Source of the DNA: Treponema brennaborense
GTDB lineage: Bacteria; Spirochaetota; Spirochaetia; Treponematales; Treponemataceae
Reading direction: 5' to 3'
DNA length: 64,000 nucleotides
NCBI GenBank assembly: GCA_023666275.1
Contig: JAMPCJ010000003.1
Coordinates: forward strand, 62,001-126,000
Each line of letters begins with the position of its first letter. Position 1 is the stretch's first letter. The position numbers were made by a program, and so were the translations under genes. This document shows positions 1-64,000 of the stretch, one piece after another. The notes beneath the pieces are model-generated. The model ran no database searches, was not told the origin of the DNA, and was given only the letters and a program-made list of their open reading frames with translations.

Positions 1-53
1 AATTGCTGCGAATGTCGCTTTCCGAAATCGGGGAGAAGGGGTTCAATGCAGTT

Positions 54-2336
54 ATGAGCCGAATTGATAAAACGTACGTGAAATATACGTCAGGTATAAA
101 GAATAAAATTCTCTTTTTTTTGTCTGCCGGTGTGTGTACGGCAGTCATTGTATGCTTGAGTTTTGTTTTTTCAAGTCATTTGAGAAAAACGCTTTTTGCG
201 GCGGCAGAACGGTATCTTTCCGAAACTGCCGGCTGCTTGATAAATTCTCTTAATATGCAGCTGAAATCCCGTCTCCGCGATTTGGAGAGCATTGCTTCTT
301 CCGTTGCGGAAACGAATAAATTCGGCATATCGGATATGCATGTGCTTCAGCAGAAAGCAGACGTTTTGGATTTTATCCGCATTTCCATTGTCAGTCCGGA
401 TGGTTCTTCAACAGCATCAGACGGAACTGCATGGAATTTTTCAAACAACGCGGAAGTTATTCGTGCATTTTCCGGCGAATGTACTGTTTCAAATGCCGAC
501 CCGCAGTACAGCAAATCCGAAAACGCTTTTTATTATGCAGTTCCGATATATGAAAACGGTGCCGTGAATCGTATTCTTGTTTCTTGCAGCACCGGCGATC
601 AAATCAGTGCAATTGCCAATCAGGAATTTTTTGACGGCGGTGTTTTTTTTCACACTATTGAGCGGGACGGAACAATTGCGATTCGTTCTTCCAATGAAAA
701 TTCCCGAATAACCGGCGGAAATCTTTTTGATTTTCTTGCCGAGCAGACAAATGCGGGAACGGATTCTCTTTCCGTTTTGAAGAAGCGCATTGCGTTCGGC
801 GGAAGCGGTTTTTTTTATTTCACATTGAAAAATTCCGGCGGACGATTTTTGTATTATGCGCCGCTGGAATACGGCAATATGTACGTAACGGTAATTGCAA
901 CAAGAGAATCTTGCGGAGAACGATTCGACAGTCTTCTGCGCGAACACATTGCTGTGAATATCGTGCTGGCGTTCATGTTTGTTTTCTTGACCGGTGTTTT
1001 GTTTTATTCGTATCACCGCAGCAGCCGGCAATTGTCGGATGCGCTTTTTGTCGATCCGATAACAGGCGGTTATGCGCGGGCACGGTTTGAAATCGAAGCG
1101 GAAAATTTAATACGCACATCGGCGCCGGAAACTTGGAGTTTCCTTACGCTGGATATTGTCCGATTCAAACTTGTCAATGATGCGTTCGGCGTGAAAGTAG
1201 GCGACAAAGTTCTTCGGTATATACATAAAATTATTTCTTCCCGTCTGTGCGGCAGAGAAATTGTCTGCCGATTCGGTTCCGATCATTTTGATATGCTTGT
1301 GGAATCAACGGATGAACAAACTATTATCAGCCGCATCGAGCAAATATCAAATGAAATAAACAGTTTTAATGAAGACAGGCAAATTAAATATTTTCTGACT
1401 GTTTCTGTCGGCGTGTACAGAATAGATGATTTAAATCTTTCCATTACGCATTATCGGGATCGTGCGAATGTCGCCCGCCGTGAAGAACGGCATCAGAATT
1501 CTTCCCGCAATTTTTTATACACGTGCATGTTCTATTCCGATATCGAACGTCAAAAGCAGCAGCGCGAAAAAGCAATGGCTAACAGAATGCATACGGCATT
1601 GAAAGAGGAAGAATTTCTTGTGTATTTTCAGCCGAAAGTTTGCGTGAAGAAAAATACATTGTGCGGCGCAGAAGCGCTTGTCCGCTGGGAAGATTCCCGC
1701 CGCGGAATAATTTCTCCCAGTGAATTTATTCCGCTGTTTGAAAAAAACGGATTTGTTGTGCCGCTTGATTTATATGTGTTTGAACATACATGCCGGTTTT
1801 TGCGCGAATGTCTTGACCGCAAGATACAAGCTGTACCGGTTTCTGTTAATTTGTCGCGGGTGCATTTCAATAACGTGAATTTTCTTGAACCGTTTATCGC
1901 TGTCCGCGAGAAATATCAAATTCCGGCGGAACTAATCGAAATAGAATTGACAGAAACAGTATTCCTTGAAAACAGCGTGCGCATTGCTTCTGTTGTAAAT
2001 CAATTGCATGATGCGGGTTTCCGCTGTTCCATCGACGATTTCGGTGCGGGCTATTCATCTCTGAATATGCTTAAAGATATAAATGTCGATACAATCAAGC
2101 TGGATGCCGGCTTCTTTCAGTCTGAACAAGCGGATAATCAGCGCGAATCAATGATTATCGAGTCCGTTGTTTTTATGGCGCATCGGCTTGGCATTACCAT
2201 TGTAGCTGAAGGCGTAAAAACAGCGGAACAGCTTGCGTTTCTGAATGAAATTGAATGCGATATGGTACAGGGCTTTGTTTTTTCAAAACCGATTTCCGCG
2301 CAGGAATTTGAATCAATGCTTATCGGCACAAAATAA
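54..2336 (+). CDS. Membrane c-di-GMP enzyme: Cache-like sensor, degenerate GGDEF, intact EAL
   Basis: Predicted inner-membrane c-di-GMP phosphodiesterase. From the ATG at 54 (760 residues) there is a membrane segment at about 15-38, an extracytoplasmic sensory region to about 290 (Cache-like by position), a second membrane segment at about 296-318, a GGDEF domain at about 335-490 and an EAL domain at about 515-755. The GGDEF signature reads GSDHF near residue 407, so cyclase activity is doubtful. The EAL domain keeps AEALVRW, the ELTETVFLEN stretch and DDFGAGYSSL, so hydrolysis of c-di-GMP is expected. A purine-rich GGAGAAGGGG (31-40) lies 13 nt before this ATG. The frame stays open to the window edge (TTG at 3, ATG at 12), so the true start could be upstream of the window. 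The fold is secure; net catalytic direction is inferred from motifs. Confidence 0.88.
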   Translation: MSRIDKTYVKYTSGIKNKILFFLSAGVCTAVIVCLSFVFSSHLRKTLFAAAERYLSETAGCLINSLNMQLKSRLRDLESIASSVAETNKFGISDMHVLQQKADVLDFIRISIVSPDGSSTASDGTAWNFSNNAEVIRAFSGECTVSNADPQYSKSENAFYYAVPIYENGAVNRILVSCSTGDQISAIANQEFFDGGVFFHTIERDGTIAIRSSNENSRITGGNLFDFLAEQTNAGTDSLSVLKKRIAFGGSGFFYFTLKNSGGRFLYYAPLEYGNMYVTVIATRESCGERFDSLLREHIAVNIVLAFMFVFLTGVLFYSYHRSSRQLSDALFVDPITGGYARARFEIEAENLIRTSAPETWSFLTLDIVRFKLVNDAFGVKVGDKVLRYIHKIISSRLCGREIVCRFGSDHFDMLVESTDEQTIISRIEQISNEINSFNEDRQIKYFLTVSVGVYRIDDLNLSITHYRDRANVARREERHQNSSRNFLYTCMFYSDIERQKQQREKAMANRMHTALKEEEFLVYFQPKVCVKKNTLCGAEALVRWEDSRRGIISPSEFIPLFEKNGFVVPLDLYVFEHTCRFLRECLDRKIQAVPVSVNLSRVHFNNVNFLEPFIAVREKYQIPAELIEIELTETVFLENSVRIASVVNQLHDAGFRCSIDDFGAGYSSLNMLKDINVDTIKLDAGFFQSEQADNQRESMIIESVVFMAHRLGITIVAEGVKTAEQLAFLNEIECDMVQGFVFSKPISAQEFESMLIGTK

Positions 2337-2373
2337 AAAAAAACTGTGCGTTCTGAAAAAATGTACAATAGTT

Positions 2374-2961
2374 TTACACGCCCAGTTCTTCATGGCGCTG
2401 GCGCATTGCTTCAATACATCCGCCGATTATATCGGTGAGTTCTGCTCCCATGAGTTCCGCGCCTCGGCGGATTACATCTCTGCTGCATCCTGCCGCAAAT
2501 GCGGGAGTTTTAAATTTTTTCATGACGGATTTTGTTTCCATGTCGGCAACGCTTTTTGACGGGCGGGCCATAGCACATGCAAAAATAAGACCTGTCAGTT
2601 CGTCAATTGTATATAATACTTTTTCCATGCGAGCGGCAGGTTCAATCTCGCAGCAAATATTCCATCCGTGGCTTTGCACCGCATGGATAAGTTCATCCGT
2701 AATTGCGGATGTCTGATCGGGCAGAAGATAATTTTTTCTTTCCGATTCAAGAATTTCTTTTGCTTTTATGCAATGTTCATCCGGATACATTTCAAAGTCA
2801 ATATCGTGGAGCAGTCCCACGCATTCCCAAAACTCCGGATCCGGTTCTCCGTATTTTTCCGCAAAATATTTCATTACCGCTGCAACCGTGCGGCAATGCC
2901 GAGTGAGTGTTTCGCTTTTTACATAAGTCGAAAGCAATTTTTCTGCATCTTTGATTTTCAT
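2374..2961 (-). CDS. HD-domain hydrolase
   Basis: A 195-residue cytoplasmic HD-superfamily metal-dependent phosphohydrolase. The pattern H22 (LTRHC), the HD pair in GLLHDIDFE near residue 51-52, and downstream HSHG-like and DELTG stretches match HDIG/HD metal ligands. The length fits small predicted HD hydrolases common in Clostridia and Treponema. Substrate is unknown; nucleotide or phosphorylated small molecule is only a family-level guess. An AGGAG Shine-Dalgarno sequence precedes the ATG. It is convergent with the GGDEF-EAL gene (about 37 nt between stops) and lies downstream of the S1-repeat gene on the same strand, with a gap of about 130 nt. Confidence 0.8.
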   Translation of the reverse strand: MKIKDAEKLLSTYVKSETLTRHCRTVAAVMKYFAEKYGEPDPEFWECVGLLHDIDFEMYPDEHCIKAKEILESERKNYLLPDQTSAITDELIHAVQSHGWNICCEIEPAARMEKVLYTIDELTGLIFACAMARPSKSVADMETKSVMKKFKTPAFAAGCSRDVIRRGAELMGAELTDIIGGCIEAMRQRHEELGV

Positions 2962-3093
2962 TTACGTCGCTCCTGTTGTTTTGATGATTTTAATTCCTGT
3001 CAAGCTGATATAAACAGCATAAAATTTTTGTGCGTTGTCGGCGAAATAATTCGCTTTGCTCCGAGTGCTTTTGCGAAAAAACATTTATGCATA

Positions 3094-4197
3094 TTATTTA
3101 TTGTTTCCTTTTTTGAGCAGAACAGCAAACGGATTATATGTATCATCTTCATCTTTCTGCTGTGCAAGATACTTCTTGGAAGTTTCCTCTTGTTCCGCAG
3201 AAACAGCCGGACGCAATGCGATGCGCCGCTGCGGAATATTTATTTCTTTGATTTGGACACGCATAGAACTGCCGGTGCGGTACAGCTTGCGTAAATTTGT
3301 GCTTCCCGAAACATTTTCCAATTCGGAAATGTGCAGCAGCCCGTCAATTCCGGGTTCAAGGGTTATAAACAAACCGTAATCAGCTGTCCGCGAAATTATG
3401 CCGTTGTATATTTTGCCTTCTCGATATATATCTGCTGCCTGCTCCCATGGATCGGCGAGCAGTGCTTTCATACTGAGTGTCATGCGTTCAAGCTGCCAGT
3501 CGATTTTTATAATGCGTGCGGTGATTTCCTGCCCTTCCGAAAGGACAGCGGTTATATCATCAATATGCTTCATTGATATTTCCGAAACCGGCAGCAATGC
3601 CTTGAATCCGTGAATGTCAACAAATGCGCCGAAACTTTGGATTGATATAATTTTTCCGGAAACAGTCATGTTTTCTTTCAATGTATTTTTCAGCGTTTCA
3701 ATCATATCCGCGTGTTCGGCTTCTTGTATTGCGCGATTTGAAACAATAATTTTTTGTCCGTTGTTGCCGTATTCCAAAATACGGAATGTTATATGTTTGC
3801 CGAGAAAAGAATCAGAAGAGTTTTTCTGTTTGGAGCCTATTTGCGAATACGGACAAAATGCGCGGAACTTTCCTATTTTGATTTCGTATCCGCCTTTTAT
3901 TTCTTTTTCGACATATCCTTCTATCGGTATGCTGTTGCTGTATGCATTTTCAAGCATTGAATGATCTGCGTCTTTGATGCTGATTTTGGTTGTAAACCGC
4001 AGTTCGCCGTTTTGTTCGCCGGCAAAAAATACTTTGATTTCTTCTCCTTCCTGCACAGTGATATTTCCGTTTTGATCTGTCAGTTCGGCGGCGTTTAGTA
4101 TGCCTTCGGTTTTTGAATTTAAATCAAGAAATATCGTATCACCGGAAATAGCAACAATTTTTGTTTTCAGTTCCTGACCCGGAATAAATTTATTCAT
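3094..4197 (-). CDS. S1 RNA-binding repeat protein
   Basis: A 367-residue protein with four S1-like OB-fold repeats at roughly 1-70, 85-155, 172-245 and 258-330. Repeats 3 and 4 are clearest (GAFVDIHGFKALLPVSEIS and YGLFITLEPGIDGLLHISELE). The tail is short, charged and low-complexity. This resembles the Treponema/Clostridia S1-domain proteins related to ribosomal protein S1 (RpsA), but with fewer repeats than the six of classical S1 and without the IspH fusion. Role: probably RNA binding during translation initiation or mRNA stability. A CAGGAG SD lies 7-8 nt before the ATG. Not called rpsA because a canonical S1 may exist elsewhere in the genome. Confidence 0.82.
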   Translation of the reverse strand: MNKFIPGQELKTKIVAISGDTIFLDLNSKTEGILNAAELTDQNGNITVQEGEEIKVFFAGEQNGELRFTTKISIKDADHSMLENAYSNSIPIEGYVEKEIKGGYEIKIGKFRAFCPYSQIGSKQKNSSDSFLGKHITFRILEYGNNGQKIIVSNRAIQEAEHADMIETLKNTLKENMTVSGKIISIQSFGAFVDIHGFKALLPVSEISMKHIDDITAVLSEGQEITARIIKIDWQLERMTLSMKALLADPWEQAADIYREGKIYNGIISRTADYGLFITLEPGIDGLLHISELENVSGSTNLRKLYRTGSSMRVQIKEINIPQRRIALRPAVSAEQEETSKKYLAQQKDEDDTYNPFAVLLKKGNNK

Positions 4198-4304
4198 AAT
4201 TGGACTCCTGATTATATGAGAATCTTACAGTTTTTACATGTTTTTGTCATTGAGTTATGAGTTTTTATAATAAAATTTTGTTTGGTTTTTGTGTGTGCCT
4301 GTAA

Positions 4305-6236
4305 TTATACATCCGGATAATAAAGCGAGATGTACTTTCTGTAGCTTTCGTCTATGAGCCCGCTGCGCAGCATCGCAAAGATAAAATCCGCTTGATTGAT
4401 ATTTTTGTCTTCCAGCGGGGAAAGCATATGCGGAAATTTTTTTATGATTTGTTCATCGTATAAAATATATGCGCGCAAAAAATCATTGTTTTTGTTAAAT
4501 AATTCTGCTGCATACATATCTTGCAATTTTTCGTTGCAAATGCAATTTATTTGTTTTTGCAGATTTTGTATATATTTTTCGATGATTTTTATTCTGATAT
4601 TTTTATCTGTTTGCAGATATTTTTTCCTTTCATCATAAAAGTATTTTTTTTGTGTGCCGGTAATTTTTGATATGTAGCTGTATGTGTTAATATGCCGAAA
4701 TTTATTTTCGGAAAACACCGGTTCAAAAACAAAGTAATCTTCGGGATTGTTTTTTATTTTTTGAAATATGCTGTCGGTAACAAACGGTATTACTGTTTTG
4801 TCTTTTTTTTGTATGCAGTAACCGTATGAATTAAAAACAAATTGTTCTAATTCATGTATGCTGCCGAACAATTCTTGTTTTATCAAACGTAATTTATTTT
4901 TATATTTTTTCAATTTCAAATAATTTTCTCTGCATATTATTCGAGCGGCTGTGTTTTTTGAATGCAGCAGAGAATATAAATATCCTTTTTCGGTTTCTAA
5001 ATTAGCGAAATCGAACGGGAATATGTTTTTATATGCTATAATGGCAAACAATTTATTTATGTCCGGTTTTATTTGCATTATTTTTTGCCGGTAAATAATA
5101 AATTCATTGCATATATTTTTTATAAGCCGCATTTCGCTGATATATGATGAAATGATGCGAATTGTTTTTTTATCGGGAATATTTTCCTGCGTAATTAAAT
5201 CTTTTGCGGATTGTTCATTTTCTTTCGGATATCCCAGTATTTTGCAAAAAAAATTATAAGCATTTGATGTGTCTGCAATCGGAATAATCGGAATGATGTA
5301 ATCAAAAAATTTTGTTTTTCCTGCGGATGACAGCAGTTTGTCATGAATCAAATAAATGAATTTTACGGAGCTGCCTGTTTTGCTGTTGATTAAAAAATTT
5401 ATTTCTCTCAGACGTTCGAATATTGATAAATTATTGAATCGGTCAATATCTTCAAAAACAAATACCGTTGATTTTGACATTTGAAAAAGATACAGTATTT
5501 CGGAAATGTATTTGTCAAAAATAGGGTCGTTTGTTTCATTATTCATTTCGACTTCATTGCCTCTGAAGGACACTTTTTTTATGGGGCATGAAATGGAAAA
5601 CCATTGAACTATTTTGTGCACAATGCAGTAACTGAGAATTATTGCTGCAATTCCTGTATAGAAACGAAATTTAAATGCATTGCATCCTGAAAAAACGGCG
5701 GATAATCTTTCGAGGCGGGCGCATAATATATTTCTGTTTATTTTATAAAACAGCGAACAATATGATATCAGAATGAATAATACAAAGCAGCAGAAAAACG
5801 AAAAATTCATCCGCCCCTTGGAAAAAACTTTTTTTACCGGAAAGATAGTCTGCGGTATTTGTTTCGCAGGTATCTGATTTATAAGCTGTTTGACAATAAT
5901 TTTTTCCAGCTTTAATTCCAAATCTTTTTGTGATTCGGAATTGCAGTTTGAAATATTTTCGTCAAAACTTGCGAGTGAGATATACGAAAAATTTTTCCTT
6001 GATTTTGCGAGCGAAATTTTTTCGTACGATTTTATAACGCTGCTTTTACCCGATCCGAAACATCCTGTCAGAGCAATATTGCGAATATCTTTATTGTTTT
6101 TATCAAACGCAAAATCAAGCGCGTCTTTATATATTCCTAATTCTTTATCGGAAAGATAACACGGCGTCAGCAAGTTGAATGCCTGTTCTTTGTGCGATGA
6201 ATATTTTTTTTCCGGTTTTATTTTTTCGGCAATCAT
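4305..6236 (-). CDS. YobI-like membrane P-loop ATPase
   Basis: About 643 residues from the ATG at 6236. Residues 20-65 carry the YobI-type start (LTPCYLSDKELGIYKDALDF..., then NIALTGCFGSGKSS, a Walker A motif). Two membrane segments follow at about 143-165 and 189-212, then a Walker B region VFVFEDIDRFNN near 255 with the family-like LREINFLIN. This matches the YobI-ATPase family (B. subtilis YobI), whose function is unknown. The C-terminal half is Lys/Asn/Ile-rich and unrecognised. The gene is visibly more AT-rich than its neighbours and stands alone, consistent with acquisition by transfer. No convincing SD precedes any candidate start (ATG 6236, ATG 6281, TTG 6323), so the N-terminus is uncertain. 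KAP- or STAND-like defence ATPase is an alternative idea, unproven. Confidence 0.75.
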   Translation of the reverse strand: MIAEKIKPEKKYSSHKEQAFNLLTPCYLSDKELGIYKDALDFAFDKNNKDIRNIALTGCFGSGKSSVIKSYEKISLAKSRKNFSYISLASFDENISNCNSESQKDLELKLEKIIVKQLINQIPAKQIPQTIFPVKKVFSKGRMNFSFFCCFVLFILISYCSLFYKINRNILCARLERLSAVFSGCNAFKFRFYTGIAAIILSYCIVHKIVQWFSISCPIKKVSFRGNEVEMNNETNDPIFDKYISEILYLFQMSKSTVFVFEDIDRFNNLSIFERLREINFLINSKTGSSVKFIYLIHDKLLSSAGKTKFFDYIIPIIPIADTSNAYNFFCKILGYPKENEQSAKDLITQENIPDKKTIRIISSYISEMRLIKNICNEFIIYRQKIMQIKPDINKLFAIIAYKNIFPFDFANLETEKGYLYSLLHSKNTAARIICRENYLKLKKYKNKLRLIKQELFGSIHELEQFVFNSYGYCIQKKDKTVIPFVTDSIFQKIKNNPEDYFVFEPVFSENKFRHINTYSYISKITGTQKKYFYDERKKYLQTDKNIRIKIIEKYIQNLQKQINCICNEKLQDMYAAELFNKNNDFLRAYILYDEQIIKKFPHMLSPLEDKNINQADFIFAMLRSGLIDESYRKYISLYYPDV

Positions 6237-6589
6237 AATTATATTTTTATATATGCTGAAAACATACTTTATCCTTTGCATAAAATTTCTGATGATAAAG
6301 GCATTGCGGCAATAGATTATCAAGCGTTTTGCGAACCGATTCTATTATTTTCTGTGTTTTTATTTGCCGCATTTTTCTGATGCATTTTTTGAATTGCATC
6401 CGCGTGCCGGCATCTTATTTGTTTAAGATTGTATCGCTGTTTTGCATTATGAAAATAACTCGCACTTCGGATGTTTGCGGCAGACTTTTGTTCCTTTAAA
6501 CTTAATGCGCTTTTTTTTGCATATTTTGGTTGATATACTGCATAAGTTATAAAATTCTGCTATATTTAAAGACGGAGGATACGAAAGTT
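6237..6589. other. AT-rich intergenic region, no gene seen
   Basis: About 350 nt between the divergent YobI-like gene and the flavin reductase gene. It must hold both promoters, but no pair of -35/-10 boxes with good spacing stands out. A TATACT at 6534-6539 could be the -10 of the reductase gene. Some of this stretch may be coding if the YobI-like gene starts at 6281 or 6323. Confidence 0.4.
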
Positions 6590-8320
6590 ATGAAAAAATT
6601 TGAGCGTGCTGCGGTGCTGTTATTTGCAGCCGCAGCTGTGGTATGTATCGTCATTACCGCGATGATGACAAAACCTGCTTCGATGCGGGATGGCGTATGG
6701 AGCGGTTCCGCTGCCGGATTTAAAGGCGATATACAAGTATCTATAACCGTGCAGGACGGAAAAATTACATCGGCAAAAGTTACGGATATACAGGATTCCG
6801 ATTTTGCCGTAACAGCCGCGCATGAAATTGCCGCACTTGCCGAGCAAACCGGAAAAGTTTCGGGTTTGGACACGATTTCCGGTGCGACATTTACTTCAAA
6901 AGGTACTATAGTCGCATTGCGCGCCGCCGCAGATGCAGCGTCCGGCAAAAAACGTCCGTCAGCCGTAAAACCGACGGACACAAGCTGCGATATTGTGATT
7001 ATAGGCGCGGGCGGTGCCGGCATGAGTGCTGCTGTCGAAGCGCGTTCGCACGGCGCTTCTGTCATTGTACTTGAAAAAATGGGAATAACCGGCGGCAATA
7101 CCAGTTATGCGACCGGCGGATTAAATGCCAGCGAAACAAATATTCAGAAAAAACTCGGAATATCGGATTCAAACGAGCAATATTTTAAAGATACCATGGA
7201 AGGCGGAAAAAACCTCAATGATCCGCAGCTTGTCCGCACTATGGTTGAAAATTCCGCAAAAACAGTTGACTGGCTGCTCGGGCTCGGTGCAGATCTTACC
7301 GATGTCGGTAAAATGGCCGGTTCGACGAATCAGCGCACGCATCGTCCTGTCGGCGGCGCGGCTGTCGGCGGTCATCTCGTAAGCGTGCTTGATAAAGCCG
7401 CACGGGATGCCGGCGCAGATATTCGGCTTGAAAATCGTGCCGTTTCGATTATCAATGACAACGGAAAAGCTGCCGGCGTGCGCGTATCGACAAAAGCAGG
7501 CGATTACACGATTTCCGCAAAGGCCGTTATTATCGCGGCAGGCGGCTTCGGCGCAAATCCCGATATTATTGTTGCTTACAAGCCGGATCTTGCGGGTTTC
7601 GGCACGACAAATCATGCCGGTGCTACCGGCGATGCGCTTGAAATGGTGAAGCCGTTTGACGCCGCTCTTGTTGACATGGAACAAATCCAAACGCATCCTA
7701 CGGTTGTGCCGGTGAAAAATCTTATGATTACAGAAGCCGTTCGCGGCAACGGCGCCATCATGGTAAACCGAGAGGGGCTCAGGTTCGGCAGTGAAATGGC
7801 TACGAGAGATGTTATGTCGGAAGCAATTCTCCGTCAGACAGGAAAAACAGCGTATCTTGTGTTCGATCAAAGTGTGCGGGAATCGCTCAAGGCTATCGAA
7901 TCATACGCGGAGCAAGGGCTGCTCACAGAAGGCGCAACTCTTGCGGAACTTGCGGAAAAACTGCACATTCCCGCTGCTGCATTTGAAAAGACTGTGCAGA
8001 CATACAATGGTTATGTTGCTGCCGGAAATGATGCGGAATTCGGACGGAAAGGTTCCGAAATGCCGCGGGATTTGATAAAAGCTCCGTATTACGCGGTTGA
8101 AGTAGGACCGGCTGTACATCACACGATGGGCGGACTGAAAATTACCGAAAAAGCAGAAGTTGTTTCGAATTCCGATTCAATTGTTCCCGCTTTGTATGCC
8201 GCCGGCGAAGTTGTCGGAGGCGTGCACGGAGCCAATCGTCTCGGCGGAAACGCGGTTGCCGATATTATCGTTTTCGGGAAAATCGCGGGTGAACAAGCCT
8301 GTGCATACATAGGAAAATAG
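6590..8320 (+). CDS. FMN-binding/FAD flavoprotein reductase (fumarate or urocanate reductase-like)
   Basis: A 576-residue exported or membrane-anchored flavoprotein. An N-terminal hydrophobic segment (about 7-25) is followed by an FMN-binding domain with the flavinylation motif SGATFTS (near residue 95; FMN attached to Thr/Ser in this family), then an FAD-binding fumarate-reductase domain starting at IVIIGAGGAGMSAAVEA. Conserved substrate-site stretches are seen: QTHPTV, EAVRGNGAIMVN, the TRD motif that carries the catalytic Arg in flavocytochrome c, HHTMGG, and GGVHGANRLGGNA. No haem CXXCH is present, so electrons probably arrive through the FMN domain. The substrate may be fumarate, urocanate or another enoate; the sequence alone does not decide. 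SD GGAGGA at 6574-6579 fixes the start. Confidence 0.9.
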   Translation: MKKFERAAVLLFAAAAVVCIVITAMMTKPASMRDGVWSGSAAGFKGDIQVSITVQDGKITSAKVTDIQDSDFAVTAAHEIAALAEQTGKVSGLDTISGATFTSKGTIVALRAAADAASGKKRPSAVKPTDTSCDIVIIGAGGAGMSAAVEARSHGASVIVLEKMGITGGNTSYATGGLNASETNIQKKLGISDSNEQYFKDTMEGGKNLNDPQLVRTMVENSAKTVDWLLGLGADLTDVGKMAGSTNQRTHRPVGGAAVGGHLVSVLDKAARDAGADIRLENRAVSIINDNGKAAGVRVSTKAGDYTISAKAVIIAAGGFGANPDIIVAYKPDLAGFGTTNHAGATGDALEMVKPFDAALVDMEQIQTHPTVVPVKNLMITEAVRGNGAIMVNREGLRFGSEMATRDVMSEAILRQTGKTAYLVFDQSVRESLKAIESYAEQGLLTEGATLAELAEKLHIPAAAFEKTVQTYNGYVAAGNDAEFGRKGSEMPRDLIKAPYYAVEVGPAVHHTMGGLKITEKAEVVSNSDSIVPALYAAGEVVGGVHGANRLGGNAVADIIVFGKIAGEQACAYIGK

Positions 8321-8347
8321 AAATTTAAAAACAGCCGCCGAAAACAA

Positions 8348-8378
8348 CATGGTGCGTTTGCTTTATGGACGCATCATG
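8348..8378. other. Strong inverted repeat downstream of the reductase gene
   Basis: Arms CATGGTGCGT (8348-8357) and ACGCATCATG (8369-8378) pair over 10 bp with one G-T wobble and an 11-nt loop. An outer GCCGC/GCGGC pair (8334-8338 with 8382-8386) extends the structure. There is no T-tract after it, so it is not a typical intrinsic terminator. It lies between convergent genes. Confidence 0.5.
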
Positions 8379-8536
8379 TCTGCGGCAGGATACGGCAAAT
8401 ATCAAGCCTATTCTGAAAAAAACTGTTTTCCGATTTTGTGTTCGCCTGCAGTGAAGCAGTTGTTTTCGGGATTTGAAAAATCAAACGTACCGAACATTTC
8501 GGTAAATCAGTAATATTGATTGATAGAATCTGCGAA

Positions 8537-9076
8537 TTACAGCTGTATATCTATAATATGTGCGGTGCTGCTGTCCGCCGCATAGACGCTGCGATTGTGC
8601 TTGAACGGATTACTTGCGGGATTTCCTGCCTGCGCGATTTTTTCGCGGATAGATTCCATCTGAACTTTCAGCAATTCACGGTTTTTTTTGTTTTGTTTAA
8701 CAATTTGCTCCTGCAATTGTGCAATATCGTCCTGTAAATGCAGAATGTCGGCATCAGCTTCTGTTTTGTTTGCTTGAATGCCGTTCCCGCCGGACATCTG
8801 ATCTGCGGCTGCATTTTGCTTTGAAAGACGATATAAATGAGCCATCGGATCTGCGACTTTTTTTAATGTATTTAAGTTTGAAACGATTTGTTCTTCAAGT
8901 TCTGTGTGTGCCGCCAAAACATCTGTATTGCCGTCGTTAATGGCAGTCTGCTGTTTTTCAAGTACGCTTAAGTATTCTCGGAATTTTTCGCGTTGTTGTT
9001 CAAGCAGTTTTTTGAACCGGAAAAGCACAGCCATGCGTTCGTCAATTTCTTTTTGCGTCAAGCTGTTTTCCAGCAT
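8537..9076 (-). CDS. FlgN-like flagellar chaperone (probable)
   Basis: A 179-residue, almost entirely alpha-helical protein with long coiled-coil stretches (residues about 1-75 and 105-150) and a Gly/Ser/Asn-rich C-terminal tail. Composition, length and the adjacent upstream fliS suggest FlgN, the export chaperone for the hook-filament junction proteins FlgK/FlgL. Sequence identity to FlgN is weak by eye, so the call rests partly on context. SD AAAGGAG precedes the ATG. It is 24 nt downstream of fliS on the same strand, probably one operon. Confidence 0.6.
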   Translation of the reverse strand: MLENSLTQKEIDERMAVLFRFKKLLEQQREKFREYLSVLEKQQTAINDGNTDVLAAHTELEEQIVSNLNTLKKVADPMAHLYRLSKQNAAADQMSGGNGIQANKTEADADILHLQDDIAQLQEQIVKQNKKNRELLKVQMESIREKIAQAGNPASNPFKHNRSVYAADSSTAHIIDIQL

Positions 9077-9100
9077 TGCTATCTCCTTTCGGCTTTTCTT

Positions 9101-9538
9101 TCAGCCTTCTATATTGACGGATTGGCGAATTTCCGGCACATGTGTTGCTGTTTTCATGTCTGCTTCCGCCCAAGCGGAACGAAGATCGTTCATCATTGTG
9201 CGGATATCCTCGATTTTTTTTGCATCATGATTGATGTTCGCATTCAGCAGTTCCTGATTGAAAAACATATACAGCGACAGCAGATTTTTCGCGATATCTC
9301 CGCCTGCATTCATGTCAAGCGATACCATCAATTCCGTAATTATTTCCTGCGTTTTCAAAATATTCGCATTCAGTTTTTCGATTTTTTCCGGAGATATTCC
9401 GCCACGGCTGTCAAACCATGATACAGCCATGCCGAGCTGCCTTATTGCTGCGTCATAGAGCATGATAATCAATTTTCCCTGACTTGCGGTTTTTACACCT
9501 GTTTGTTTGTATGCATTAAAAGCCTGTTGATATGCCAT
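9101..9538 (-). CDS. fliS: Flagellar export chaperone FliS
   Basis: A 145-residue FliS family protein: the N-terminal YQQAFNAYKQTGVKTASQGKLIIMLYDAAIRQL motif is diagnostic and the length is typical. FliS binds the C-terminus of flagellin in the cytoplasm and prevents premature polymerisation; in spirochaetes its clients are the periplasmic FlaB filaments. First gene of a two-gene unit with the FlgN-like gene. An AGAGGAA SD is present before the ATG. No FliD or flagellin gene is nearby. Confidence 0.93.
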   Translation of the reverse strand: MAYQQAFNAYKQTGVKTASQGKLIIMLYDAAIRQLGMAVSWFDSRGGISPEKIEKLNANILKTQEIITELMVSLDMNAGGDIAKNLLSLYMFFNQELLNANINHDAKKIEDIRTMMNDLRSAWAEADMKTATHVPEIRQSVNIEG

Positions 9539-9673
9539 TCGCGTTTCCTCTGATTTCTATATCGGTAAATAAAGCAAAGTATATGAATGAAATATTAAAA
9601 AATTACTCGACTAAAATGCCGTATTTTCGTATATTTAGGAATAGTATTGCGGAAAAAAATTACCGGAGAAAAC

Positions 9674-11692
9674 ATGAGTGATGTAAACGATAAAAATAAT
9701 GGAAATAAAAACAACGATCCGTTTGATTTTTTCAAACTTTCTCCTGAACCATCAAAAAACGGCGGCGGAAAGAAAAAATTTCCTTTTTGGGGAGTCATCG
9801 CTGTTTTGTTTGCCGCTACGGCTGTAATAAATATCTTTTTAATGATGCGGACAAATGATGAAACAATTGATTTTTCCGCTTTCCGCAAATATATCGAAGA
9901 CGGAAGAATAACCCGCGTGGAAATAAGCGACAGTTACTGCCTCGGATACAGCGGCAGCGAAACGGATAATTCTTCCGATTTCCGCGGAACATTTTTGTCC
10001 GGGCAGACTTCCGCCCGCGCCCGCCGTGCGCCGTATAAAACCGCATCGATCCTGACTGACGAATTTATCGGCTTTCTCAATGAAAAAGGCGTAAGCTATA
10101 AAGCTGTTCCCAGGCAAAATAATTTTTTGCTTGATTTTCTGCTGAACTGGATTTTGCCGTTCGGTTTTATTTTTCTCATGTGGCGCCTGCTGTTTAAAAG
10201 AATCGGAGGCGGCATGAGCGGCGGTATGGGCAGCATTTTTACTGCGGGGCAAAGCCGCGCAACCGCTGTCGACGAAGGTCAGGTTACAACGCGTTTTTCC
10301 GATGTTGCGGGCGTAGATGAAGCCAAAGAAGAACTTGTCGAAGTAGTGGATTTTTTAAAATCGCCGAAAAAATACACGGATATCGGCGGAAAAATTCCGA
10401 AAGGCGTTCTGCTTGTCGGTCCGCCCGGTACCGGAAAAACGCTGCTTGCCCGTGCGGTTGCCGGCGAGGCCGGCGTGCCGTTTTTCAGGATATCCGGTTC
10501 CGATTTTGTTGAAATGTTTGTCGGTGTCGGAGCAAGCCGCGTGCGCGATTTATTCAAGCAGGCAAGAGAAAAAGCTCCCTGTATTGTGTTTATTGATGAG
10601 CTGGATGCTATCGGAAAAAGCCGCGTGAATAACCTCGGCGGAAACGACGAACGCGAACAGACCTTAAATCAATTGCTTGTTGAAATGGACGGATTCGATA
10701 ATTCCAAAGGGCTTATTTTGCTTGCGGCGACGAACCGCCCGGACATACTTGATCCGGCGCTGCTCCGTCCGGGACGCTTTGACCGCCAGGTTGTCGTTGA
10801 TCCGCCGGATTTTCTCGGACGCAAAGCGATTTTGGAGATTCACGCGAAAAATGTAAAAATCGGCTCCGACGTGAATTTTGAATCTGTTGCACACGCAACA
10901 AGCGGGTTCTCCGGCGCGGATCTTGCAAATGTCGTGAATGAAGCCGCGCTGCTTGCCGTCCGCGGCGGCAGGAAACAAGTGAGCATGATAGATTTCGATG
11001 AAGCCGTTGAAAAGACAATTGCCGGACTGCAAAAGAAAAGCCGTGTCGTCCGGGAAAACGAACGGAAAATAATTGCTTTCCATGAAACAGGTCATGCGCT
11101 TACTGCCGCTTTTACTCAGGGAACGGATAAAGTTCATAAAATATCGATAATACCGCGTGGTTCCAATGCGCTTGGCTACACATTGCAGCGTCCCGATGAA
11201 GACAGATTCCTGTATACGGAAAAAGATCTCATGAACGAAATCGATACGTTTCTCGGCGGGCGTGCGGCGGAAGAAATCGTGTTTTCGGAAATTTCGACCG
11301 GCGCCGGCAACGATTTGCAGCGGGCAACGGATCTTGCCCGCCGTATGATTACCGATTACGGTATGAGCAAAAGATTCCGCAATGTTGTGCTGTCGCAGCG
11401 CGGCGGCGGGTATGCTGCCGGCGAACCGCAGCTTGTCCGCGAATATTCGGAAGAAACACAGCGATACATAGATGAAGAACTTGCCCGCATCATGGAAGAA
11501 CGCTATGCATGTGTTATCCGCCTGCTGACAGAAAAACGCGATGTGCTCGATTATCTTGCAAACAGATTGCTGGAAAAAGAAACGATAGAAGAAAGCGAAT
11601 TTTGCGAAATTGTTTCCGCTGTAAAAAATCTTGATGACAAAGTTACAGCTTCATCAATTAAAGATTCTGCATCGGCAGATGATGCAAAATAA
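9674..11692 (+). CDS. ftsH: ATP-dependent zinc metalloprotease FtsH
   Basis: A 672-residue membrane AAA protease. Asn/Lys-rich N-terminus, membrane segment about 37-55, a periplasmic domain, a second membrane segment ([19 protein letters not shown]), then the AAA module with GPPGTGKT Walker [10 protein letters not shown] Walker B and the second region of homology ([18 protein letters not shown]). The zinc-binding motif HETGH is intact. It degrades misfolded membrane proteins and regulatory substrates. The ATG at 9674 follows GGAGA at 9664-9668; an upstream in-frame TTG at 9647 lacks support. Length and order are standard. Followed by a likely terminator. Confidence 0.97.
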
Positions 11693-11774
11693 AAATCAGC
11701 CGTTATGACGGAAACGAGGAATGCGGATTTCGTTTGAACATCTTGGCATGATTTTACCGCTTGGCTGATTTTTC
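11692..11774 (+). terminator. Likely terminator after ftsH
   Basis: ATCAGCC (11695-11701) pairs with GGCTGAT (11763-11769), extended by flanking A and T runs, and is followed by T5. The 61-nt loop contains a smaller AAACGA/TCGTTT hairpin. The rest of the 283-nt gap to the thiamine pyrophosphokinase gene shows no gene. Confidence 0.5.
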
Positions 11775-11974
11775 GCTGCGCGGCGGCTTGCTGGACAAAA
11801 AGTTGCCGCATTTTATTGGCATGAAATGAAACATCATAATTATACGAATTTTTGGAATTGATGCTGTATCAAAAACAGCTGCGTGTGCCGCAGAAAAATG
11901 CAAATCGGCAGAAAATGCTGCATGCGGAATTTGCGAATGCAGCTGTTAAAAAAGTGTTTATTGCGGAATAAAAT

Positions 11975-12667
11975 ATGTCAGGAAAAACATGCTATATTTT
12001 CGGTGCCGGAGAAAACTACACCGGAACTGTATCCCCTGACGCAGCAGATTATGTGATTGCTGTTGACGGCGGATATAAATATGTCTGGGAGCATCGAATT
12101 GCGCCTGATCTTATCATAGGCGATTTTGATTCTTTTTATGACATCGCGACCGATGCAATGCGCCGCTCGTTTGAGAAGCATCCGTTTGTAATCAAATTGC
12201 CGGCGGAAAAAGACGACACTGACATGTATGTAGCTGTGAAATACGGAATTCAAAATGGATGTACAAGATTTTTGCTGTACGGCGGCACCGGCGGCAGAAT
12301 TTCGCATACAATGGCAAATATTCAGTGTCTTGTCATGCTTGCACGCTGCGGAATGCGCGGCTACCTATATGCTCCGGAATATATGCACGGCGGCGTATCT
12401 GTCGGCGAAGTTATGACAGTTATCCATAATTCAAAAATCTGTTTTTCTCCCGAATCAAAAGGATTTATTTCCGTGTTCAGTCTTGACGCGGAATGTTCCG
12501 GCGTTTGTGAAACGGGATTAAAATACGGGCTTTCCGATTATACGCTTTTGAATAATTATCCCGTAGGCGTGAGCAATGAGTTTACCGGCTGCCGCTCTGA
12601 AATATCTGTGGCGTCAGGTTCGCTTCTTGTAGTATATACAACGGCTGCCCGCGAACAGGAAATCTAA
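11975..12667 (+). CDS. thiN: Thiamine pyrophosphokinase
   Basis: A 230-residue enzyme that converts thiamine plus ATP to thiamine diphosphate. The catalytic-domain hallmarks [21 protein letters not shown] and [17 protein letters not shown] are present, with [15 protein letters not shown] in the middle and a C-terminal thiamine-binding beta domain ([19 protein letters not shown]). The length fits. Upstream sequence has no clear SD; the start may be weakly translated or leaderless, but no well-spaced -10 was found. No thiamine riboswitch was seen upstream. Confidence 0.92.
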
Positions 12668-12740
12668 TACCGTCACGGATAATCGCATAAAACCGAAAAT
12701 AACGCTGTGTTATGTCCTGTGGAATTTTATATGCTGTTTG

Positions 12741-12749
12741 TGTTATACT
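12741..12749 (+). promoter_or_regulatory. Extended -10 promoter for prfA
   Basis: TG-N-TATACT at 12741-12749 is an extended -10 element ending 6 nt before the prfA ATG. No matching -35 is evident and there is no SD. Transcription would start at or next to the A of the ATG, predicting a leaderless mRNA. Confidence 0.6.
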
Positions 12750-12755
12750 GATAAT

Positions 12756-13844
12756 ATGCTTTTGCTTAAAAAACTTGATGAAATGGCTGTGCGTTTTGAA
12801 GAAGTGAATAAGCTTATTCAAGAACCCGGCTTGACGAAAGATCCTAAAAAATACAAAGACGTGATGCGTGAACATTCGCATCTTTCCGCTGTTATGGAAA
12901 CAGCGGCGGAATACCGCGCGGTTTTAAAAGGCATTGAAGACGCCAAAGAGTTGATATCTGCGGAAGAAGATCATGACATGAAAGAAATGGCGCGTGAAGA
13001 AATGAAATCTTTGGAATTAAAGCAGCCGGAATTGGAAGAAAAAATAAAAATGCTTTTAATTCCGCCGGATCCGCTTGAAGAAAAAAATATCATTATGGAA
13101 ATTCGCGGCGGCACCGGCGGAGATGAAGCGTCTTTATTCGCGGCTGATTTATTCCGTATGTATACGCGCTATGCCGATATGAAAGGCTGGAAATATGAAC
13201 TCATGGATGCCAGTGAAACCGAAGTCGGCGGCTATAAGGAAATTTCATTTTCAATTAGCGGAAAATACGTATACGGCAGTTTGCGGTATGAGAGCGGCGT
13301 TCATCGTGTGCAGCGTGTGCCGGAAACGGAAGCACAGGGACGCGTTCATACAAGCGCTGTTACGGTTGCCGTATTGCCGGAAGCCGAAGAAACGGAAATC
13401 GATATAAAGCCCGAAGATGTCCGCATAGATGTTATGCGAGCCGGCGGTCCGGGCGGTCAATGCGTCAATACTACGGATTCCGCTGTCCGGCTTACGCATA
13501 TTCCTACCGGTATTGTTGTTATTCAGCAGGATGAAAAAAGCCAGATAAAAAACAAAGCGAAAGCGTTCCGTGTTCTGCGTGCGCGTCTGTTTGATCTTGA
13601 AGAATCACGGAAAAATGAAGAGCGTTCCGCCGCCCGAAAAAGTATGGTCGGTTCCGGCGATCGTTCGGAACGTATACGGACATATAATTTTCCGCAGAAC
13701 AGAGTAACGGATCATCGCATAAACTTAACGCTGTATAAACTGGAACAAGTTATGCAGGGATACCTCGATGAACTTGTCGAACCGCTTTGTATTTATGCAA
13801 AAGAAGAACAGCTGAAAAATAATGCGCTCGTTAATTCTTTATGA
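12756..13844 (+). CDS. prfA: Peptide chain release factor 1
   Basis: A 362-residue RF1 that ends translation at UAA and UAG. The stop-codon recognition stretch [15 protein letters not shown] holds the PxT motif, and the GGQ loop ([21 protein letters not shown]) that triggers peptidyl-tRNA hydrolysis is intact. Full length for RF1. The ATG at 12756 is chosen because the family starts near [10 protein letters not shown]; the upstream TTG at 12738 would overlap the promoter. The prmC methylase that often follows prfA is absent; a structured hairpin and a convergent gene follow. Confidence 0.96.
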
Positions 13845-13856
13845 GCCGGTCTGGCT

Positions 13857-13904
13857 GCGCCGCAGAAATTCGCACTGCATGCAAAAAGCATGCAGGTACG
13901 GCGC
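13857..13904. terminator. Nested hairpin between convergent genes
   Basis: Outer arms GCGCCG (13857-13862) and CGGCGC (13899-13904) enclose a perfect 8-bp hairpin CTGCATGC/GCATGCAG (13875-13895) with an A5 loop. Only TTT follows, so it is a plausible but imperfect bidirectional terminator between prfA and the convergent 728-residue gene. Confidence 0.5.
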
Positions 13905-13926
13905 TTTACAGTGCCCCGCTGTTTAT

Positions 13927-16113
13927 TCAGACGGATTCTGTTTGCTTTTTTTCATGCTGTGTCTGGATTTTTTGTTTTATATGCTGAATAAATATTTTAT
14001 TCGGATCTTTTAATGTGCTTACGGCAAATACCAAATTATTGTCTGTATCTGTGCGGTACGGATATTTTGAATTATGGTCGTAAGCGGGACTATCCGGATC
14101 GTTTATCCACCAGTCGAGCACAGATATAACACACAAGCAATATTTCAGCAAATTTAAGTTTGTCAATTTTTTTGATTTTTTCCCGCCGAGCAAAATATCC
14201 GCCCGCCGCGAAATGCTGTTTGGGACATCGAAACGGTAATGTTCCAAAATATTTACCGCACCGAAATCAGGTGTTTCCGTATTTGAATTCTCTGTGTTTT
14301 TCAGAAAATTTTCTGTCCTTGCAATAAGTTCCGAAAATATTTTTTTCAAGTATGCGACACGGTTTGACAACGGTCTGTAAGTGTCATCTCTGTTCGGTTT
14401 TTCCATGAAAATCATTTCAAATGAAAGATGCGGAAGAAATGAATATTTTGACTGCCATAACAGATTGGACATAATTTTTTTCGCATAGATAGAAGACGGA
14501 AAATCCGACTGCATATATACATGGTTTACGTAATCTTTCAATTCGGAAGCGTATGTTTTGTCAAATACAACTTCCCGATACAAAGACCATTCGGCAAAAA
14601 TCGCCGATAAATCATCTTTTTGCGAAGCAAACGCTTGTTCTTTGTCTATGCTGAATCGTATGTGGCGGCAGCCCTGAAAAAAATCTTCGATAATGCGAAG
14701 CAGAATGATTGTGATTTGCAGCGGATTTTCAGGAGAAAGCAAGTTGAAGCCGTCGCTGAAATTGTAAATGGGCTGAAAATACGGATACATGTCGGGCAGC
14801 GTTTTGATATTTTTCCATCCGGCATTTGGAAACATATTGTCAAGCAGCAATAATCCTTTGTCGACAAGCGAAACATTGTTTTCTTCTTTGTCATTTTCGG
14901 TTTTTTGTTCGGCTTCCGCTTTTTTTGCCGATGCTTCTTCTTCTGCGCTTTCCTCAGGTTGTGTTTGTTCCTGCGGATTTTTTGCTTCCGAATTTTTGGG
15001 CTGTTCGGCAGCTGTTTCTTTTTTCGCTGCTTCTTCCGGATGATCGCGGGTTGGTATAAATAAATCGAATTTCGTCATTTCGAGAAATTCGAGAATTTGC
15101 GCAGCTTTGGTTTTAAAAAAATCCGGATACGGCTGAAAATTTGACGAACACATGCGCATCAGAAGCGGATACAAACCTTTTATTGCCTGCCCGTATATGA
15201 AAATCCAATTTGCCGCAGCATCTCTTGTGAATTTCAACAGAGATTCTTGGTCCAAAGCGGAATTTTTTGCGGTACAGGCATATACCGTTTTCAGCAGCGA
15301 GGGAATATATTTTTCACCCGTATAATACAACGGCAGAAAAGTACGAAAAAATTCTTTGGTAAACGGAATCATGCTTGCGGCGGTAATTGCGGAAGAATTC
15401 TGTTCAAGCTGTTTATATAAATCGCAAATGTGTCTGATATTCATGTTGTATATATAATTGAGCAGTTTGCAGTCAAACTGCGGATTTTGAGAAATGTTCG
15501 CTTTGTAATTTTCATCGGCGGCGGATATAATCTGTTTAACGGAAACGGAAAAATTTTGAATGCGGTCTATATATCCCGCTGCTGCGGATAATATAAAGTT
15601 TTCACGTATTTTTTCGCTGGTGCCTGTTGCTGCTGCGATAATATATCCGATGAAAGATTTGGATGGTTTTATTTTGTACTCGGAAGACATCATCAATTTA
15701 TCCATAAGCGTTCGTTCTTTTGATGAGATTTGCGGCAGTGAAAAAGAATCCTGATTTTTTTTCCGTGTATTGCCAGAACTTTTGTTCCCATCAGAATTTT
15801 TTGCTTCAGTCCGCGTTTTATCCGTGCCTGCTGTCCGCATGATCTGAGAATCCGCATACTGTGTTCCGCGGTGATTTTTTGTTTGCTGTTCCGATTCGGC
15901 AGGTTTCCCGTTGTTTGCTCCGCGGCGGAGATATGTTTTCGGGCGGATTTGCGGATTGTCGAACAAAGGCGCTTTTTCTACACCGATTTCCCCGCCGAGT
16001 ATTTTTGTCATTCGGCGGGCTTCTTCAGCTTCAATAGTGCCGATATTTTTTCTGGTTTTATCGAGTTCTCCCGGATTGTATACGGCTTTTGGTTTATCTT
16101 TGTTTTCCGGCAT
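13927..16113 (-). CDS. Large unrecognised cytoplasmic protein with charged linker
   Basis: A 728-residue protein that I do not recognise. No signal peptide or membrane segment is apparent. It begins with a Lys/Asp-rich region (about 1-130) containing EAEEARRMTKILGGEIGVE, then a helical domain (about 135-360), a Glu/Lys/Ala-rich low-complexity linker (about 365-415), and a second helical domain with aromatic clusters (about 420-710). The architecture suggests two globular helical domains joined by a flexible acidic/basic linker; no catalytic motif is visible. SD GGAGA lies 9-10 nt before the ATG. The DUF2804 gene is immediately upstream on the same strand (36 nt gap), so they may be co-transcribed. 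Confidence 0.7.
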   Translation of the reverse strand: MPENKDKPKAVYNPGELDKTRKNIGTIEAEEARRMTKILGGEIGVEKAPLFDNPQIRPKTYLRRGANNGKPAESEQQTKNHRGTQYADSQIMRTAGTDKTRTEAKNSDGNKSSGNTRKKNQDSFSLPQISSKERTLMDKLMMSSEYKIKPSKSFIGYIIAAATGTSEKIRENFILSAAAGYIDRIQNFSVSVKQIISAADENYKANISQNPQFDCKLLNYIYNMNIRHICDLYKQLEQNSSAITAASMIPFTKEFFRTFLPLYYTGEKYIPSLLKTVYACTAKNSALDQESLLKFTRDAAANWIFIYGQAIKGLYPLLMRMCSSNFQPYPDFFKTKAAQILEFLEMTKFDLFIPTRDHPEEAAKKETAAEQPKNSEAKNPQEQTQPEESAEEEASAKKAEAEQKTENDKEENNVSLVDKGLLLLDNMFPNAGWKNIKTLPDMYPYFQPIYNFSDGFNLLSPENPLQITIILLRIIEDFFQGCRHIRFSIDKEQAFASQKDDLSAIFAEWSLYREVVFDKTYASELKDYVNHVYMQSDFPSSIYAKKIMSNLLWQSKYSFLPHLSFEMIFMEKPNRDDTYRPLSNRVAYLKKIFSELIARTENFLKNTENSNTETPDFGAVNILEHYRFDVPNSISRRADILLGGKKSKKLTNLNLLKYCLCVISVLDWWINDPDSPAYDHNSKYPYRTDTDNNLVFAVSTLKDPNKIFIQHIKQKIQTQHEKKQTESV

Positions 16114-16149
16114 CTTTTTTATTCTCCATATATTTATGTCGGCAGTATT

Positions 16150-17256
16150 TTACAGCCGCATCCGGTTTTTTTGCACAATGCCGCGAAAATCTTTCAGAAC
16201 AAGCGAATGTTTGCTTTTTGTGAGCAAAATGCCGTTAAACATTCCGAATAAAGTGTGCTGCTTTGTTTTTAGGATAAAAATGCTTAAATTGTGTACATCA
16301 CAGGAAAGCGGCGTAAACGACAAATCTACCATGCTTTCCGTGTCTTGGATTATCCATTTTCCGGTGATGCCGAACGGATGCGTAATCGTTACCGGCGGCA
16401 ATGGTGTCGTTTCGCCGTTAAAAAACAAAACGTTTTCGTTGTAAATGCTGCTGTCCGCTGCGTCGTATGATGTTACAGACAGCCTGAAAGCTGCCGGTTT
16501 TCCGTCTATCATGCCGAGTGCGATTAAGTCTTCGTTCCAGATGCGCAGTTTGTAATATGCCCGCCGTATATCGAAAAATATCAGACCGCTGTTTGTTTCT
16601 GCGGATTCGTTTTGCGCAGATTCCGTATTTGTTTGTGTTTGCGGATTTTTATTTTTGCGGCGGCGGGCAGCGATTGCTGTTGAACCGCACATCGGCGCAA
16701 ACATTTGTGCGGATGCGGCGCATCGTCGCATGATTGGTGCCGGTCTGCAAGTAGAAAAACAGCTGCCGCCGTTTTTCAGATTGGCGGCAAAAGCGCATGA
16801 TACATCCGGCCGTGCGGAATCACCTTTCATTTTCAGCCGCACAGATAAATTCTGCGCTGCCCGTTCCCAGCGAATGCGAATGCGCCGTCTTTTTGAAAAA
16901 GTAACGCAGACTGCGGATACCAGATTTTTCGGAATAAGCCTCCGCCGCAGCCCCATGATGTTCCGGTATTTATATTTTATGCCCGTCTTTGTATTCCAGA
17001 GCATTGTTTCTGAAATGCCGAATATTTTATTATCCAGCAGATAAACAGCGCCGATATATTCTTGAAACTGAAAAATTACGCATATATTGCTGCGTATCCT
17101 TAAGTTTGTAAAACATGCCGGAAGCGGCAATGCGCTGAACGGTTTTTTGACGCCTCTTATATCAAGCGTTTCCGGAATACCGTCAAAAGATCCAAATACG
17201 GGTTTCCCGTTTTTAACGAAATGTTCCGGCGGATAACGTAATTCTCTTGTATACAA
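16150..17256 (-). CDS. DUF2804 family protein
   Basis: A 368-residue protein whose C-terminal half matches the pattern of DUF2804: GLIFFDIRRAYYKLRIWNEDLIALG, then WIIQDTESMVDLSFTPLS...LFGMFNGILL..., resembling the DLRFTP...FGRFSG ending of that family. Function is unknown; the family has been related to lipocalin-like or hydroxyneurosporene-synthase-type folds, which is only suggestive. The middle (about 120-220) is basic and Cys-rich (SCFSTCRPAPIMRRCAASAQMF), which is unusual. The start is TTG at 17256 with AGGGA about 12 nt upstream and no in-frame ATG nearby. First gene of a likely pair with the 728-residue protein. Confidence 0.7.
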   Translation of the reverse strand: MYTRELRYPPEHFVKNGKPVFGSFDGIPETLDIRGVKKPFSALPLPACFTNLRIRSNICVIFQFQEYIGAVYLLDNKIFGISETMLWNTKTGIKYKYRNIMGLRRRLIPKNLVSAVCVTFSKRRRIRIRWERAAQNLSVRLKMKGDSARPDVSCAFAANLKNGGSCFSTCRPAPIMRRCAASAQMFAPMCGSTAIAARRRKNKNPQTQTNTESAQNESAETNSGLIFFDIRRAYYKLRIWNEDLIALGMIDGKPAAFRLSVTSYDAADSSIYNENVLFFNGETTPLPPVTITHPFGITGKWIIQDTESMVDLSFTPLSCDVHNLSIFILKTKQHTLFGMFNGILLTKSKHSLVLKDFRGIVQKNRMRL

Positions 17257-17344
17257 AATATGTTTTATTCCCTGTAATGTATTTTACATATTATATCATT
17301 CCGGCGGATAAAGCAAAGGTTTCTTTGAATTTACGATCTTTTGC

Positions 17345-17373
17345 TTGCTGATTCAATGGAAACAGACTAATAT
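17345..17373 (+). promoter_or_regulatory. Candidate sigma-70 promoter for the beta-CASP gene
   Basis: TTGCTG (17345-17350), 17-nt spacer, TAATAT (17368-17373), 20 nt before the ATG. The SD AAAGGA follows it. Confidence 0.45.
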
Positions 17374-17392
17374 ATTGAGAAAGGATAAATAA

Positions 17393-18814
17393 ATGAGTGT
17401 TACATTATATTCGCTGGGCGCCGCGCAGGAAGTTACCGGATCAAAACATGTTTTTGAAATCAATGGAAGAAAGTTTCTTGTCGATTGCGGAGCTTTTCAA
17501 GGAAAACGGAAGGAAACAGACGAAAAAAACCGCAATTTTTCATTGGCAGCCGATACATTAGAGGGCGTTATTTTGACGCATGCCCATTATGATCACTGCG
17601 GATTGCTTCCCGTACTGACGAAAAAAGGCTATACGGGAAATATTTACGCAACTCCCGCGACTCGTGCTTTAGCGGATCTTATAATGATGGACAGCGCAAG
17701 AATTCAGGCGCGTGATGCCGAATATCTGCGGAAACAAGCAGCAAAAAAAGGCGAAAAATTTACCTGGACGCCGCTGTTTACGGAAAAAGACGTCATAGCG
17801 TCGGCAAATCAAATAGTTACGCTTTCGTATAATCGGAAAATGTACATTGCACCTGATGTCCGGCTGGAATTTTTTGATGCAGGACATATTTTGGGTTCTG
17901 CGTTTGCATCGGTAACCATAACAGGTCAGCGTGAAAACGGCGACGATATTCATATTTTATATACCGGTGATTTAGGGCGCAGAAATAAACCTATCATCAG
18001 GGATCCTCAGACGAATTTTCCGCCGCCGGATTATATAATCCTCGAAAGTACATACGGGGATCGGCTTCATGAAAGCACCGCAGCGGCGCTTGACGAACTT
18101 GAAGTTATTGTGAATCGCGCCGTTCGTCAGGACGGAAAAATAATTATTCCGGCTTTTGCCATAGAACGCACACAGGAATTGATTTATAATTTGCATATAT
18201 TAGTTGATCAAAAACGTATCCCCGAAATTCCCATATATGTGGATTCTCCGATGGCAACAAGTGCAACAAGCATTTTTCATGTGCATCCCGAATGCTACGA
18301 CAAAACGACGCATGACGCGTTTATTGCGCACCATAAAAATCCTTTTGGTTTTAATGCGCTGTCATTTGTTACAAGCGTTGCGGAATCAAAAGCCTTGAAT
18401 GAAAAAGAAGGTCCTATGATTATAATCAGCGCGGACGGCATGTGCGAATGCGGACGGATTGTGCATCATCTTGCAAATAATATCGGCGATTCCGATAACA
18501 CAATATTGCTCGTCGGTTTTATGGCTGAAAATACGCTTGGCCGCCGTTTGATGAATCGGGAAAAAGAGGTTCGCATTATGGGCGATCGGTATGAAGTCAA
18601 AGCTCGGATTGAGCAAATAAACGCATTCAGTGCCCATGCGGATTATCGGGAAATTCTCGAATGGCTCAAAGCTGTTGATACAAGCCGTCTGCGCCGTATT
18701 TTTATGGTGCACGGCGAAAACGACGCGCAGGTGTTCCTCAAAAAATTTCTGAGTGAAAACGGTTTCCCTAATGTCGATATTGTAGCTTACGGGAAAAAAT
18801 ACGACATTCAATGA
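17393..18814 (+). CDS. Beta-CASP metallo-beta-lactamase RNA nuclease
   Basis: A 473-residue cytoplasmic hydrolase of the CPSF/RNA-processing beta-CASP group. HAHYDH at residues 63-68 is the metal motif; GHILGSAF and YTGDLGR follow, then beta-CASP motifs IPAFAIERTQELIY, YVDSPMA and the terminal FSAHADYREILEW...VHGEND. These features match the YsH1/exoribonuclease type annotated as RNA-specificity factor rather than RNase Z or classical RNase J (shorter, no C-terminal domain). Likely role: RNA maturation or decay. SD AAAGGA is 7 nt before the ATG. Convergent with kdgK, with a strong hairpin between. Confidence 0.9.
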   Translation: MSVTLYSLGAAQEVTGSKHVFEINGRKFLVDCGAFQGKRKETDEKNRNFSLAADTLEGVILTHAHYDHCGLLPVLTKKGYTGNIYATPATRALADLIMMDSARIQARDAEYLRKQAAKKGEKFTWTPLFTEKDVIASANQIVTLSYNRKMYIAPDVRLEFFDAGHILGSAFASVTITGQRENGDDIHILYTGDLGRRNKPIIRDPQTNFPPPDYIILESTYGDRLHESTAAALDELEVIVNRAVRQDGKIIIPAFAIERTQELIYNLHILVDQKRIPEIPIYVDSPMATSATSIFHVHPECYDKTTHDAFIAHHKNPFGFNALSFVTSVAESKALNEKEGPMIIISADGMCECGRIVHHLANNIGDSDNTILLVGFMAENTLGRRLMNREKEVRIMGDRYEVKARIEQINAFSAHADYREILEWLKAVDTSRLRRIFMVHGENDAQVFLKKFLSENGFPNVDIVAYGKKYDIQ

Positions 18815-18838
18815 TTTTTAAATAGAAAATCTGCGGAA

Positions 18839-18873
18839 CAGGAAATACTGCATTGCAAGCGCAGTATTTCCTG
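18839..18873. terminator. 13-bp perfect hairpin between convergent genes
   Basis: CAGGAAATACTGC (18839-18851) and GCAGTATTTCCTG (18861-18873) pair perfectly around a 9-nt loop. No T-tract follows on either strand, but its place between the convergent nuclease and kdgK stops suggests a bidirectional terminator or 3'-end stabiliser. Confidence 0.6.
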
Positions 18874-18883
18874 CAAGAAGTGT

Positions 18884-19903
18884 TTACCGCTGAACGCGTC
18901 CGCTGGCGTTGCCGCCGGCAAGAGATTCAACTTCTTCTGCGGAAACAAGATTAAAGTCTCCGTTGATTGTGTGTTTCAGTGCGGACGCAGCTACCGCGAA
19001 TTCCAGAGCTTCGCCTTGTGTTTTTTTGGTCAAAAGACCGTGAATCAATCCGCCGGAGAAAGAGTCCCCGCCGCCGATTCTGTCAATGATAGGCATAATG
19101 TCATAATGTTTTGATTCATAAAATTCCTGTCCGTTGTAAATCATGGCTTTCCAGCCGTTGTGCGTTGCGGACAAACTTTCACGCAGCGTAGAAACAACAT
19201 ATTTGAATCCGAATTCTTTTGCCATTGCCTGAAAAATGCCTTTGTATCCTTCTGCGGCAGTGTTTCCTGCTTCAACGTCTGCATCCGGTTTGAAACCGAG
19301 GCACAATTCCGCATCTTCTTCGTTTCCGATGCACACATCAACATATTTCATCAGCGGCTTCATGATGCTCTGCGCTTTTTCGGATGACCACAGTTTTTTG
19401 CGGAAGTTCAAGTCAACGGAAACCGTTACATTGTGTTTTTTCGCTGCTTCACAGGCGAGTTTTGTCAGTTCGGCTGCTTTGTCTGAGATGGCAGGCGTAA
19501 TTCCCGACCAGTGAAACCAATCCGCGCCTTCCATTATTTTATCGAAATCGAAATCCGAAGGATCTGCTTCGGCAATGGAAGAGCCTGCGCGGTCATAGAT
19601 AACCTTTGACGGACGCATCGAAGCGCCTGTTTCCGCGTAATAAATGCCGACTCTGTCGCCGCCGCGGGCGATGTACTGTGTGTTCACGCCGTATTTCCGC
19701 AGAGAATTTACGGCACTCTGTCCGATTTCATGTTTGGGCAGTTTGGTTACGAAATATGCATCGTGTCCGTAATTCGCACAGCTTACCGCTACGTTTGCTT
19801 CTCCGCCGCCATAGATAACTTCGAATTTTTCTGCCTGAACGAATCTTCTGTTCGCTTCCGGTGAAAGCCTCAGCATAATTTCGCCTAAGGTAACAATCTT
19901 CAT
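18884..19903 (-). CDS. kdgK: 2-keto-3-deoxygluconate kinase (PfkB family)
   Basis: A 339-residue PfkB/ribokinase-family sugar kinase. GEIMLRLSPEANRRFVQAEKFEVIYGGGEANVAVSCANYG is typical of KDG kinases, and the anion-hole motif DRIGGGDSFSGGLIHGLL carries the catalytic Asp. It phosphorylates 2-dehydro-3-deoxy-D-gluconate in hexuronate/pectin breakdown. No KDPG aldolase is adjacent, so substrate is by homology; a related sugar kinase is possible. The ATG at 19903 has SD GGAG 10 nt upstream; longer in-frame extension to 19975 is unlikely. Confidence 0.87.
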   Translation of the reverse strand: MKIVTLGEIMLRLSPEANRRFVQAEKFEVIYGGGEANVAVSCANYGHDAYFVTKLPKHEIGQSAVNSLRKYGVNTQYIARGGDRVGIYYAETGASMRPSKVIYDRAGSSIAEADPSDFDFDKIMEGADWFHWSGITPAISDKAAELTKLACEAAKKHNVTVSVDLNFRKKLWSSEKAQSIMKPLMKYVDVCIGNEEDAELCLGFKPDADVEAGNTAAEGYKGIFQAMAKEFGFKYVVSTLRESLSATHNGWKAMIYNGQEFYESKHYDIMPIIDRIGGGDSFSGGLIHGLLTKKTQGEALEFAVAASALKHTINGDFNLVSAEEVESLAGGNASGRVQR

Positions 19904-20135
19904 AATAGATTTACTCCTGTTCGCGGCTGTCCGTGCATGCGCAGGATGCCGTAATGTATAATCCAGCCGCAACATGACGGCATTAAGTGATTATCTAATA
20001 ATAGCCCGAAATGAATATATCCGTCAATTTATTGCTGTTAAATTTTGCGCCTCGGCATTTGCGCGAAACAGTGCGGCACAAGTTTGCCGGATTTTGCTGC
20101 GGACATTATTGTTTTATCGGAAACGAAACGGCTGC

Positions 20136-21074
20136 TTACTCGATAATGATACCGAGCGAACTGACATTTTTTTTGTGCCCATTATATGAAAGCATGTTCG
20201 TTTTATTTATGAACAATGAAGAAGAAGCTCCGCCGTCAAGCTGAATCGCATCGTACGCTCCGGCTTCTTTCAGAATGTCTGCGCAGGCAGCAAAATCAAG
20301 TCCGGCGCTGTGCCGTTTTTGCTCGCCTTCCACAACCAGCAGATATAATGTGCAGCCGTTTTTCGATACGCCGGCAGCCGTCCGGGAATTATCGGTTTTT
20401 ATAAACGAACCGAAATGTTCTCCGTTTTTCAATATTTGAAAAAATCCGCCGACAGCTGTTGTATAAGAACTGCCGGAAAGTTCGGCTTGGGAACTAAACA
20501 CACGGGCTTTTTTTGCAGCGTCAAAAGCCAGTGCGGCGTATCGGTGTATCGGCGGCGAACATAAAATGCCGGCATTGATAATCAGACCTGCCGGTTCCCG
20601 TTTCAGCAGACCTTTCCGCTTCCAAGGCGCGGCATTTACTGCCACTGTGCTATTTGTTCGCTCTGCAAACTTTTCGGTTTTTTCGCCGTATTGTCCGGAC
20701 GGCTCCGCAGTTATCCGCACCGCTGCATCATCCAGCGCAACGGTAACAAGATGATACACAAGCGGAGGATTTGAACGCTCCAAGCGTTCGTAAAGCACTG
20801 CGCGGTGTATTTGTTTTTTGATGGTGCGCGCCATTCTGTGAGCATCGTACTGCAATTCCGCCTGCGCAAAATTTCCCGCTGTTTTTGCGGATGCGCAGCC
20901 CGACAGATACATCAAAAGCAGAGCGGCGGATAATATAACTGATGCCGTGAAATGCACATTTTTCCTGATACATGGAAAACATGGAAAAATTGCTGTTTTT
21001 TCTGCAGCAAATTTCTTTGCATGCGTTTTTAGACGAGGAATAATCAGCGTTGTCCTGGAGCAATTCGATGACAA
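20136..21074 (-). CDS. Phosphodiester glycosidase (NAGPA/DUF2233) lipoprotein
   Basis: A 312-residue exported protein. A long N-terminus is followed by a hydrophobic segment and lipobox YLSGC near residue 60. The NAGPA-type domain includes TNSTVAVNAAPW, the AGLIINAG stretch, DNSRTAAGVSKNGCTLYLLVVEGEQ and DAIQLDGGASSSLF near the end. The family removes GlcNAc caps from phosphodiesters or processes cell-surface glycans; the substrate here is unknown. The start is TTG at 21074 with a well-spaced AAAGGA; a GTG at about 20957 after AGGAAAAA is an alternative. It is 30 nt downstream of the AAA ATPase gene and probably co-transcribed. Confidence 0.82.
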   Translation of the reverse strand: MSSNCSRTTLIIPRLKTHAKKFAAEKTAIFPCFPCIRKNVHFTASVILSAALLLMYLSGCASAKTAGNFAQAELQYDAHRMARTIKKQIHRAVLYERLERSNPPLVYHLVTVALDDAAVRITAEPSGQYGEKTEKFAERTNSTVAVNAAPWKRKGLLKREPAGLIINAGILCSPPIHRYAALAFDAAKKARVFSSQAELSGSSYTTAVGGFFQILKNGEHFGSFIKTDNSRTAAGVSKNGCTLYLLVVEGEQKRHSAGLDFAACADILKEAGAYDAIQLDGGASSSLFINKTNMLSYNGHKKNVSSLGIIIE

Positions 21075-21104
21075 GCGGCGTTCCTTTGCTTGCTGTTCAA
21101 TCTG

Positions 21105-22889
21105 TTATGCGTTTTGACCGAGCAATTGTTTTAATTCACGAATATCCGAAGCCAGTTTTGTTCTGTCTATGTTCCGGTATTTTTTGGGAACCATTTCTCT
21201 GCTTGTGCATTCCAGAACCGCGACGAGATTTTGGAGTTCTATTTCATGCGGATATGCCGGCGGAATAAAATCACGTAAAGTTTGTTCCAAGTCCGTTTTT
21301 GTTACGACAGCGCGGTGTTCCATTGCTGCCGTCATCTTTGCGCGGACCAAGACTGCTTCTATGTCTGCGCCGGACATTTCGAATTGAATTTTCCGGAATA
21401 AATCAGCCAACGGGAATTTTTCCACTTTTATGCCGAGTTTCCGCTGCATTGTCGTGAAAATATCGATTTTTTCTTCCTGCGTTTCCGGATAAAACAATGC
21501 CAAATGTTCTTCGGCGCGTCCCTGCCGTTTTAAATCTATCGGAATCAAATCGGGACGGCTTGTTATTAAAAACCAGATGATTTTTCCGCGGTAATCTGTG
21601 TTGCCCATAAACGATGCTATTTGTGCGAAAACCCGTTTTTCCGATCCGTTTCCCGCGTTGTCAGTTCTGTGCCCCAGCATTGTATCTGCTTCGTCTATCA
21701 TAACCGCAACGGGCGACATGGCTTTCAGTATGCTCAGTATATGTTCGAGATTTGTTTCCGTTCCCGAATGCGATTCCGAATGGAAATTGCACAGCCTGAC
21801 CATCGGAATGCCTATTTCGCCGGCAAATGCACTGACAAGAAAGCTTTTTCCCGTTCCGATCGGTCCGGCAATTAAATATCCCATCGGTAGCACATCAAGC
21901 TGATTTTGCTTGATTGCCCGCGCGGCGTTTTTGAAACGGTTTTTTACAAAATCATGCCCGGAAATATACGACAAGTCGTGTTCTGTTTCCAAAAATTTAA
22001 GCATTCCGCCGACTTCATTTTCGATAATTTCTTTTTTTCTGATTCGCAGATAATCCATAGTTATCGGATTGTCGGCTTGCTCCGATTCCTGCGCAATTTG
22101 ATTCAAATGAAATAAATTCAGACCGGAAGTAAGCGTCCCTGCTTTTTCCGCAGTAAGTCCGCGGGCAAAGCGGCATAAATTCTTATCCTGAAGGAATCTG
22201 AAAAACTGCGTGCGGATATACTCGTCGGGAAGCGGAATATTTACTTTTACGACAGACGGCGAGGCGGTAAGCCGGATATTGGCATCTCCGAAATTTTCGG
22301 ATAATAGAATTATCGAAATATCATTTTGCGTAAAAACAGGTTCATGAGACCATCTGTTCAGCGTAACCAGACAAAAGCGATCGGTTTCATCAAGAAGACT
22401 TATATCTCCGGCAGGTACAAGCGTTTCCGCGTAATCAATCAGAAAAACGATGCGTTTTTCGATATTCAGCAGAAAATATTTTTCCAGCCAGGAAAATGCT
22501 TCTTTCGGATTATTGGATAAAAGTTCCGTATCCGAAACATCGGGAAAGCGGCGCTTCATAACGGATAAATATTCTTTTTCGCTGTTGAGCGTGCAGAACG
22601 ATACGCCGCTGGAGCTGTCGTAAAAAACAATAATATCTTCGTTCCCGAATAAAACATCGGATATATATTCCTGAATTTTCACGAAGTTGAATTCGCCTGC
22701 ATTCATCGTATGTGGCAGGTAATCGCGGATATTGCCGTGAACGAAATATAAATTCGCTGTTTTTGAACAATACTTATATGATAATTCCTGCGCCCACTGA
22801 GGCAATATTTTTATAAAAGGAAGATTCTTTTGTATCAGCTGTCCTTTGCCGTTCATAAACATACGGCTAATTATGCAATATGATTTCAT
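21105..22889 (-). CDS. AAA ATPase, FtsH/Cdc48-like module with unknown N-domain
   Basis: About 594 residues. The N-terminal half (about 1-300) includes a stretch FYDSSSGVSFC and another LIDYAETLVPAGD that looks like an eroded P-loop domain. The C-terminal half is a clear AAA module: GPIGTGKSFLV Walker A, AVMIDEADTML Walker B, RPDLIPIDLKRQGR sensor-2-like region. This suggests an AAA protein with one degenerate and one active ATPase domain. No protease motif is present, so remodelling of a partner is likely. No SD precedes the ATG at 22889 (alternatives 22862 and 22856). Divergent from ferredoxin. Confidence 0.8.
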   Translation of the reverse strand: MKSYCIISRMFMNGKGQLIQKNLPFIKILPQWAQELSYKYCSKTANLYFVHGNIRDYLPHTMNAGEFNFVKIQEYISDVLFGNEDIIVFYDSSSGVSFCTLNSEKEYLSVMKRRFPDVSDTELLSNNPKEAFSWLEKYFLLNIEKRIVFLIDYAETLVPAGDISLLDETDRFCLVTLNRWSHEPVFTQNDISIILLSENFGDANIRLTASPSVVKVNIPLPDEYIRTQFFRFLQDKNLCRFARGLTAEKAGTLTSGLNLFHLNQIAQESEQADNPITMDYLRIRKKEIIENEVGGMLKFLETEHDLSYISGHDFVKNRFKNAARAIKQNQLDVLPMGYLIAGPIGTGKSFLVSAFAGEIGIPMVRLCNFHSESHSGTETNLEHILSILKAMSPVAVMIDEADTMLGHRTDNAGNGSEKRVFAQIASFMGNTDYRGKIIWFLITSRPDLIPIDLKRQGRAEEHLALFYPETQEEKIDIFTTMQRKLGIKVEKFPLADLFRKIQFEMSGADIEAVLVRAKMTAAMEHRAVVTKTDLEQTLRDFIPPAYPHEIELQNLVAVLECTSREMVPKKYRNIDRTKLASDIRELKQLLGQNA

Positions 22890-22891
22890 GT

Positions 22892-22921
22892 TTGACAATA
22901 CATCACATTATATGGTATTTT
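22892..22921 (+). promoter_or_regulatory. Candidate promoter for ferredoxin
   Basis: TTGACA (22892-22897), 18-nt spacer, TATTTT (22916-22921), about 30 nt before the ferredoxin ATG. On the opposite strand the same stretch offers TATAAT for the AAA ATPase gene. Confidence 0.5.
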
Positions 22922-22951
22922 ACAAATATCAATCTTATTGAGAGGTATACT

Positions 22952-23122
22952 ATGGCTTATAAAATTTCAGATGCCTGTGTAAACTGCGGAGCCTGCGAGG
23001 GTGAATGCCCCGTTGGTGCGATTAGCGAAGATAATGGCAAACGTAAGATCGATTCTGATACATGCGTAAGTTGCGGGACATGCGCGTCTGCGTGCCCTGT
23101 TGAAGCTATCTCTGCGGAATAA
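22952..23122 (+). CDS. 2[4Fe-4S] ferredoxin
   Basis: A 56-residue clostridial-type ferredoxin with two CxxCxxCxxxCP clusters: CVNCGACEGECP and CVSCGTCASACP. It carries electrons in the cytoplasm, for instance for pyruvate:ferredoxin oxidoreductase or hydrogenase. Size and motif spacing are exactly those of the family. An AGAGG SD lies before the ATG at 22952. A 12-bp hairpin follows the stop, so it is probably monocistronic. Confidence 0.97.
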   Translation: MAYKISDACVNCGACEGECPVGAISEDNGKRKIDSDTCVSCGTCASACPVEAISAE

Positions 23123-23131
23123 AAATGCCTG

Positions 23132-23172
23132 CCGAAGCGGAATATAACAGTTTTGTACGAATTCCGCTTCGG
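23132..23172 (+). terminator. Terminator-like hairpin after ferredoxin
   Basis: CCGAAGCGGAAT (23132-23143) and ATTCCGCTTCGG (23161-23172) pair perfectly over 12 bp around a 17-nt loop. Few T residues follow, so termination strength is uncertain. Confidence 0.65.
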
Positions 23173-23226
23173 TTATGATAATCCGCGGGCGCTGCGGCAA
23201 AAAATCAGCGTCTGCGGATTTTGTAT

Positions 23227-23255
23227 GGGATAAAAATTCCATAAATTTTTATCCC
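23227..23255. repeat. Perfect 12-bp hairpin, 5-nt loop
   Basis: GGGATAAAAATT (23227-23238) and AATTTTTATCCC (23244-23255) are perfect inverted repeats with loop CCATA. It lies in the gene-free 325-nt gap between ferredoxin and the membrane protein gene. It could be a second terminator, a processing site or an operator. Nothing else was recognised in this gap. Confidence 0.5.
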
Positions 23256-23447
23256 TGCCGTGTTTTGCAATCGGCTGCTTCGGAACAGCATAATGGTGCT
23301 GTTTTTGGTGCAGATTATTTTATTTCCGTTCGCCGCATAGAAACCATCCGTTTTTAAAAAGCAAATCCCTGCGGAATCGGCGGTATTCCCGATGCGGAGT
23401 TTTTCAGATGCGGCGTGTTTTATGTTTGCCGTACCGTTTTAGTGCCG

Positions 23448-23870
23448 ATGAAATTTTTCCGTTCTGTTTTTTCCGGTTATGCCAGAATGTTTTCTCTGTT
23501 GGGAAAGATACTGTTCCTCTTGTTTTTTTGCAGCGCATTCAGTTTTTTAGTCGTTTTCCCGTTATGGAAATGGGCGGTCGTTTTTCCCCGCTCGTATACA
23601 GCCGCGGTTTTGTCTTTTGCGGGACTTTTTATATTATTCAGAATAATTCGTTCTGTCTGCATGTATGTTTGCAATGAACAATTTTCTTCCGCGGAAAAAA
23701 AGAATAAAATACGGAATATTCTGCGGAAACTTTTGCAGGCATGTATTGCCGCCGCGTCAGCAGCCGTGTTTGCATATTGCATATTGCATGGGCAGTGCGT
23801 TGCTGCGGTATTTTCGCTTGCGATTGGCATAATTTTGTATGGTTTATGCGCGTTCGGCGTAAAAAAATAA
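23448..23870 (+). CDS. Small integral membrane protein
   Basis: About 140 residues from the ATG at 23448 (a GTG at 23415 would add 11). Four hydrophobic segments are visible at about 15-40, 42-68, 92-112 and 115-135. It is rich in Phe, Val and Cys. Not recognised. Its 3' end overlaps the start of the LysM protein gene by 25 nt, so the two are probably translationally coupled and may act together at the envelope. The start lacks a strong SD. Confidence 0.55.
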   Translation: MKFFRSVFSGYARMFSLLGKILFLLFFCSAFSFLVVFPLWKWAVVFPRSYTAAVLSFAGLFILFRIIRSVCMYVCNEQFSSAEKKNKIRNILRKLLQACIAAASAAVFAYCILHGQCVAAVFSLAIGIILYGLCAFGVKK

Positions 23871-24322
23871 CAGCGAAAATCATTGATGCGCGGCATCTGC
23901 ATTTTGGGCTGCTGAGTGCCTTGCTGCTGACGCTGTTTCCGCTTTTTTCCCAAACGGAAATTTCCGATGATATTATTCCGATTGCCGAATTAAATTCACG
24001 GAATTCGGCATTCAAACAGCTTGAACGTGCTGTCCAAAATTCCTACCGTGTCATTGCGCTTAACAGCGGGAAAAAGGACGGAAAAGAAGCTGTTCCCGTG
24101 TCTTTTTTTTCGTATTTCGCCGGTAAAGAAGAAACGCTTTTGATGATAGCGGCACGTTGTTCAATTCGTTATGAAACAATTGCTACGCTGAACAGAATAT
24201 CTTCGCCGCAAATGAATATTTCCGGTACAACGATTTTGATTCCGTCATGCCCCGGTCTTTTTATTCCGGATAAACCCAAAACCCCGTTTGAATCTTTATT
24301 GAAAAAAAATGCTTTCCACTGA
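23846..24322 (+). pseudogene. LysM protein, 5' part of a frameshifted LysM-M23 endopeptidase
   Basis: A 158-residue exported protein. A hydrophobic signal segment (about 16-32, ending near LFSQT) is followed by a spacer and a LysM-like domain (about 95-140: EETLLMIAARCSIRYETIATLNRI...GTTILIP). The frame reaches a stop just after an A8 run at 24302-24309. Reading one base back at the A8 run continues, without a stop, through CFPLNDGVWYTVRGERFF into the M23 peptidase frame. LysM-M23 fusions are common peptidoglycan hydrolases, so this was probably one gene of about 328 residues. It may be split by mutation, phase variation, slippage or a sequencing error. The ATG at 23846 overlaps the upstream membrane gene. 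Confidence 0.7.
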
Positions 24323-24342
24323 ATGACGGTGTATGGTATACT

Positions 24343-24831
24343 GTGCGCGGTGAACGGTTCTTTTTTATTCCCGACGGCAAGCTGAATCCGACGGAACGGG
24401 CTTTTTTTCTTGATTCGTCAATGAAATCGCCGCTTCCGCCGGGAATATTGACTTCCGGATACGGTTTGAGGATAAGCCCTATTTCCGGCACGGAAAAATT
24501 CCACAATGGAATAGATCTTGCCGCACCGGAAGGAACCGAAGTTTATGCCTGCAAAGCCGGTATAGTGAAACAAACCGGCTCAAGTCCGGTATACGGAAAA
24601 TTTGTCATAATAGGGCATGATGAGCGCATGAGCAGTTTTTACGCGCATTTGTCGGCAATGCATGTTTCCGCGGGGGATGCCGTGAGCGGCGGCGATGTAA
24701 TCGGCGAGGTCGGAACAACAGGCGCTTCAACGGGACCGCATCTCCATTTTGAAGTACTGTCTGACGGGAAAGGCATCGATCCTGTCAAAGTTCTCGGCGA
24801 AGAACAAATTCGCAAAAACGGCGGTGCGTAG
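24343..24831 (+). pseudogene. M23 peptidase domain, 3' part of the frameshifted LysM-M23 gene
   Basis: The frame encodes an M23 (LytM-like) zinc endopeptidase domain that cuts peptidoglycan cross-bridges or stem peptides in the periplasm. HNGIDLAAPEGTEVYA supplies the first metal ligands (His, Asp), GHDERMSSFYAHLSAM follows, and HLHFEV supplies the last. It lacks its own signal peptide and a credible start: the GTG at 24343 has no SD. The open frame extends upstream of 24343 through the LysM gene's stop, which points to a frameshift at A8 (24302-24309) rather than an independent gene. Confidence 0.72.
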
Positions 24832-24882
24832 CTTGTTTTGTCCGGTATTCGCAGACAAAATTGGGGAACTAATAAAAAATTG

Positions 24883-25887
24883 ATGAAAAGAAAAATTATT
24901 TGCATATATGCCGCATTTTTTTTCATGCTTTGCGGAATGCCCGCAGAATCTTTTCGTGTAAATAAAGTCCATTCTGTTATTGTTCCGCAGTTTGAAGTTG
25001 AAGAAGCACCGATTGTTTCGCTTGGCGTAAGTGATGCGATTGCGCTGGAAATCCCAGCCGACCGTTTGTTCCTGCAAGCCGTTTCGCTTGAAATAAAAGT
25101 GCCTTCTGTTGTCGCGGCCTATCGTCATTCTGTGGCATATTCAGTGTACAGAAATATTTCTCCCGATCCGAAAGCCGGCCGCATCGACTACACCGCCGAA
25201 CGTCTGTGTCTGGAAACATTTCCTAGCCGGCTGAGTTATAATTTGCAGATACCGCTTGCCGAAAATCATTCCATGAAATCCACGCCGTATACGTCGGTGC
25301 TCGCCGACGTGATAGGAAAATCGGAAAATGTGATACTGTTTCGATTGCAGCCCGTGATGAAAGGTGTTCCCGGCGAGTTGTTTACTTCCGAATTTTCCGT
25401 GCAGGTAAAACCTATTTTTACCGGCGACGGATTGCTTGTTCTGGATGTTTTATATCCGCCGAATTCTGTTCAGCCGGAAATTCGGGAAAAAATGCCGTAT
25501 TCCATTTTTATCGATGAAAAACCGGCGCTATATACGGACAGGGGCATCTTGCTTCCTGCCGGCAATCATCATTTATCGCTTGTTTCCGAACTATATAGAA
25601 GTGAAGTTCGGACTTTTACGATTGAACAGGCACAAACGGTCCGCCTTTCGATACAGCTTCAGGATATTGCGCCGCTGCTGATGGTTATTGCGCCTGAAAA
25701 CGCCGTTGTTTTTCTGGATGACAATGAATTGCTGCTGCCGATAAAAGAACCTTTTGTCGTATCAGCCGGCGAACACGTGCTGAAAGTGATTGTCGGCGGA
25801 TATGAAACAGTAAGAAAAGTTTTTATTCAGAACGGAAAAACATATACGATGTCTGTCGCACTCGAACTTGAAATAGAAGAAGAATAA
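24883..25887 (+). CDS. Secreted PEGA-domain protein
   Basis: A 334-residue protein with a short signal peptide (MKRKIICIYAAFFFMLCGMPAES). The middle is beta-rich and unrecognised. The C-terminal 70 residues match the PEGA carbohydrate/envelope-binding type (VIAPENAVVFLDDNELLLPIKEPFVVSAGEHVLKVIVGGYETVRKVF). It is likely periplasmic or surface exposed. Start ATG 24883 is chosen for the signal peptide; the upstream TTG at 24838 has no support. It lies 51 nt after the M23 frame and could share its transcript. Confidence 0.72.
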   Translation: MKRKIICIYAAFFFMLCGMPAESFRVNKVHSVIVPQFEVEEAPIVSLGVSDAIALEIPADRLFLQAVSLEIKVPSVVAAYRHSVAYSVYRNISPDPKAGRIDYTAERLCLETFPSRLSYNLQIPLAENHSMKSTPYTSVLADVIGKSENVILFRLQPVMKGVPGELFTSEFSVQVKPIFTGDGLLVLDVLYPPNSVQPEIREKMPYSIFIDEKPALYTDRGILLPAGNHHLSLVSELYRSEVRTFTIEQAQTVRLSIQLQDIAPLLMVIAPENAVVFLDDNELLLPIKEPFVVSAGEHVLKVIVGGYETVRKVFIQNGKTYTMSVALELEIEEE

Positions 25888-26056
25888 CGCTGTTTCGTTA
25901 GTTAAAAGAACTGCCGTCCTGCCTTGCCTGCGGCCTGTCCGGCGATGCGGGATTGGCTGCATGATAAAACGATAAATAAACCGATTATTTGCGCTTTCGG
26001 ATTTCAAAAAACGCTGAAAAAATTCAAGATGTCTGAAAATATTCCGATAATAAATA

Positions 26057-26098
26057 TACCGGGCAGATTATTTCCTCCCACCCATTATTTGCCCGGTA
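26057..26098. repeat. 9-bp inverted repeat
   Basis: TACCGGGCA (26057-26065) and TGCCCGGTA (26090-26098), perfect, loop 24 nt. It sits between the PEGA gene and the convergent slyX. Role unknown. Confidence 0.4.
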
Positions 26099-26111
26099 AG
26101 CCTGATGGCAT

Positions 26112-26138
26112 AGCCGGAGCTGAAAAGTTCCGGCTTTT
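26112..26138 (+). terminator. Intrinsic terminator after the PEGA gene
   Basis: AGCCGGA (26112-26118) pairs with TCCGGCT (26129-26135) around a 10-nt loop, followed by TTTTAT. The upstream part of the 295-nt gap holds no other gene. Confidence 0.65.
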
Positions 26139-26181
26139 ATTTATATCGATATGCGGTGAGCTGTGCGGTTATGTCTTTATG

Positions 26182-26397
26182 TCAGTAATGCGGCGGCATG
26201 CGGTTCGGAATATCGTTTTCCATGTTGTCCGCAATTTCCGTCAGCCGCGCATTCAGCAGTTTATTTTCTTTCCTCAGCAGGCGGATGTTTTTTTCCTGTT
26301 CGACGGCAGTTTCCTGCAGCTGGTTCAAAAAATCTTCAAGGTATGCGAGTTTTGTTTCGATTGTTATGAGTCTGTCTTCGCAAATTTGATTATCCAT
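26182..26397 (-). CDS. slyX: SlyX family coiled-coil protein
   Basis: A 71-residue coiled-coil protein. RLITIETKLAYLEDFLNQLQETAVEQEKNIRLLRKENKLL and the terminal PPHY are hallmarks of SlyX. The function of SlyX is not established. Length is typical. Convergent with the PEGA gene and divergent from the chemoreceptor. Confidence 0.85.
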   Translation of the reverse strand: MDNQICEDRLITIETKLAYLEDFLNQLQETAVEQEKNIRLLRKENKLLNARLTEIADNMENDIPNRMPPHY

Positions 26398-26552
26398 ATT
26401 GAAAATTATATCGTTTTTGCCGTCTGAAAAAAAGATAATCGGCTGTTTTTTGCAGTATTATTCCGCAGTGAATTTTGCCGCTATTTGCCCGCTGTATGAC
26501 GATTTATTTTTTGAAAAATTCCTGCCGATAATAAACTGACGCGCAAAGTTTT

Positions 26553-26582
26553 TTGACATGTGCCGCATATTTATGATATAAT
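26553..26582 (+). promoter_or_regulatory. Strong sigma-70 promoter of the chemoreceptor gene
   Basis: TTGACA (26553-26558), 18-nt spacer, TATAAT (26577-26582). Both hexamers match consensus exactly. It leaves an 80-nt leader before the ATG at 26663, which has SD CAGGAGG. Confidence 0.8.
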
Positions 26583-26662
26583 ACGACCTGTATTTGTACA
26601 TGTCATTGAATATTGCTTTATGATTTTTATCGCTTTAATGCAATTTCAGGAGGTTTGATATT

Positions 26663-28408
26663 ATGAAAAAGTCGTTGAGAGCGACATTGTTGTTTGGTTT
26701 TTTTCTGCTGATTGTGATATTAGTCGGTGTAGGTATTTTTTCATGTATCAATTTGGGGCGGGAAAACACTATTTCCGATGAGCTTTCATTGAATCATATA
26801 CCGTCAATAGAAGTCTGCGGCAATGTAAAGCTTCTTGTGTCCAATTACAGACGCGGTGTGTACCGTCATATCCTTGTCAGAACAGACAGAGAAATGGATT
26901 CCATTGAAAAATCATTGGATGGTTATGAAAGTGATATGAAATCCCAGCTCTCGATATATGAGAAATTTATTTCCGACAATACCGAGCGTACATTCGCCGA
27001 TGAAATTGCGAAACTCTGGACGGAATACCTCAGAAATGAAAAAACCGTATTGGAACTGAGCCGTTCGATGAGGAAAGAAGAAGCGCAGGATCTTGTTGTC
27101 GGCATTTCGTCGCGGCTTTTTGACGAGATAGAAGAAAAAGCCGCCGAGCTTAGCAATTATAATAGGGACCTTGCGGAAAATGCCAATGAGCTTGCGGAAA
27201 AACTGTATGCAAAATCGATAGCGCTTTTAATATCGATTATAGTTATTGCTACTATCGGTGCTGTTGCTGTTGCGCTGTTCATCAGTTCTTCTATCGTCAA
27301 TTCCGTAAATCTCATAAAAGCGGGATTGCAGGATATCAGCCAGGGTGATTTAACGCTGGCAAGCCTCTCGGATGCCGAACGGAAAAAAATTCATGTCCGC
27401 AAAGACGAAATCGGCGAAATGGCACGTGCTGCCGAAACAATGGTTGAACGTCTTACGAATATTGTTCTGCAGGTTACTTCCGTTTCGCAGCAGGTCGGCG
27501 AAGGCGCCAGCCAAATCAGTTCTTCGAGCCAGCAGGTTTCTTCTGGTGCGGCAGAGCAGGCGGCTTCTACGGAAGAAATGGCTTCTACAATGGAGCAGAT
27601 GGCGTCGAATATCCGCCAGAATGCAGATAATGCGGGAAAAACCGGCAGTATTGCCAAGCGAACCGCTGAAGAAGGCAAAAACAGCGGCGCTGCGATAAAG
27701 GACTGTACTACTAATATTAAGGAAATTGCTTCGAAAATCAGCATAATCGAAGATATTGCCAGCCAGACAAATCTTTTGGCGCTGAATGCCGCTATTGAAG
27801 CTGCACGCGCCGGTGAAGCGGGGAAAGGTTTTGCCGTTGTTGCCAGCGAGGTTCGCCGACTTGCGGAACGCAGCCAGATTGCGGCAGGTGAAATCACTGA
27901 AATTTCCGCTAAAACAGTTGATTCGTCTGAACAAGTTGAACAAATTACCGGTAAAGTAATTCCGAGTATCGAAGAAACAGCATCTCTTGTTGATGAAATT
28001 GTCGCTGCAAGCCGTGAGCAGGATTCCGGGGCTCAGCAAATAAGCACAGCAATTGCACAGCTTGACACGGTTGTGCAGCAGAATGCTTCGGCTTCGGAAG
28101 AGCTTGCCGCAATGGCAGAAGAACTTTCCGCTCATGCGAACGTACTGATGCAGACAATTACTTTCTTTAAGGTGCAGAAAAACGCTCCTGCGACAAAATA
28201 TCTGCCGGATTCTTCTGCTTCGGGAGCGGAAAGGAGCGCGCCTGCAAGATCTTCATCGTTTTCATCCGGTCAGCAGGACTCGTATCAGAACGGCGGAGCG
28301 CGGGCTTCTTCCGAGACGCAGAGCAGAGCTCCTTCTCAGCCGTCCGGCGGAAGTCACATGTCGCCGAATTCGTCATCGGTTTCCGATGCTGACTTTGAAG
28401 AATTCTAA
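26663..28408 (+). CDS. Methyl-accepting chemotaxis protein with C-terminal CheR-type pentapeptide
   Basis: A 581-residue chemoreceptor. Membrane segment about 8-28, a four-helix-bundle-like periplasmic domain, second membrane segment about 187-209, HAMP, then the signalling hairpin with the conserved tip [40 protein letters not shown] at about 365-405. The final 75 residues form a Ser/Pro/Gly-rich flexible linker ending in DFEEF. This fits the x-[HFYW]-x-x-[HFYW] tethering pentapeptide (as in NWETF) that docks CheR/CheB. Ligand unknown. Monocistronic, own strong promoter and shared bidirectional terminator. Confidence 0.94.
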
Positions 28409-28497
28409 TTTGAATGGAGCGTGATTAAATACGATGGCTGTTTGGGAACGATAACCAAGACAGGTTTTTAATCATCTGCATTTTGTAAATGAAAAAT

Positions 28498-28553
28498 AAA
28501 AACCCGCAGGCAATTGACGCTTTTTATGCGCTGGCTGCTGCGGGTTTTTTTTC
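28498..28553. terminator. Bidirectional terminator between chemoreceptor and gdhA
   Basis: AACCCGCAG (28501-28509) and CTGCGGGTT (28538-28546), with A-rich sequence before and T8 after, form a terminator usable on both strands between convergent genes. Confidence 0.85.
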
Positions 28554-28571
28554 TGTGAAAATTACGGAAAA

Positions 28572-29918
28572 TTAGACGAGCCCTTGGGCAATCATTGCGT
28601 TTGCGATTTTAAGAAATCCTGCGATATTTGCACCGGCAACGTAGTTTCCTTCCATTCCGAATTGTTTTGCTGCGCTATATGCGCTGTCGTGGATATTTTT
28701 CATTATATCCTTGAGCTTTGTGTCGACTTCTTCGCGGCTCCAAGACAAGCGTTCTGAATTCTGGCTCATTTCAAGTCCCGATGTGGCAACGCCGCCGGCG
28801 TTTGATGCTTTGCCCGGCGCATAGAGAATTCCCGCGTCAAGGAAAGTGCTTACCGCATCGAGATTTGACGGCATATTTGCGCCTTCCGCTACAAGTTTGC
28901 ATCCGTTCTTTACCAGCGTTTTTGCATCGTTTCCGTTCAGTTCATTCTGCGTTGCGCAGGGAAATGCACAGTCGCATGGAATGCCCCATGGTTTTTCACC
29001 TGCAAAAAATTTGGCGGACGGATATTGTTTTACGAAGGCATCGATTTTTTCTCTGCGGACATTTCTCATTTGTTTGATGAATTCAAGCTTTTCCGCATCG
29101 ATGCCGTCGGAATCGTAAATATAGCCGGTTGAATCGGACATGGTAACAGGTTTTGCGCCGAGCTGCAGCAGTTTTTCTGCCGCATATTGTGCCACATTTC
29201 CGTTTCCGGAAATAACACAGGTTTTGCCTTTGAGTGTTTCGCCTTTTACGGCAAGCATATTTTCCGCAAAATAAATCAGTCCGTATCCTGTTGCTTCCGT
29301 GCGGATAAGCGAGCCGCCGAATGTAAGACCTTTTCCGGTAAGCACGCCGGTGAATTCGTTGCGCAGGCGTTTATATTGACCGAACATATAACCGACTTCA
29401 CGGGCGCCGACGCCGATATCTCCGGCGGGAACATCGGTGTCGCTTCCTATATGGCGCTGAAGTTCCGTCATGAATGACTGGCAGAAACGCATGACTTCCG
29501 CGTCTGATTTTCCGTGCGGGTCGAAATCCGCGCCGCCTTTTCCGCCGCCCATGGGCAATGTGGTAAGGCTGTTTTTGAAGCACTGTTCAAAGCCGAGGAA
29601 TTTAAGAATGCTCAAATTTACGGATGGATGGAAGCGCAGACCGCCCTTGTACGGACCGATTGCGCTGTTGAATTGGACACGGTAGCCGCGATTGACTTGA
29701 ATAGTGCCGCTGTCGTCCATCCACGGAACACGGAACATGACGACGCGTTCCGGTTCGACCATTCGTTCGAGAACAGCATTTTTTTCAAGTTCAGGCATCG
29801 CTTCAACGACAGGTTCAAGAGATTCAAGAACTTCTTGAACAGCTTGCAGGAATTCCGGTTCATTAGCGTTTTTTTTCTGAACCTGATCAAATACGCGTTT
29901 TACATAAGCGTTTTTCAT
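28572..29918 (-). CDS. gdhA: NADP-type glutamate dehydrogenase
   Basis: A 448-residue hexameric-type GDH that interconverts 2-oxoglutarate plus ammonium and L-glutamate. The catalytic region GGGKGGADFDPHGKS and DVPAGDIGVGAREVGYMFGQYKRL are intact, and the nucleotide-binding glycine motif is SGNGNVAQYAAEKL. The length (about 450) and N-terminal sequence match the bacterial NADP-dependent class. With glnA at 48.5 kb it supplies the main ammonium assimilation routes. SD-like GGGGGA precedes the ATG. Convergent with the chemoreceptor. Confidence 0.96.
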   Translation of the reverse strand: MKNAYVKRVFDQVQKKNANEPEFLQAVQEVLESLEPVVEAMPELEKNAVLERMVEPERVVMFRVPWMDDSGTIQVNRGYRVQFNSAIGPYKGGLRFHPSVNLSILKFLGFEQCFKNSLTTLPMGGGKGGADFDPHGKSDAEVMRFCQSFMTELQRHIGSDTDVPAGDIGVGAREVGYMFGQYKRLRNEFTGVLTGKGLTFGGSLIRTEATGYGLIYFAENMLAVKGETLKGKTCVISGNGNVAQYAAEKLLQLGAKPVTMSDSTGYIYDSDGIDAEKLEFIKQMRNVRREKIDAFVKQYPSAKFFAGEKPWGIPCDCAFPCATQNELNGNDAKTLVKNGCKLVAEGANMPSNLDAVSTFLDAGILYAPGKASNAGGVATSGLEMSQNSERLSWSREEVDTKLKDIMKNIHDSAYSAAKQFGMEGNYVAGANIAGFLKIANAMIAQGLV

Positions 29919-30129
29919 ATTTTCCCCCGAAAATATTTAGAGTTCGTGTTGCGTTGTTTTCTGGAATTATATTCTGCCCCAGTGCACGCAAAACTTCAAA
30001 TTTAATAAAATATTTTAGCATAAATGAATATCGCTAGACAATATATTGTTTTTTACCGACAGACGTCTTGGACGCCGATGCATCAATCGGGAAATGTGCA
30101 TTGCGGGAACTGCGCCGCGCCTGATTCGA

Positions 30130-30158
30130 TTGACTTTATATTGCCGGCGTTTTATTCT
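30130..30158 (+). promoter_or_regulatory. Promoter of the 30.2 kb lipoprotein gene, leaderless geometry
   Basis: TTGACT (30130-30135), 17-nt spacer, TATTCT (30153-30158), only 6 nt before the ATG at 30165. No SD lies between. Confidence 0.55.
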
Positions 30159-30164
30159 AGCTTC

Positions 30165-31493
30165 ATGCGTTATTGTTTTATGCAGCTGCGGAGGCACTTG
30201 AATTTTTTTCTCCGTGCGGCGGCTGAAAAATTTGCCGCAGGCTGCCGTATAGTGCAAACGGCTGTAAAATTTTCTGCTGCCGTTTTTTTTATGATGACAC
30301 CGCTGATAATGATGTCATGCGGTTCTTCGCATACGGTGAATTCTTTAAAGATGCAGAAGCTTTTTCTGCTCGGTTACGGCAATTTTGAGGATGAAGTGAA
30401 TTTATTTGATTTATCCGATTTCGGGGAAATCAATTTGCACATTGCGATGAAAGACGGTATTTTTTTTATCGCGAACGGCGGAATTCGAAAAGTAATCCAG
30501 ATGTCTTCTTACGGAGATCTTATAGGCATTTGCTACAATCCGGAATCAAATCCGACGCCCTCTTTTGTTTCGCCGGCAGATGCATCGCCGGAAACTTCTT
30601 CTTCTTTGACAATATTAAAAGCCGTGGCTTATCCGTTTAACAGGCTCGGAAAAATCGCTGTTGACACGAAAAAGAATTTTTATGTGGTGGATACTTTGCC
30701 GCCTGAGCGTCAGGAACAGGATGCGGAACATAAACTTGCACTGAGGGAAGTAGTGCTTCGTTTTTCCAGCGACGGAAATTTTTTGGATTATCAGGGGCAG
30801 CAAGGTTCCGGCGGTACGCCTTTTCCGTATATCAGCGGTATTTACACCACAAAAAACAATGAATTGGTCGTTGTTTCGCTGACTAATTCCGGCTCAATTG
30901 TGTATTGGTTTTCGGATTCGGGATATTTAAAGTACACAGTGCCTATCGAAAACAGCAAACTGCCGCTGCCCGATGATGAAGCGGATGACGACTTGTTCGT
31001 GAATCTCGGAGAAATTATTCCCGATTATACGCAGCAGAAATTATATATAAAAACAGATTATCACCGCCGCGAATATGACGCATCGCTTAATATGCAGTCC
31101 GGCGTAACGTATGTGCAGACATTGCTGTATCCGCTCAATGTGGAATCGGGAAAGTTTGAATCGCCGCTTCTTGTTCAGGCATACGAGGATGTTGTTCATG
31201 ACGGATTCGGCAGAGAAACATACAGAGTGCCGTTTGATTTTCTGGGCGTAACTGAATCCGGCTGGTTTTTTTTCATAGTATCCGATGCGTCGGGATTTAC
31301 GCTTCAAATGGTTCAGCCGAACGGACAAAAAATTCTTAATCGTCATCTGGATGTAAAGCATGAAGAAACCGTATATCATGATTTTTCCTTGTCTTCGGAC
31401 GGCATTATTACTGCGCTGATTGCGGAACAGGAAAAAGCATCTGTTGTGTGGTGGCGGACAGACGAACTTATTTCCGCATTGCTGAAAAAATAA
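30165..31493 (+). CDS. Spirochaete-type lipoprotein, probable beta-propeller
   Basis: A 442-residue predicted lipoprotein from the ATG at 30165. Following a basic N-terminus, the hydrophobic segment FSAAVFFMMTPLIMMSC ends at a relaxed spirochaete lipobox. The mature part has repeated beta-blade-like segments (FIANGGIRKVIQMSSYGDLIG, FYVVDTLPPERQ, VVLRFSSDGNFLDY, VVVSLTNSGSIVYWFSDSGYL, FFIVSDASGFTLQMVQPNGQ), suggesting a six- to seven-bladed propeller. Function is not recognised. The ATG at 30165 is favoured by a promoter 6 nt upstream; an ATG at 30024 would remove a usable signal peptide. It heads a group of envelope genes to 33442. Confidence 0.72.
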   Translation: MRYCFMQLRRHLNFFLRAAAEKFAAGCRIVQTAVKFSAAVFFMMTPLIMMSCGSSHTVNSLKMQKLFLLGYGNFEDEVNLFDLSDFGEINLHIAMKDGIFFIANGGIRKVIQMSSYGDLIGICYNPESNPTPSFVSPADASPETSSSLTILKAVAYPFNRLGKIAVDTKKNFYVVDTLPPERQEQDAEHKLALREVVLRFSSDGNFLDYQGQQGSGGTPFPYISGIYTTKNNELVVVSLTNSGSIVYWFSDSGYLKYTVPIENSKLPLPDDEADDDLFVNLGEIIPDYTQQKLYIKTDYHRREYDASLNMQSGVTYVQTLLYPLNVESGKFESPLLVQAYEDVVHDGFGRETYRVPFDFLGVTESGWFFFIVSDASGFTLQMVQPNGQKILNRHLDVKHEETVYHDFSLSSDGIITALIAEQEKASVVWWRTDELISALLKK

Positions 31494-31509
31494 AGCGGAA
31501 CACTTCACG

Positions 31510-32184
31510 ATGGACAAGGATAATTTTGCCGACAGCGAGGTGCGCCGCATTCCCCCCGAAAATCGGGAAAATTTCGATGCGGAAGATTTGGTTTTTCATT
31601 ATCGGCGTGAAAGGCGGCTTGCTTCTGCGCCGGAATCCGTGCAGAACTTATATAACGGTTCCCTGCAATTTGCTCCGAACGGACTGCTCAAAACGCTTGT
31701 GCGCACAAAATCTTCGCGCATGTTGCTTTCGGTTATACTTGCATTTTCTCTGATGCTGCTGTTTTTGCGTTCGTTTGCTGCGGATTCGTCCCGAACTGAT
31801 ATTGCAGAGATTTCGGCTGCGGTTTCGGCTTTTTCGTTTTCCGATACGGTGTATGTCAGTGTGCAATGCGTTCCCCGAAATAACAGAAAGCTGCCGCCGT
31901 CCCGGATTTTTCCGTCAAATAAGAAAAATAACGATTCCAGAAAATCCGAAAAAACGGCTGATGATTTTTCCGCCGCCGGAACTTCCGCTTTTATTGAAAT
32001 GAATGTGCAGGCATACGACAGCAGCGGCGTGCTTTTTGCGGAACATGAAATTTTCGGTTTTTGCACGAATGATGAAACGTATTTCAGGACAACATTTGCG
32101 GATTATGATATAGTTGAAATCAGGGTTGCTTTGCAAATCGAAAATGAACAGGATTCTATTGTCTGCAAAGTAGAAAAAAAATAA
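31510..32184 (+). CDS. Single-pass membrane protein, unrecognised
   Basis: A 224-residue protein with a charged, Arg/Glu-rich cytoplasmic N-terminus (about 1-72), one membrane segment (MLLSVILAFSLMLLFLRSFA, about 73-92) and an extracytoplasmic beta-rich domain of about 130 residues (FSDTVYVSVQCVP..., SSGVLFAEHEIFGFCTNDETYFRTTFADYDIVEIRVALQ). No family recognised. It starts 17 nt after the lipoprotein gene and is probably in the same operon. Confidence 0.65.
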   Translation: MDKDNFADSEVRRIPPENRENFDAEDLVFHYRRERRLASAPESVQNLYNGSLQFAPNGLLKTLVRTKSSRMLLSVILAFSLMLLFLRSFAADSSRTDIAEISAAVSAFSFSDTVYVSVQCVPRNNRKLPPSRIFPSNKKNNDSRKSEKTADDFSAAGTSAFIEMNVQAYDSSGVLFAEHEIFGFCTNDETYFRTTFADYDIVEIRVALQIENEQDSIVCKVEKK

Positions 32185-32247
32185 CGAAAAATAATGGTAT
32201 ACAAAATATCGGAACATACATATATTTATGAAAGCAGGAGGTGAAAA

Positions 32248-32634
32248 ATGATGCAATTGTATTTTCTCTGCATTGTGTTAAATGCAGGGGTCGGCTGCGT
32301 GCTGTTGCTGCCGGAATTTAATAAACTGCCGTCATGGATGGAAAATAGGAATTTTCGGCTTGTTTTGGGATTGCTGTCCGCAGTGCTCGGCATACTGAAA
32401 CTGCTGGTTACAATGCCGCACATACCTGTGCTTGGGGATTTTATTCCGGCTGTGGCAGGAATAAGCGGCGGCAGCGTACTCCTGCTTGAATATTACCGCG
32501 AAAAGTCAACTATGGAATTAAAATTGCCTGCTGTTATCGAAAATGTGCTTACTAACGGGCGGAAATATCTTGGCATGTTCTGCGCTGCCGCGGCGCTGCT
32601 GCACTTTTTGTTTCCGAAAGTAATTTTGCTGTAA
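32248..32634 (+). CDS. Four-helix membrane protein
   Basis: A 128-residue hydrophobic protein with about four membrane segments (1-20, 34-52, 58-78 and 103-125), one flanked by GDFIPAVAGISGGSVLLLEYY. Not recognised; small conserved membrane proteins of this kind occur in treponemes. A strong SD (AGGAGG) precedes the ATG. It abuts the Nudix gene with no gap. Confidence 0.7.
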   Translation: MMQLYFLCIVLNAGVGCVLLLPEFNKLPSWMENRNFRLVLGLLSAVLGILKLLVTMPHIPVLGDFIPAVAGISGGSVLLLEYYREKSTMELKLPAVIENVLTNGRKYLGMFCAAAALLHFLFPKVILL

Positions 32635-33060
32635 ATGTGGTTTATTGCAATGAAAAACGATCGTTCAATTGCCGGCATCATAATTGCAGATTCGAAAGTT
32701 CTTGTTGCGCATCGTCTTCCGTCGGGACAAATGGGCGGCAAATGGGAATTCCCCGGCGGGAAAGTGGAATCCGGAGAAACCGATGAGCAGACGATAGTTC
32801 GGGAGTTTTCGGAAGAATTCGGAATTTCTGTTGTTCCGGGAAAATTTCTTGCCTCCGCGGAATTTTCTCATAATAACCGAACAGTAACACTTCATGCGTA
32901 TGAAGTGTTTGTACAGCCGGGGCAGGAAGATTCTTCAAAATGGAAACTGACCGAACATTCGGAAATTGCCTGGATTCCGCTTGCCGATGTAAAGAAACTT
33001 GATTTCGTTGATTCCGACTTGAAAATATATAATGCCGTGCTGACCCATTATGAAAAGTAA
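32635..33060 (+). CDS. Nudix hydrolase, MutT-like
   Basis: A 141-residue (or 136 from the ATG at 32650) Nudix protein. The Nudix box is complete: GGKVESGETDEQTIVREFSEEFGI, preceded by MGGKWEFP as in MutT/NudG. It probably hydrolyses oxidised or noncanonical nucleoside triphosphates such as 8-oxo-dGTP or CTP analogues. The start follows the previous stop directly, consistent with translational coupling. Overlaps the next gene by 11 nt. Confidence 0.85.
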   Translation: MWFIAMKNDRSIAGIIIADSKVLVAHRLPSGQMGGKWEFPGGKVESGETDEQTIVREFSEEFGISVVPGKFLASAEFSHNNRTVTLHAYEVFVQPGQEDSSKWKLTEHSEIAWIPLADVKKLDFVDSDLKIYNAVLTHYEK

Positions 33061-33442
33061 TGCATCCTATTCGTTGAAAAAATGCGGTTTTTATATATGC
33101 ATTTTTTTCTGTATAAATTTTTTGCTTGCACTGTTTTGCTGTTCCCGCACAAAAAACTTGACAGTTGATGTATCTGATTCGGAATCGTTCGGTTCTGATT
33201 TTGACTGGGCTGTTATTTCCGTGCAGTATGCTGTGTACTGTACGGAGCCGGGCGTTGAAACAGATATTTCCAGTCATGGGCGCAAAAACGATGTGCTTCG
33301 AATTTTAGGACGCCGTATTGTGCATACCGAAGAAACAAAAGTTCTCTGGTATAAATTTCAGCAGGGCTGGCTTCCTGAATCTGCCGTGCGCGTGTACCAA
33401 AATAAAATGCAGGCGGAACGGGACAGTATGTCCGCGTTTTAA
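33050..33442 (+). CDS. SH3-like lipoprotein
   Basis: A 130-residue protein with a signal segment (CGFYICIFFCINFLLALFC) and Cys pair at the predicted lipoprotein cleavage site. The rest resembles a bacterial SH3 domain: VYCTEPGVETDISSHGRKNDVLRILGRR...WYKFQQGWLPESAVRVY, where GW(L/V)(P/S)xxxV is the usual ending. Likely binds peptidoglycan or other envelope ligand. The start lies inside the Nudix gene (11-nt overlap). Confidence 0.7.
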   Translation: MKSNASYSLKKCGFYICIFFCINFLLALFCCSRTKNLTVDVSDSESFGSDFDWAVISVQYAVYCTEPGVETDISSHGRKNDVLRILGRRIVHTEETKVLWYKFQQGWLPESAVRVYQNKMQAERDSMSAF

Positions 33443-33520
33443 TGATGTTCCGCATCCGCTGTGCTTTTTGTTTTGTGACTGTATGCGGCAAAACGCTGCG
33501 TCCGGAATGGATGTGTTTCT

Positions 33521-33943
33521 ATGGCTGAAAAAAAATTACTGCATGAAGATATTGCGGCGAATATTCGCTTCGTTTTCACCTGTTCCGGCGGCAGCGGCGG
33601 ACAAAATGTAAATAAAGTGAATACAAAAGTTCAGGCGTTTGTTCCGCTGGCCTCGCTGAAAGCTTTGTCGGAACCCGAAAAAATACTGGTGCGCCGCCGC
33701 CTCGCTTCTGCTGTAAATCGGGCAGGAGAATTGTTTGTTTGCGTTCAGGAACAAAGAACTCAGGAACGCAATCGGAAAATTGCGCTGGAAAGGCTTGAAG
33801 CTATGATATTCCGCGCGGCGCATGTTCAAAAAAAACGGAAAAGAACCATACCGCCGGAAAAATCGCGCCTGCTTCGCCTGAAAAAAAAGAAATTCCGTTC
33901 GGATGTCAAGCAGCTGCGGCGTGCGGTTATCCGGCCTGAATGA
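33521..33943 (+). CDS. arfB: ArfB/YaeJ-like ribosome rescue hydrolase
   Basis: A 140-residue release-factor-like peptidyl-tRNA hydrolase. The GGQ loop reads SGGSGGQNVNKVNTKVQ, followed by an Arg/Lys-rich C-terminal tail (RKRTIPPEKSRLLRLKKKKFRSDVKQLRRA) that inserts into the empty mRNA channel in ArfB. It lacks a stop-codon recognition domain. It frees stalled ribosomes at mRNA ends. Length and organisation are exactly ArfB type. No strong SD precedes the ATG. Confidence 0.9.
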   Translation: MAEKKLLHEDIAANIRFVFTCSGGSGGQNVNKVNTKVQAFVPLASLKALSEPEKILVRRRLASAVNRAGELFVCVQEQRTQERNRKIALERLEAMIFRAAHVQKKRKRTIPPEKSRLLRLKKKKFRSDVKQLRRAVIRPE

Positions 33944-33975
33944 TTCATTTTGCAATAGATTCCCGAATAACTGTA

Positions 33976-33984
33976 TGATATAAT
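33976..33984 (+). promoter_or_regulatory. Extended -10 promoter for the yfcE-like gene
   Basis: TG-A-TATAAT (33976-33984) matches the extended -10 consensus perfectly and ends 7 nt before the ATG at 33992. No SD is present, predicting a leaderless mRNA. Confidence 0.65.
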
Positions 33985-33991
33985 TTCCTGC

Positions 33992-34576
33992 ATGAAATTG
34001 TTCATTATTTCCGATATACATGGAAGTCTTTCTTCATTTGAAGCTGCGGAAAATGCTTTTGCGGAAGAACGTGCAGAGCTTATGGTTATATGCGGTGATT
34101 ATTTGAATCACGGTCCGCGCAATAACATTCCGGCTGGATATGACACAGGAAAATTAGCGGCGCATTTAAATGCGTACAAAAATGTAATTGTCGGCGTCCG
34201 CGGAAACTGCGACAGCGAAGTGGATCAAATGATGCTCGATTTCCCTATGCAGGACACATGCACGCGGATTATTCTGCCGTCGTTGACGCGCGTATTTGTT
34301 CATCACGGACATTTATTTCAGCCGGATGCCGCTGCTGGAATAAATCCTGCCGGTTCAATACTTGTTTCGGGACATACGCACATTCCGATTCTTGAGCAGA
34401 AAAACGGATACGTATTTGTAAATCCCGGTTCGATTTCGATTCCCAAAAACGGCAGTCTTGCCGGTTATGCGTTGATTGAATCATGTTCGCGCAGCAATGA
34501 TTTTGCCGTGACAATATCGTTAAAAACTTTTTCCGGAAATGTTATAAGCGCTCTTTCCATTCCGTCCGATTTTTGA
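33992..34576 (+). CDS. YfcE-type metallophosphoesterase
   Basis: A 194-residue calcineurin-like phosphodiesterase of the YfcE/MJ0936 group. Metal motifs SDIHGS, CGDYLNHGPRN, GNCDSEVD, VHHGHLF and SGHTHIP are all present in order. It hydrolyses phosphodiesters; natural substrate unsettled. The ORF begins directly at ATG 33992 and a consensus promoter lies immediately upstream, so the transcript probably has no leader. Confidence 0.9.
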   Translation: MKLFIISDIHGSLSSFEAAENAFAEERAELMVICGDYLNHGPRNNIPAGYDTGKLAAHLNAYKNVIVGVRGNCDSEVDQMMLDFPMQDTCTRIILPSLTRVFVHHGHLFQPDAAAGINPAGSILVSGHTHIPILEQKNGYVFVNPGSISIPKNGSLAGYALIESCSRSNDFAVTISLKTFSGNVISALSIPSDF

Positions 34577-34615
34577 CTGCGCTGCGTCATTCAAATAATA
34601 TATAAAACTTTTAGC

Positions 34616-34644
34616 TTGCAGGTCAAAAAAAAACGGCGTATACT
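34616..34644 (+). promoter_or_regulatory. Promoter of the iron-type ABC operon
   Basis: TTGCAG (34616-34621), 17-nt spacer, TATACT (34639-34644). Predicted start near 34651 gives a leader of about 69 nt. Confidence 0.65.
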
Positions 34645-34660
34645 GTAAACAACAAACAAT

Positions 34661-34714
34661 GGAGGAATTAAGATTTCTGCTAATTTAAGAAAAAAAATAT
34701 TCCTCCAACAGGAG
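34661..34714 (+). promoter_or_regulatory. Two-state leader that can mask the Shine-Dalgarno site
   Basis: GGAGGAAT (34661-34668) can pair fully with ATTCCTCC (34699-34706). The CTCC inside the second arm (34703-34706) can instead pair with GGAG of the true SD (34711-34714) across an AACA tetraloop. The two pairings exclude each other: the first leaves the SD free, the second hides it. Regulatory action is inferred; no known riboswitch consensus was recognised. Confidence 0.45.
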
Positions 34715-34719
34715 ATTTT

Positions 34720-35763
34720 ATGAAGAAGATTGGTGTTTTTGCAGTCTGCTTAGCTTTGCTCGGCATCCTTTTTTCAGGCTGCCAGAAAGGCAATGGAAAA
34801 GGCGAGCTCGTTGTGTACGGTTCCTGCGAGGAAGAATATCTTGCTGCGGTATGTGCGCAATTTGAAGAAATTACAGGCGTAAAGACGACGTATCAGCGTT
34901 TGTCTACGGGAGAAGTGCTCACTAAAATAGAAGAAGAAAACGGCAATCCGTCTGCGGACGTGTGGTTCGGCGGCACAACCGATCCGTATAACGAAGCTGC
35001 GGCAAAAGGTTTCCTTGCATCGTACGCAGCAAAAAATGCATCGCATCTTGTCGGCGAACAGTATAAAGATGCTGACAATAGATGGTATGGAATTTACCGC
35101 GGAATTCTCGGCTTTTTCTGGAATACAGAAGAGCTTGCAAGAGCAAATCTTCAGCCGCCGAAGGACTGGGATGATTTGCTGAAACCTGAATACAAGGGGC
35201 TTATTTCTTTTGCAAACCCGAATACGGCGGGAACCGGAAAGCTCATCGTAAATACAATGGTTCAGCTTAAAGGCAAAGACAATGCCATGGAATATTTCAG
35301 ACAGCTGGATAAAAACATCTGCCAATACACAAAATCCGGTTCCGGTCCTTCAAAACTTGTTCCTACGGGAGAAGTTGTTATAGGCGTCGGCTTCCTGCAT
35401 GATATTGTGTATCAAATTGTCGACAATGGATATGACAATATCGGTTTGTGCGCTCCCGCATCGGGCACGAGCTACGAAATCGGTGCAACGGCGATTTTCA
35501 AAGGGGCAAAAAACAGCGCTAATGCAGAAAAATTCATCGAATTTGCGCTGTCTCCGGATTGCGTGAATTTGGCGCAGGAAAACGGTTCGTATCAGTTCCT
35601 TGTTATCGACAATGCAAAACCTGTGTCGGCTGCGGTAAAAGCCGGTCTCGATAAAATCGAAACAATTAAATATGATTTTGACGATGCCAAGGAAAACGGT
35701 TCGAAGTATTATGCGGAATTCTTCGAAGTCATCGCGAACGATAACCGCGTAAAAACAAACTGA
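34720..35763 (+). CDS. ABC importer substrate-binding lipoprotein, iron/anion type
   Basis: A 347-residue binding protein with signal peptide and lipobox LFSGC. ELVVYGSCEEEYLAAVCAQFEEITGVKTTYQRLSTGEVLTKIEEENGNPSADVWFGGT is typical of the AfuA/FbpA-like ferric-binding cluster, which also includes 2-aminoethylphosphonate and spermidine-type binders. Tyr-pair metal ligands of FbpA are not obvious, so iron is only the default guess. It captures ligand outside the inner membrane for the permease and ATPase encoded next. SD GGAG lies 5 nt before the ATG within a switch-like leader. Confidence 0.88.
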   Translation: MKKIGVFAVCLALLGILFSGCQKGNGKGELVVYGSCEEEYLAAVCAQFEEITGVKTTYQRLSTGEVLTKIEEENGNPSADVWFGGTTDPYNEAAAKGFLASYAAKNASHLVGEQYKDADNRWYGIYRGILGFFWNTEELARANLQPPKDWDDLLKPEYKGLISFANPNTAGTGKLIVNTMVQLKGKDNAMEYFRQLDKNICQYTKSGSGPSKLVPTGEVVIGVGFLHDIVYQIVDNGYDNIGLCAPASGTSYEIGATAIFKGAKNSANAEKFIEFALSPDCVNLAQENGSYQFLVIDNAKPVSAAVKAGLDKIETIKYDFDDAKENGSKYYAEFFEVIANDNRVKTN

Positions 35764-35779
35764 AAATAATCTTATTTGT

Positions 35780-35831
35780 AGGAACCGCGAAAATCCCGGA
35801 TTAAAAAATTCGGGGAACAATTCCGGTTCCT
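35780..35831 (+). promoter_or_regulatory. Nested hairpin between binding-protein and permease genes
   Basis: AGGAACCG (35780-35787) pairs with CGGTTCCT (35824-35831). Inside, CCCG (35795-35798) pairs with CGGG (35811-35814). Such intercistronic structures often stabilise the upstream mRNA so the binding protein is made in excess. Confidence 0.55.
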
Positions 35832-35864
35832 GCTGGTGCGGTATTCTGCCGCGGGAAAAATTTT

Positions 35865-37571
35865 ATGTCGAATTCACAAGGGAAACAGCTGGACAGAAAA
35901 AAATTATTTGCTGATCCTGTGCTTGTCGCTGCAATAGCAGGAATATTTTTATTTCTGCTGCTGTTTATAGTATATCCGTTGGCAATTCTTTTAGTTGACA
36001 GTGTTCACATTGACGGTGAAAAATGGATAACGTTTTCTGCGTTTGCCAGAATATTTCAAATGACGGCATTCAAAAAAGCCATAACAAATACATTGTTTTT
36101 GGGGTTTGTTACCGGCGTGTGTGCGACTGCTGTCGGATTTATTTTTGCGTATGTGGATTCATACGTAGATGTCGGTTCAAAGATAATTCGGAAACTGTTC
36201 GGCGTTGTTTCAGTGCTTCCTGTTGTGTCGCCGCCGTTTGTGCTGTCTTTATCCGCAATTCTTTTGTTCGGGCGGACGGGAATTATAACAAGAAACGTGC
36301 TTAATTTGAATACAACTGCACTGTACGGCTGGCGAGGTATCGCACTCGTTCAAACCCTTACATTTTTTCCCGTTGCATATTTGATGCTGAAAGGACTTTT
36401 AAAAAACATAGATCCGTCTCTCGAAGAGGCGGCGCGGAACATGGGCGCTTCCCGATGGAAAGTATTTTGTACGGTAACATTGCCGCTGCTTTTGCCGGGT
36501 TTAGGAAATGCGTTCCTTGTTTCTTTTATTGAATCTGTAGCTGATTTTGCGAATCCGATGATTATCGGCGGCAATTTTGATACATTGGCAACATCTATTT
36601 ATTTGCAGCTTACCGGCGCCTACGATAAAAGCGGCGCAACTGCGATGGCTGTTGTTTTGCTTACCATTTCTATGGGATTGTTCATATTTGAAAAATATTG
36701 GCTGGAACGGAAATCTGTTGCAACATTGACGGGAAAAGCTGCGCGTGCGCGCGTGCAAATGACAGATGCCAGTGTTCGGCGTCCGTTGGTAACGCTGTGC
36801 ACGCTGATAACGATTTTTGTCATTGTTATGTATGCGCTTGTGCCTCTCAGTTCGTTTTTCAAAATTTGGGGCAGAGATTTCAGTTTATCGCCGAAATGGT
36901 ATTTGTATGTTTTCAAAAACAGAGGCTATAGAGTATTTACAGATTCAATGCTTTTGTCTTTGATAGCATCTCCGATTACGGCGCTTCTTTCAATGATGAT
37001 TGCATATCTTGTGGTAAAGCGCCGTTTCCGCGGAAAAGCTCTTATGGAATTTACCGCTATGCTGGCTATGGCCGTGCCGGGGACGGTTCTCGGAGTGGGC
37101 TTTATCAGAGGCTTCAACAGCGGGCTTTTTCATTCCGGCTTAATGCAGGGATTGTACGGTACAGGCGCAATACTTGTGATTGTGTTTGTTGTCCGTTCTC
37201 TGCCGATTGGAACGAGAAGCGGCATTGCTGCATTGCGGCAAATCGATAAATCAATAGAAGAAGCTGCTTATGATATGGGAGCAGACAGCGGTACGGTTTT
37301 TGCGACTGTTACATTGCCGCTTATCAAGGAGTCTTTTTTCAGCGGGCTTGTTACTACATTTGTGCGCTCCATAACTGCAATTTCGGCAATAATTCTTCTT
37401 GTTACGCCGCGCTATTTGCTGATTACAGTCCGCATAAATGAACATGCAGAAAAAGGGAATTACGGCATTGCCTGCGCTTATGCTTCTATTTTGATTGTTA
37501 TCACATATACGGCAATATTGCTGATGAATAAAATACTTGCGCGTTTCGGTACAAGCCGGCGGGCAGGCTGA
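35865..37571 (+). CDS. Fused two-domain ABC permease, iron type
   Basis: A 568-residue inner-membrane protein with about 12 membrane segments in two MetI-like halves. Each half carries the EAA loop that contacts the ATPase: EEAARNMGASRWKVFCTVTLPLLLPG near residue 190 and EEAAYDMGADSGTVFATVTLPLIKES near 467. This double-permease form is typical of FbpB/AfuB-type systems. The downstream ATPase is 17 nt away. Start ATG 35865 is preceded by weak purine-rich sequence. Confidence 0.92.
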   Translation: MSNSQGKQLDRKKLFADPVLVAAIAGIFLFLLLFIVYPLAILLVDSVHIDGEKWITFSAFARIFQMTAFKKAITNTLFLGFVTGVCATAVGFIFAYVDSYVDVGSKIIRKLFGVVSVLPVVSPPFVLSLSAILLFGRTGIITRNVLNLNTTALYGWRGIALVQTLTFFPVAYLMLKGLLKNIDPSLEEAARNMGASRWKVFCTVTLPLLLPGLGNAFLVSFIESVADFANPMIIGGNFDTLATSIYLQLTGAYDKSGATAMAVVLLTISMGLFIFEKYWLERKSVATLTGKAARARVQMTDASVRRPLVTLCTLITIFVIVMYALVPLSSFFKIWGRDFSLSPKWYLYVFKNRGYRVFTDSMLLSLIASPITALLSMMIAYLVVKRRFRGKALMEFTAMLAMAVPGTVLGVGFIRGFNSGLFHSGLMQGLYGTGAILVIVFVVRSLPIGTRSGIAALRQIDKSIEEAAYDMGADSGTVFATVTLPLIKESFFSGLVTTFVRSITAISAIILLVTPRYLLITVRINEHAEKGNYGIACAYASILIVITYTAILLMNKILARFGTSRRAG

Positions 37572-37588
37572 TTTTACGGGAGCGGAAA

Positions 37589-38677
37589 ATGGTACAAAAT
37601 GAAACACAGGAACCGAAAGGCGTCCGGCTTGAACATATAACGAAAATATATCAGGATCCGAAAACAAAAAAGGATTTTGCGGCGGTAGATGATATTTCTC
37701 TTGATATTGCCGCCGGCAGTTTTGTAACACTGCTGGGACCTTCCGGATGCGGCAAGACAACAACGCTGCGCATGATTTCCGGCTTTGAAAGCCCTGATTC
37801 CGGAGAAATATATCTTGGCGGTGAACCAATCAATGAACTGATGCCTAATAAACGCGATACAGCGATGGTATTTCAGAGTTATGCTTTGCTGCCGCATTAT
37901 AATGTTTTCGATAATATTGCTTACGGCTTGAAGCTGCGCAAACTGCCCAAAGAAAGCATTCGTGAAAAGGTTATGAATATGCTTGATCTTGTCGAGCTTT
38001 CGGGACTTGAAGAACGCATGACGAACCAGCTTTCCGGCGGACAGCAGCAGCGGGTTGCTCTCGCAAGGGCGTTAGTGATGCAGCCCGGAGTATTGCTTTT
38101 TGATGAACCGCTTTCAAATCTTGATGCGAAGCTTCGTGTTTCTATGCGGACTGAAATCAGGAAAATACAGAAGCATCTGGGAATTACCGCGATATATGTT
38201 ACGCATGACCAAGCGGAAGCTATGAGTTTGTCTGATGAAATTATTCTTATGAATAAAGGGAAAATTGCGCAAAAGGGCAGCCCGCAGAATATTTATTATA
38301 AGCCTAACAGTGAATTTGTTGCGGATTTTATCGGCGAAGTTAATTTTTTGTGCGGAACTGTGCGTTCAATTGATAACGGCAAGGCTGTTGTTGATGTGAA
38401 CGGTGCCTTAATAGAAGCGAATTCCTATGAAAGCATAAAATCCGGCGATTTGTGCAAAATTGTGCTGCGGCCGGAATCTGTTATGCTGAAAGATTCCGGA
38501 AAAATACAGTGCACGGTAACTGTTTCGACATTTATGGGCGCTTATCAGTATTATCAAGTTATTGCAGACAACACGTTGGTAAAAATTACGGATTATAATC
38601 CGCGTGCAAGAAAAATATACAATGCCGGCGATACTGCATATCTTGAATTTAATAATTCCGATTTGCATATTTTATAA
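37589..38677 (+). CDS. ABC transporter ATPase, FbpC/PotA type
   Basis: A 362-residue ATPase of the iron/polyamine/phosphonate class. Walker A GPSGCGKTT near residue 50, Q-loop MVFQSYALLPHYNVFDN, signature LSGGQQQRVALARAL, Walker B LLFDEPLSNLDAKLR, switch His VTHDQAEAMSL. The C-terminal 110 residues form a TOBE-type domain (VLRPESVML). Completes the three-gene import operon. Start follows GGAGCGGAAA. Confidence 0.93.
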   Translation: MVQNETQEPKGVRLEHITKIYQDPKTKKDFAAVDDISLDIAAGSFVTLLGPSGCGKTTTLRMISGFESPDSGEIYLGGEPINELMPNKRDTAMVFQSYALLPHYNVFDNIAYGLKLRKLPKESIREKVMNMLDLVELSGLEERMTNQLSGGQQQRVALARALVMQPGVLLFDEPLSNLDAKLRVSMRTEIRKIQKHLGITAIYVTHDQAEAMSLSDEIILMNKGKIAQKGSPQNIYYKPNSEFVADFIGEVNFLCGTVRSIDNGKAVVDVNGALIEANSYESIKSGDLCKIVLRPESVMLKDSGKIQCTVTVSTFMGAYQYYQVIADNTLVKITDYNPRARKIYNAGDTAYLEFNNSDLHIL

Positions 38678-38692
38678 AACAGAAAACGCAAT

Positions 38693-39469
38693 TTAGATAA
38701 GTATATCGGGATGTGCTGCGCGGAGTTTGCTCGTTCTGCAAAATCCGCCGCTGATTCCGAGCGTATGAATTCCCGCTGCTTTTCCGGCTTTTATGTCGAT
38801 ATCGGAATCTCCTGCAATCAATGTTTTTTGCGGCAATATTTCTGTGCCGGAAATTTTTTCGGCTTGTTTCATGCAGAAAAATATTCCTGCCGGATCCGGT
38901 TTGCGTTTTCCGGTTGATTCCGGACCAAGAACGGCAAAGAAATACGGAAGAATGCCGAGACGGCGCAGAATTTTTTCCGAATCGGATTTCGGTTTATTTG
39001 AGAGCACAGCCATTATGGTGCCTTTTTGCCTCAGGTTTTTCAGCAGTTCAATGATGTTCGGATATAATTGCGTTGTGTCTGTGCAGTGCGATTTATATTC
39101 AAGCCGGTACTCCGATAAAAGCTTATCTGCTGCTGCGAAAAATTCCGTGTCGGTTTTGTATTTTTCCGGCGCCTCGAGCGGATTCCGATAGCCTGCGGAT
39201 TTCGCATAACAGCGTGCGATTAAATCGCATGCGCCCGTTCCGACTGCTTGTGCGATAAAACGTATCGGCAGCTGCGGCAAACCTGTTTTGTTCAATGCAC
39301 TATTTACCGAAAACGCTATGTCTCCGATAGATTGTATCAGTGTGCCGTCAAGGTCAAAAATGCAAAGCGTTATACTGTCCGGAACTGCATTGATATATTG
39401 TGCGGCGCTGTGCATTTTTGTGCGGAAAATCTTATTATTTTTATCTTCATGGATATTGAGAAATTTCAT
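38693..39469 (-). CDS. HAD phosphatase, phosphoglycolate phosphatase-like
   Basis: A 258-residue HAD-superfamily phosphatase. Motif I FDLDGTLIQS, motif II VLSNKPKSDSEKIL, the lysine region TGKRKPDPAGIFF and motif IV AGDSDIDIKAGKAAG match the Gph/PGP subgroup with a helical cap. Likely dephosphorylates 2-phosphoglycolate or similar. Its first 35 residues (ending near PDSITLCIFDLDG) are longer than most Gph proteins. The ATG at 39469 has no SD, but a promoter -10 lies 7 nt upstream. Divergent from pyrE. Confidence 0.88.
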   Translation of the reverse strand: MKFLNIHEDKNNKIFRTKMHSAAQYINAVPDSITLCIFDLDGTLIQSIGDIAFSVNSALNKTGLPQLPIRFIAQAVGTGACDLIARCYAKSAGYRNPLEAPEKYKTDTEFFAAADKLLSEYRLEYKSHCTDTTQLYPNIIELLKNLRQKGTIMAVLSNKPKSDSEKILRRLGILPYFFAVLGPESTGKRKPDPAGIFFCMKQAEKISGTEILPQKTLIAGDSDIDIKAGKAAGIHTLGISGGFCRTSKLRAAHPDILI

Positions 39470-39476
39470 GATAAAA

Positions 39477-39505
39477 AGTATACGAGGTTAAAAAAAATAT
39501 TTGAA
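39477..39505 (-). promoter_or_regulatory. Promoter of the HAD phosphatase gene, leaderless geometry
   Basis: On the minus strand TTCAAA (39505-39500), 17-nt spacer, TATACT (39482-39477), then 7 nt to the ATG. No SD lies in those 7 nt. Confidence 0.6.
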
Positions 39506-39529
39506 GCATTCCGGCGAAAAATTATGTTC

Positions 39530-39558
39530 TTGCTACAGATAATCTGTTGCGCTATCAT
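39530..39558 (+). promoter_or_regulatory. Promoter of pyrE
   Basis: TTGCTA (39530-39535), 17-nt spacer, TATCAT (39553-39558), followed by SD AAAGGGAAAG before the ATG at 39581. Confidence 0.6.
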
Positions 39559-39580
39559 GTTGAATTAAAGGGAAAGCGTT

Positions 39581-40297
39581 ATGGAGAAATATAAAGAAGA
39601 ATTTATTGATTTTATGGTTGAATGCGGAGTTCTGAAATTCGGCGATTTTACATTGAAGAGCGGAAGAAAATCTCCGTTTTTCATGAATGCCGGCGCATAT
39701 GTTACCGGAAAACAGCTGGAACAGCTCGGCGAATACTATGCAAAAGCAATTCATGAAAATTTCGGAGATTCTTTTGATGTGCTTTTCGGTCCGGCGTACA
39801 AAGGTATTCCGCTCAGCGTCGCTGCGGTTATCGCGTACAGCAAATTGTACGGAAAAGAATTGCGTTATTGTTCCAATCGAAAAGAAGCAAAGGATCACGG
39901 CGACACAGGTATTTTATTGGGAAGCAGTTTGAAAGACGGCGATCGTGTTATTATTATCGAAGATGTTACGACATCCGGAAAATCGATAGAAGAAACATTT
40001 CCGATTATAAAAGCGCAGGGCAATATTGAAATAAAGGGACTGATTGTTTCTCTTGATCGTATGGAACGCGGAAAAACGGCAAAGCGTGCGCTTGCGGAAA
40101 TTACGGAACTGTACGGCTTCCCCGCGTGTGCTATTGTTTCTATGGCGGATGTTGTGGAAAAATTATACAATAAACAGATTGTTGTCCACGGGGAACAGCG
40201 AATTCTTATTGATGACACAATAAAGGCAGCCATTGATGCATATTATGCGGAATACGGCGCACTGCAGCAGCATAAAAATTATTGCAAATACAAATAA
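39581..40297 (+). CDS. pyrE: Orotate phosphoribosyltransferase
   Basis: A 238-residue OPRTase that joins orotate and PRPP to form OMP in pyrimidine synthesis. The PRPP-binding motif IIIEDVTTSGKSI is intact, and KFGDFTLKSGRKSPFFMNAGAY and YCSNRKEAKDHG are diagnostic. It is standalone rather than fused to PyrF. It shares a pathway with carAB at 61.4 kb, far away. The C-terminus has about 20 extra residues ending in LQQHKNYCKYK, a minor oddity. Confidence 0.95.
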   Translation: MEKYKEEFIDFMVECGVLKFGDFTLKSGRKSPFFMNAGAYVTGKQLEQLGEYYAKAIHENFGDSFDVLFGPAYKGIPLSVAAVIAYSKLYGKELRYCSNRKEAKDHGDTGILLGSSLKDGDRVIIIEDVTTSGKSIEETFPIIKAQGNIEIKGLIVSLDRMERGKTAKRALAEITELYGFPACAIVSMADVVEKLYNKQIVVHGEQRILIDDTIKAAIDAYYAEYGALQQHKNYCKYK

Positions 40298-40468
40298 ATC
40301 GGCAGCTAAAATAAATCATCAACCTCAATGCGGAATATCGTAAGATTTTTATGCTTGTTGGTAATTTTAGTATTGATTATCAGGAAAAATTTTATCTACT
40401 CAACTAATGGTATGTGGACTATTGCATAATACTGCTTTACACTGAAAAAACAAAAACGAGGTGATAAA

Positions 40469-41086
40469 ATGGATCAGGCAAAAATCGGAAAATTTATTGC
40501 GGAATGCAGAAAGAAAAATAATTTAACGCAAATGCAGTTAGCGGAAAAATTAAATATCACGGACAGAGCTGTATCAAAGTGGGAAAACGGAAAAGCAATG
40601 CCGGATTCATCAATAATGCTGGAATTATGCAATGAATTAAAAATAACTGTAAATGAATTATTGAGCGGAGAAATAATCGGCGTAAAAGAATACGATAAAA
40701 AATCCGAAGAGTTATTATTAAAATTAGCGAAACAAGAAGAATTAAAAAATACACAACTGATGATTGCTATGTGGTCAATATTGATTACCAACGGATTGTT
40801 TTATGCTTTTGTTTTGCTTTTATCAATATCTTTATTGGAAGAAGGAATAATACTCGGAATAATAATTTGTATTTCCACGATAATATTTTTGACAGCAGGA
40901 TTTATCAGCTTAAAATTTGAAGCGGATGCAGGTTATTATGAATGTAAAATTTGTTGTCATAAATTTGCGCCGGCATACAAAGATGTATTGTTTGCGATGC
41001 ATATTGGGACAATTCGGTATTTAAAATGTCCTAACTGCAAAAAAAGAAGCTGGTCAAAAAAAGTTATGTCTGCCAATTCTGTTTAG
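40469..41086 (+). CDS. XRE-family HTH, membrane segments and zinc ribbon
   Basis: A 205-residue predicted membrane-tethered regulator. Residues 1-65 are an XRE/Cro helix-turn-helix (NLTQMQLAEKLNITDRAVSKWENGKAMPDSSIMLELCNELKITVNELLSGE). Two hydrophobic segments follow at about 105-127 and 130-150, then a C-terminal CxxC...CxxC zinc ribbon (CKICCHKF and CPNCKKRSW). Similar architectures occur in Firmicutes. The gene is AT-rich, with Ile/Lys/Asn bias unlike its neighbours, consistent with transfer. SD GAGGTGAT precedes the ATG. Target and signal unknown. Confidence 0.8.
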   Translation: MDQAKIGKFIAECRKKNNLTQMQLAEKLNITDRAVSKWENGKAMPDSSIMLELCNELKITVNELLSGEIIGVKEYDKKSEELLLKLAKQEELKNTQLMIAMWSILITNGLFYAFVLLLSISLLEEGIILGIIICISTIIFLTAGFISLKFEADAGYYECKICCHKFAPAYKDVLFAMHIGTIRYLKCPNCKKRSWSKKVMSANSV

Positions 41087-41105
41087 CAAAGCAATTGCAA
41101 TTCGG

Positions 41106-41603
41106 TTATCGTGCAAATTGAAAATCGGATAATTTATTTTTTATCTGCATAAGCGCATGAGAAACTGCTTGATGCCTGATATTCTCGCGGTTGCCGGTGA
41201 ATAAAACAGTTTCCGCAGAAACATTGCCGCGTATGCAGTATCCGAAACAAACTGTCCCGACAGGAATTTCTTTTGTGCCGCCGCCGGGACCGGCGATTCC
41301 GCTGATTGCAAAGCTTGCATCCGCTTTTGTTATCCGCAAAACACCTGCTGCCATTTCCATGACGCATTGTTCGCTTACCGCGCCGATTTTATCAAGTGTA
41401 TCTGTGCCGACGCCGAGCACCGAATGTTTTATTTCATTTGTATATGATACGACTCCGCCGGAAAATATATCTGATGCGCCGGGCACTGATGTAATATATG
41501 CTGCTGCAAGTCCGCCGGTGCAAGATTCTGCACAGGCAAGTTTCCAATGTTTTTTTTTGAATTCCAAAAGTGTCGATTCTGCTATAGACTGAAAATCTTC
41601 CAT
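41106..41603 (-). CDS. CinA C-terminal-domain amidase (PncC-like)
   Basis: A 165-residue standalone CinA C-terminal domain. AESCTGGLAAAYITSVPGASDIFSGGVVSYTNEIKHSVLGV and SFAISGIAGPGGGTKEIPVGTVCFGY are diagnostic. It deamidates nicotinamide mononucleotide for NAD salvage. Length is normal. The ATG at 41603 has no SD, and a well-spaced promoter lies 6 nt upstream. Confidence 0.9.
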   Translation of the reverse strand: MEDFQSIAESTLLEFKKKHWKLACAESCTGGLAAAYITSVPGASDIFSGGVVSYTNEIKHSVLGVGTDTLDKIGAVSEQCVMEMAAGVLRITKADASFAISGIAGPGGGTKEIPVGTVCFGYCIRGNVSAETVLFTGNRENIRHQAVSHALMQIKNKLSDFQFAR

Positions 41604-41609
41604 AACGAA

Positions 41610-41638
41610 ACTGTACTATGTCTGTATGTTTTAATCAA
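41610..41638 (-). promoter_or_regulatory. Promoter of the CinA-type gene, leaderless geometry
   Basis: On the minus strand TTGATT (41638-41633), 17-nt spacer, TACAGT (41615-41610), then 6 nt to the ATG, with no SD. Confidence 0.55.
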
Positions 41639-41881
41639 CTGCGTGCAAAAATTAAAACGGCATTTTTATGATCGAAAAAAATAAATGCCGATAATTTTGT
41701 CTGAATGCAATATATGCTTAATCATATTTGAGAAAACAATCATACATATTTTTTTCTTAATAGTTAGCAGTCGATTTATCATTGCTTCAATGTTTTGCAT
41801 TTCAATTGTTTTTTCAAAAACATGGAATATCATAAAATCTAAAAGATATTTATTTGGAAACATTAAAAAACGGAGATAGAA

Positions 41882-42478
41882 ATGAAAAAAGTGACGGTAA
41901 TCAAAATTATTTTTATCTGTACGCTTATATGTTGTTCTTTATCAAAAATGTTTTCTGCCGAAATTCGTATCGGCGGACAATATGTATATACACATGCTGT
42001 TTTTGATTACAGTGATTTTGCGAAAAGAACTTACGGCGGGACTATTTCCGGAGAAATAAGTTTTGATTATCCGCGGATAATTAAATTAGGTACAAGTGTT
42101 CATGCATCTCTTGCAGATGTCAGCCCGTCCTCGAATGATATTATTGTTTCGTCGCTTGCGTTTTTTTCCGGCGGTTTCTGGGTACGGGTTCCTTTCGGCA
42201 AAAGCGGTTTTTCATTTCAGCCGGAAATAGAATATGGAATTGTATTTTCGGATACAAAAACAGATGAAACTACAAGCAGCAGAAATCCTGAAGTTATTGC
42301 AATAGATACGTACAAGGATCAATTTATTCAATTTTCTGCTGCGCTGCGGTTTTCTTTCAGACGAATTCCTTTCGAAATTGATGCCGCACCGTTGTTTTTA
42401 TTTTCTCCGGAAAAAGTATCGGGCGTGCATCTTTTGGGATTTCGTGCAGGCTTGCTGTTTTGTGCGGACAGGAAATAA
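41882..42478 (+). CDS. Secreted beta-rich protein, possible outer-membrane barrel
   Basis: A 198-residue protein with a signal peptide (KKVTVIKIIFICTLICCSLSKMFSA). The mature part alternates polar and aromatic residues (RIGGQYVYTHAVFDYSDF, GFWVRVPFGKSGFSFQPEIEYGIVF, FIQFSAALRFSFRRIPFEIDAAPLFLF), the pattern of amphipathic beta strands, and ends near LGFRAGLLFCADRK. An eight-stranded barrel is plausible. Not recognised. SD CGGAGA precedes the ATG. First of three adjacent envelope genes. The AT-rich 240 nt upstream hold no convincing gene. Confidence 0.65.
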   Translation: MKKVTVIKIIFICTLICCSLSKMFSAEIRIGGQYVYTHAVFDYSDFAKRTYGGTISGEISFDYPRIIKLGTSVHASLADVSPSSNDIIVSSLAFFSGGFWVRVPFGKSGFSFQPEIEYGIVFSDTKTDETTSSRNPEVIAIDTYKDQFIQFSAALRFSFRRIPFEIDAAPLFLFSPEKVSGVHLLGFRAGLLFCADRK

Positions 42479-42555
42479 TACATCGTATTCGGCAGCAGTT
42501 ATCAATTTATATCGAAGCTGATATTTTTGCTGCCGCTTTTATAAGGAGATATTTT

Positions 42556-42990
42556 ATGAAGCAATTATTATTCGGCATAATTATTTTTTCTGAAATAATT
42601 TTTATTTCTTGCAGCGATATGATCGAAGATTTGCGTGAGAAAATAGGAACAGACATAGTAACTGTTGTGCAAAATTCGGGACAGACAGAAGGCGGCGTTA
42701 ATTATACTATTGCGATTGGTTCCTCCGAATTAAATGACAGCAATGTTCTTTTTGCGGAAGAAATGTACACATTTGATTATGATGACGGTATCGATATCGC
42801 TGTTTCCGATAAATATGATTCCTATGCATGGTATCTTGACGGAAAAGAAAAAATACCGGTCGCCGGAAATGAATTTAAACTGGTCATTGGTCCCGAAGAA
42901 ATAGAAAAAAAGAATTATACGCTTATGGTGGTAATTTCCGATAACGGAGAAGTGCGCAGCGATACATGTCTTATAACTTGGAGAGAATAA
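42556..42990 (+). CDS. Small lipoprotein
   Basis: A 144-residue protein with a signal peptide and lipobox IIFISC from the ATG at 42556 (SD AAGGAGA). The mature region is acidic and beta-rich, with a segment (YAWYLDGKEKIPVAGNEFKLVIGPEEIEKKNYTLMVVISDNGEVRS) that resembles an Ig-like/PKD surface domain. Similar domains occur in treponemal surface lipoproteins. Followed immediately by the InlB-repeat lipoprotein. Confidence 0.7.
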   Translation: MKQLLFGIIIFSEIIFISCSDMIEDLREKIGTDIVTVVQNSGQTEGGVNYTIAIGSSELNDSNVLFAEEMYTFDYDDGIDIAVSDKYDSYAWYLDGKEKIPVAGNEFKLVIGPEEIEKKNYTLMVVISDNGEVRSDTCLITWRE

Positions 42991-42991
42991 T

Positions 42992-44893
42992 ATGAAAATA
43001 AAAAAAGTTTGTATTATCAGAAAAAATCAATCAGTCCGCTTATTTCCGAGCTGCATTCAATGTTTTGCTGTTTGTTTGGTATTGCTTAATATTTTTTCCT
43101 GCAATAATCTCGTGAATCCCGAAAATATTCAGAATGATAATCCGCTTCAGATAAGAATTTCTGTTGCGGGTGCGGCTGTTTCGGAAACAAACAGAACAGC
43201 ATTGCCGTCTGAACCCGATTTGGATGGAATTACGGATTTTATATTATCCGGAAAAAACAAAGCGGGAAATTCAATTTTTGAAACAGTAACGACAGACACA
43301 AAATCTTCTGCATATCATAAAATAATTTCGCTGGTAGTCAGTATTGTTCCGGGCGAATGGGATTTTTTATTGACTGCTCAAAAAAACGGCAAAGAAATAT
43401 ATATTGCAGCGTTGGCAAAAGAATTGAATGCAGCAACCCGTGTCCTTGAATTTAATTTGCAGCCGGTTTCATCCGGAACAGGAAATGTTCGAATCGGATT
43501 GAAATATCCGGCGGATTCCGGCGTTGCGTCAGTTACTGCGGCATTATATGAAGACCCTGCCGGAACACGCCTTGCTGATGCAAACAGAATGCCGCTTGCG
43601 GATATAACGGCTTCTGCCGCGGATGACGGCAGCGGAATAATTACGGTAACGTATACACACGATGCTGTTCCTGAAGGAAAATATTATATGTGTTTCACTT
43701 TATTTGCCGGTTCTGCTTCGGAAAAAGTTTTGAATTTTTATCCGGTACTTGTATATATTTCTGCCGGCTGTGAAACACATGCCGTGTACGATATGAAAGA
43801 TGCTGTAAATAAACGCTATTCTGTTTCTTATAAAAATGAAGACGGCAGCGATTTATCGGAAAATTTTGTAAACGGTTACGCTGTGCCCTTGTCTTATTCT
43901 ATTACCGAAAATTTTTCGCTGCCGAAAGCGGCCGATATTGCCGGAAACGGCTGTACTTTTGACGGCTGGTATCTTCTGCAAAACGGTGCGGAAGTTTTTG
44001 TGAACGGCTGGGATGCCGGTACATACGCGGAAGATATAACCGTTTATGCGAAATGGTCTGCGAATACGTATTGCATAACAATGTTTTCTTCTTCCGATAA
44101 TAATACAAAAAAAATCGATTCTGTTTCTGCGGCATTCGGTGAAGAACTTCCGTTCGTTGCCGTGCCGGAAAGAAGAGGCTTTTTGTTCTGCGGTTATTTT
44201 TCGGAACAGAACGGAAGCGGAGAAAAAATTTACGATGAAAACGGCAAACCTTTGTGCCGCTGGACAAAAACAAATGGCGCGGATGTGTATGCGTTCTGGA
44301 AAGTGAATCGCGATGCTTATCCGGATGCTTTAAATGATATGGATTTGTTGATAAATCAGATGAATACGGATTTTGAAAAAGCTGTTGAAATTCGCGATGA
44401 AGACGGAGATGCTCTGCGGGAATATCAATATAAGTCTGCCCGTTCAAAACTGCAGGAGCACGTATCGGCTTTTGAAAGAATCGGTTTTCTTATTTGCGAT
44501 ATTTTGGCGGCAGAATGCGAAGTTCTCGCGCAGACAATCCCCGAAGATTATTATACATATAATGCGATGCGAATGCGCTATTGTTCAATACGGGATTATA
44601 TTCGGATGGTACGGAAAAAAACGGATGAAGCTGCGGAAAAGCTGGATAAAATTAAATTTTTGCCGGGCAATGATTACAGCTTATTGCAAAGCTGGATGAT
44701 GAGTATCAGCGGCGTGCCGAGGTATTATGAATCGGATAATATAAAAAATAAAGATGCCGGCAGTTGGTTTATCGATGCGGCGGGTAAATTGGAATATTTC
44801 ATTTACGGCGAATATGCAGTAATGGAAGGAGGCGGCGCGTACAAAATTTTTACAGACCAGCAAAGCAATTTGGAAAAACATGTGGACTTCTGA
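42992..44893 (+). CDS. Large InlB-repeat lipoprotein
   Basis: A 633-residue lipoprotein (signal ending at LLNIFSC). After a beta-rich N-terminal region (about 45-270) come two Listeria-Bacteroides/InlB B-like repeats: one from SVSYKNEDGSDLSENF... to CTFDGWYLLQNG...ITVYAKWSANTY (about 270-365), and one from FSSSDNN... to RRGFLFCGYFSEQNG...VYAFWK (about 366-435). The C-terminal 195 residues are mostly helical (KSARSKLQEHVSAFERIGFLICDILAAECE) and unrecognised. Likely surface exposed and possibly adhesive or ligand-binding. Starts 1 nt after the upstream stop with SD GGAGAG, so co-translated. Confidence 0.78.
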   Translation: MKIKKVCIIRKNQSVRLFPSCIQCFAVCLVLLNIFSCNNLVNPENIQNDNPLQIRISVAGAAVSETNRTALPSEPDLDGITDFILSGKNKAGNSIFETVTTDTKSSAYHKIISLVVSIVPGEWDFLLTAQKNGKEIYIAALAKELNAATRVLEFNLQPVSSGTGNVRIGLKYPADSGVASVTAALYEDPAGTRLADANRMPLADITASAADDGSGIITVTYTHDAVPEGKYYMCFTLFAGSASEKVLNFYPVLVYISAGCETHAVYDMKDAVNKRYSVSYKNEDGSDLSENFVNGYAVPLSYSITENFSLPKAADIAGNGCTFDGWYLLQNGAEVFVNGWDAGTYAEDITVYAKWSANTYCITMFSSSDNNTKKIDSVSAAFGEELPFVAVPERRGFLFCGYFSEQNGSGEKIYDENGKPLCRWTKTNGADVYAFWKVNRDAYPDALNDMDLLINQMNTDFEKAVEIRDEDGDALREYQYKSARSKLQEHVSAFERIGFLICDILAAECEVLAQTIPEDYYTYNAMRMRYCSIRDYIRMVRKKTDEAAEKLDKIKFLPGNDYSLLQSWMMSISGVPRYYESDNIKNKDAGSWFIDAAGKLEYFIYGEYAVMEGGGAYKIFTDQQSNLEKHVDF

Positions 44894-44971
44894 TGAATTC
44901 TCCGTATGGTATAAGCGCATGAAAAATATTTCTTCCGTTTAGTAAGCGGGAGAAATATTTTTCGGATTTTA

Positions 44972-47083
44972 TTATATCTTGAATTTCGCCAGAATGTTTT
45001 TGGTATGAAGAATGCTGGTTGTTGTTTCCGTTGCAAGACTTGAAACATTCTGCGCTGCATCATTGATTTCTTGTGCGCCGGCAGCCATTTCATCCATGCT
45101 TCCGAGAATTGTATCGGAAATTTTTGTAACGTTTTCCATTTGAGTATTTACGGATTCCAAGCTGCTTTTCATGTGATTCGTTTTATCTCGGACAGATACA
45201 GAATCGTCTTTCATGCTGGCGAGTGCTTCGAGAATCTGACGTGATGCGCCGCCTTGTTCCGTCATGGCATTGTCTATTTGATGTATGACGGAATCTGTTT
45301 CCGTGATGTGCAAAACAATTTCTGCGAACGCGGACTGCGATTCTTTCGAAGAAGCAACAACGTCATCTATGGATTTTATAATATTCTGCAGTTCCTCTTT
45401 TATATTTTTGGATTGTATTCCGGAGTTTTCGGCGAGTTTTCTGATTTCATCCGCGACGACAGAAAAACCTTTGCCGGCTTCGCCTGCGTGTGCCGCTTCG
45501 ATTGCCGCGTTCATGGCAAGCAAGTTTGTCTGCGATGCTATTTGGGCGATAATCGCGTTCGCTTCAAGCAAATGTTTCGATTGTTCCGCCATTTGTTTTA
45601 CACGAAGATCTACGTTGCTGAGTTTATTTTTTCCTTCGTCAACGGTGTTTGTGAGCGACGTAAAATTTTCCGCCATTTTTCTGACTGAATTGGAAACAGC
45701 TCCGATATTCCCGATCATTTCTTCTATTGCGGCGGAAGATTCTGTGACGCTTGCCGCCTGAGAATCAATCAATTCGCTCAGTTCTTTTATGTCGGTGTGC
45801 GAAAGCGCGAGTATTTCATCTGCCTGCTTCACGTTTTCCGATTGATTTTCCGACTGATGCCGCACGCCTTCGATGTTTGCGAGTATTTGTTCGATTGCGC
45901 CTGCGGTTTGCTGCGCGTTTGTGCCGAGATTCAGTCCGATTGCGCTGATTGCTTCTTCATCTTTTACGAGTTCCGAAATAATTGACTGCAAAATTGTTAT
46001 GAATGAATTTACATCGGCTCCGATGCATGAAAGTTCGTTGTTGCCTGTTACGGATATGCGGTATGTTAAATCCGCATCGCCTGAAGCAAGATTGCTGATT
46101 GCCTTGTTGATTTTGCCTAAAGGACGGATAATCGATATTTCGATGATAAAAATCAGCGCGCCCAAAAGCAAAACGGAAAGAACAACCAAGAACGGCATGA
46201 TAATTACAAAAAGACGGGCTGCCAAAGACTGCACCGTTGTAAGCGGCTCTCCGATAAATATCATGCCGATGATTTTGCCTGTGGAACCTTGCAGCGGACG
46301 GTATGAAGAAATGTATGGTCTGCCGAACAGTGTATTGACTTCTATGATATCGTTTCCTTTTTCAAGAACATTTTCGATAATGTGCGGTTCTGTTATTGAT
46401 GTTCCGATTGCTTTTTTTCCGTGCGAATCGACAAGCGTTGTTTCAATTCGCACGTTGTCTTTGAAAATAGTTACCTGTCCGTTGCTTCCGAAAAGTTTTG
46501 CCATGCGTTCGATTTTATCAAGTGTCGAAATAATATTTCTTACTGCAACGACGCCTTTTGTTTTTCCGCTGATTTTTACGGCTTCTGCGGAAATTGCATA
46601 CAAATCATCATCGAAAAAAGTGTATTCGCGCACTTTCATTCCGGAGAGTGCTTCATTGATGGTTTGTTTGTCAATGCCGAACGCCGCATATCCTTTGTTG
46701 CGGATATTTCCGTTTTCATCGGTAACGACAAGTCCCGAAAGTCCGAGATTTCCCGCCGCTTCATCGCAGTATTCGGAAAGTTTTTCGTCATCTTCCCAAA
46801 GTTCCTGCGAGCGCAGTGCGGATACGGCAAACCAGTGGGAAATAGTGTTGGCTTCTTCCATAATGGAATTCAGCTGCTGATCCATAATAACGTATTTTTC
46901 TCTTTGCCGCTGCTCGAAATATGTATATAATCCGCTTGTTATCATTCGATTTACGGAAAATTGAATGATAAACGCGAACGCAACAATGCCGATAGTTATG
47001 GCAATTATCAATTTTCTTCGTATTGAGGTTTTTTTGATTTTTTTTCCCCGGAGCGGTGCGGTTTTCGGCGAGCTGCTTTTCAT
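44972..47083 (-). CDS. Methyl-accepting chemotaxis protein, Cache-type sensor
   Basis: A 703-residue chemoreceptor from the ATG at 47083 (SD GGGAG; longer frames to 47233 lack support). A basic N-terminus, membrane segment about 23-43, a large periplasmic Cache-like region (about 45-290) with VVTDENGNI and SYRPLQGSTGKIIGMIFIGEPL, a second membrane segment about 293-318, HAMP, then the signalling domain with tip [41 protein letters not shown] near 510-550. It ends at LAKFKI with no CheR pentapeptide, unlike the receptor at 26.7 kb. Convergent with the InlB-repeat gene. Confidence 0.92.
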   Translation of the reverse strand: MKSSSPKTAPLRGKKIKKTSIRRKLIIAITIGIVAFAFIIQFSVNRMITSGLYTYFEQRQREKYVIMDQQLNSIMEEANTISHWFAVSALRSQELWEDDEKLSEYCDEAAGNLGLSGLVVTDENGNIRNKGYAAFGIDKQTINEALSGMKVREYTFFDDDLYAISAEAVKISGKTKGVVAVRNIISTLDKIERMAKLFGSNGQVTIFKDNVRIETTLVDSHGKKAIGTSITEPHIIENVLEKGNDIIEVNTLFGRPYISSYRPLQGSTGKIIGMIFIGEPLTTVQSLAARLFVIIMPFLVVLSVLLLGALIFIIEISIIRPLGKINKAISNLASGDADLTYRISVTGNNELSCIGADVNSFITILQSIISELVKDEEAISAIGLNLGTNAQQTAGAIEQILANIEGVRHQSENQSENVKQADEILALSHTDIKELSELIDSQAASVTESSAAIEEMIGNIGAVSNSVRKMAENFTSLTNTVDEGKNKLSNVDLRVKQMAEQSKHLLEANAIIAQIASQTNLLAMNAAIEAAHAGEAGKGFSVVADEIRKLAENSGIQSKNIKEELQNIIKSIDDVVASSKESQSAFAEIVLHITETDSVIHQIDNAMTEQGGASRQILEALASMKDDSVSVRDKTNHMKSSLESVNTQMENVTKISDTILGSMDEMAAGAQEINDAAQNVSSLATETTTSILHTKNILAKFKI

Positions 47084-47299
47084 ATAATCTCCCGTCATGT
47101 TGATATAGAAAAACGATAGTTTGCAATCGCTGCTGCAATGAAAATCTCTGGAATACAATAATAATGCTATTATACCGTAAGGCAGGGAAAATGACAAATA
47201 TAAATGAATCGTTTGAAAATACCGATGCCGCATCCGAAAACAGCTGTGTTTGCAGCCGCTGTCTGCCGGTGTTTAACGAGCGTGCGCTTTTGTGTGCGT

Positions 47300-48157
47300 T
47301 TATTCTGCGGAACGCTGCGAATTATTCCACCATTCCGCTGCTATGTCCGCGTAATTCCGGCGTTTCCGTGTTTTTCTGTCTGGAATAAATGATTGTTCCT
47401 TCATAAGCTGCCGCAGTGCGGCTTCACTTTGATGGTAGCCTGTGTTGTACGCTGTCGCAAACAGGCGCACGCAATGTTCGCTTTTGTACAGGGAATTTCC
47501 GTTTTCTGTCCAAGCAGGCGTATCTTCTTTGTGCATCGCGGCAAAAATATCGCAGAACGCCAGCAGGTACAGAATTTGCATTTCGCCGTCCGCAAGCCGC
47601 GCCGCACGTAATTTACGGTCTTTCGGTTCGGTTTTTGCTCCCGAAAAATCGATGGCGGCATAGTTCTCGGCTATATCCCTGTAAGACAGAAGACTTCTTT
47701 CGATGGATTCCGCAAAAGACGATTTCATCTGGAAAATTCCGACCGAATAATCCAGCGGCGTGTTCCATCCTGCGCTGATTTTAACGGCGGTTAATTCGCA
47801 TAGATTTTGCAGCGGTTCGTGTTTTGTCAGTTCCGGAAATACAATCGCGGCGGCAAAACGTGCTTTGTCCAAAGAAATTCCGAAACCGAGCAGCCGCGGC
47901 AGAAGTTTTTCCGCCTTTTGTATGCCGTGATTCCATGCTTCGGGAAATGCGTCTTTAAATGACGACTGCGTTTCCTGCACGGCGGCGCATGGTTCCGCGG
48001 ATTTTTTCAGCCGGAAGCAGCTATTGTCCGCGCTCAGGATTTTCAGTGCCTGTGCGCTATCGGCAGTTGTCTGCCGATGTATCAATGCCGCTGCTGCGCC
48101 GGAAACTGCCGCTGCCAGAAACAGCGCGGATTTCAAACGATTATTCTTTTTTATCAT
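47300..48157 (-). CDS. Secreted lysozyme-like/transglycosylase-like protein
   Basis: A 285-residue protein with an N-terminal signal-anchor (ALFLAAAVSGAAAALI). The core IVFPELTKHEPLQNLCELTAVKISAGWNTPLDYSVGIFQMKSSFAESIE resembles lysozyme-fold hydrolases: an early Glu (FPEL) and a G-x-FQM-xxSF-xxxIE substrate-cleft segment. Near the end ATAYNTGYHQSE matches the AYN-G motif of lytic transglycosylases. Likely acts on peptidoglycan in the periplasm. Family assignment is by eye and moderate. Confidence 0.58.
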   Translation of the reverse strand: MIKKNNRLKSALFLAAAVSGAAAALIHRQTTADSAQALKILSADNSCFRLKKSAEPCAAVQETQSSFKDAFPEAWNHGIQKAEKLLPRLLGFGISLDKARFAAAIVFPELTKHEPLQNLCELTAVKISAGWNTPLDYSVGIFQMKSSFAESIERSLLSYRDIAENYAAIDFSGAKTEPKDRKLRAARLADGEMQILYLLAFCDIFAAMHKEDTPAWTENGNSLYKSEHCVRLFATAYNTGYHQSEAALRQLMKEQSFIPDRKTRKRRNYADIAAEWWNNSQRSAE

Positions 48158-48369
48158 ACTTCATAATTATTTTCCGTACCGGACGGAATTCCGCGCAAAG
48201 TCTGCACCGAGAAAATATTTCGAAAAACAAACATATCATTGTGCGGTCTGTACATTATGTGATGACGCCCTTTTTTGAAGTTTTCAACGGAATGCGGCGA
48301 TATGACAATATTTGTGCGCAGGAAACAAAAAATGCGCCGTTTTGCTTTTCGTTCTGATTGAATTGAAAC

Positions 48370-48414
48370 AATACCGATTTTTCGTGATGACGATATTTCG
48401 CCGCGGTATTTTTT
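48370..48414 (+). terminator. Hairpin with T-tract upstream of the glnA promoter
   Basis: AATACCG (48370-48376) pairs with CGGTATT (48404-48410), followed by TTTTG. It overlaps nothing coding and ends about 15 nt before the glnA -35 box. No gene was seen in the rest of 48158-48428. Confidence 0.4.
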
Positions 48415-48428
48415 GTAAATAAAAATAC

Positions 48429-48458
48429 TTGTAAATATGCCGCTGTTTTTGTTATAGT
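48429..48458 (+). promoter_or_regulatory. Candidate glnA promoter
   Basis: TTGTAA (48429-48434), 18-nt spacer, TATAGT (48453-48458). Predicted transcription start near 48465, about 70 nt before the glnA start codon. Confidence 0.55.
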
Positions 48459-48474
48459 CAACTTATGGAACAAT

Positions 48475-48516
48475 GACGTTGCCGGAAAATACAATTTTTC
48501 GGATGCGTCTTTTTTT
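48475..48516 (+). terminator. Attenuator-like hairpin in the glnA leader
   Basis: CCGGAAAA (48482-48489) pairs with TTTTTCGG (48495-48502) around a 5-nt loop. After a 3 x 3 internal loop, GACG (48475-48478) pairs with CGTC (48506-48509), followed directly by T7 (48510-48516). This has the shape of an intrinsic terminator, yet it lies inside the leader, just before SD CAGGAGG. It is a candidate for regulated antitermination by the downstream ANTAR protein. Confidence 0.6.
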
Positions 48517-48534
48517 GTTTCAGGAGGTTCGCTT

Positions 48535-49857
48535 GTGAAATATACGCAAAAAGAAGTATTGCGCTTTATCGCCGAAAATGACGTGAAATTCGTGAAACTG
48601 ATGTTTACGGATATTTTCGGCGCCGTGCGCACCATATCGATTATGCCCGATGAATTGCCGCGCGCGTTTGCATCGGGAATTTCTTTTGACGCATCCGCCG
48701 TCAGCGGTTTTATGCGGACGAATAAATCCGATTTGTTTCTTATTCCCGATCCTTCTACGCTTGCCGTGCTGCCGTGGCGTCCGCAGCACGGACGTGTCGT
48801 TCGGTTTTACTGCAATATCATGTATCCCGACGGAACTCCGTTTGAAGGCGACTGCCGGCTGCTGCTGCAAAATACCGAAAAAAAAGTAGCTGCCTCCGGT
48901 TTTTCCTGCAACATCGGAACGGAATGTGAGTTTTATTTATTCGAAACCGATGAAAAAGGAGAATCCACCGGACGCCCGCATGATTCGGCGGGATACTGCG
49001 ACGCTGCGCCGCTTGATCGGGGAGAAAATGTCCGCCGCGATATTTGTCTTACGCTGGAAGAAATGGGCATAAAACCGGAAACGTCCCACCATGAAGCCGG
49101 CCCTGGTCAGCACGAAATCGATTTTAAATACAGCGATATTATCAGTTCCGCCGACAATCTTGCTACATTTAAAATGGTCGTTCAGACAATTGCGGCGCGG
49201 AACGGCTTGTACGGCTCTTTTGATCCGAAACCTTTTGACGAGGAAAGCGGCAGCGGACTGCATGTGAATTTGTCTTTATATAAAAATACGGAAAATCTTT
49301 TTGATGCAAAAAAAGATGTCCGCGAATTTGCTCCGGAAGCGGAATATTTTCTTGCGGGCATACTGCGCCGCGCCGGAGAAATGACGGCATTTCTGAATCC
49401 GACTGTTCAGTCGTATAAACGCTTCGGCTGCTGTGAAGCGCCTTGTTATGTCAGCTGGTCGCGGCAGAACCGCAGCCAGCTTGTGCGCATTCCCTCTGCG
49501 TCCGGAATTTATTCCCGCATGGAAATACGGTCGCCCGATCCGTCCTGCAATCAGTATATTGCGCTGTCGCTCATAATAAACGCCGGATTGGAAGGCATCG
49601 CAGAAAAACTTCCGCTTCCCGCCGCGCTTGATATTTCTATCGATGAAACGCCGGCTTCTTTGCTGCCGAAAAATCTCGAACCGCTGCCGCGCTCTCTCGA
49701 ATGCGCGCTTGAACGGGCTGAATCAAGCCGATTCGTAAAAGAATCTCTGCCGGAAAAAATAATCAGCGAGTTCATTAACGCCAAACGGACAGAAATAAAA
49801 AAAATGCAGACTGATGGCTGTGCGCGCAAATTTGAATCTGCTTCTGGAATTTGCTGA
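48535..49857 (+). CDS. glnA: Glutamine synthetase, type I
   Basis: A 440-residue GSI that makes glutamine from glutamate, ammonium and ATP. KLMFTDIFGAVRTISIM, GTECEFYLFE, HHEAGPGQHEIDFKY (catalytic Glu/His), SGSGLHVNLSLY and RIPSASGIYSRMEIRSPDPSCNQY are intact. At 440 residues it is of the shorter GSI-alpha type seen in Firmicutes; the usual adenylylation-loop Tyr (NLYDLP) is not visible. It starts with GTG after SD CAGGAGG. Its stop overlaps the ANTAR regulator's start (TGATG), implying translational coupling. An attenuator-like hairpin precedes it. Confidence 0.95.
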   Translation: MKYTQKEVLRFIAENDVKFVKLMFTDIFGAVRTISIMPDELPRAFASGISFDASAVSGFMRTNKSDLFLIPDPSTLAVLPWRPQHGRVVRFYCNIMYPDGTPFEGDCRLLLQNTEKKVAASGFSCNIGTECEFYLFETDEKGESTGRPHDSAGYCDAAPLDRGENVRRDICLTLEEMGIKPETSHHEAGPGQHEIDFKYSDIISSADNLATFKMVVQTIAARNGLYGSFDPKPFDEESGSGLHVNLSLYKNTENLFDAKKDVREFAPEAEYFLAGILRRAGEMTAFLNPTVQSYKRFGCCEAPCYVSWSRQNRSQLVRIPSASGIYSRMEIRSPDPSCNQYIALSLIINAGLEGIAEKLPLPAALDISIDETPASLLPKNLEPLPRSLECALERAESSRFVKESLPEKIISEFINAKRTEIKKMQTDGCARKFESASGIC

Positions 49858-50426
49858 TGGACAGCGTTCTGATTATTTCAAACACACAGACAACATTTGA
49901 TATCATCAGTGATTTGCTGCGGCAGCAGCCGTTTTCCCGCATCGCAGCGGCGCAGTCCGCAAGCGAGGCTCGCCGAATCTTGATAGACGCGGATTTTGAA
50001 CTGATTATTATTGATTCTCCGCTCAGCGATGAATTCGGGACGGATTTTTCGCTGTTTGCGGCGGAAAAAACCGACGCCGGTATTATTCTGATAACGCCGT
50101 GTGCGCAGCTTGACGATGTTTCTATTCAAGTCGAAGATGCCGGAATTTTTGCGCTGCCGAAACCAATCAGTCCGGAATTTTTTTATCAGGCGGTAAAACT
50201 GCTGACGGCTTCACGCAGGCGGGTTATGAAGCTGACGTCGGAAAATACCAAGCTTCAGAACAAAATCGAAGAAATGCGTTTAGTCGATCGTGCAAAATGC
50301 ATCTTGATTCAGTATTTGAATATGACAGAACCGCAGGCGCATCGGTATATCGAAAAGCAGGCAATGGATTTACGGCAAAGCCGCAGCATGATTGCGCAGA
50401 AAATATTGAAAACGTATGAACGATAA
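49857..50426 (+). CDS. ANTAR-domain response regulator
   Basis: A 189-residue protein: receiver domain (about 1-120), a coiled linker (about 122-140), and an ANTAR RNA-binding domain (KIEEMRLVDRAKCILIQYLNMTEPQAHRYIEKQAMDLRQSRSMIAQKIL). ANTAR proteins bind paired hexaloop RNA hairpins and prevent terminator formation. The receiver keeps an Asp in IIIDSPL and Lys in LPKPIS, but the N-terminal acidic pair is missing (VLIISNT), so phosphorylation may be altered or absent. The start overlaps the glnA stop by 1 nt. It likely controls glnA or other nitrogen genes. Confidence 0.9.
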   Translation: MDSVLIISNTQTTFDIISDLLRQQPFSRIAAAQSASEARRILIDADFELIIIDSPLSDEFGTDFSLFAAEKTDAGIILITPCAQLDDVSIQVEDAGIFALPKPISPEFFYQAVKLLTASRRRVMKLTSENTKLQNKIEEMRLVDRAKCILIQYLNMTEPQAHRYIEKQAMDLRQSRSMIAQKILKTYER

Positions 50427-50447
50427 CGCCTTTCTGCTTTTTGCATT

Positions 50448-51608
50448 TTATGCCAAATAGTCCAATGCGTATTGCAGATGCAGCGCTGCCGCATAAACTA
50501 ATGAATCCGGAGACAAATCAAAATATTCGTTATGATGCGCGTGCCCTGTAGCTTCTCCGCTGCATGACCCGACAAATGTGTAGCATCCCGGTGCTTTACG
50601 CATAAAGTCCGCAAAATTATCCGAACCGAATCTTTTATCGATATTTGTTAAAATGCTGCTTTCGGGAACAATTTTCCGTGCGGCGGCGATATGTTCTTCT
50701 GCGCTTGCTTTGTCGTTCACGCAGGCATCGGCAATATCCGCAATATCCACGAATGCTTCCGCGCCGAATTCTTCTGCGGTGTGTTCCGCGATTTTTTTTA
50801 CCGAAGTATTTATTTTGTTTCTCGTTTCTTTTGAAAATGCGCGCGTCGTTCCTTCGAGGACGGCTTCGCCTGCGAGAATATTGTATGTTGTTCCTGAATG
50901 AAATTTTCCGATTCCGATAAGCGCGCTTTCAACCGGCGAAACGAGCCGCGGAACAATTGTCTGCAGCCGTTCTGCGATTGCCGCACCGACAAACAAAGCA
51001 TCCGCACCGTCCTGCGGCCGCGTGATATGAGCCGATTTTCCGCGTATGGTTATTCTGAAGCGGTCGCAGCTTGCCATGCATTCGCCGGTTTTTATGCCGT
51101 AAAAACCGGCAGGCAGCGAACTGGAAAAATGTATTCCGTAAATTCGGTCAACGCCGTCCAAAATTCCTTCGTCGATAAATGTTCGTGCGGCGCCTCCTAT
51201 TTCTTCTGCCGGCTGAAAAGCCAGCAAGATGCATCCGCTGATTTCTTCGATATGGTTCAGAATAAGTTTTGCCGCGCCGAGCAAACTTGCCGTGTGCCCG
51301 TCATGTCCGCATGCGTGCATGATGCCGTCGTTCCGGCTTTTATACGGAACATTTTTCGCGTCCTGAATCGGCAGCGCGTCAATATCCGCACGCATAAAAA
51401 GCGTCTTCCCTGCGCGTCCTGTATCTATCGTGCCGACAATTCCGGTTTTTCCGACCCGCTTGGTTTTTATGCCGTCTTTGTTCAGCTCTTGTTCTATTTT
51501 GTCTGCTGTTTTGAATTCTTCAAAGCCCAGCTCCGGATTGGCGTGGAAATAATTCCGCAAATCAAACATGTATTCCCGCAGTTTTTTTGCTTCGTTCAGC
51601 GTATTCAT
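50448..51608 (-). CDS. M20 family N-acyl-amino-acid amidohydrolase
   Basis: A 386-residue peptidase-M20/HipO-like amidohydrolase. Metal-binding motifs include MRADIDALPIQD and the MHACGHDGHTASLLGAAKLI stretch, then LAFQPAEEIGGAA and the dimerisation domain (GKSAHITRPQDGADAL). Such enzymes release amino acids from N-acyl or gamma-glutamyl conjugates. It is transcribed away from metQNI across a 107-nt gap, suggesting salvage of N-acylated sulphur amino acids, as in Firmicutes operons that pair HipO-like enzymes with cystine/methionine importers. ATG 51608 has a GGGGGA SD; the longer frame to 51692 is unsupported. Confidence 0.9.
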   Translation of the reverse strand: MNTLNEAKKLREYMFDLRNYFHANPELGFEEFKTADKIEQELNKDGIKTKRVGKTGIVGTIDTGRAGKTLFMRADIDALPIQDAKNVPYKSRNDGIMHACGHDGHTASLLGAAKLILNHIEEISGCILLAFQPAEEIGGAARTFIDEGILDGVDRIYGIHFSSSLPAGFYGIKTGECMASCDRFRITIRGKSAHITRPQDGADALFVGAAIAERLQTIVPRLVSPVESALIGIGKFHSGTTYNILAGEAVLEGTTRAFSKETRNKINTSVKKIAEHTAEEFGAEAFVDIADIADACVNDKASAEEHIAAARKIVPESSILTNIDKRFGSDNFADFMRKAPGCYTFVGSCSGEATGHAHHNEYFDLSPDSLVYAAALHLQYALDYLA

Positions 51609-51638
51609 AAAATCCCCCGAAAAGATAATGCCTGCCGG

Positions 51639-51668
51639 TTGACACAGCGGCTGATTAAGTAGTATATA
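51639..51668 (+). promoter_or_regulatory. Promoter of metQNI with overlapping inverted repeat
   Basis: TTGACA (51639-51644), 18-nt spacer, TATATA (51663-51668). The inverted repeat GTATAT (51662-51667)/ATATAC (51674-51679) overlaps the -10 and could be an operator. No SAM riboswitch was recognised in the leader. Confidence 0.6.
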
Positions 51669-51715
51669 TCTTAATATACATTGACCTATCATTCAACTAG
51701 GTAAAAGGAGATTTT

Positions 51716-52573
51716 ATGAAGCTGATTAAACAATTTGCGCTGATTGCTTCTGCAATGCTTGCTGTTTTGCCGGTAATTTCCGGATGTGCTAAAAAATCTG
51801 CCGGTGCTCAGGAAGTCTCCGGTGAAAAAACGAAATTAACGTACAGCCGTTCGCAGGGACCGTACACGGTTCTTTTTGAAAACGGCATTGCGCCGATTTT
51901 GGAACAAAAAGGCTATACGCTGAAAGGATACGATTATTCGGAATTAAGTCTTGCCGACGATGCGGTAAACAGCGGCGACGTTGATTTCAATGTTGAACAG
52001 CACACCGCGTATGCGGAAAGCTACAATAAAGGCAATAACGGGAAACTTCTGCCGATTACACCGATTCCGACGGTGCCGGCGAGCTTGTTTTCAAGCCGCT
52101 ATGCGTCGCTTGATGCAATAGACGGCATTGCAAAACCGAAAGTCGCAGTTCCGAACGATCCCGCAAACACGGCAAGGGCGTATGTGCTGCTGTCAAAAAT
52201 CGGCTGGATCACGCTGAAAGATGATGTGAATCTTTCGACGGCTACAAGCGAAGATATTATCGAAAATCCGCACGGCATTCAGTTTACCGAAATGAAATCG
52301 CTCAATATTCCGCAAGTTCAAGACGACTTTGATTTTGTCGTGATTACCGGCTCGATTGTTTACAATGCCGGCATCGACGCATCGACTGCGCTCGCGAAAG
52401 AAACCGTTCTTCCGCATTTGATTCTGCAGGTTGTAATCCGCGAAGACAACAAAGACGCGCAATGGGCAAAAGATATTGCAGATGCGTATCACTCGGAACA
52501 ATTCAAATCATATTTGGAAAAAACAAATTACGAAAACGGACTTTTCTGGGTGCCGGAAGATTATTGGAAATAG
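51716..52573 (+). CDS. metQ: MetQ-like substrate-binding lipoprotein, copy 1
   Basis: A 285-residue NlpA/MetQ-family lipoprotein (lipobox VISGC). VNSGDVDFNVEQHTAYAESYN, KVAVPNDPANTARAYVLLSKIGWI and the EDIIENPHGI stretch show the family. The usual NGNYA-type ligand segment is replaced by TGSIVYNAGID, so its ligand may differ from free methionine (cystine, oxidised Met or a dipeptide are possibilities). SD AAAGGAG precedes the ATG. The metN start follows the stop by 1 nt. Confidence 0.88.
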   Translation: MKLIKQFALIASAMLAVLPVISGCAKKSAGAQEVSGEKTKLTYSRSQGPYTVLFENGIAPILEQKGYTLKGYDYSELSLADDAVNSGDVDFNVEQHTAYAESYNKGNNGKLLPITPIPTVPASLFSSRYASLDAIDGIAKPKVAVPNDPANTARAYVLLSKIGWITLKDDVNLSTATSEDIIENPHGIQFTEMKSLNIPQVQDDFDFVVITGSIVYNAGIDASTALAKETVLPHLILQVVIREDNKDAQWAKDIADAYHSEQFKSYLEKTNYENGLFWVPEDYWK

Positions 52574-52574
52574 C

Positions 52575-53603
52575 ATGATACAAATCGAGCATGTGTCAAA
52601 AACGTTTACATCCCGCGGAACGGAAAACGCAGTACGTGCGCTGGATGATGTTTCTCTTTCTGTTTCCAAAGGCGATATTTACGGCGTAATCGGTTTTTCG
52701 GGTGCGGGAAAATCAACGCTGCTTCGCCTTGTAAACGCACTTGAAATTCCGACAAGCGGCAGCGTCATCGTGGATGGCCGGAATGTTGTCGAACTGAAAG
52801 GAAAAAATCTGCGCATGTTCCGCAAAAAAATCGGAATGATTTTTCAGCATTTTAATTTGCTTGAAAGCAAAACCGTTTTTCAAAATATTGCGCTTCCGAT
52901 GCAGCTTTCGCATATACCGGAAAAAGAAATAACAAAACGTGTGCGGGAATTGCTTCGTTTTACGGGACTTGAAGACAAAGCCGCTTCATATCCGAGGCAT
53001 CTGAGCGGCGGGCAAAAACAGCGTGTGGGAATTGCGCGCGCGCTTGCGCTGAATCCTTCCATTTTGCTTTGCGATGAAGCGACGTCTGCCTTGGATCCGC
53101 GCACGACCGATTCGATTTTGGAATTGCTGAAAAAAATAAACACGGATTTGAATGTTACGATTTTGATGATTACTCATCAGATGAACGTGATTCAGCAAAT
53201 TTGCGGCAAGGTCGCGGTTTTGGAAAACGGCAGGGTTGCGGAAAGCGGCGGCGTCATCGATGTATTCGGAAATCCGCAGAAAGAAACGACAAAAGGTTTC
53301 ATCCGTACTGTAATAAACGACAGACTGCCGGAAAACGTAAAAACGTATTTGCGAAATTACAAAAATCCGCAAAGAGTTGTGCGTTTGCAGTTCGAGGGGA
53401 AAAATGCGGACGATCCGATTATGTCTTTGGCGGTGAAGGAAACCGGCGTGAATATTTCGATTTTATTCGGAACGGTAACGGAATTGGAAAACAAAGTCGT
53501 TGGATTTCAGACGGTTCAAATTACCGGAACAGAACAACAGCTTGCTGCCGCGGATGCATTCTTTGATACGCACGGCGTTCCGCGATTTAATGTCGCACTA
53601 TGA
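52575..53603 (+). CDS. metN: MetN-like ABC ATPase with NIL domain, copy 1
   Basis: A 342-residue ATPase. Walker A GFSGAGKST, Q-loop MIFQHFNLLESKTVFQN, signature LSGGQKQRVGIARALALNP, Walker B ILLCDEATSALDP and switch ITHQMNVI are all intact. The last 75 residues form the NIL regulatory domain (VRLQFEGKNADDPIMSLAVKETGVNISILFGTVTELENK) that senses internal methionine in MetN. Begins directly after metQ, overlap-like spacing. Confidence 0.93.
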   Translation: MIQIEHVSKTFTSRGTENAVRALDDVSLSVSKGDIYGVIGFSGAGKSTLLRLVNALEIPTSGSVIVDGRNVVELKGKNLRMFRKKIGMIFQHFNLLESKTVFQNIALPMQLSHIPEKEITKRVRELLRFTGLEDKAASYPRHLSGGQKQRVGIARALALNPSILLCDEATSALDPRTTDSILELLKKINTDLNVTILMITHQMNVIQQICGKVAVLENGRVAESGGVIDVFGNPQKETTKGFIRTVINDRLPENVKTYLRNYKNPQRVVRLQFEGKNADDPIMSLAVKETGVNISILFGTVTELENKVVGFQTVQITGTEQQLAAADAFFDTHGVPRFNVAL

Positions 53604-53619
53604 TGCAGGGAAGGTGGAT

Positions 53620-54270
53620 ATGATTTTCGGTATTTCTGCCGGCAAAATATATCTTGCTGTTTTTCAGACGATATATATGGTCGGTGTTTCTTTGATTTTC
53701 GGTTTGATTTTAGCTTTTCCGCTTGCCGTTGTTTTATTTGCGACACGCAAAGGAGGCATTAAACAAAATGTCGTTGTGCATGCTGTTTTCAGTACGGTTA
53801 TAAATATCGTGCGCAGCGTGCCTTTTATTATTTTGATTGTGTACATTATGCCGCTGACAAAAATGATTGTCGGCACCAGAGTCGGATCAAAGGCGGCGCT
53901 TGTTCCGCTTGTGTGTTATATAACGCCGTTCCTCGCGCGGCTGATTGAAAATGCATTTTTCGAAGTAGACAGCGGAATCATCGAAGCGGCGCAGGCTATG
54001 GGAGCAACGATGATGCAGACGATTTTTAAATTTGTTCTGCCTGAAGCAAAAGGCGGAATAATTCTCGGCATTACAACCGGAACTGTCAGTTTGCTCGGCG
54101 CTACGGCAATGGCAGGCGCGGTCGGCGGCGGCGGAGTAGGAGACTTGGCACTGACGTATGGATATCAGCGATTCAATCAGCCGCTTATGACTTCCACCGT
54201 TGTGATTCTCATTGTATTTGTGCAGATAATTCAAACGGTCGGAACAAAATGCGCAAACAAAGTAAAATAA
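53620..54270 (+). CDS. metI: MetI-like ABC permease, copy 1
   Basis: A 216-residue inner-membrane permease with about five membrane segments and the EAA loop IEAAQAMGATMMQTIFKFVLPEAKGG. The MetI marker FARTRKGGI appears as FATRKGGI, and SVPFIILIVYIMPLTKMIVGTRVGSKAALVPL is typical. Start ATG 53620 has GGAAGGTGG just upstream; an ATG at 53590 inside metN is an alternative. Completes metQNI. Confidence 0.92.
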   Translation: MIFGISAGKIYLAVFQTIYMVGVSLIFGLILAFPLAVVLFATRKGGIKQNVVVHAVFSTVINIVRSVPFIILIVYIMPLTKMIVGTRVGSKAALVPLVCYITPFLARLIENAFFEVDSGIIEAAQAMGATMMQTIFKFVLPEAKGGIILGITTGTVSLLGATAMAGAVGGGGVGDLALTYGYQRFNQPLMTSTVVILIVFVQIIQTVGTKCANKVK

Positions 54271-54296
54271 TTTAAATGGCGGTTTTATGTTATCCA

Positions 54297-54325
54297 TTGA
54301 CATAAAAAACAAATAAAAGTATAAA
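54297..54325 (+). promoter_or_regulatory. Consensus promoter of the second Met-type cassette
   Basis: TTGACA (54297-54302), 17-nt spacer, TATAAA (54320-54325), starting just after metI1. Predicted start near 54332 puts the short leader ORF at 54377 in the leader of metN2. The AT-rich inverted repeat AATAAATTG/CAATTTATT (54324-54357) overlaps the start site. Confidence 0.7.
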
Positions 54326-54376
54326 TAAATTGTCCGAAAAACATCCGGCAATTTATTTCAATACGGAGGTATGATG

Positions 54377-54475
54377 ATGGCAAAAACTTCATTAAGAATA
54401 ATTGCTTTTGAAAAGCTTGTCCGCCAGAATTTCCGCAACGGCATCATGCGTCCGTGTCTGTTTGTGCAGTTCTAA
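54377..54475 (+). CDS. Short leader ORF before metN2 (leader family copy 1)
   Basis: A 32-codon ORF with SD GGAGG (54365-54369) 7 nt before the ATG at 54377; ATGs at 54371 and 54374 are in frame but too close to the SD. It contains AFEKLVRQNFRNGIM followed by RPCLFVQF. The core FEKLVRxNFRNGxM recurs in the ORF before metQ2 (57401-57469). Of the 14 core codons, five differ only synonymously (K, L, V, F, G) and two are conservative (Q/E, I/L), which argues for selection on the peptide. Location between a consensus promoter and metN2 suggests a regulatory leader peptide sensing amino-acid supply. Function is inferred. Confidence 0.6.
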   Translation: MAKTSLRIIAFEKLVRQNFRNGIMRPCLFVQF

Positions 54476-54487
54476 CTGCGTCGTTTT

Positions 54488-54502
54488 ATTTTACCGTAAA
54501 AT
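54488..54502. repeat. 15-nt palindrome downstream of leader ORF 1
   Basis: ATTTTACCGTAAAAT is a 7+1+7 palindrome between the leader ORF and metN2. It may be a small RNA hairpin or an operator. No T-tract directly follows; TTTTTT occurs at about 54511-54516. Confidence 0.4.
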
Positions 54503-54560
54503 GCCCAAAATTTTTTACTCGTTTATTCTGCAAATAAGTGCAGAGGATGGATTTGTTTAA

Positions 54561-55622
54561 ATGAATGATTTGATTGAATTGAAAAATATATACAAAACTT
54601 TTTATCACGGCGAAACGGTTTTTAACGCTGTAGAAAATGTATCGCTTTCAATTCGCAAAGGCGAGATTTTCGGGATTATAGGTTTTTCGGGAGCCGGAAA
54701 ATCAACTCTGGTGCGCGCCGTAAATCTTTTGGGACGTCCGACATCAGGCAGCGTTATTGTCCGCGGAAAAAATATGCTGAAACTTTCCGCAAAGGAATTG
54801 CGCGAGGAACGAAAAAAAATCGGAATGATTTTTCAGCATTTTAATTTGATGAAAAGCCGCACGGCGGAAGAGAATGTTGCTTTTCCGCTCAAGCGTTCCG
54901 GACTTTCGAAAATCCGAATTGCGGAAAAAGTGCAGTCGCTTTTGCGGCTTGTGGAAATCGAAGACAAAGCAAAAAATTTTCCGAGCCAGCTCAGCGGCGG
55001 ACAAAAACAGCGTGTTGCTATTGCTCGTGCGCTTGCGAATGATCCCGATATTCTGCTTTGCGATGAAGCGACATCCGCGCTTGATCCCGGAACAACGCAT
55101 GCAATTTTAAAATTGCTGAAAAAATTAAATCAGCAGCTCGGATTGACAATTGTCATAATTACACATCAAATGGATGTCATAAAAGAAATATGCGATAAAG
55201 TCGCGGTAATGGAGCACGGAAAAATTGTGGAAAGCGGCGAAGTTTTTGATATTTTTGCCAATCCGCAAAATGAAGTTACGCGCAATTTTATTCGTTCTTC
55301 TTCGGCACTTTCAAAAATAGATGATTTGATAAAAGAAAATTCGCCTGTTGTGCGTCTGCATTCCGGCGAAAAACTTGTGCGTTTTACGTATGTTCAGAAA
55401 AATGTCAGCGAGCCGCTTATTTCCGCTGTGTCAAGAATGTATGATGTAACAATAAATATTATTTTTGCGGAAATCGAAATTGTTCAGGATGCGCCGATCG
55501 GCGGAACGGTTGCAATTATCAGCGGAGACAACAACGCGGTTTTGCGTGCGCTTGAACATATCCGTCTGGAAAATGTCAGCGTTGACGTTTTGAAAGAATT
55601 TGCGGAGGAAAAAAATGCGTGA
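54561..55622 (+). CDS. metN: MetN-like ABC ATPase with NIL domain, copy 2
   Basis: A 353-residue ATPase with Walker A GFSGAGKST, signature LSGGQKQRVAIARAL, Walker B ILLCDEATSALDPG and an NIL domain at about 270-345 (VRFTYVQKNVSEPLISAVSRMYDVTINIIFAEIE). Clearly paralogous to copy 1 at 52.6 kb. Its binding protein is not adjacent; metQ2 lies after the hydroxyacid dehydrogenase gene. The last 8 nt overlap metI2. Confidence 0.93.
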   Translation: MNDLIELKNIYKTFYHGETVFNAVENVSLSIRKGEIFGIIGFSGAGKSTLVRAVNLLGRPTSGSVIVRGKNMLKLSAKELREERKKIGMIFQHFNLMKSRTAEENVAFPLKRSGLSKIRIAEKVQSLLRLVEIEDKAKNFPSQLSGGQKQRVAIARALANDPDILLCDEATSALDPGTTHAILKLLKKLNQQLGLTIVIITHQMDVIKEICDKVAVMEHGKIVESGEVFDIFANPQNEVTRNFIRSSSALSKIDDLIKENSPVVRLHSGEKLVRFTYVQKNVSEPLISAVSRMYDVTINIIFAEIEIVQDAPIGGTVAIISGDNNAVLRALEHIRLENVSVDVLKEFAEEKNA

Positions 55623-56295
55623 TGTGCTGGAAATATTTCTGCCGAATGTAATGCGCCGGCTTCCGGTTTTCGGGCAGGCGATTCTGGATACGATTATTAT
55701 GACGGCTTGGTCCGGGATAATAAGTTTTATTCTCGGTCTTGTTTGCGGAATTACGATTACCGTAACAAAAGAAGATGCTGTTCTGGAAAATAAATTTGTG
55801 TTTCGAATTCTTGATGCTCTTATCAATTTGTTTCGTTCGATTCCGTTTATTATTTTGCTTACCGGCGTTATGCCGTTGAGCCGTTTAATTATGGGAACAG
55901 CTATCGGTGTGCGCGGTGCGATTGTGCCGCTTGTTTTCGGAACAGTTCCGTTTTTCAGCCGGCAAATTGAAACGGCGCTTGCGGAAGTTGACGGCGGTTT
56001 GATTGAAGCTGCCGTCAGCATGGGACTTTCTCCGCTGGATATAATTTTTCGCGTATATTTGCGTGAAAGTGTTGCACCGATTGTCCGCGGCACTGCAATA
56101 ACACTGATAAGTTTAATCGGACTTACTGCGATGGCGGGCGTCGTCGGAGCGGGCGGGCTTGGAAATTATGCAATTATGTATGGACATGACCGCAATCAGC
56201 TTGACGTAACTTGGGTTACAATTGTGATATTAGTTGCCGCCGTAAATATAATTCAGTGGTTTGCCGGAATTATTATAAAAAAACATACGCATTAA
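55615..56295 (+). CDS. metI: MetI-like ABC permease, copy 2
   Basis: A 226-residue permease with about five or six membrane segments, EAA loop IEAAVSMGLSPLDIIFRVYLRESVAP and SIPFIILLTGVMPLSRLIMGTAIGVRGAIVPL. SD GGAGG sits inside the end of metN2 and the start overlaps its stop (ATGCGTGA), implying coupling. Forms the importer with metN2 and probably metQ2. Confidence 0.92.
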   Translation: MRDVLEIFLPNVMRRLPVFGQAILDTIIMTAWSGIISFILGLVCGITITVTKEDAVLENKFVFRILDALINLFRSIPFIILLTGVMPLSRLIMGTAIGVRGAIVPLVFGTVPFFSRQIETALAEVDGGLIEAAVSMGLSPLDIIFRVYLRESVAPIVRGTAITLISLIGLTAMAGVVGAGGLGNYAIMYGHDRNQLDVTWVTIVILVAAVNIIQWFAGIIIKKHTH

Positions 56296-56338
56296 AAACG
56301 GCGTTTAAAACTATCGGGAATATGTGCGGAGAAAAAAG

Positions 56339-57301
56339 ATGAATCTAAATAGAAGAAAAATAGGAATTATCGGCGCCGGCCATGTCGGGAGTCACGGTGC
56401 TTTTGCGTTGATTGCTCAGGGGCTTGCAGAAGAAATTGTGCTTATTGATATCGATGAAAAAAAGGCGCAGGCACAGGCACTCGATTTGTCTGATGCAGTT
56501 GTTTATTTGCCACGGCGCGCAAAAGTGTATGCCGGCTCTTATGACGATATACGCGATGCAGATATTTTAATTGTGGCAGCCGGACCGCTTCCCGATATGG
56601 CTGCCGGCCAGACAGATCGCCAGCAGACATTGGGTGCAACAGTTGCGGTTCTCAAAAATATAATTCCGCAGATTGCACGGAGCGGTTTTTCCGGCATCAT
56701 TGTGAATATTTCAAATCCTGCTGATGTTGTAACTCATTACTTGCAGGAAAAATTGAATTGGGATTCTCGGCGAATTCTTTCTACTTCTACGACGCTTGAT
56801 TCCGGACGGCTGCGCCGTGCGATTTCGGAAGCGACAGGCTACGATGAAAAATCTGTGTATGCTTATGCACTCGGCGAACATGGCGAAAGTCAGTTTGTGC
56901 CCTGGAGCATTGTTTCTGTAAGCGGAAAACGTTTGCTTGATTTAATTGCGGAACAGCCGCAGCGTTTTGATTGTTTGAATTTAGATGAAATTGCCGTACG
57001 TGCAAAAGGTGCCGGCTGGACAATTCTCGGCGGCAAAGGTTCTACGGAATTCGGAATCGGTGCATCCATTGCCGTCGTAGTACAGGCAATTATCTGCGAC
57101 GAAAATAAAATTCTGCCGGTTTCTGCGCTGCTTAACGGGGAATACGAACAGCGCGGCGTATATGCCAGCGTTCCATGCAGAATCAATAACGGCGGCATTG
57201 CGGAAATTATGGAGTTGAATTTAACGGACACCGAACGCGCGCAGTTTGCCGCCAGCTGCAAAACAATGGATGAAAATTACCGAAAAGCGTTAAGTCTGTA
57301 G
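56339..57301 (+). CDS. L-lactate/L-2-hydroxyacid dehydrogenase
   Basis: A 320-residue NAD-dependent LDH/MDH-fold enzyme. Dinucleotide motif IIGAGHVGSHGAFAL, acidic residue LIDID (NAD preference), the flexible loop GPLPDMAAGQTDRQQ with Gln at the lactate-type position, NISNPADVVTH, the Arg in LDSGRLRR and the catalytic His in GEHGESQFVPWS. The loop lacks the typical KPGETR of LDH and is closer in form to L-2-hydroxyisocaproate dehydrogenases. With importer genes and an aminotransferase downstream it may reduce 2-keto acids from imported amino acids. SD GGAGAAAA. Confidence 0.85.
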   Translation: MNLNRRKIGIIGAGHVGSHGAFALIAQGLAEEIVLIDIDEKKAQAQALDLSDAVVYLPRRAKVYAGSYDDIRDADILIVAAGPLPDMAAGQTDRQQTLGATVAVLKNIIPQIARSGFSGIIVNISNPADVVTHYLQEKLNWDSRRILSTSTTLDSGRLRRAISEATGYDEKSVYAYALGEHGESQFVPWSIVSVSGKRLLDLIAEQPQRFDCLNLDEIAVRAKGAGWTILGGKGSTEFGIGASIAVVVQAIICDENKILPVSALLNGEYEQRGVYASVPCRINNGGIAEIMELNLTDTERAQFAASCKTMDENYRKALSL

Positions 57302-57400
57302 CAAAAAAATTTTGCAGATGTGCAAGTTGGCATAACTGAACTTATGAAGCAATTGTGTGAAAAATTCATTTTTTTCGGTATCGGCGGCGGGAGAAACAAA

Positions 57401-57469
57401 TTGACATTTTATATGTATTTTGAAAAATTAGTGCGCGAAAATTTTCGCAACGGACTCATGTGCCGTTGA
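57401..57469 (+). CDS. Short leader ORF before metQ2 (leader family copy 2)
   Basis: A 22-codon ORF from TTG 57401 (SD GGGAG at 57389-57393, 7-nt spacing) or 18 codons from ATG 57413. Sequence around the core reads YFEKLVRENFRNGLMCR then stop. It repeats the FEKLVRxNFRNGxM core of the ORF at 54377 with different codons. Both peptides place Cys near the end (CR and RPC), which would fit sensing of Cys or Met charging. Downstream, before metQ2, CGGCA/TGCCG (near 57507-57530) and TGTGC/GCACA just before the SD can form small hairpins. No promoter with good boxes was found. Confidence 0.6.
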   Translation: MTFYMYFEKLVRENFRNGLMCR

Positions 57470-57611
57470 AATGAAACGATTGTCTGGTTTTATGACAGCG
57501 TGCGCGGCAGTGGATTTTTTCCCTTGCCGAATAATTCTGCGTGGCGGAATAAAAGTATAAGAAAAATTTATTTGAATATTATTGTGCGGAAATTTTGCAC
57601 AGGAGGATTAT

Positions 57612-58439
57612 ATGAAAAAGATTGCTGCGGTTATTATAAGTGCTGCACTGGTGTTTACGGCGGTTTCCTGCGGAAAAAAAACGCAGTCAGTTGAAGTGAA
57701 ACTCGGCGTAGTCGGTTCGATTTATGAAGATTTATGGGAACCTGCAAAAAAGGCACTTGCAGACGATGGCATCAATTTAAAAATTGTGCAGTTTTCGGAT
57801 TATGTAACGCCGAACAATGCGCTCGCAAACGGGGAAATCGATTTGAATGCGTTCCAGCACAGAATATTTTTGGAAAACGACGCGGAAAGTCATAATTACG
57901 ATGTAAAACTAATAGGAAATACGTTTATCATTCCGCTGAATTTATATTCCGTAAAAGTAAAATCTGTCGATGAACTGAAAAACGGCAGTGTTGTGGCGAT
58001 TCCGAATGATGTAACGAACGGCGGCCGTGCGATAAAAGTTTTGGCGGCTGCAGGACTTATTGCATTGAAAAGCGATGCAGGATTTAATCCGACTGTCGCT
58101 GATATAGCGGAAAATAATCGCGGCATAATCATTAAAGAGCTTGCGGCTAATACGATTCCTTCCGCGCTTTCGGATGTTGATGCCGCAGTTGTGAACGGAA
58201 ATTACGCACTTGATTTCGGTATAAAAACCGAGTCGGCGATTTTTGCGGATACATCGATTTCCGAAAAAGCATATTGGAATTTAATTGCCGCCCGCGGTGC
58301 TGATTTAAATGATCCGGAAAAAGTAAAAATTTTCCGCAGCGTGGTAAAAGCCTTTCAGTCGCCGGAAACCGAAAAAGTGTTTAATGAAACATTCGGCGGT
58401 TATTTTATCAAAACAGGCTGGGACATAGACGAATTGTAA
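57612..58439 (+). CDS. metQ: MetQ-like substrate-binding lipoprotein, copy 2
   Basis: A 275-residue lipoprotein (lipobox FTAVSC). It has canonical MetQ signatures lacking in copy 1: NGEIDLNAFQHRIFLENDAESHNY, VAIPNDVTNGGRAIKVLAAAGLI, and VVNGNYALDFGI. Therefore methionine or a close analogue is its most likely ligand, and it probably partners MetN2/MetI2. SD CAGGAGG precedes ATG 57612. Confidence 0.92.
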   Translation: MKKIAAVIISAALVFTAVSCGKKTQSVEVKLGVVGSIYEDLWEPAKKALADDGINLKIVQFSDYVTPNNALANGEIDLNAFQHRIFLENDAESHNYDVKLIGNTFIIPLNLYSVKVKSVDELKNGSVVAIPNDVTNGGRAIKVLAAAGLIALKSDAGFNPTVADIAENNRGIIIKELAANTIPSALSDVDAAVVNGNYALDFGIKTESAIFADTSISEKAYWNLIAARGADLNDPEKVKIFRSVVKAFQSPETEKVFNETFGGYFIKTGWDIDEL

Positions 58440-58662
58440 TTCTTTGCCGTGCCGGTGATACATTTGCATTCCGCCGGCGCGCTTTAGCTTTATCATTCCT
58501 TGTATTCCAATGCAAAAGTGCGCCGCATGCATTGCATTGCTGCGTTGCCGCGGGTTCGCTTCTGTGGACATTTTTCGGCAAATGTGCAGTGCAGCGGCTG
58601 CGGCATGCCGATGCGGCAGGGCTCGGCGGCAGAATCTATTCCTTGTTTTCGGGAGTTTGTAT

Positions 58663-60039
58663 ATGCAGGATATTTCGGAACTTTCTTGTATCATTGCGGA
58701 CAGCAGCCGCGTTGTATTCGGCGGAAAAATCGATGCAAAGTATCTTTCCGATACGCTCGGCAGAAAAAAAGGCACGGCTGCGGCGTTGGTGTTTCCTTTG
58801 TCGACAGAAGAAATAAGCGCTGTTATGAAATTCGCGCACAGCGGCGGTATTCCGGTTGCCGTGCGCGGTGCAGGTACAAATCTTGTCGGCAGTACGGTTC
58901 CTCGCGGCGGTTCGATTATTATCGATATGTCTTTGATGAACAAGATTCTTGAAGTAGATGCGGAAAACTGTACTGCCTCGGTCGAGCCGGGCGTTATTCT
59001 TGAAGATTTTCAAAATTACGTGGAAAGTCTCGGATTTTTTTATCCGCCTGATCCGGGAGAAAAACGTTCCACGATAGGCGGAAACATCAGCACAAACGCC
59101 GGCGGCATGCGCGCTGTGAAATACGGCGTAACCCGCGACTATGTGCTTGGACTTGAGCTCGTGCTTGCAGACGGCACCGTGATTCATGCCGGCAGCAAAA
59201 ACCGCAAAGATACAACCGGACTCGATATAAAAGATATTGTTATCGGCTCGGAAGGAACTCTCGCGGTTATTTCGAAATGCGTTTTGAAGCTGATTGCCAA
59301 GCCGGAAAAATCTGCGGACTTGCTGGTTTGTTTCGATACGCTCAAAGCCGGCATCGAGGCGGTTCCTGCGGTTCTGCGCTCAAACGCCCGTCCTGCGGCG
59401 ATTGAATTTATCGAGCGCAAAGTGGTGCGTCTCGGCGAACAGTTTTTGGGATTGTCATTTCCCGACAGCGGAAATGCGGAGGCATATCTTCTCATAACGT
59501 TTGACGGCAGTTCCGAAGAAATCGAGTTTTCCGTGAAAAAACTCCGTGAAACAGTGGAAAATAGTTGCCTTCGGATAATTGCGCTCGATAATCCTGTGCT
59601 CCGTGCTGATGTATGGAAAATTCGCGGCTGCCTTGTAAAAGCAGTTGAAGCAGTAAGCGAGCAGGAACCGCTGGATATTGTCGTACCGATCAGCAATGTC
59701 GCCAAGTTTGTGGAATATGTGAATCGGCTTGAAGCGGAAGCGAAAATGCAGCTGATATGTTTCGGACATGCCGGCGACGGAAATGTTCATTTATGCGCAG
59801 TGCGGGGCGAACGTACCGATGAAGTCTGGGAAACAGAACTGCGCGCGAATCTGGAAAAACTCTACGGCGAAGCATACAATCTCGGCGGGCTTATTTCCGG
59901 CGAACACGGATTGGGAATCAGCAAGCGGGAATTTTTTTTCAAAAAAACCGATGCCGCAAATGTCGCCTTGATGAACCGCATAAAAGATGCATTCGATCCG
60001 AAGCGGATTCTCAACGGCAGCATCGGATATTCGCAGTAA
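58663..60039 (+). CDS. FAD-linked 2-hydroxyacid oxidase, GlcD type
   Basis: A 458-residue FAD-binding oxidase. The PCMH-type domain (PVAVRGAGTNLVGSTVPRGG, FYPPDPGEKRSTIGGNISTNAGG) and C-terminal FAD-linked oxidase domain (CFGHAGDGNVHLC, SGEHGLGISKREFF, FDPKRILNGS) match GlcD/D-lactate dehydrogenases. It oxidises D-2-hydroxy acids or glycolate to 2-keto acids. No GlcE/GlcF subunits are adjacent. ATG 58663 has GGGAG 7 nt upstream; the long upstream frame to 58510 is Cys-rich and unlikely to be coding. Confidence 0.92.
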   Translation: MQDISELSCIIADSSRVVFGGKIDAKYLSDTLGRKKGTAAALVFPLSTEEISAVMKFAHSGGIPVAVRGAGTNLVGSTVPRGGSIIIDMSLMNKILEVDAENCTASVEPGVILEDFQNYVESLGFFYPPDPGEKRSTIGGNISTNAGGMRAVKYGVTRDYVLGLELVLADGTVIHAGSKNRKDTTGLDIKDIVIGSEGTLAVISKCVLKLIAKPEKSADLLVCFDTLKAGIEAVPAVLRSNARPAAIEFIERKVVRLGEQFLGLSFPDSGNAEAYLLITFDGSSEEIEFSVKKLRETVENSCLRIIALDNPVLRADVWKIRGCLVKAVEAVSEQEPLDIVVPISNVAKFVEYVNRLEAEAKMQLICFGHAGDGNVHLCAVRGERTDEVWETELRANLEKLYGEAYNLGGLISGEHGLGISKREFFFKKTDAANVALMNRIKDAFDPKRILNGSIGYSQ

Positions 60040-60089
60040 ACGACATTGCTTGTGCATAAAAACATGAACCGAAAAACAGGAGGGCGCTT

Positions 60090-61283
60090 ATGCCGCTGCT
60101 TTCAAACAGAACGCAGTCATTCACCGACAGTGTAATCAGGCGGATGACGCGCATTTCAAATCAATACGGTGCGGTTAATCTTTCGCAGGGATTTCCCGAT
60201 TTTGAACCGCCGAAGGAAATTCTGGAACGTCTTGCGGAAGTTACGCACGAAGATTTTCATCAGTATTCCATAACTTGGGGCGCACGGAATTTCCGCGAAG
60301 CTCTGGCGGAGAAAATAGCGCGATTTTCCGGCGTTTCGGTCAATCCCGATACCGAACTCACGGTAACTTGCGGCAGTACGGAAGCAATGATGGCAGCTAT
60401 GCTGAGCGTCGTAAATCCCGGCGACAAAGTGATTGTTTTTTCGCCCTTTTATGAGAACTACAGTGCGGATGCAATTTTAAGCGGCGCCGAACCGCTGTAT
60501 ATTCCGCTTGTTCCGCCGTCGTTTGATTTTGATTTCGATGTTTTGGAAGATGCATTCCGCAAACGGCCGAAAGCAATTATTGTCTGCAATCCGTCGAATC
60601 CATGCGGAAAAGTGTTCACGCGCTCCGAGCTGGAGGTCATTGCGTCGCTTGCGAAAAAATACGATGCGTTTGTGATTACAGATGAAGTATACGAACACAT
60701 TGTATACGAACCGAATGAACATGTGTATATGGCGTCGCTTCCGGGAATGGCGGAACGTACCATAACGTGCAATTCGCTTTCAAAAACGTATTCAATTACC
60801 GGCTGGCGGCTGGGCTATGTTTACGCTGCGCCGGCAATTACAGACAGAGTAAAAAAGGTGCATGATTTTCTGACTGTCGGTGCCGCCGCGCCGCTGCAGG
60901 AAGCCGCTGTTGCCGGTTTGCGTTTCGGCGGCGATTATTATCGGGAACTTCAAAAAAAATACGCGCACAAACGGGAATTGTTTTTAAAAGGACTAGACGA
61001 TATCAATCTTATTCATACCGTTCCGCAGGGCGCGTATTATGTTTTAGTTGACATCAGCGAATTCGGATTTGAAAGCGACACGGAATTTGCGGAAACGTTG
61101 GCGCGCGATGTAGGCGTGGGAGCCGTTCCCGGATCCAGTTTTTTCAAAGAACCGGAAAACCGATATGTGCGGCTGCATTTTGCAAAAAAAGACGAAACGC
61201 TTTTTGCGGCATTGAATCGGCTTGCCGAAATCAGGAGCAAAATAAAAACTTCGGGACGGCTGCGGAAAACGGCGCAGGAATAA
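60090..61283 (+). CDS. PLP-dependent aminotransferase, class I
   Basis: A 397-residue fold-type I aminotransferase. GAVNLSQGFPDFEPPKEI, the CGSTEAMMAAML stretch, NPSNPCGKVFTR, DEVYEHIVYE and the PLP-lysine motif NSLSKTYSITGWRLGYV are intact. The SQGFPDF start is shared with kynurenine/methionine-type and aspartate-like aminotransferases. In this cassette it could convert imported amino acids (Met, aromatic) to 2-keto acids for the hydroxyacid dehydrogenases. SD AGGAGGG precedes the ATG. Confidence 0.9.
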   Translation: MPLLSNRTQSFTDSVIRRMTRISNQYGAVNLSQGFPDFEPPKEILERLAEVTHEDFHQYSITWGARNFREALAEKIARFSGVSVNPDTELTVTCGSTEAMMAAMLSVVNPGDKVIVFSPFYENYSADAILSGAEPLYIPLVPPSFDFDFDVLEDAFRKRPKAIIVCNPSNPCGKVFTRSELEVIASLAKKYDAFVITDEVYEHIVYEPNEHVYMASLPGMAERTITCNSLSKTYSITGWRLGYVYAAPAITDRVKKVHDFLTVGAAAPLQEAAVAGLRFGGDYYRELQKKYAHKRELFLKGLDDINLIHTVPQGAYYVLVDISEFGFESDTEFAETLARDVGVGAVPGSSFFKEPENRYVRLHFAKKDETLFAALNRLAEIRSKIKTSGRLRKTAQE

Positions 61284-61382
61284 TGCCGTTTTCGGAACAG
61301 ATTATTTATGCGATTGCGCTAAATATTGCAAAATTTATAAAAAAACAAGGTTTTACCACTCGGCAGGCGATGCGTTATTTTG

Positions 61383-61411
61383 TATAATATCGTTTTAGAA
61401 TGAATTCTAAA
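61383..61411 (+). promoter_or_regulatory. carA -10 element and 18-nt palindrome over the start codon
   Basis: TATAAT (61383-61388), preceded directly by TG, lies 11 nt before the carA ATG. TTTAGAAT (61394-61401) and ATTCTAAA (61404-61411) form a palindrome around GA, covering the likely transcription start and the ATG. No SD and no clear -35 were found. The palindrome could be an operator or a start-codon hairpin. Confidence 0.5.
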
Positions 61412-62662
61412 GCGTATATAGTGCTCGCAAACGGGCAGATTTTTGAAGGAAAGAGTTTCGGCGCCGCCGGAGTTGCAACAGGCGAGGCGGTCTTTACAAC
61501 CGGAATGACCGGATATCTGGAAACACTGACAGATCCGTCTTATTACGGTCAAATTGTCATGCAGACATTTCCGTTAATCGGAAATTACGGCGTTATACCG
61601 GATGATTTTGAAAGCTCAAAATCACACATAGCCGGATACATCGTGCGCAGCTGGTGCGAAGTTCCGTCGAATTTCCGCGCCGAAGGCACAATCGATGCAT
61701 TTCTGAAAAACAACGGCGTCATAGGCATATACGGCATTGATACGCGGCGGCTTACAAAAATAATCAGAGAATCCGGCGTCATGAATGCGAAACTTATCGC
61801 GTTTTCCGGCAATGCGGAACAAGATGCCGCGGCGGAAAAAGAATACCTGCGCCTTTCGAATCCGCCGCAGAAAAAACAGCTGCTGGATGAAATAGCATCA
61901 TTTTCAATCACGAATGCCGTTCCGGCAGTTTCCTGCGATGCGGAAAAAATAGAAAAAACCGCCGAACAGGTTTTCGAGCAGTCCGTGCGCTACCGCGCGG
62001 TGCCTGTTACCGCGGACGGATTAAAAATCAATGATCTTGCTGTTTCGGCAAAATGCGGCAAAAAAGCCGATGGTACCGCGCGCAAAGTGGTGCTGTGGGA
62101 TTTCGGGGCAAAAGCGAATATTCGGCGGGAATTGCTTAAGCGCGGATTGGAAGTGAAAATAATGCCTTGGAATGCTACCGCGGAACAAATACTTGCGGAA
62201 AAACCGGACGGCATTATGCTGAGCAACGGTCCCGGCAATCCGGCGGAAAACGCAAGCATCATACAGGAACTGAAAAAGCTTTGTGCTTCCGATATTCCGA
62301 TGTTTGGCATTTGCCTCGGACATCAGCTGCTGGCGCTTGCCCGCGGCGCAAAAACGGAAAAGCTCAAATACGGCCACCGCGGTGCAAATCAGCCGGTAAA
62401 ACAGCTGACGACCGGCCGCGTCTATATTTCAAGCCAAAACCACGGATACGCTGTTGTTTCCGATTCGCTGCCGAAAAACGCGCAGCTGCTGTTCGTTAAT
62501 ACAAATGATAATACCTGCGAAGGGATTCGCTACACGGATATTCCGGCGTTTTCTGTGCAGTTTCATCCGGAAGCTTCGGCAGGTCCTTTGGATACAGGCT
62601 TTTTGTTCGATGATTTTACGCGCTTGATGGCAGACTGCCGGCAAACCGCGGAACAAGACTGA
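61400..62662 (+). CDS. carA: Carbamoyl-phosphate synthase small subunit
   Basis: A 420-residue glutaminase subunit that feeds ammonia from glutamine to CarB for pyrimidine and arginine synthesis. N-terminal domain LANGQIFEGKSFGA...GEAVFTTGMTGYLETLTDPSYYGQIV and class I glutamine amidotransferase domain with FGICLGHQLLALARG (catalytic Cys) and HPEASAGP. It is about 30-50 residues longer than typical CarA (360-390): the excess lies in a Glu/Lys-rich linker at about 133-215. The start codon has no SD and a -10 lies 11 nt upstream. carB follows after 66 nt. Confidence 0.95.
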   Translation: MNSKAYIVLANGQIFEGKSFGAAGVATGEAVFTTGMTGYLETLTDPSYYGQIVMQTFPLIGNYGVIPDDFESSKSHIAGYIVRSWCEVPSNFRAEGTIDAFLKNNGVIGIYGIDTRRLTKIIRESGVMNAKLIAFSGNAEQDAAAEKEYLRLSNPPQKKQLLDEIASFSITNAVPAVSCDAEKIEKTAEQVFEQSVRYRAVPVTADGLKINDLAVSAKCGKKADGTARKVVLWDFGAKANIRRELLKRGLEVKIMPWNATAEQILAEKPDGIMLSNGPGNPAENASIIQELKKLCASDIPMFGICLGHQLLALARGAKTEKLKYGHRGANQPVKQLTTGRVYISSQNHGYAVVSDSLPKNAQLLFVNTNDNTCEGIRYTDIPAFSVQFHPEASAGPLDTGFLFDDFTRLMADCRQTAEQD

Positions 62663-62728
62663 TTGCCGGACAGCAACCGGAAAATTGCAAATTCACGTCC
62701 GGCATGTGCCGGTTATTCAGGAGATTTT

Positions 62729-64000
62729 ATGCCGCTGAATCCAAGCATCAAAAAGGTTATGGTTATCGGCTCCGGTCCGATTGTTATCGGGCAGGCCGCG
62801 GAATTTGATTATGCCGGAACACAGGCATGCAAAGCGCTCAAAGAACAAGGTTTGCAGGTTGTCCTGATAAATTCGAATCCGGCAACATTGATGACGGATC
62901 ATTCGATGGCCGACGCGATTTATATAGAACCGCTGATTCCCGAAACAATTAAGCGCATTATTTTGAAAGAAAAACCGGACAGTCTGCTTTCGACGCTCGG
63001 CGGACAAACCGGACTGACTCTTTCGATGCAGCTCGCGAAAGAAGGTTTTCTTGCGGAACACGGCGTGCAGCTGCTCGGCGCCCGTCCGGATACAATCGAT
63101 AAAGCGGAAGACCGCCAGATGTTCAAGGATACCATGGAATCAATCGGCGAACCGTGTATTCCTTCGAAAGTCGTTACGAATCTGGAAGATGCGCTTTCTT
63201 TCGCACAGACGATAGATTATCCGGTTATTGTACGGCCGGCGTTTACGCTCGGCGGTACCGGCGGCGGCATCGCATCGAACGAAGCCGAGCTCCGCGAAAC
63301 CGCGTCAAACGGACTGCATCGTTCTCCTATTCATCAAATCCTTGTCGAAAAATGCATTTCGGGCTGGAAAGAAATAGAATTCGAAGTTATCAGAGATGCC
63401 GGCGGAAATGTTATCACCGTTTGTTCCATGGAAAACTTTGATCCTGTCGGCGTGCACACCGGAGACAGCATTGTTATTGCTCCTGCCGTTACGCTTGCGG
63501 ACAAGGAATATCAAATGCTGCGTTCTGCCGCGCTGAATATTATTTCCGCCTTAAAAATAGAAGGCGGTTGCAACTGCCAGTTTGCGCTTAAGCCGGACAG
63601 TTTCGAATACGCAGTCATAGAAGTAAATCCGCGCGTTTCGCGCTCTTCCGCGCTTGCGTCAAAAGCAACCGGATATCCTATTGCGAAAGTTGCGGCATTG
63701 ATTGCTGTCGGATACAATCTCGATGAAATTCCGAATGCGGTTACCAAAAAAACCGCGGCGTGTTTTGAGCCGGTTCTTGATTACGTCGTTGTGAAATTCC
63801 CGAAATGGCCGTTTGATAAATTCGTATATGCAAAACGCACGCTCGGCACGCAAATGAAAGCTACCGGCGAAGTTATGGCAATCGGCATTACGTTTGAACA
63901 GGCGCTGATGAAAGCCGTCCGCGGCTGCGAAATCGGCGTGCAGTCGCTGAACTTGCCGGCATTTCGGCAGGAAAGTGACGATTCCATTATTCGGCGTGTC
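62729..64000 (+). CDS. carB: Carbamoyl-phosphate synthase large subunit, cut by the window end
   Basis: The first 424 codons of CarB are open to the last base with no stop. [66 protein letters not shown] and [27 protein letters not shown]-type ATP-grasp motifs (seen as [20 protein letters not shown]) identify it. Full CarB is about 1070 residues, so roughly 60 percent lies beyond the window. SD TCAGGAG is 7 nt before the ATG at 62729. It synthesises carbamoyl phosphate with the upstream carA product. Confidence 0.95.

Follow-up and report, generated by a model that had tools for sequence, protein, structure and literature searches.

Two mini-ORFs, each preceded by an SD sequence, lie on the forward strand of a 64,000-nucleotide stretch of Treponema brennaborense DNA, called the window here. 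The first, uORF1, is located between metI1 and metN2, and the second, uORF2, between a lactate/malate-dehydrogenase gene and metQ2 (Table 1). The spacing from SD to start codon is 7 nt in both; alternative ATGs of uORF1 at 54371 and 54374 also occur in the list of open reading frames, and the best SD spacing is that of the ATG at 54377. The cores have 12 of 14 residues in common, and their 14 codons show five synonymous and two non-synonymous differences. A Cys is found three residues past the core Met in uORF1 and immediately past it in uORF2. The sequence-only reading had claimed two mini-ORFs with well-spaced SDs, the same codon differences and a Cys close to the core; all are found at their coordinates, with the refinement that the distance of the Cys differs between the copies. 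That observation is right in each detail, and it understates the case. Both window copies firmly belong to the family described below, and they are the only copies in this genome (2.35 Mb, 18 contigs), from which metY of the relevant type is absent.

Table 1. Features around the two mini-ORFs, in positions of the window.
Feature	Position	Strand	Basis or remark
Promoter-like TTGACA (54297-54302), 17-nt spacer, TATAAA (54320-54325)	54297..54325	+	by eye
uORF1 leader peptide MAKTSLRIIAFEKLVRQNFRNGIMRPCLFVQF, then stop	54377..54475	+	core 54407-54448; SD GGAGG 54365-54369
Terminator-like hairpin GTGCAGTTctaaCTGCGT + CGTTTTATTT, overlapping the uORF1 stop codon	54464..54481	+	terminator scan
Hairpin TCTGCAaataagTGCAGA into SD-like AGAGGA ahead of metN2	54527..54547	+	fold of 54520-54580, z = -2.4
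metN2, methionine ABC importer ATPase, after uORF1	54561..55622	+	TIGR02314, E=3e-115
metI2, importer permease	55615..56295	+	MetI-type by position and sequence, no profile scan
Lactate/malate dehydrogenase family gene, between metI2 and uORF2	56342..57301	+	TIGR01771 above cut-off
uORF2 leader peptide MTFYMYFEKLVRENFRNGLMCR, then stop; TTG start	57401..57469	+	core 57419-57460; SD GGAG 57390-57393
Hairpin TGTGCggaaattttGCACA, then SD AGGAGG of metQ2	57583..57606	+	read from sequence
metQ2, methionine-binding lipoprotein, after uORF2	57612..58439	+	NF008285, E=1e-57

The promoter-like element sits between the metI1 stop codon and uORF1, and resembles the left half (CCTATTGACA) of the promoter/operator of the family; it was omitted by the automatic consensus scan, whose rule wants a second hexamer ending in T. 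Over both strands, the terminator scan gave two terminator-like sites, against 0.3 expected in shuffles, and no terminator-like hairpin was found for uORF2 on the forward strand. Next to the SD of metN2 is a hairpin at 54527-54544. The SD of metQ2 borders TGTGC...GCACA (57583-57601), the right arm of which could alternatively pair with the ATGTGC of uORF2; folds of 57500-57630 gave z = -2.3, with other pairings also present. Masking the uORF leaves the predicted SD accessibility unchanged in both window copies. The switching structure of the window copies is unresolved, and it should be noted that the hairpins are predictions.

Further copies were sought at increasing taxonomic depth. A degenerate pattern of the full core matched in two further genera. 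Within the same family (Treponemataceae), 145 genomes were searched with the degenerate pattern LVRxNFRNG, and 30 of them together gave about 40 matches, against a single match of the reversed control. The same pattern had no match in the rest of the order, represented by about 150 genomes. With three mismatches allowed, 22 of 393 genomes of the phylum had matches, which were confined to the same family except for one metagenome-assembled genome of another class; the copy there lies on a 10-kb contig and may be misbinned. When each GTDB species was represented by a single genome, the scan yielded at least 119 loci; among the matches listed, about two thirds belong to Clostridia (Oscillospiraceae, Lachnospiraceae, Ruminococcus and Christensenella) and the remainder to Treponema and relatives. 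In a sample of class Clostridia, copies occurred in 7 of 391 genomes, with zero control matches, and the family is therefore sparse in this class. Contamination is not the explanation, since several of the Clostridial contigs are hundreds of kb long. The resulting set, among the matches listed, comprises 148 distinct loci, 71 of Treponema type and 77 Clostridial. One pattern match (L007) was dropped, being inside a long unrelated frame. The named cultured carriers are T. bryantii B25, T. saccharophilum DSM 2985, T. porcinum ATCC BAA-908 and T. zioleckii kT3, and up to four copies occur per genome, each ahead of its own gene. Two nearby copies in one genome could stem from duplication, which would suit an explanation by a repeat, a mobile element or chance similarity. 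This explanation is already contradicted, and retains practically no weight: the codon differences are synonymous, the family occurs in two phyla with control counts near zero, and no copy was found in the viral contigs searched.

The consensus over the 148 loci is M-x-x-(Y)-F0-E-K-L-V-R5-x-N7-(F/Y)-R9-(N/F/Y)-G11-(R/V/L/I)-M13, after which the ORF either stops at once or continues into a short tail rich in Cys. An in-frame start with an SD is present at 139 of the 148 loci, exactly four codons before F0 in 121, compared with 21 of 296 in the other two frames, which served as control. What is expected of a leader ORF, namely a short ORF with start signals directly ahead of the target gene, is met, translation itself not having been observed. 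Synonymous codons are exchanged freely at L3, V4, R5, R9 and G11, and pN/pS in Treponema is 0.135 for the whole core and 0.023 at positions 0, 1, 2 and 13, which were not selected by the first family search. Note that the search patterns impose part of the invariance and that one pattern required M13; M13 is present in every true member found by patterns not requiring it. As far as substitution patterns can tell, these figures demonstrate strong selection at the amino-acid level, so that selection acts on amino acids and not only on codons, as expected of an arrest peptide.

Could the tail rather than the core be the sensor? Among the first six tail residues, 37-43% are Cys, the target genes serve Cys/Met supply, and poly-Cys leader peptides are known from cys/cbs operons of Actinobacteria (PMC1262725) and ahead of cysS in Rhodobacterales (PMC8632094). 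All this would suit ordinary ribosome-mediated attenuation, in which the Cys run of the tail (plus Met) is read and the core is only a carrier. A carrier, however, would not need an invariant 14-residue amino-acid core across phyla. Furthermore, the regulatory codon run is missing in 29 of 148 tails, which have no Cys; 22 of these are tail-less members, 21 of them Clostridial, that terminate immediately past M13. Consequently, sensing by Cys codons alone cannot account for every member, and the tail-less ones argue against simple Cys-codon counting. In addition, at least 21 Clostridial leaders already hold a separate Met/Cys-rich ORF (e.g., MKKQNTITTTMMMEMCMWTQLMCMTCC...) ahead of the FEKLVR uORF; in the ten of these leaders that were read closely, the two ORFs are generally separated by a terminator-like hairpin. 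This arrangement looks like a classical Met/Cys attenuator stacked ahead of the FEKLVR uORF, and codon counting is therefore probably done elsewhere than in that uORF. Attenuation by the tail codons is thus regarded as unlikely.

The genes downstream of the 148 entries encode O-acetylhomoserine sulfhydrylase (metY) in 102 cases, MetQ in 12, a UroD/MtaA-like corrinoid-type methyltransferase in six, a cystathionine synthase (CGS)-like protein in five, MetN and a LanC-like protein in three each, CysK in two and other products in 15. Several of the last class are truncated by contig ends, and near-identical loci from two genome collections may be double-counted. Single-case targets are a cystine-type binding protein or permease, an M20 amidohydrolase and a PaaK-like ligase. 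In the single copy checked, on plasmid pTS2 of T. saccharophilum, the uORF is missing from the RefSeq annotation. It is flanked on one side by a regulator gene of the Rrf2 family and on the other by a PLP-dependent gene, which RefSeq assigns to Cys/Met metabolism, with a cysteine synthase gene nearby. Many leaders carry a promoter, ACCTATTGACAnnGTAGGTAA, and then a second copy of the palindrome CCTAY-N6-RTAGG past the -10. Since an Rrf2-family gene adjoins the uORF in pTS2, the natural reading of this palindrome, by inference, is an Rrf2 (CymR-like) operator. Among close MetY genes in the family, 13 of 30 have no uORF, which is therefore dispensable; their leaders often retain the promoter/palindrome motif. 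In a quick MetY tree, Treponema and Clostridia are intermixed and the uORF-less genes are nested among uORF-bearing ones, which suggests that leader and metY moved jointly between lineages and that the uORF was repeatedly lost.

The wider claims of the sequence-only reading can now be judged. It had taken the similarity to lie at the peptide level, and synonymous exchange, low pN/pS and copies in two phyla agree; it had linked the peptides to sulphur amino-acid supply, and copies precede sulphur genes in both phyla. Neither outcome that it had named as refuting occurred: more copies ahead of transporter or sulphur genes were found, and dN/dS is not near 1. Its suggestion of cis action gains support by inference, since several copies per genome, each heading its own gene, argue for it. 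Finally, it knew of no described family with this core, and there is no match to the peptides in Pfam or NCBIfam scans, none in Rfam, and no paper with the core in the searchable literature (NFRNG with 'leader peptide', VRENFRNG, NFRFGRM). The two window mini-ORFs, of about 20-30 codons, thus belong to a previously undescribed peptide family, FEKLVR, of spirochaetes and gut clostridia.

The end of the uORF also carries a signal at the RNA level. Clostridia mostly have CGA as codon R12 (82 of the 100 family members with Arg at this position) and TG as the two bases past the ATG of M13. The resulting GAATGTG(N) of codons 12-14 pairs with (N)CACATTC, the end of which is some 7-11 nt ahead of the SD; the helix is clear in about half of the Clostridial loci, and about half are without it. 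The pairing score was 13.21 for native partners versus 12.15 +/- 0.24 for permuted ones over all Clostridial loci, and 13.00 versus 11.88 +/- 0.27 over non-redundant ones, with 0 of 1000 permutations as high in either case, and the effect is mostly gone when the 5' window is moved away from the motif. Predicted SD accessibility in Clostridia was 0.462 for native sequences versus 0.512 for synonymous shuffles (p = 0.0016). The accessibility gain from masking was not counted alone, because removal of any partner raises accessibility, and the synonymous-codon control was kept. These comparisons, in which relatedness among loci was not fully removed from the permutation tests, establish at the level of predicted pairing that the last uORF codons are constrained as RNA in Clostridia, because they pair with the segment just before the next SD. 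In Treponema, several loci show pairing between the tail and the SD region, for example CTCCTGTTGC with GTAACAGGAG at locus L088 and ACTCCTGTT with AACAGGAGT at locus L059, with a native score of 13.85 versus 12.90 +/- 0.30 for permuted partners (1 of 500). This predicted covariation is weaker than the Clostridial one, and the synonymous-shuffle accessibility test found no codon effect in Treponema (p = 0.57). A consensus structure common to both phyla was sought and not found: Clostridia have the uORF/SD-proximal helix, and many Treponema loci have GCTGAAAGnnCTTTAGC right past the stop.

The RNA-level constraint in Clostridia bears on two further explanations. Strong peptide-level selection and a good SD and start would equally be expected of a small functional protein acting in trans, such as a regulator or partner of the transporter or enzyme. 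Such a protein would hardly need constrained last codons, or several copies per genome immediately ahead of different genes; its N-termini and tails are variable, and the targets are unrelated and without an obvious common partner. We consider it improbable, though not excluded. The gaps between uORF and gene, frequently below 100 nt, would suit a constitutive leader ORF that raises expression by reinitiation or coupling without sensing, and leader genes that raise expression have been proposed (PMC4833913). Reinitiation, however, does not require a conserved peptide, and the helix and codon bias suggest switching, which leaves this explanation with very little likelihood.

The reading that we prefer, with a probability of roughly 0.6, is that the product of each mini-ORF is a leader (arrest) peptide that acts in cis to control the following sulphur-supply gene, with arrest, signal and direction all inferred. 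That the 18-residue chain is invariant speaks for a nascent-chain effect, and the FEKLVR peptide probably makes the ribosome pause, which would turn the following gene on or off; data on ribosomes or expression are not at hand. With the chain M-x3-FEKLVRxNFRxGxM in the exit tunnel, the ribosome would slow or arrest when the invariant Met is in the P site. A low supply of methionine or cysteine, felt through uncharged tRNA or the loss of a small ligand, would be the trigger; this signal (Met, Cys or a derivative) is inferred and is the least certain step. The held ribosome would cover the end of the uORF, otherwise paired near or with the SD, so that the SD would open and the sulphur gene be translated, and once the ribosome had moved past the short Cys tail or the stop, the inhibitory pairing would re-form. 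For uORF1 of the window, the terminator-like hairpin overlapping the uORF end means that transcription could be switched instead. The proposed direction, itself inferred, fits genes expected to rise under sulphur amino acid shortage. A bolder version, which we hold only tentatively and would not back at even odds, is that FEKLVR represents a new metabolite-sensing arrest-peptide class for sulphur amino acids, in which the nascent chain senses Met, Cys, SAM or a sulphur intermediate, which moved between spirochaetes and clostridia with metY, and which in some Clostridia forms a third layer behind a Met/Cys-codon attenuator and an Rrf2-type operator.

Regulation of metabolism from inside the ribosome is known for few bacterial peptides. 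If the preferred reading is true, FEKLVR would be a conserved peptide of this kind for sulphur amino acids, present in two phyla of bacteria from gut and rumen, and its compact core (18 residues from the start to the invariant Met) suits toeprinting and cryo-EM. The family also accounts for recurrent unannotated mini-genes, and the uORFs offer a handle for annotating sulphur regulons in Treponema and in rumen and gut Clostridia.

S-box (SAM) and T-box leaders control the same Met/Cys genes as those preceded by FEKLVR uORFs. In contrast to these, an Rfam scan of the window region and related leaders found no leader RNA and no SAM or T-box match at the uORF; the only T-box matches were two, sub-gathering and far from the uORF. 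The Actinobacterial Cys leaders (PMC1262725) and the mycobacterial polycysteine sORFs (Canestrari et al. 2020, as cited in PMC13236596) resemble FEKLVR in being short ORFs ahead of sulphur genes with Cys codons near the stop. However, their common feature is runs of Cys codons, whereas FEKLVR has an invariant 14-residue core with Cys optional. The uORFC-8-2 of Rhodobacterales cysS (PMC8632094), with tandem Cys codons, is likewise a short ORF before a cysteine-related gene, but it is confined to cysS, is terminator-based and, in the text available, is not reported to have the FEKLVR core. The ligand-dependent arrest peptide TnaC (PMC8429421) shares with FEKLVR a short leader, residues conserved along its length and amino-acid genes as targets, and the FEKLVR members that stop right at the putative arrest point heighten the likeness to TnaC-type peptides; TnaC differs in sequence, targets and taxa, and arrest in FEKLVR is inferred. 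The copper-responsive uORF CruR/DUF2946 (PMC9426467) stands at the head of many operons and senses through its nascent product, a likeness that is proposed for FEKLVR; CruR has CXXC and RAPP motifs and a copper signal, whereas the FEKLVR core is without these motifs. With none of them known to share the FEKLVR core, the Actinobacterial and cysS Cys-codon leaders, CruR and TnaC are functional analogues of the family.

Two adjacent Met-type importer sets, metQ1-N1-I1 and metN2-I2 ... metQ2, occur in the window, and the second is interrupted by a lactate/malate-dehydrogenase gene. In this region, the short leader ORFs with the FEKLVR core (FEKLVR uORFs) accompany the second set only.

In a quick tree of metY (O-acetylhomoserine sulfhydrylase; loci L003-L211), the Treponema and Clostridia genes are interspersed, and this mixing suggests that metY has moved between phyla within gut and rumen communities.

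A palindrome, ACCTATTGACAnnGTAGGTAA, overlaps the -35 element in many uORF leaders, with a second copy 3' of the -10 element. It is probably an Rrf2/CymR-type operator of a sulphur regulon; on the T. saccharophilum plasmid pTS2, an Rrf2 gene adjoins the FEKLVR uORF.

Two further elements were noted in Treponema. One is a short conserved hairpin, GCTGAAAGnnCTTTAGC, without a clear T-run; the other, GGGTTTTAGGG...CCCTAGGCGA(G)AGGGGTAGC...GGGGAGACTTCCCC, is an interspersed repeat that recurs across loci.

Features of the window and of the family loci (L-numbers)
Feature	Position	Loci
Importer sets	51716-58439	the window
Palindrome	uORF leaders	L003, L021, L045, L082, L155 and many more
Treponema hairpin	immediately 3' of uORF stop	L024, L040, L054, L055, L090, L093, L103, L166
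Interspersed repeat	inserted in uORF-gene spacers	L004, L020, L023, L045, L047, L087, L126, L131, L155, L160
Met/Cys-rich ORF	about 190-255 nt 5' of FEKLVR core	L082, L091, L110, L140, L163, L179, L069, L118, L127 and others

An additional leader ORF, in which Met and Cys codons are very abundant, lies upstream at 21 Clostridial loci. It is accompanied by the pairing GGAGAAC/GTTCTCC and, generally in the ten leaders inspected closely, by a terminator-like hairpin, CCGGGAGACT...AGTCTCCCGG, followed by a T-run. Together, this ORF and hairpin look like an undescribed Met/Cys-codon attenuator.
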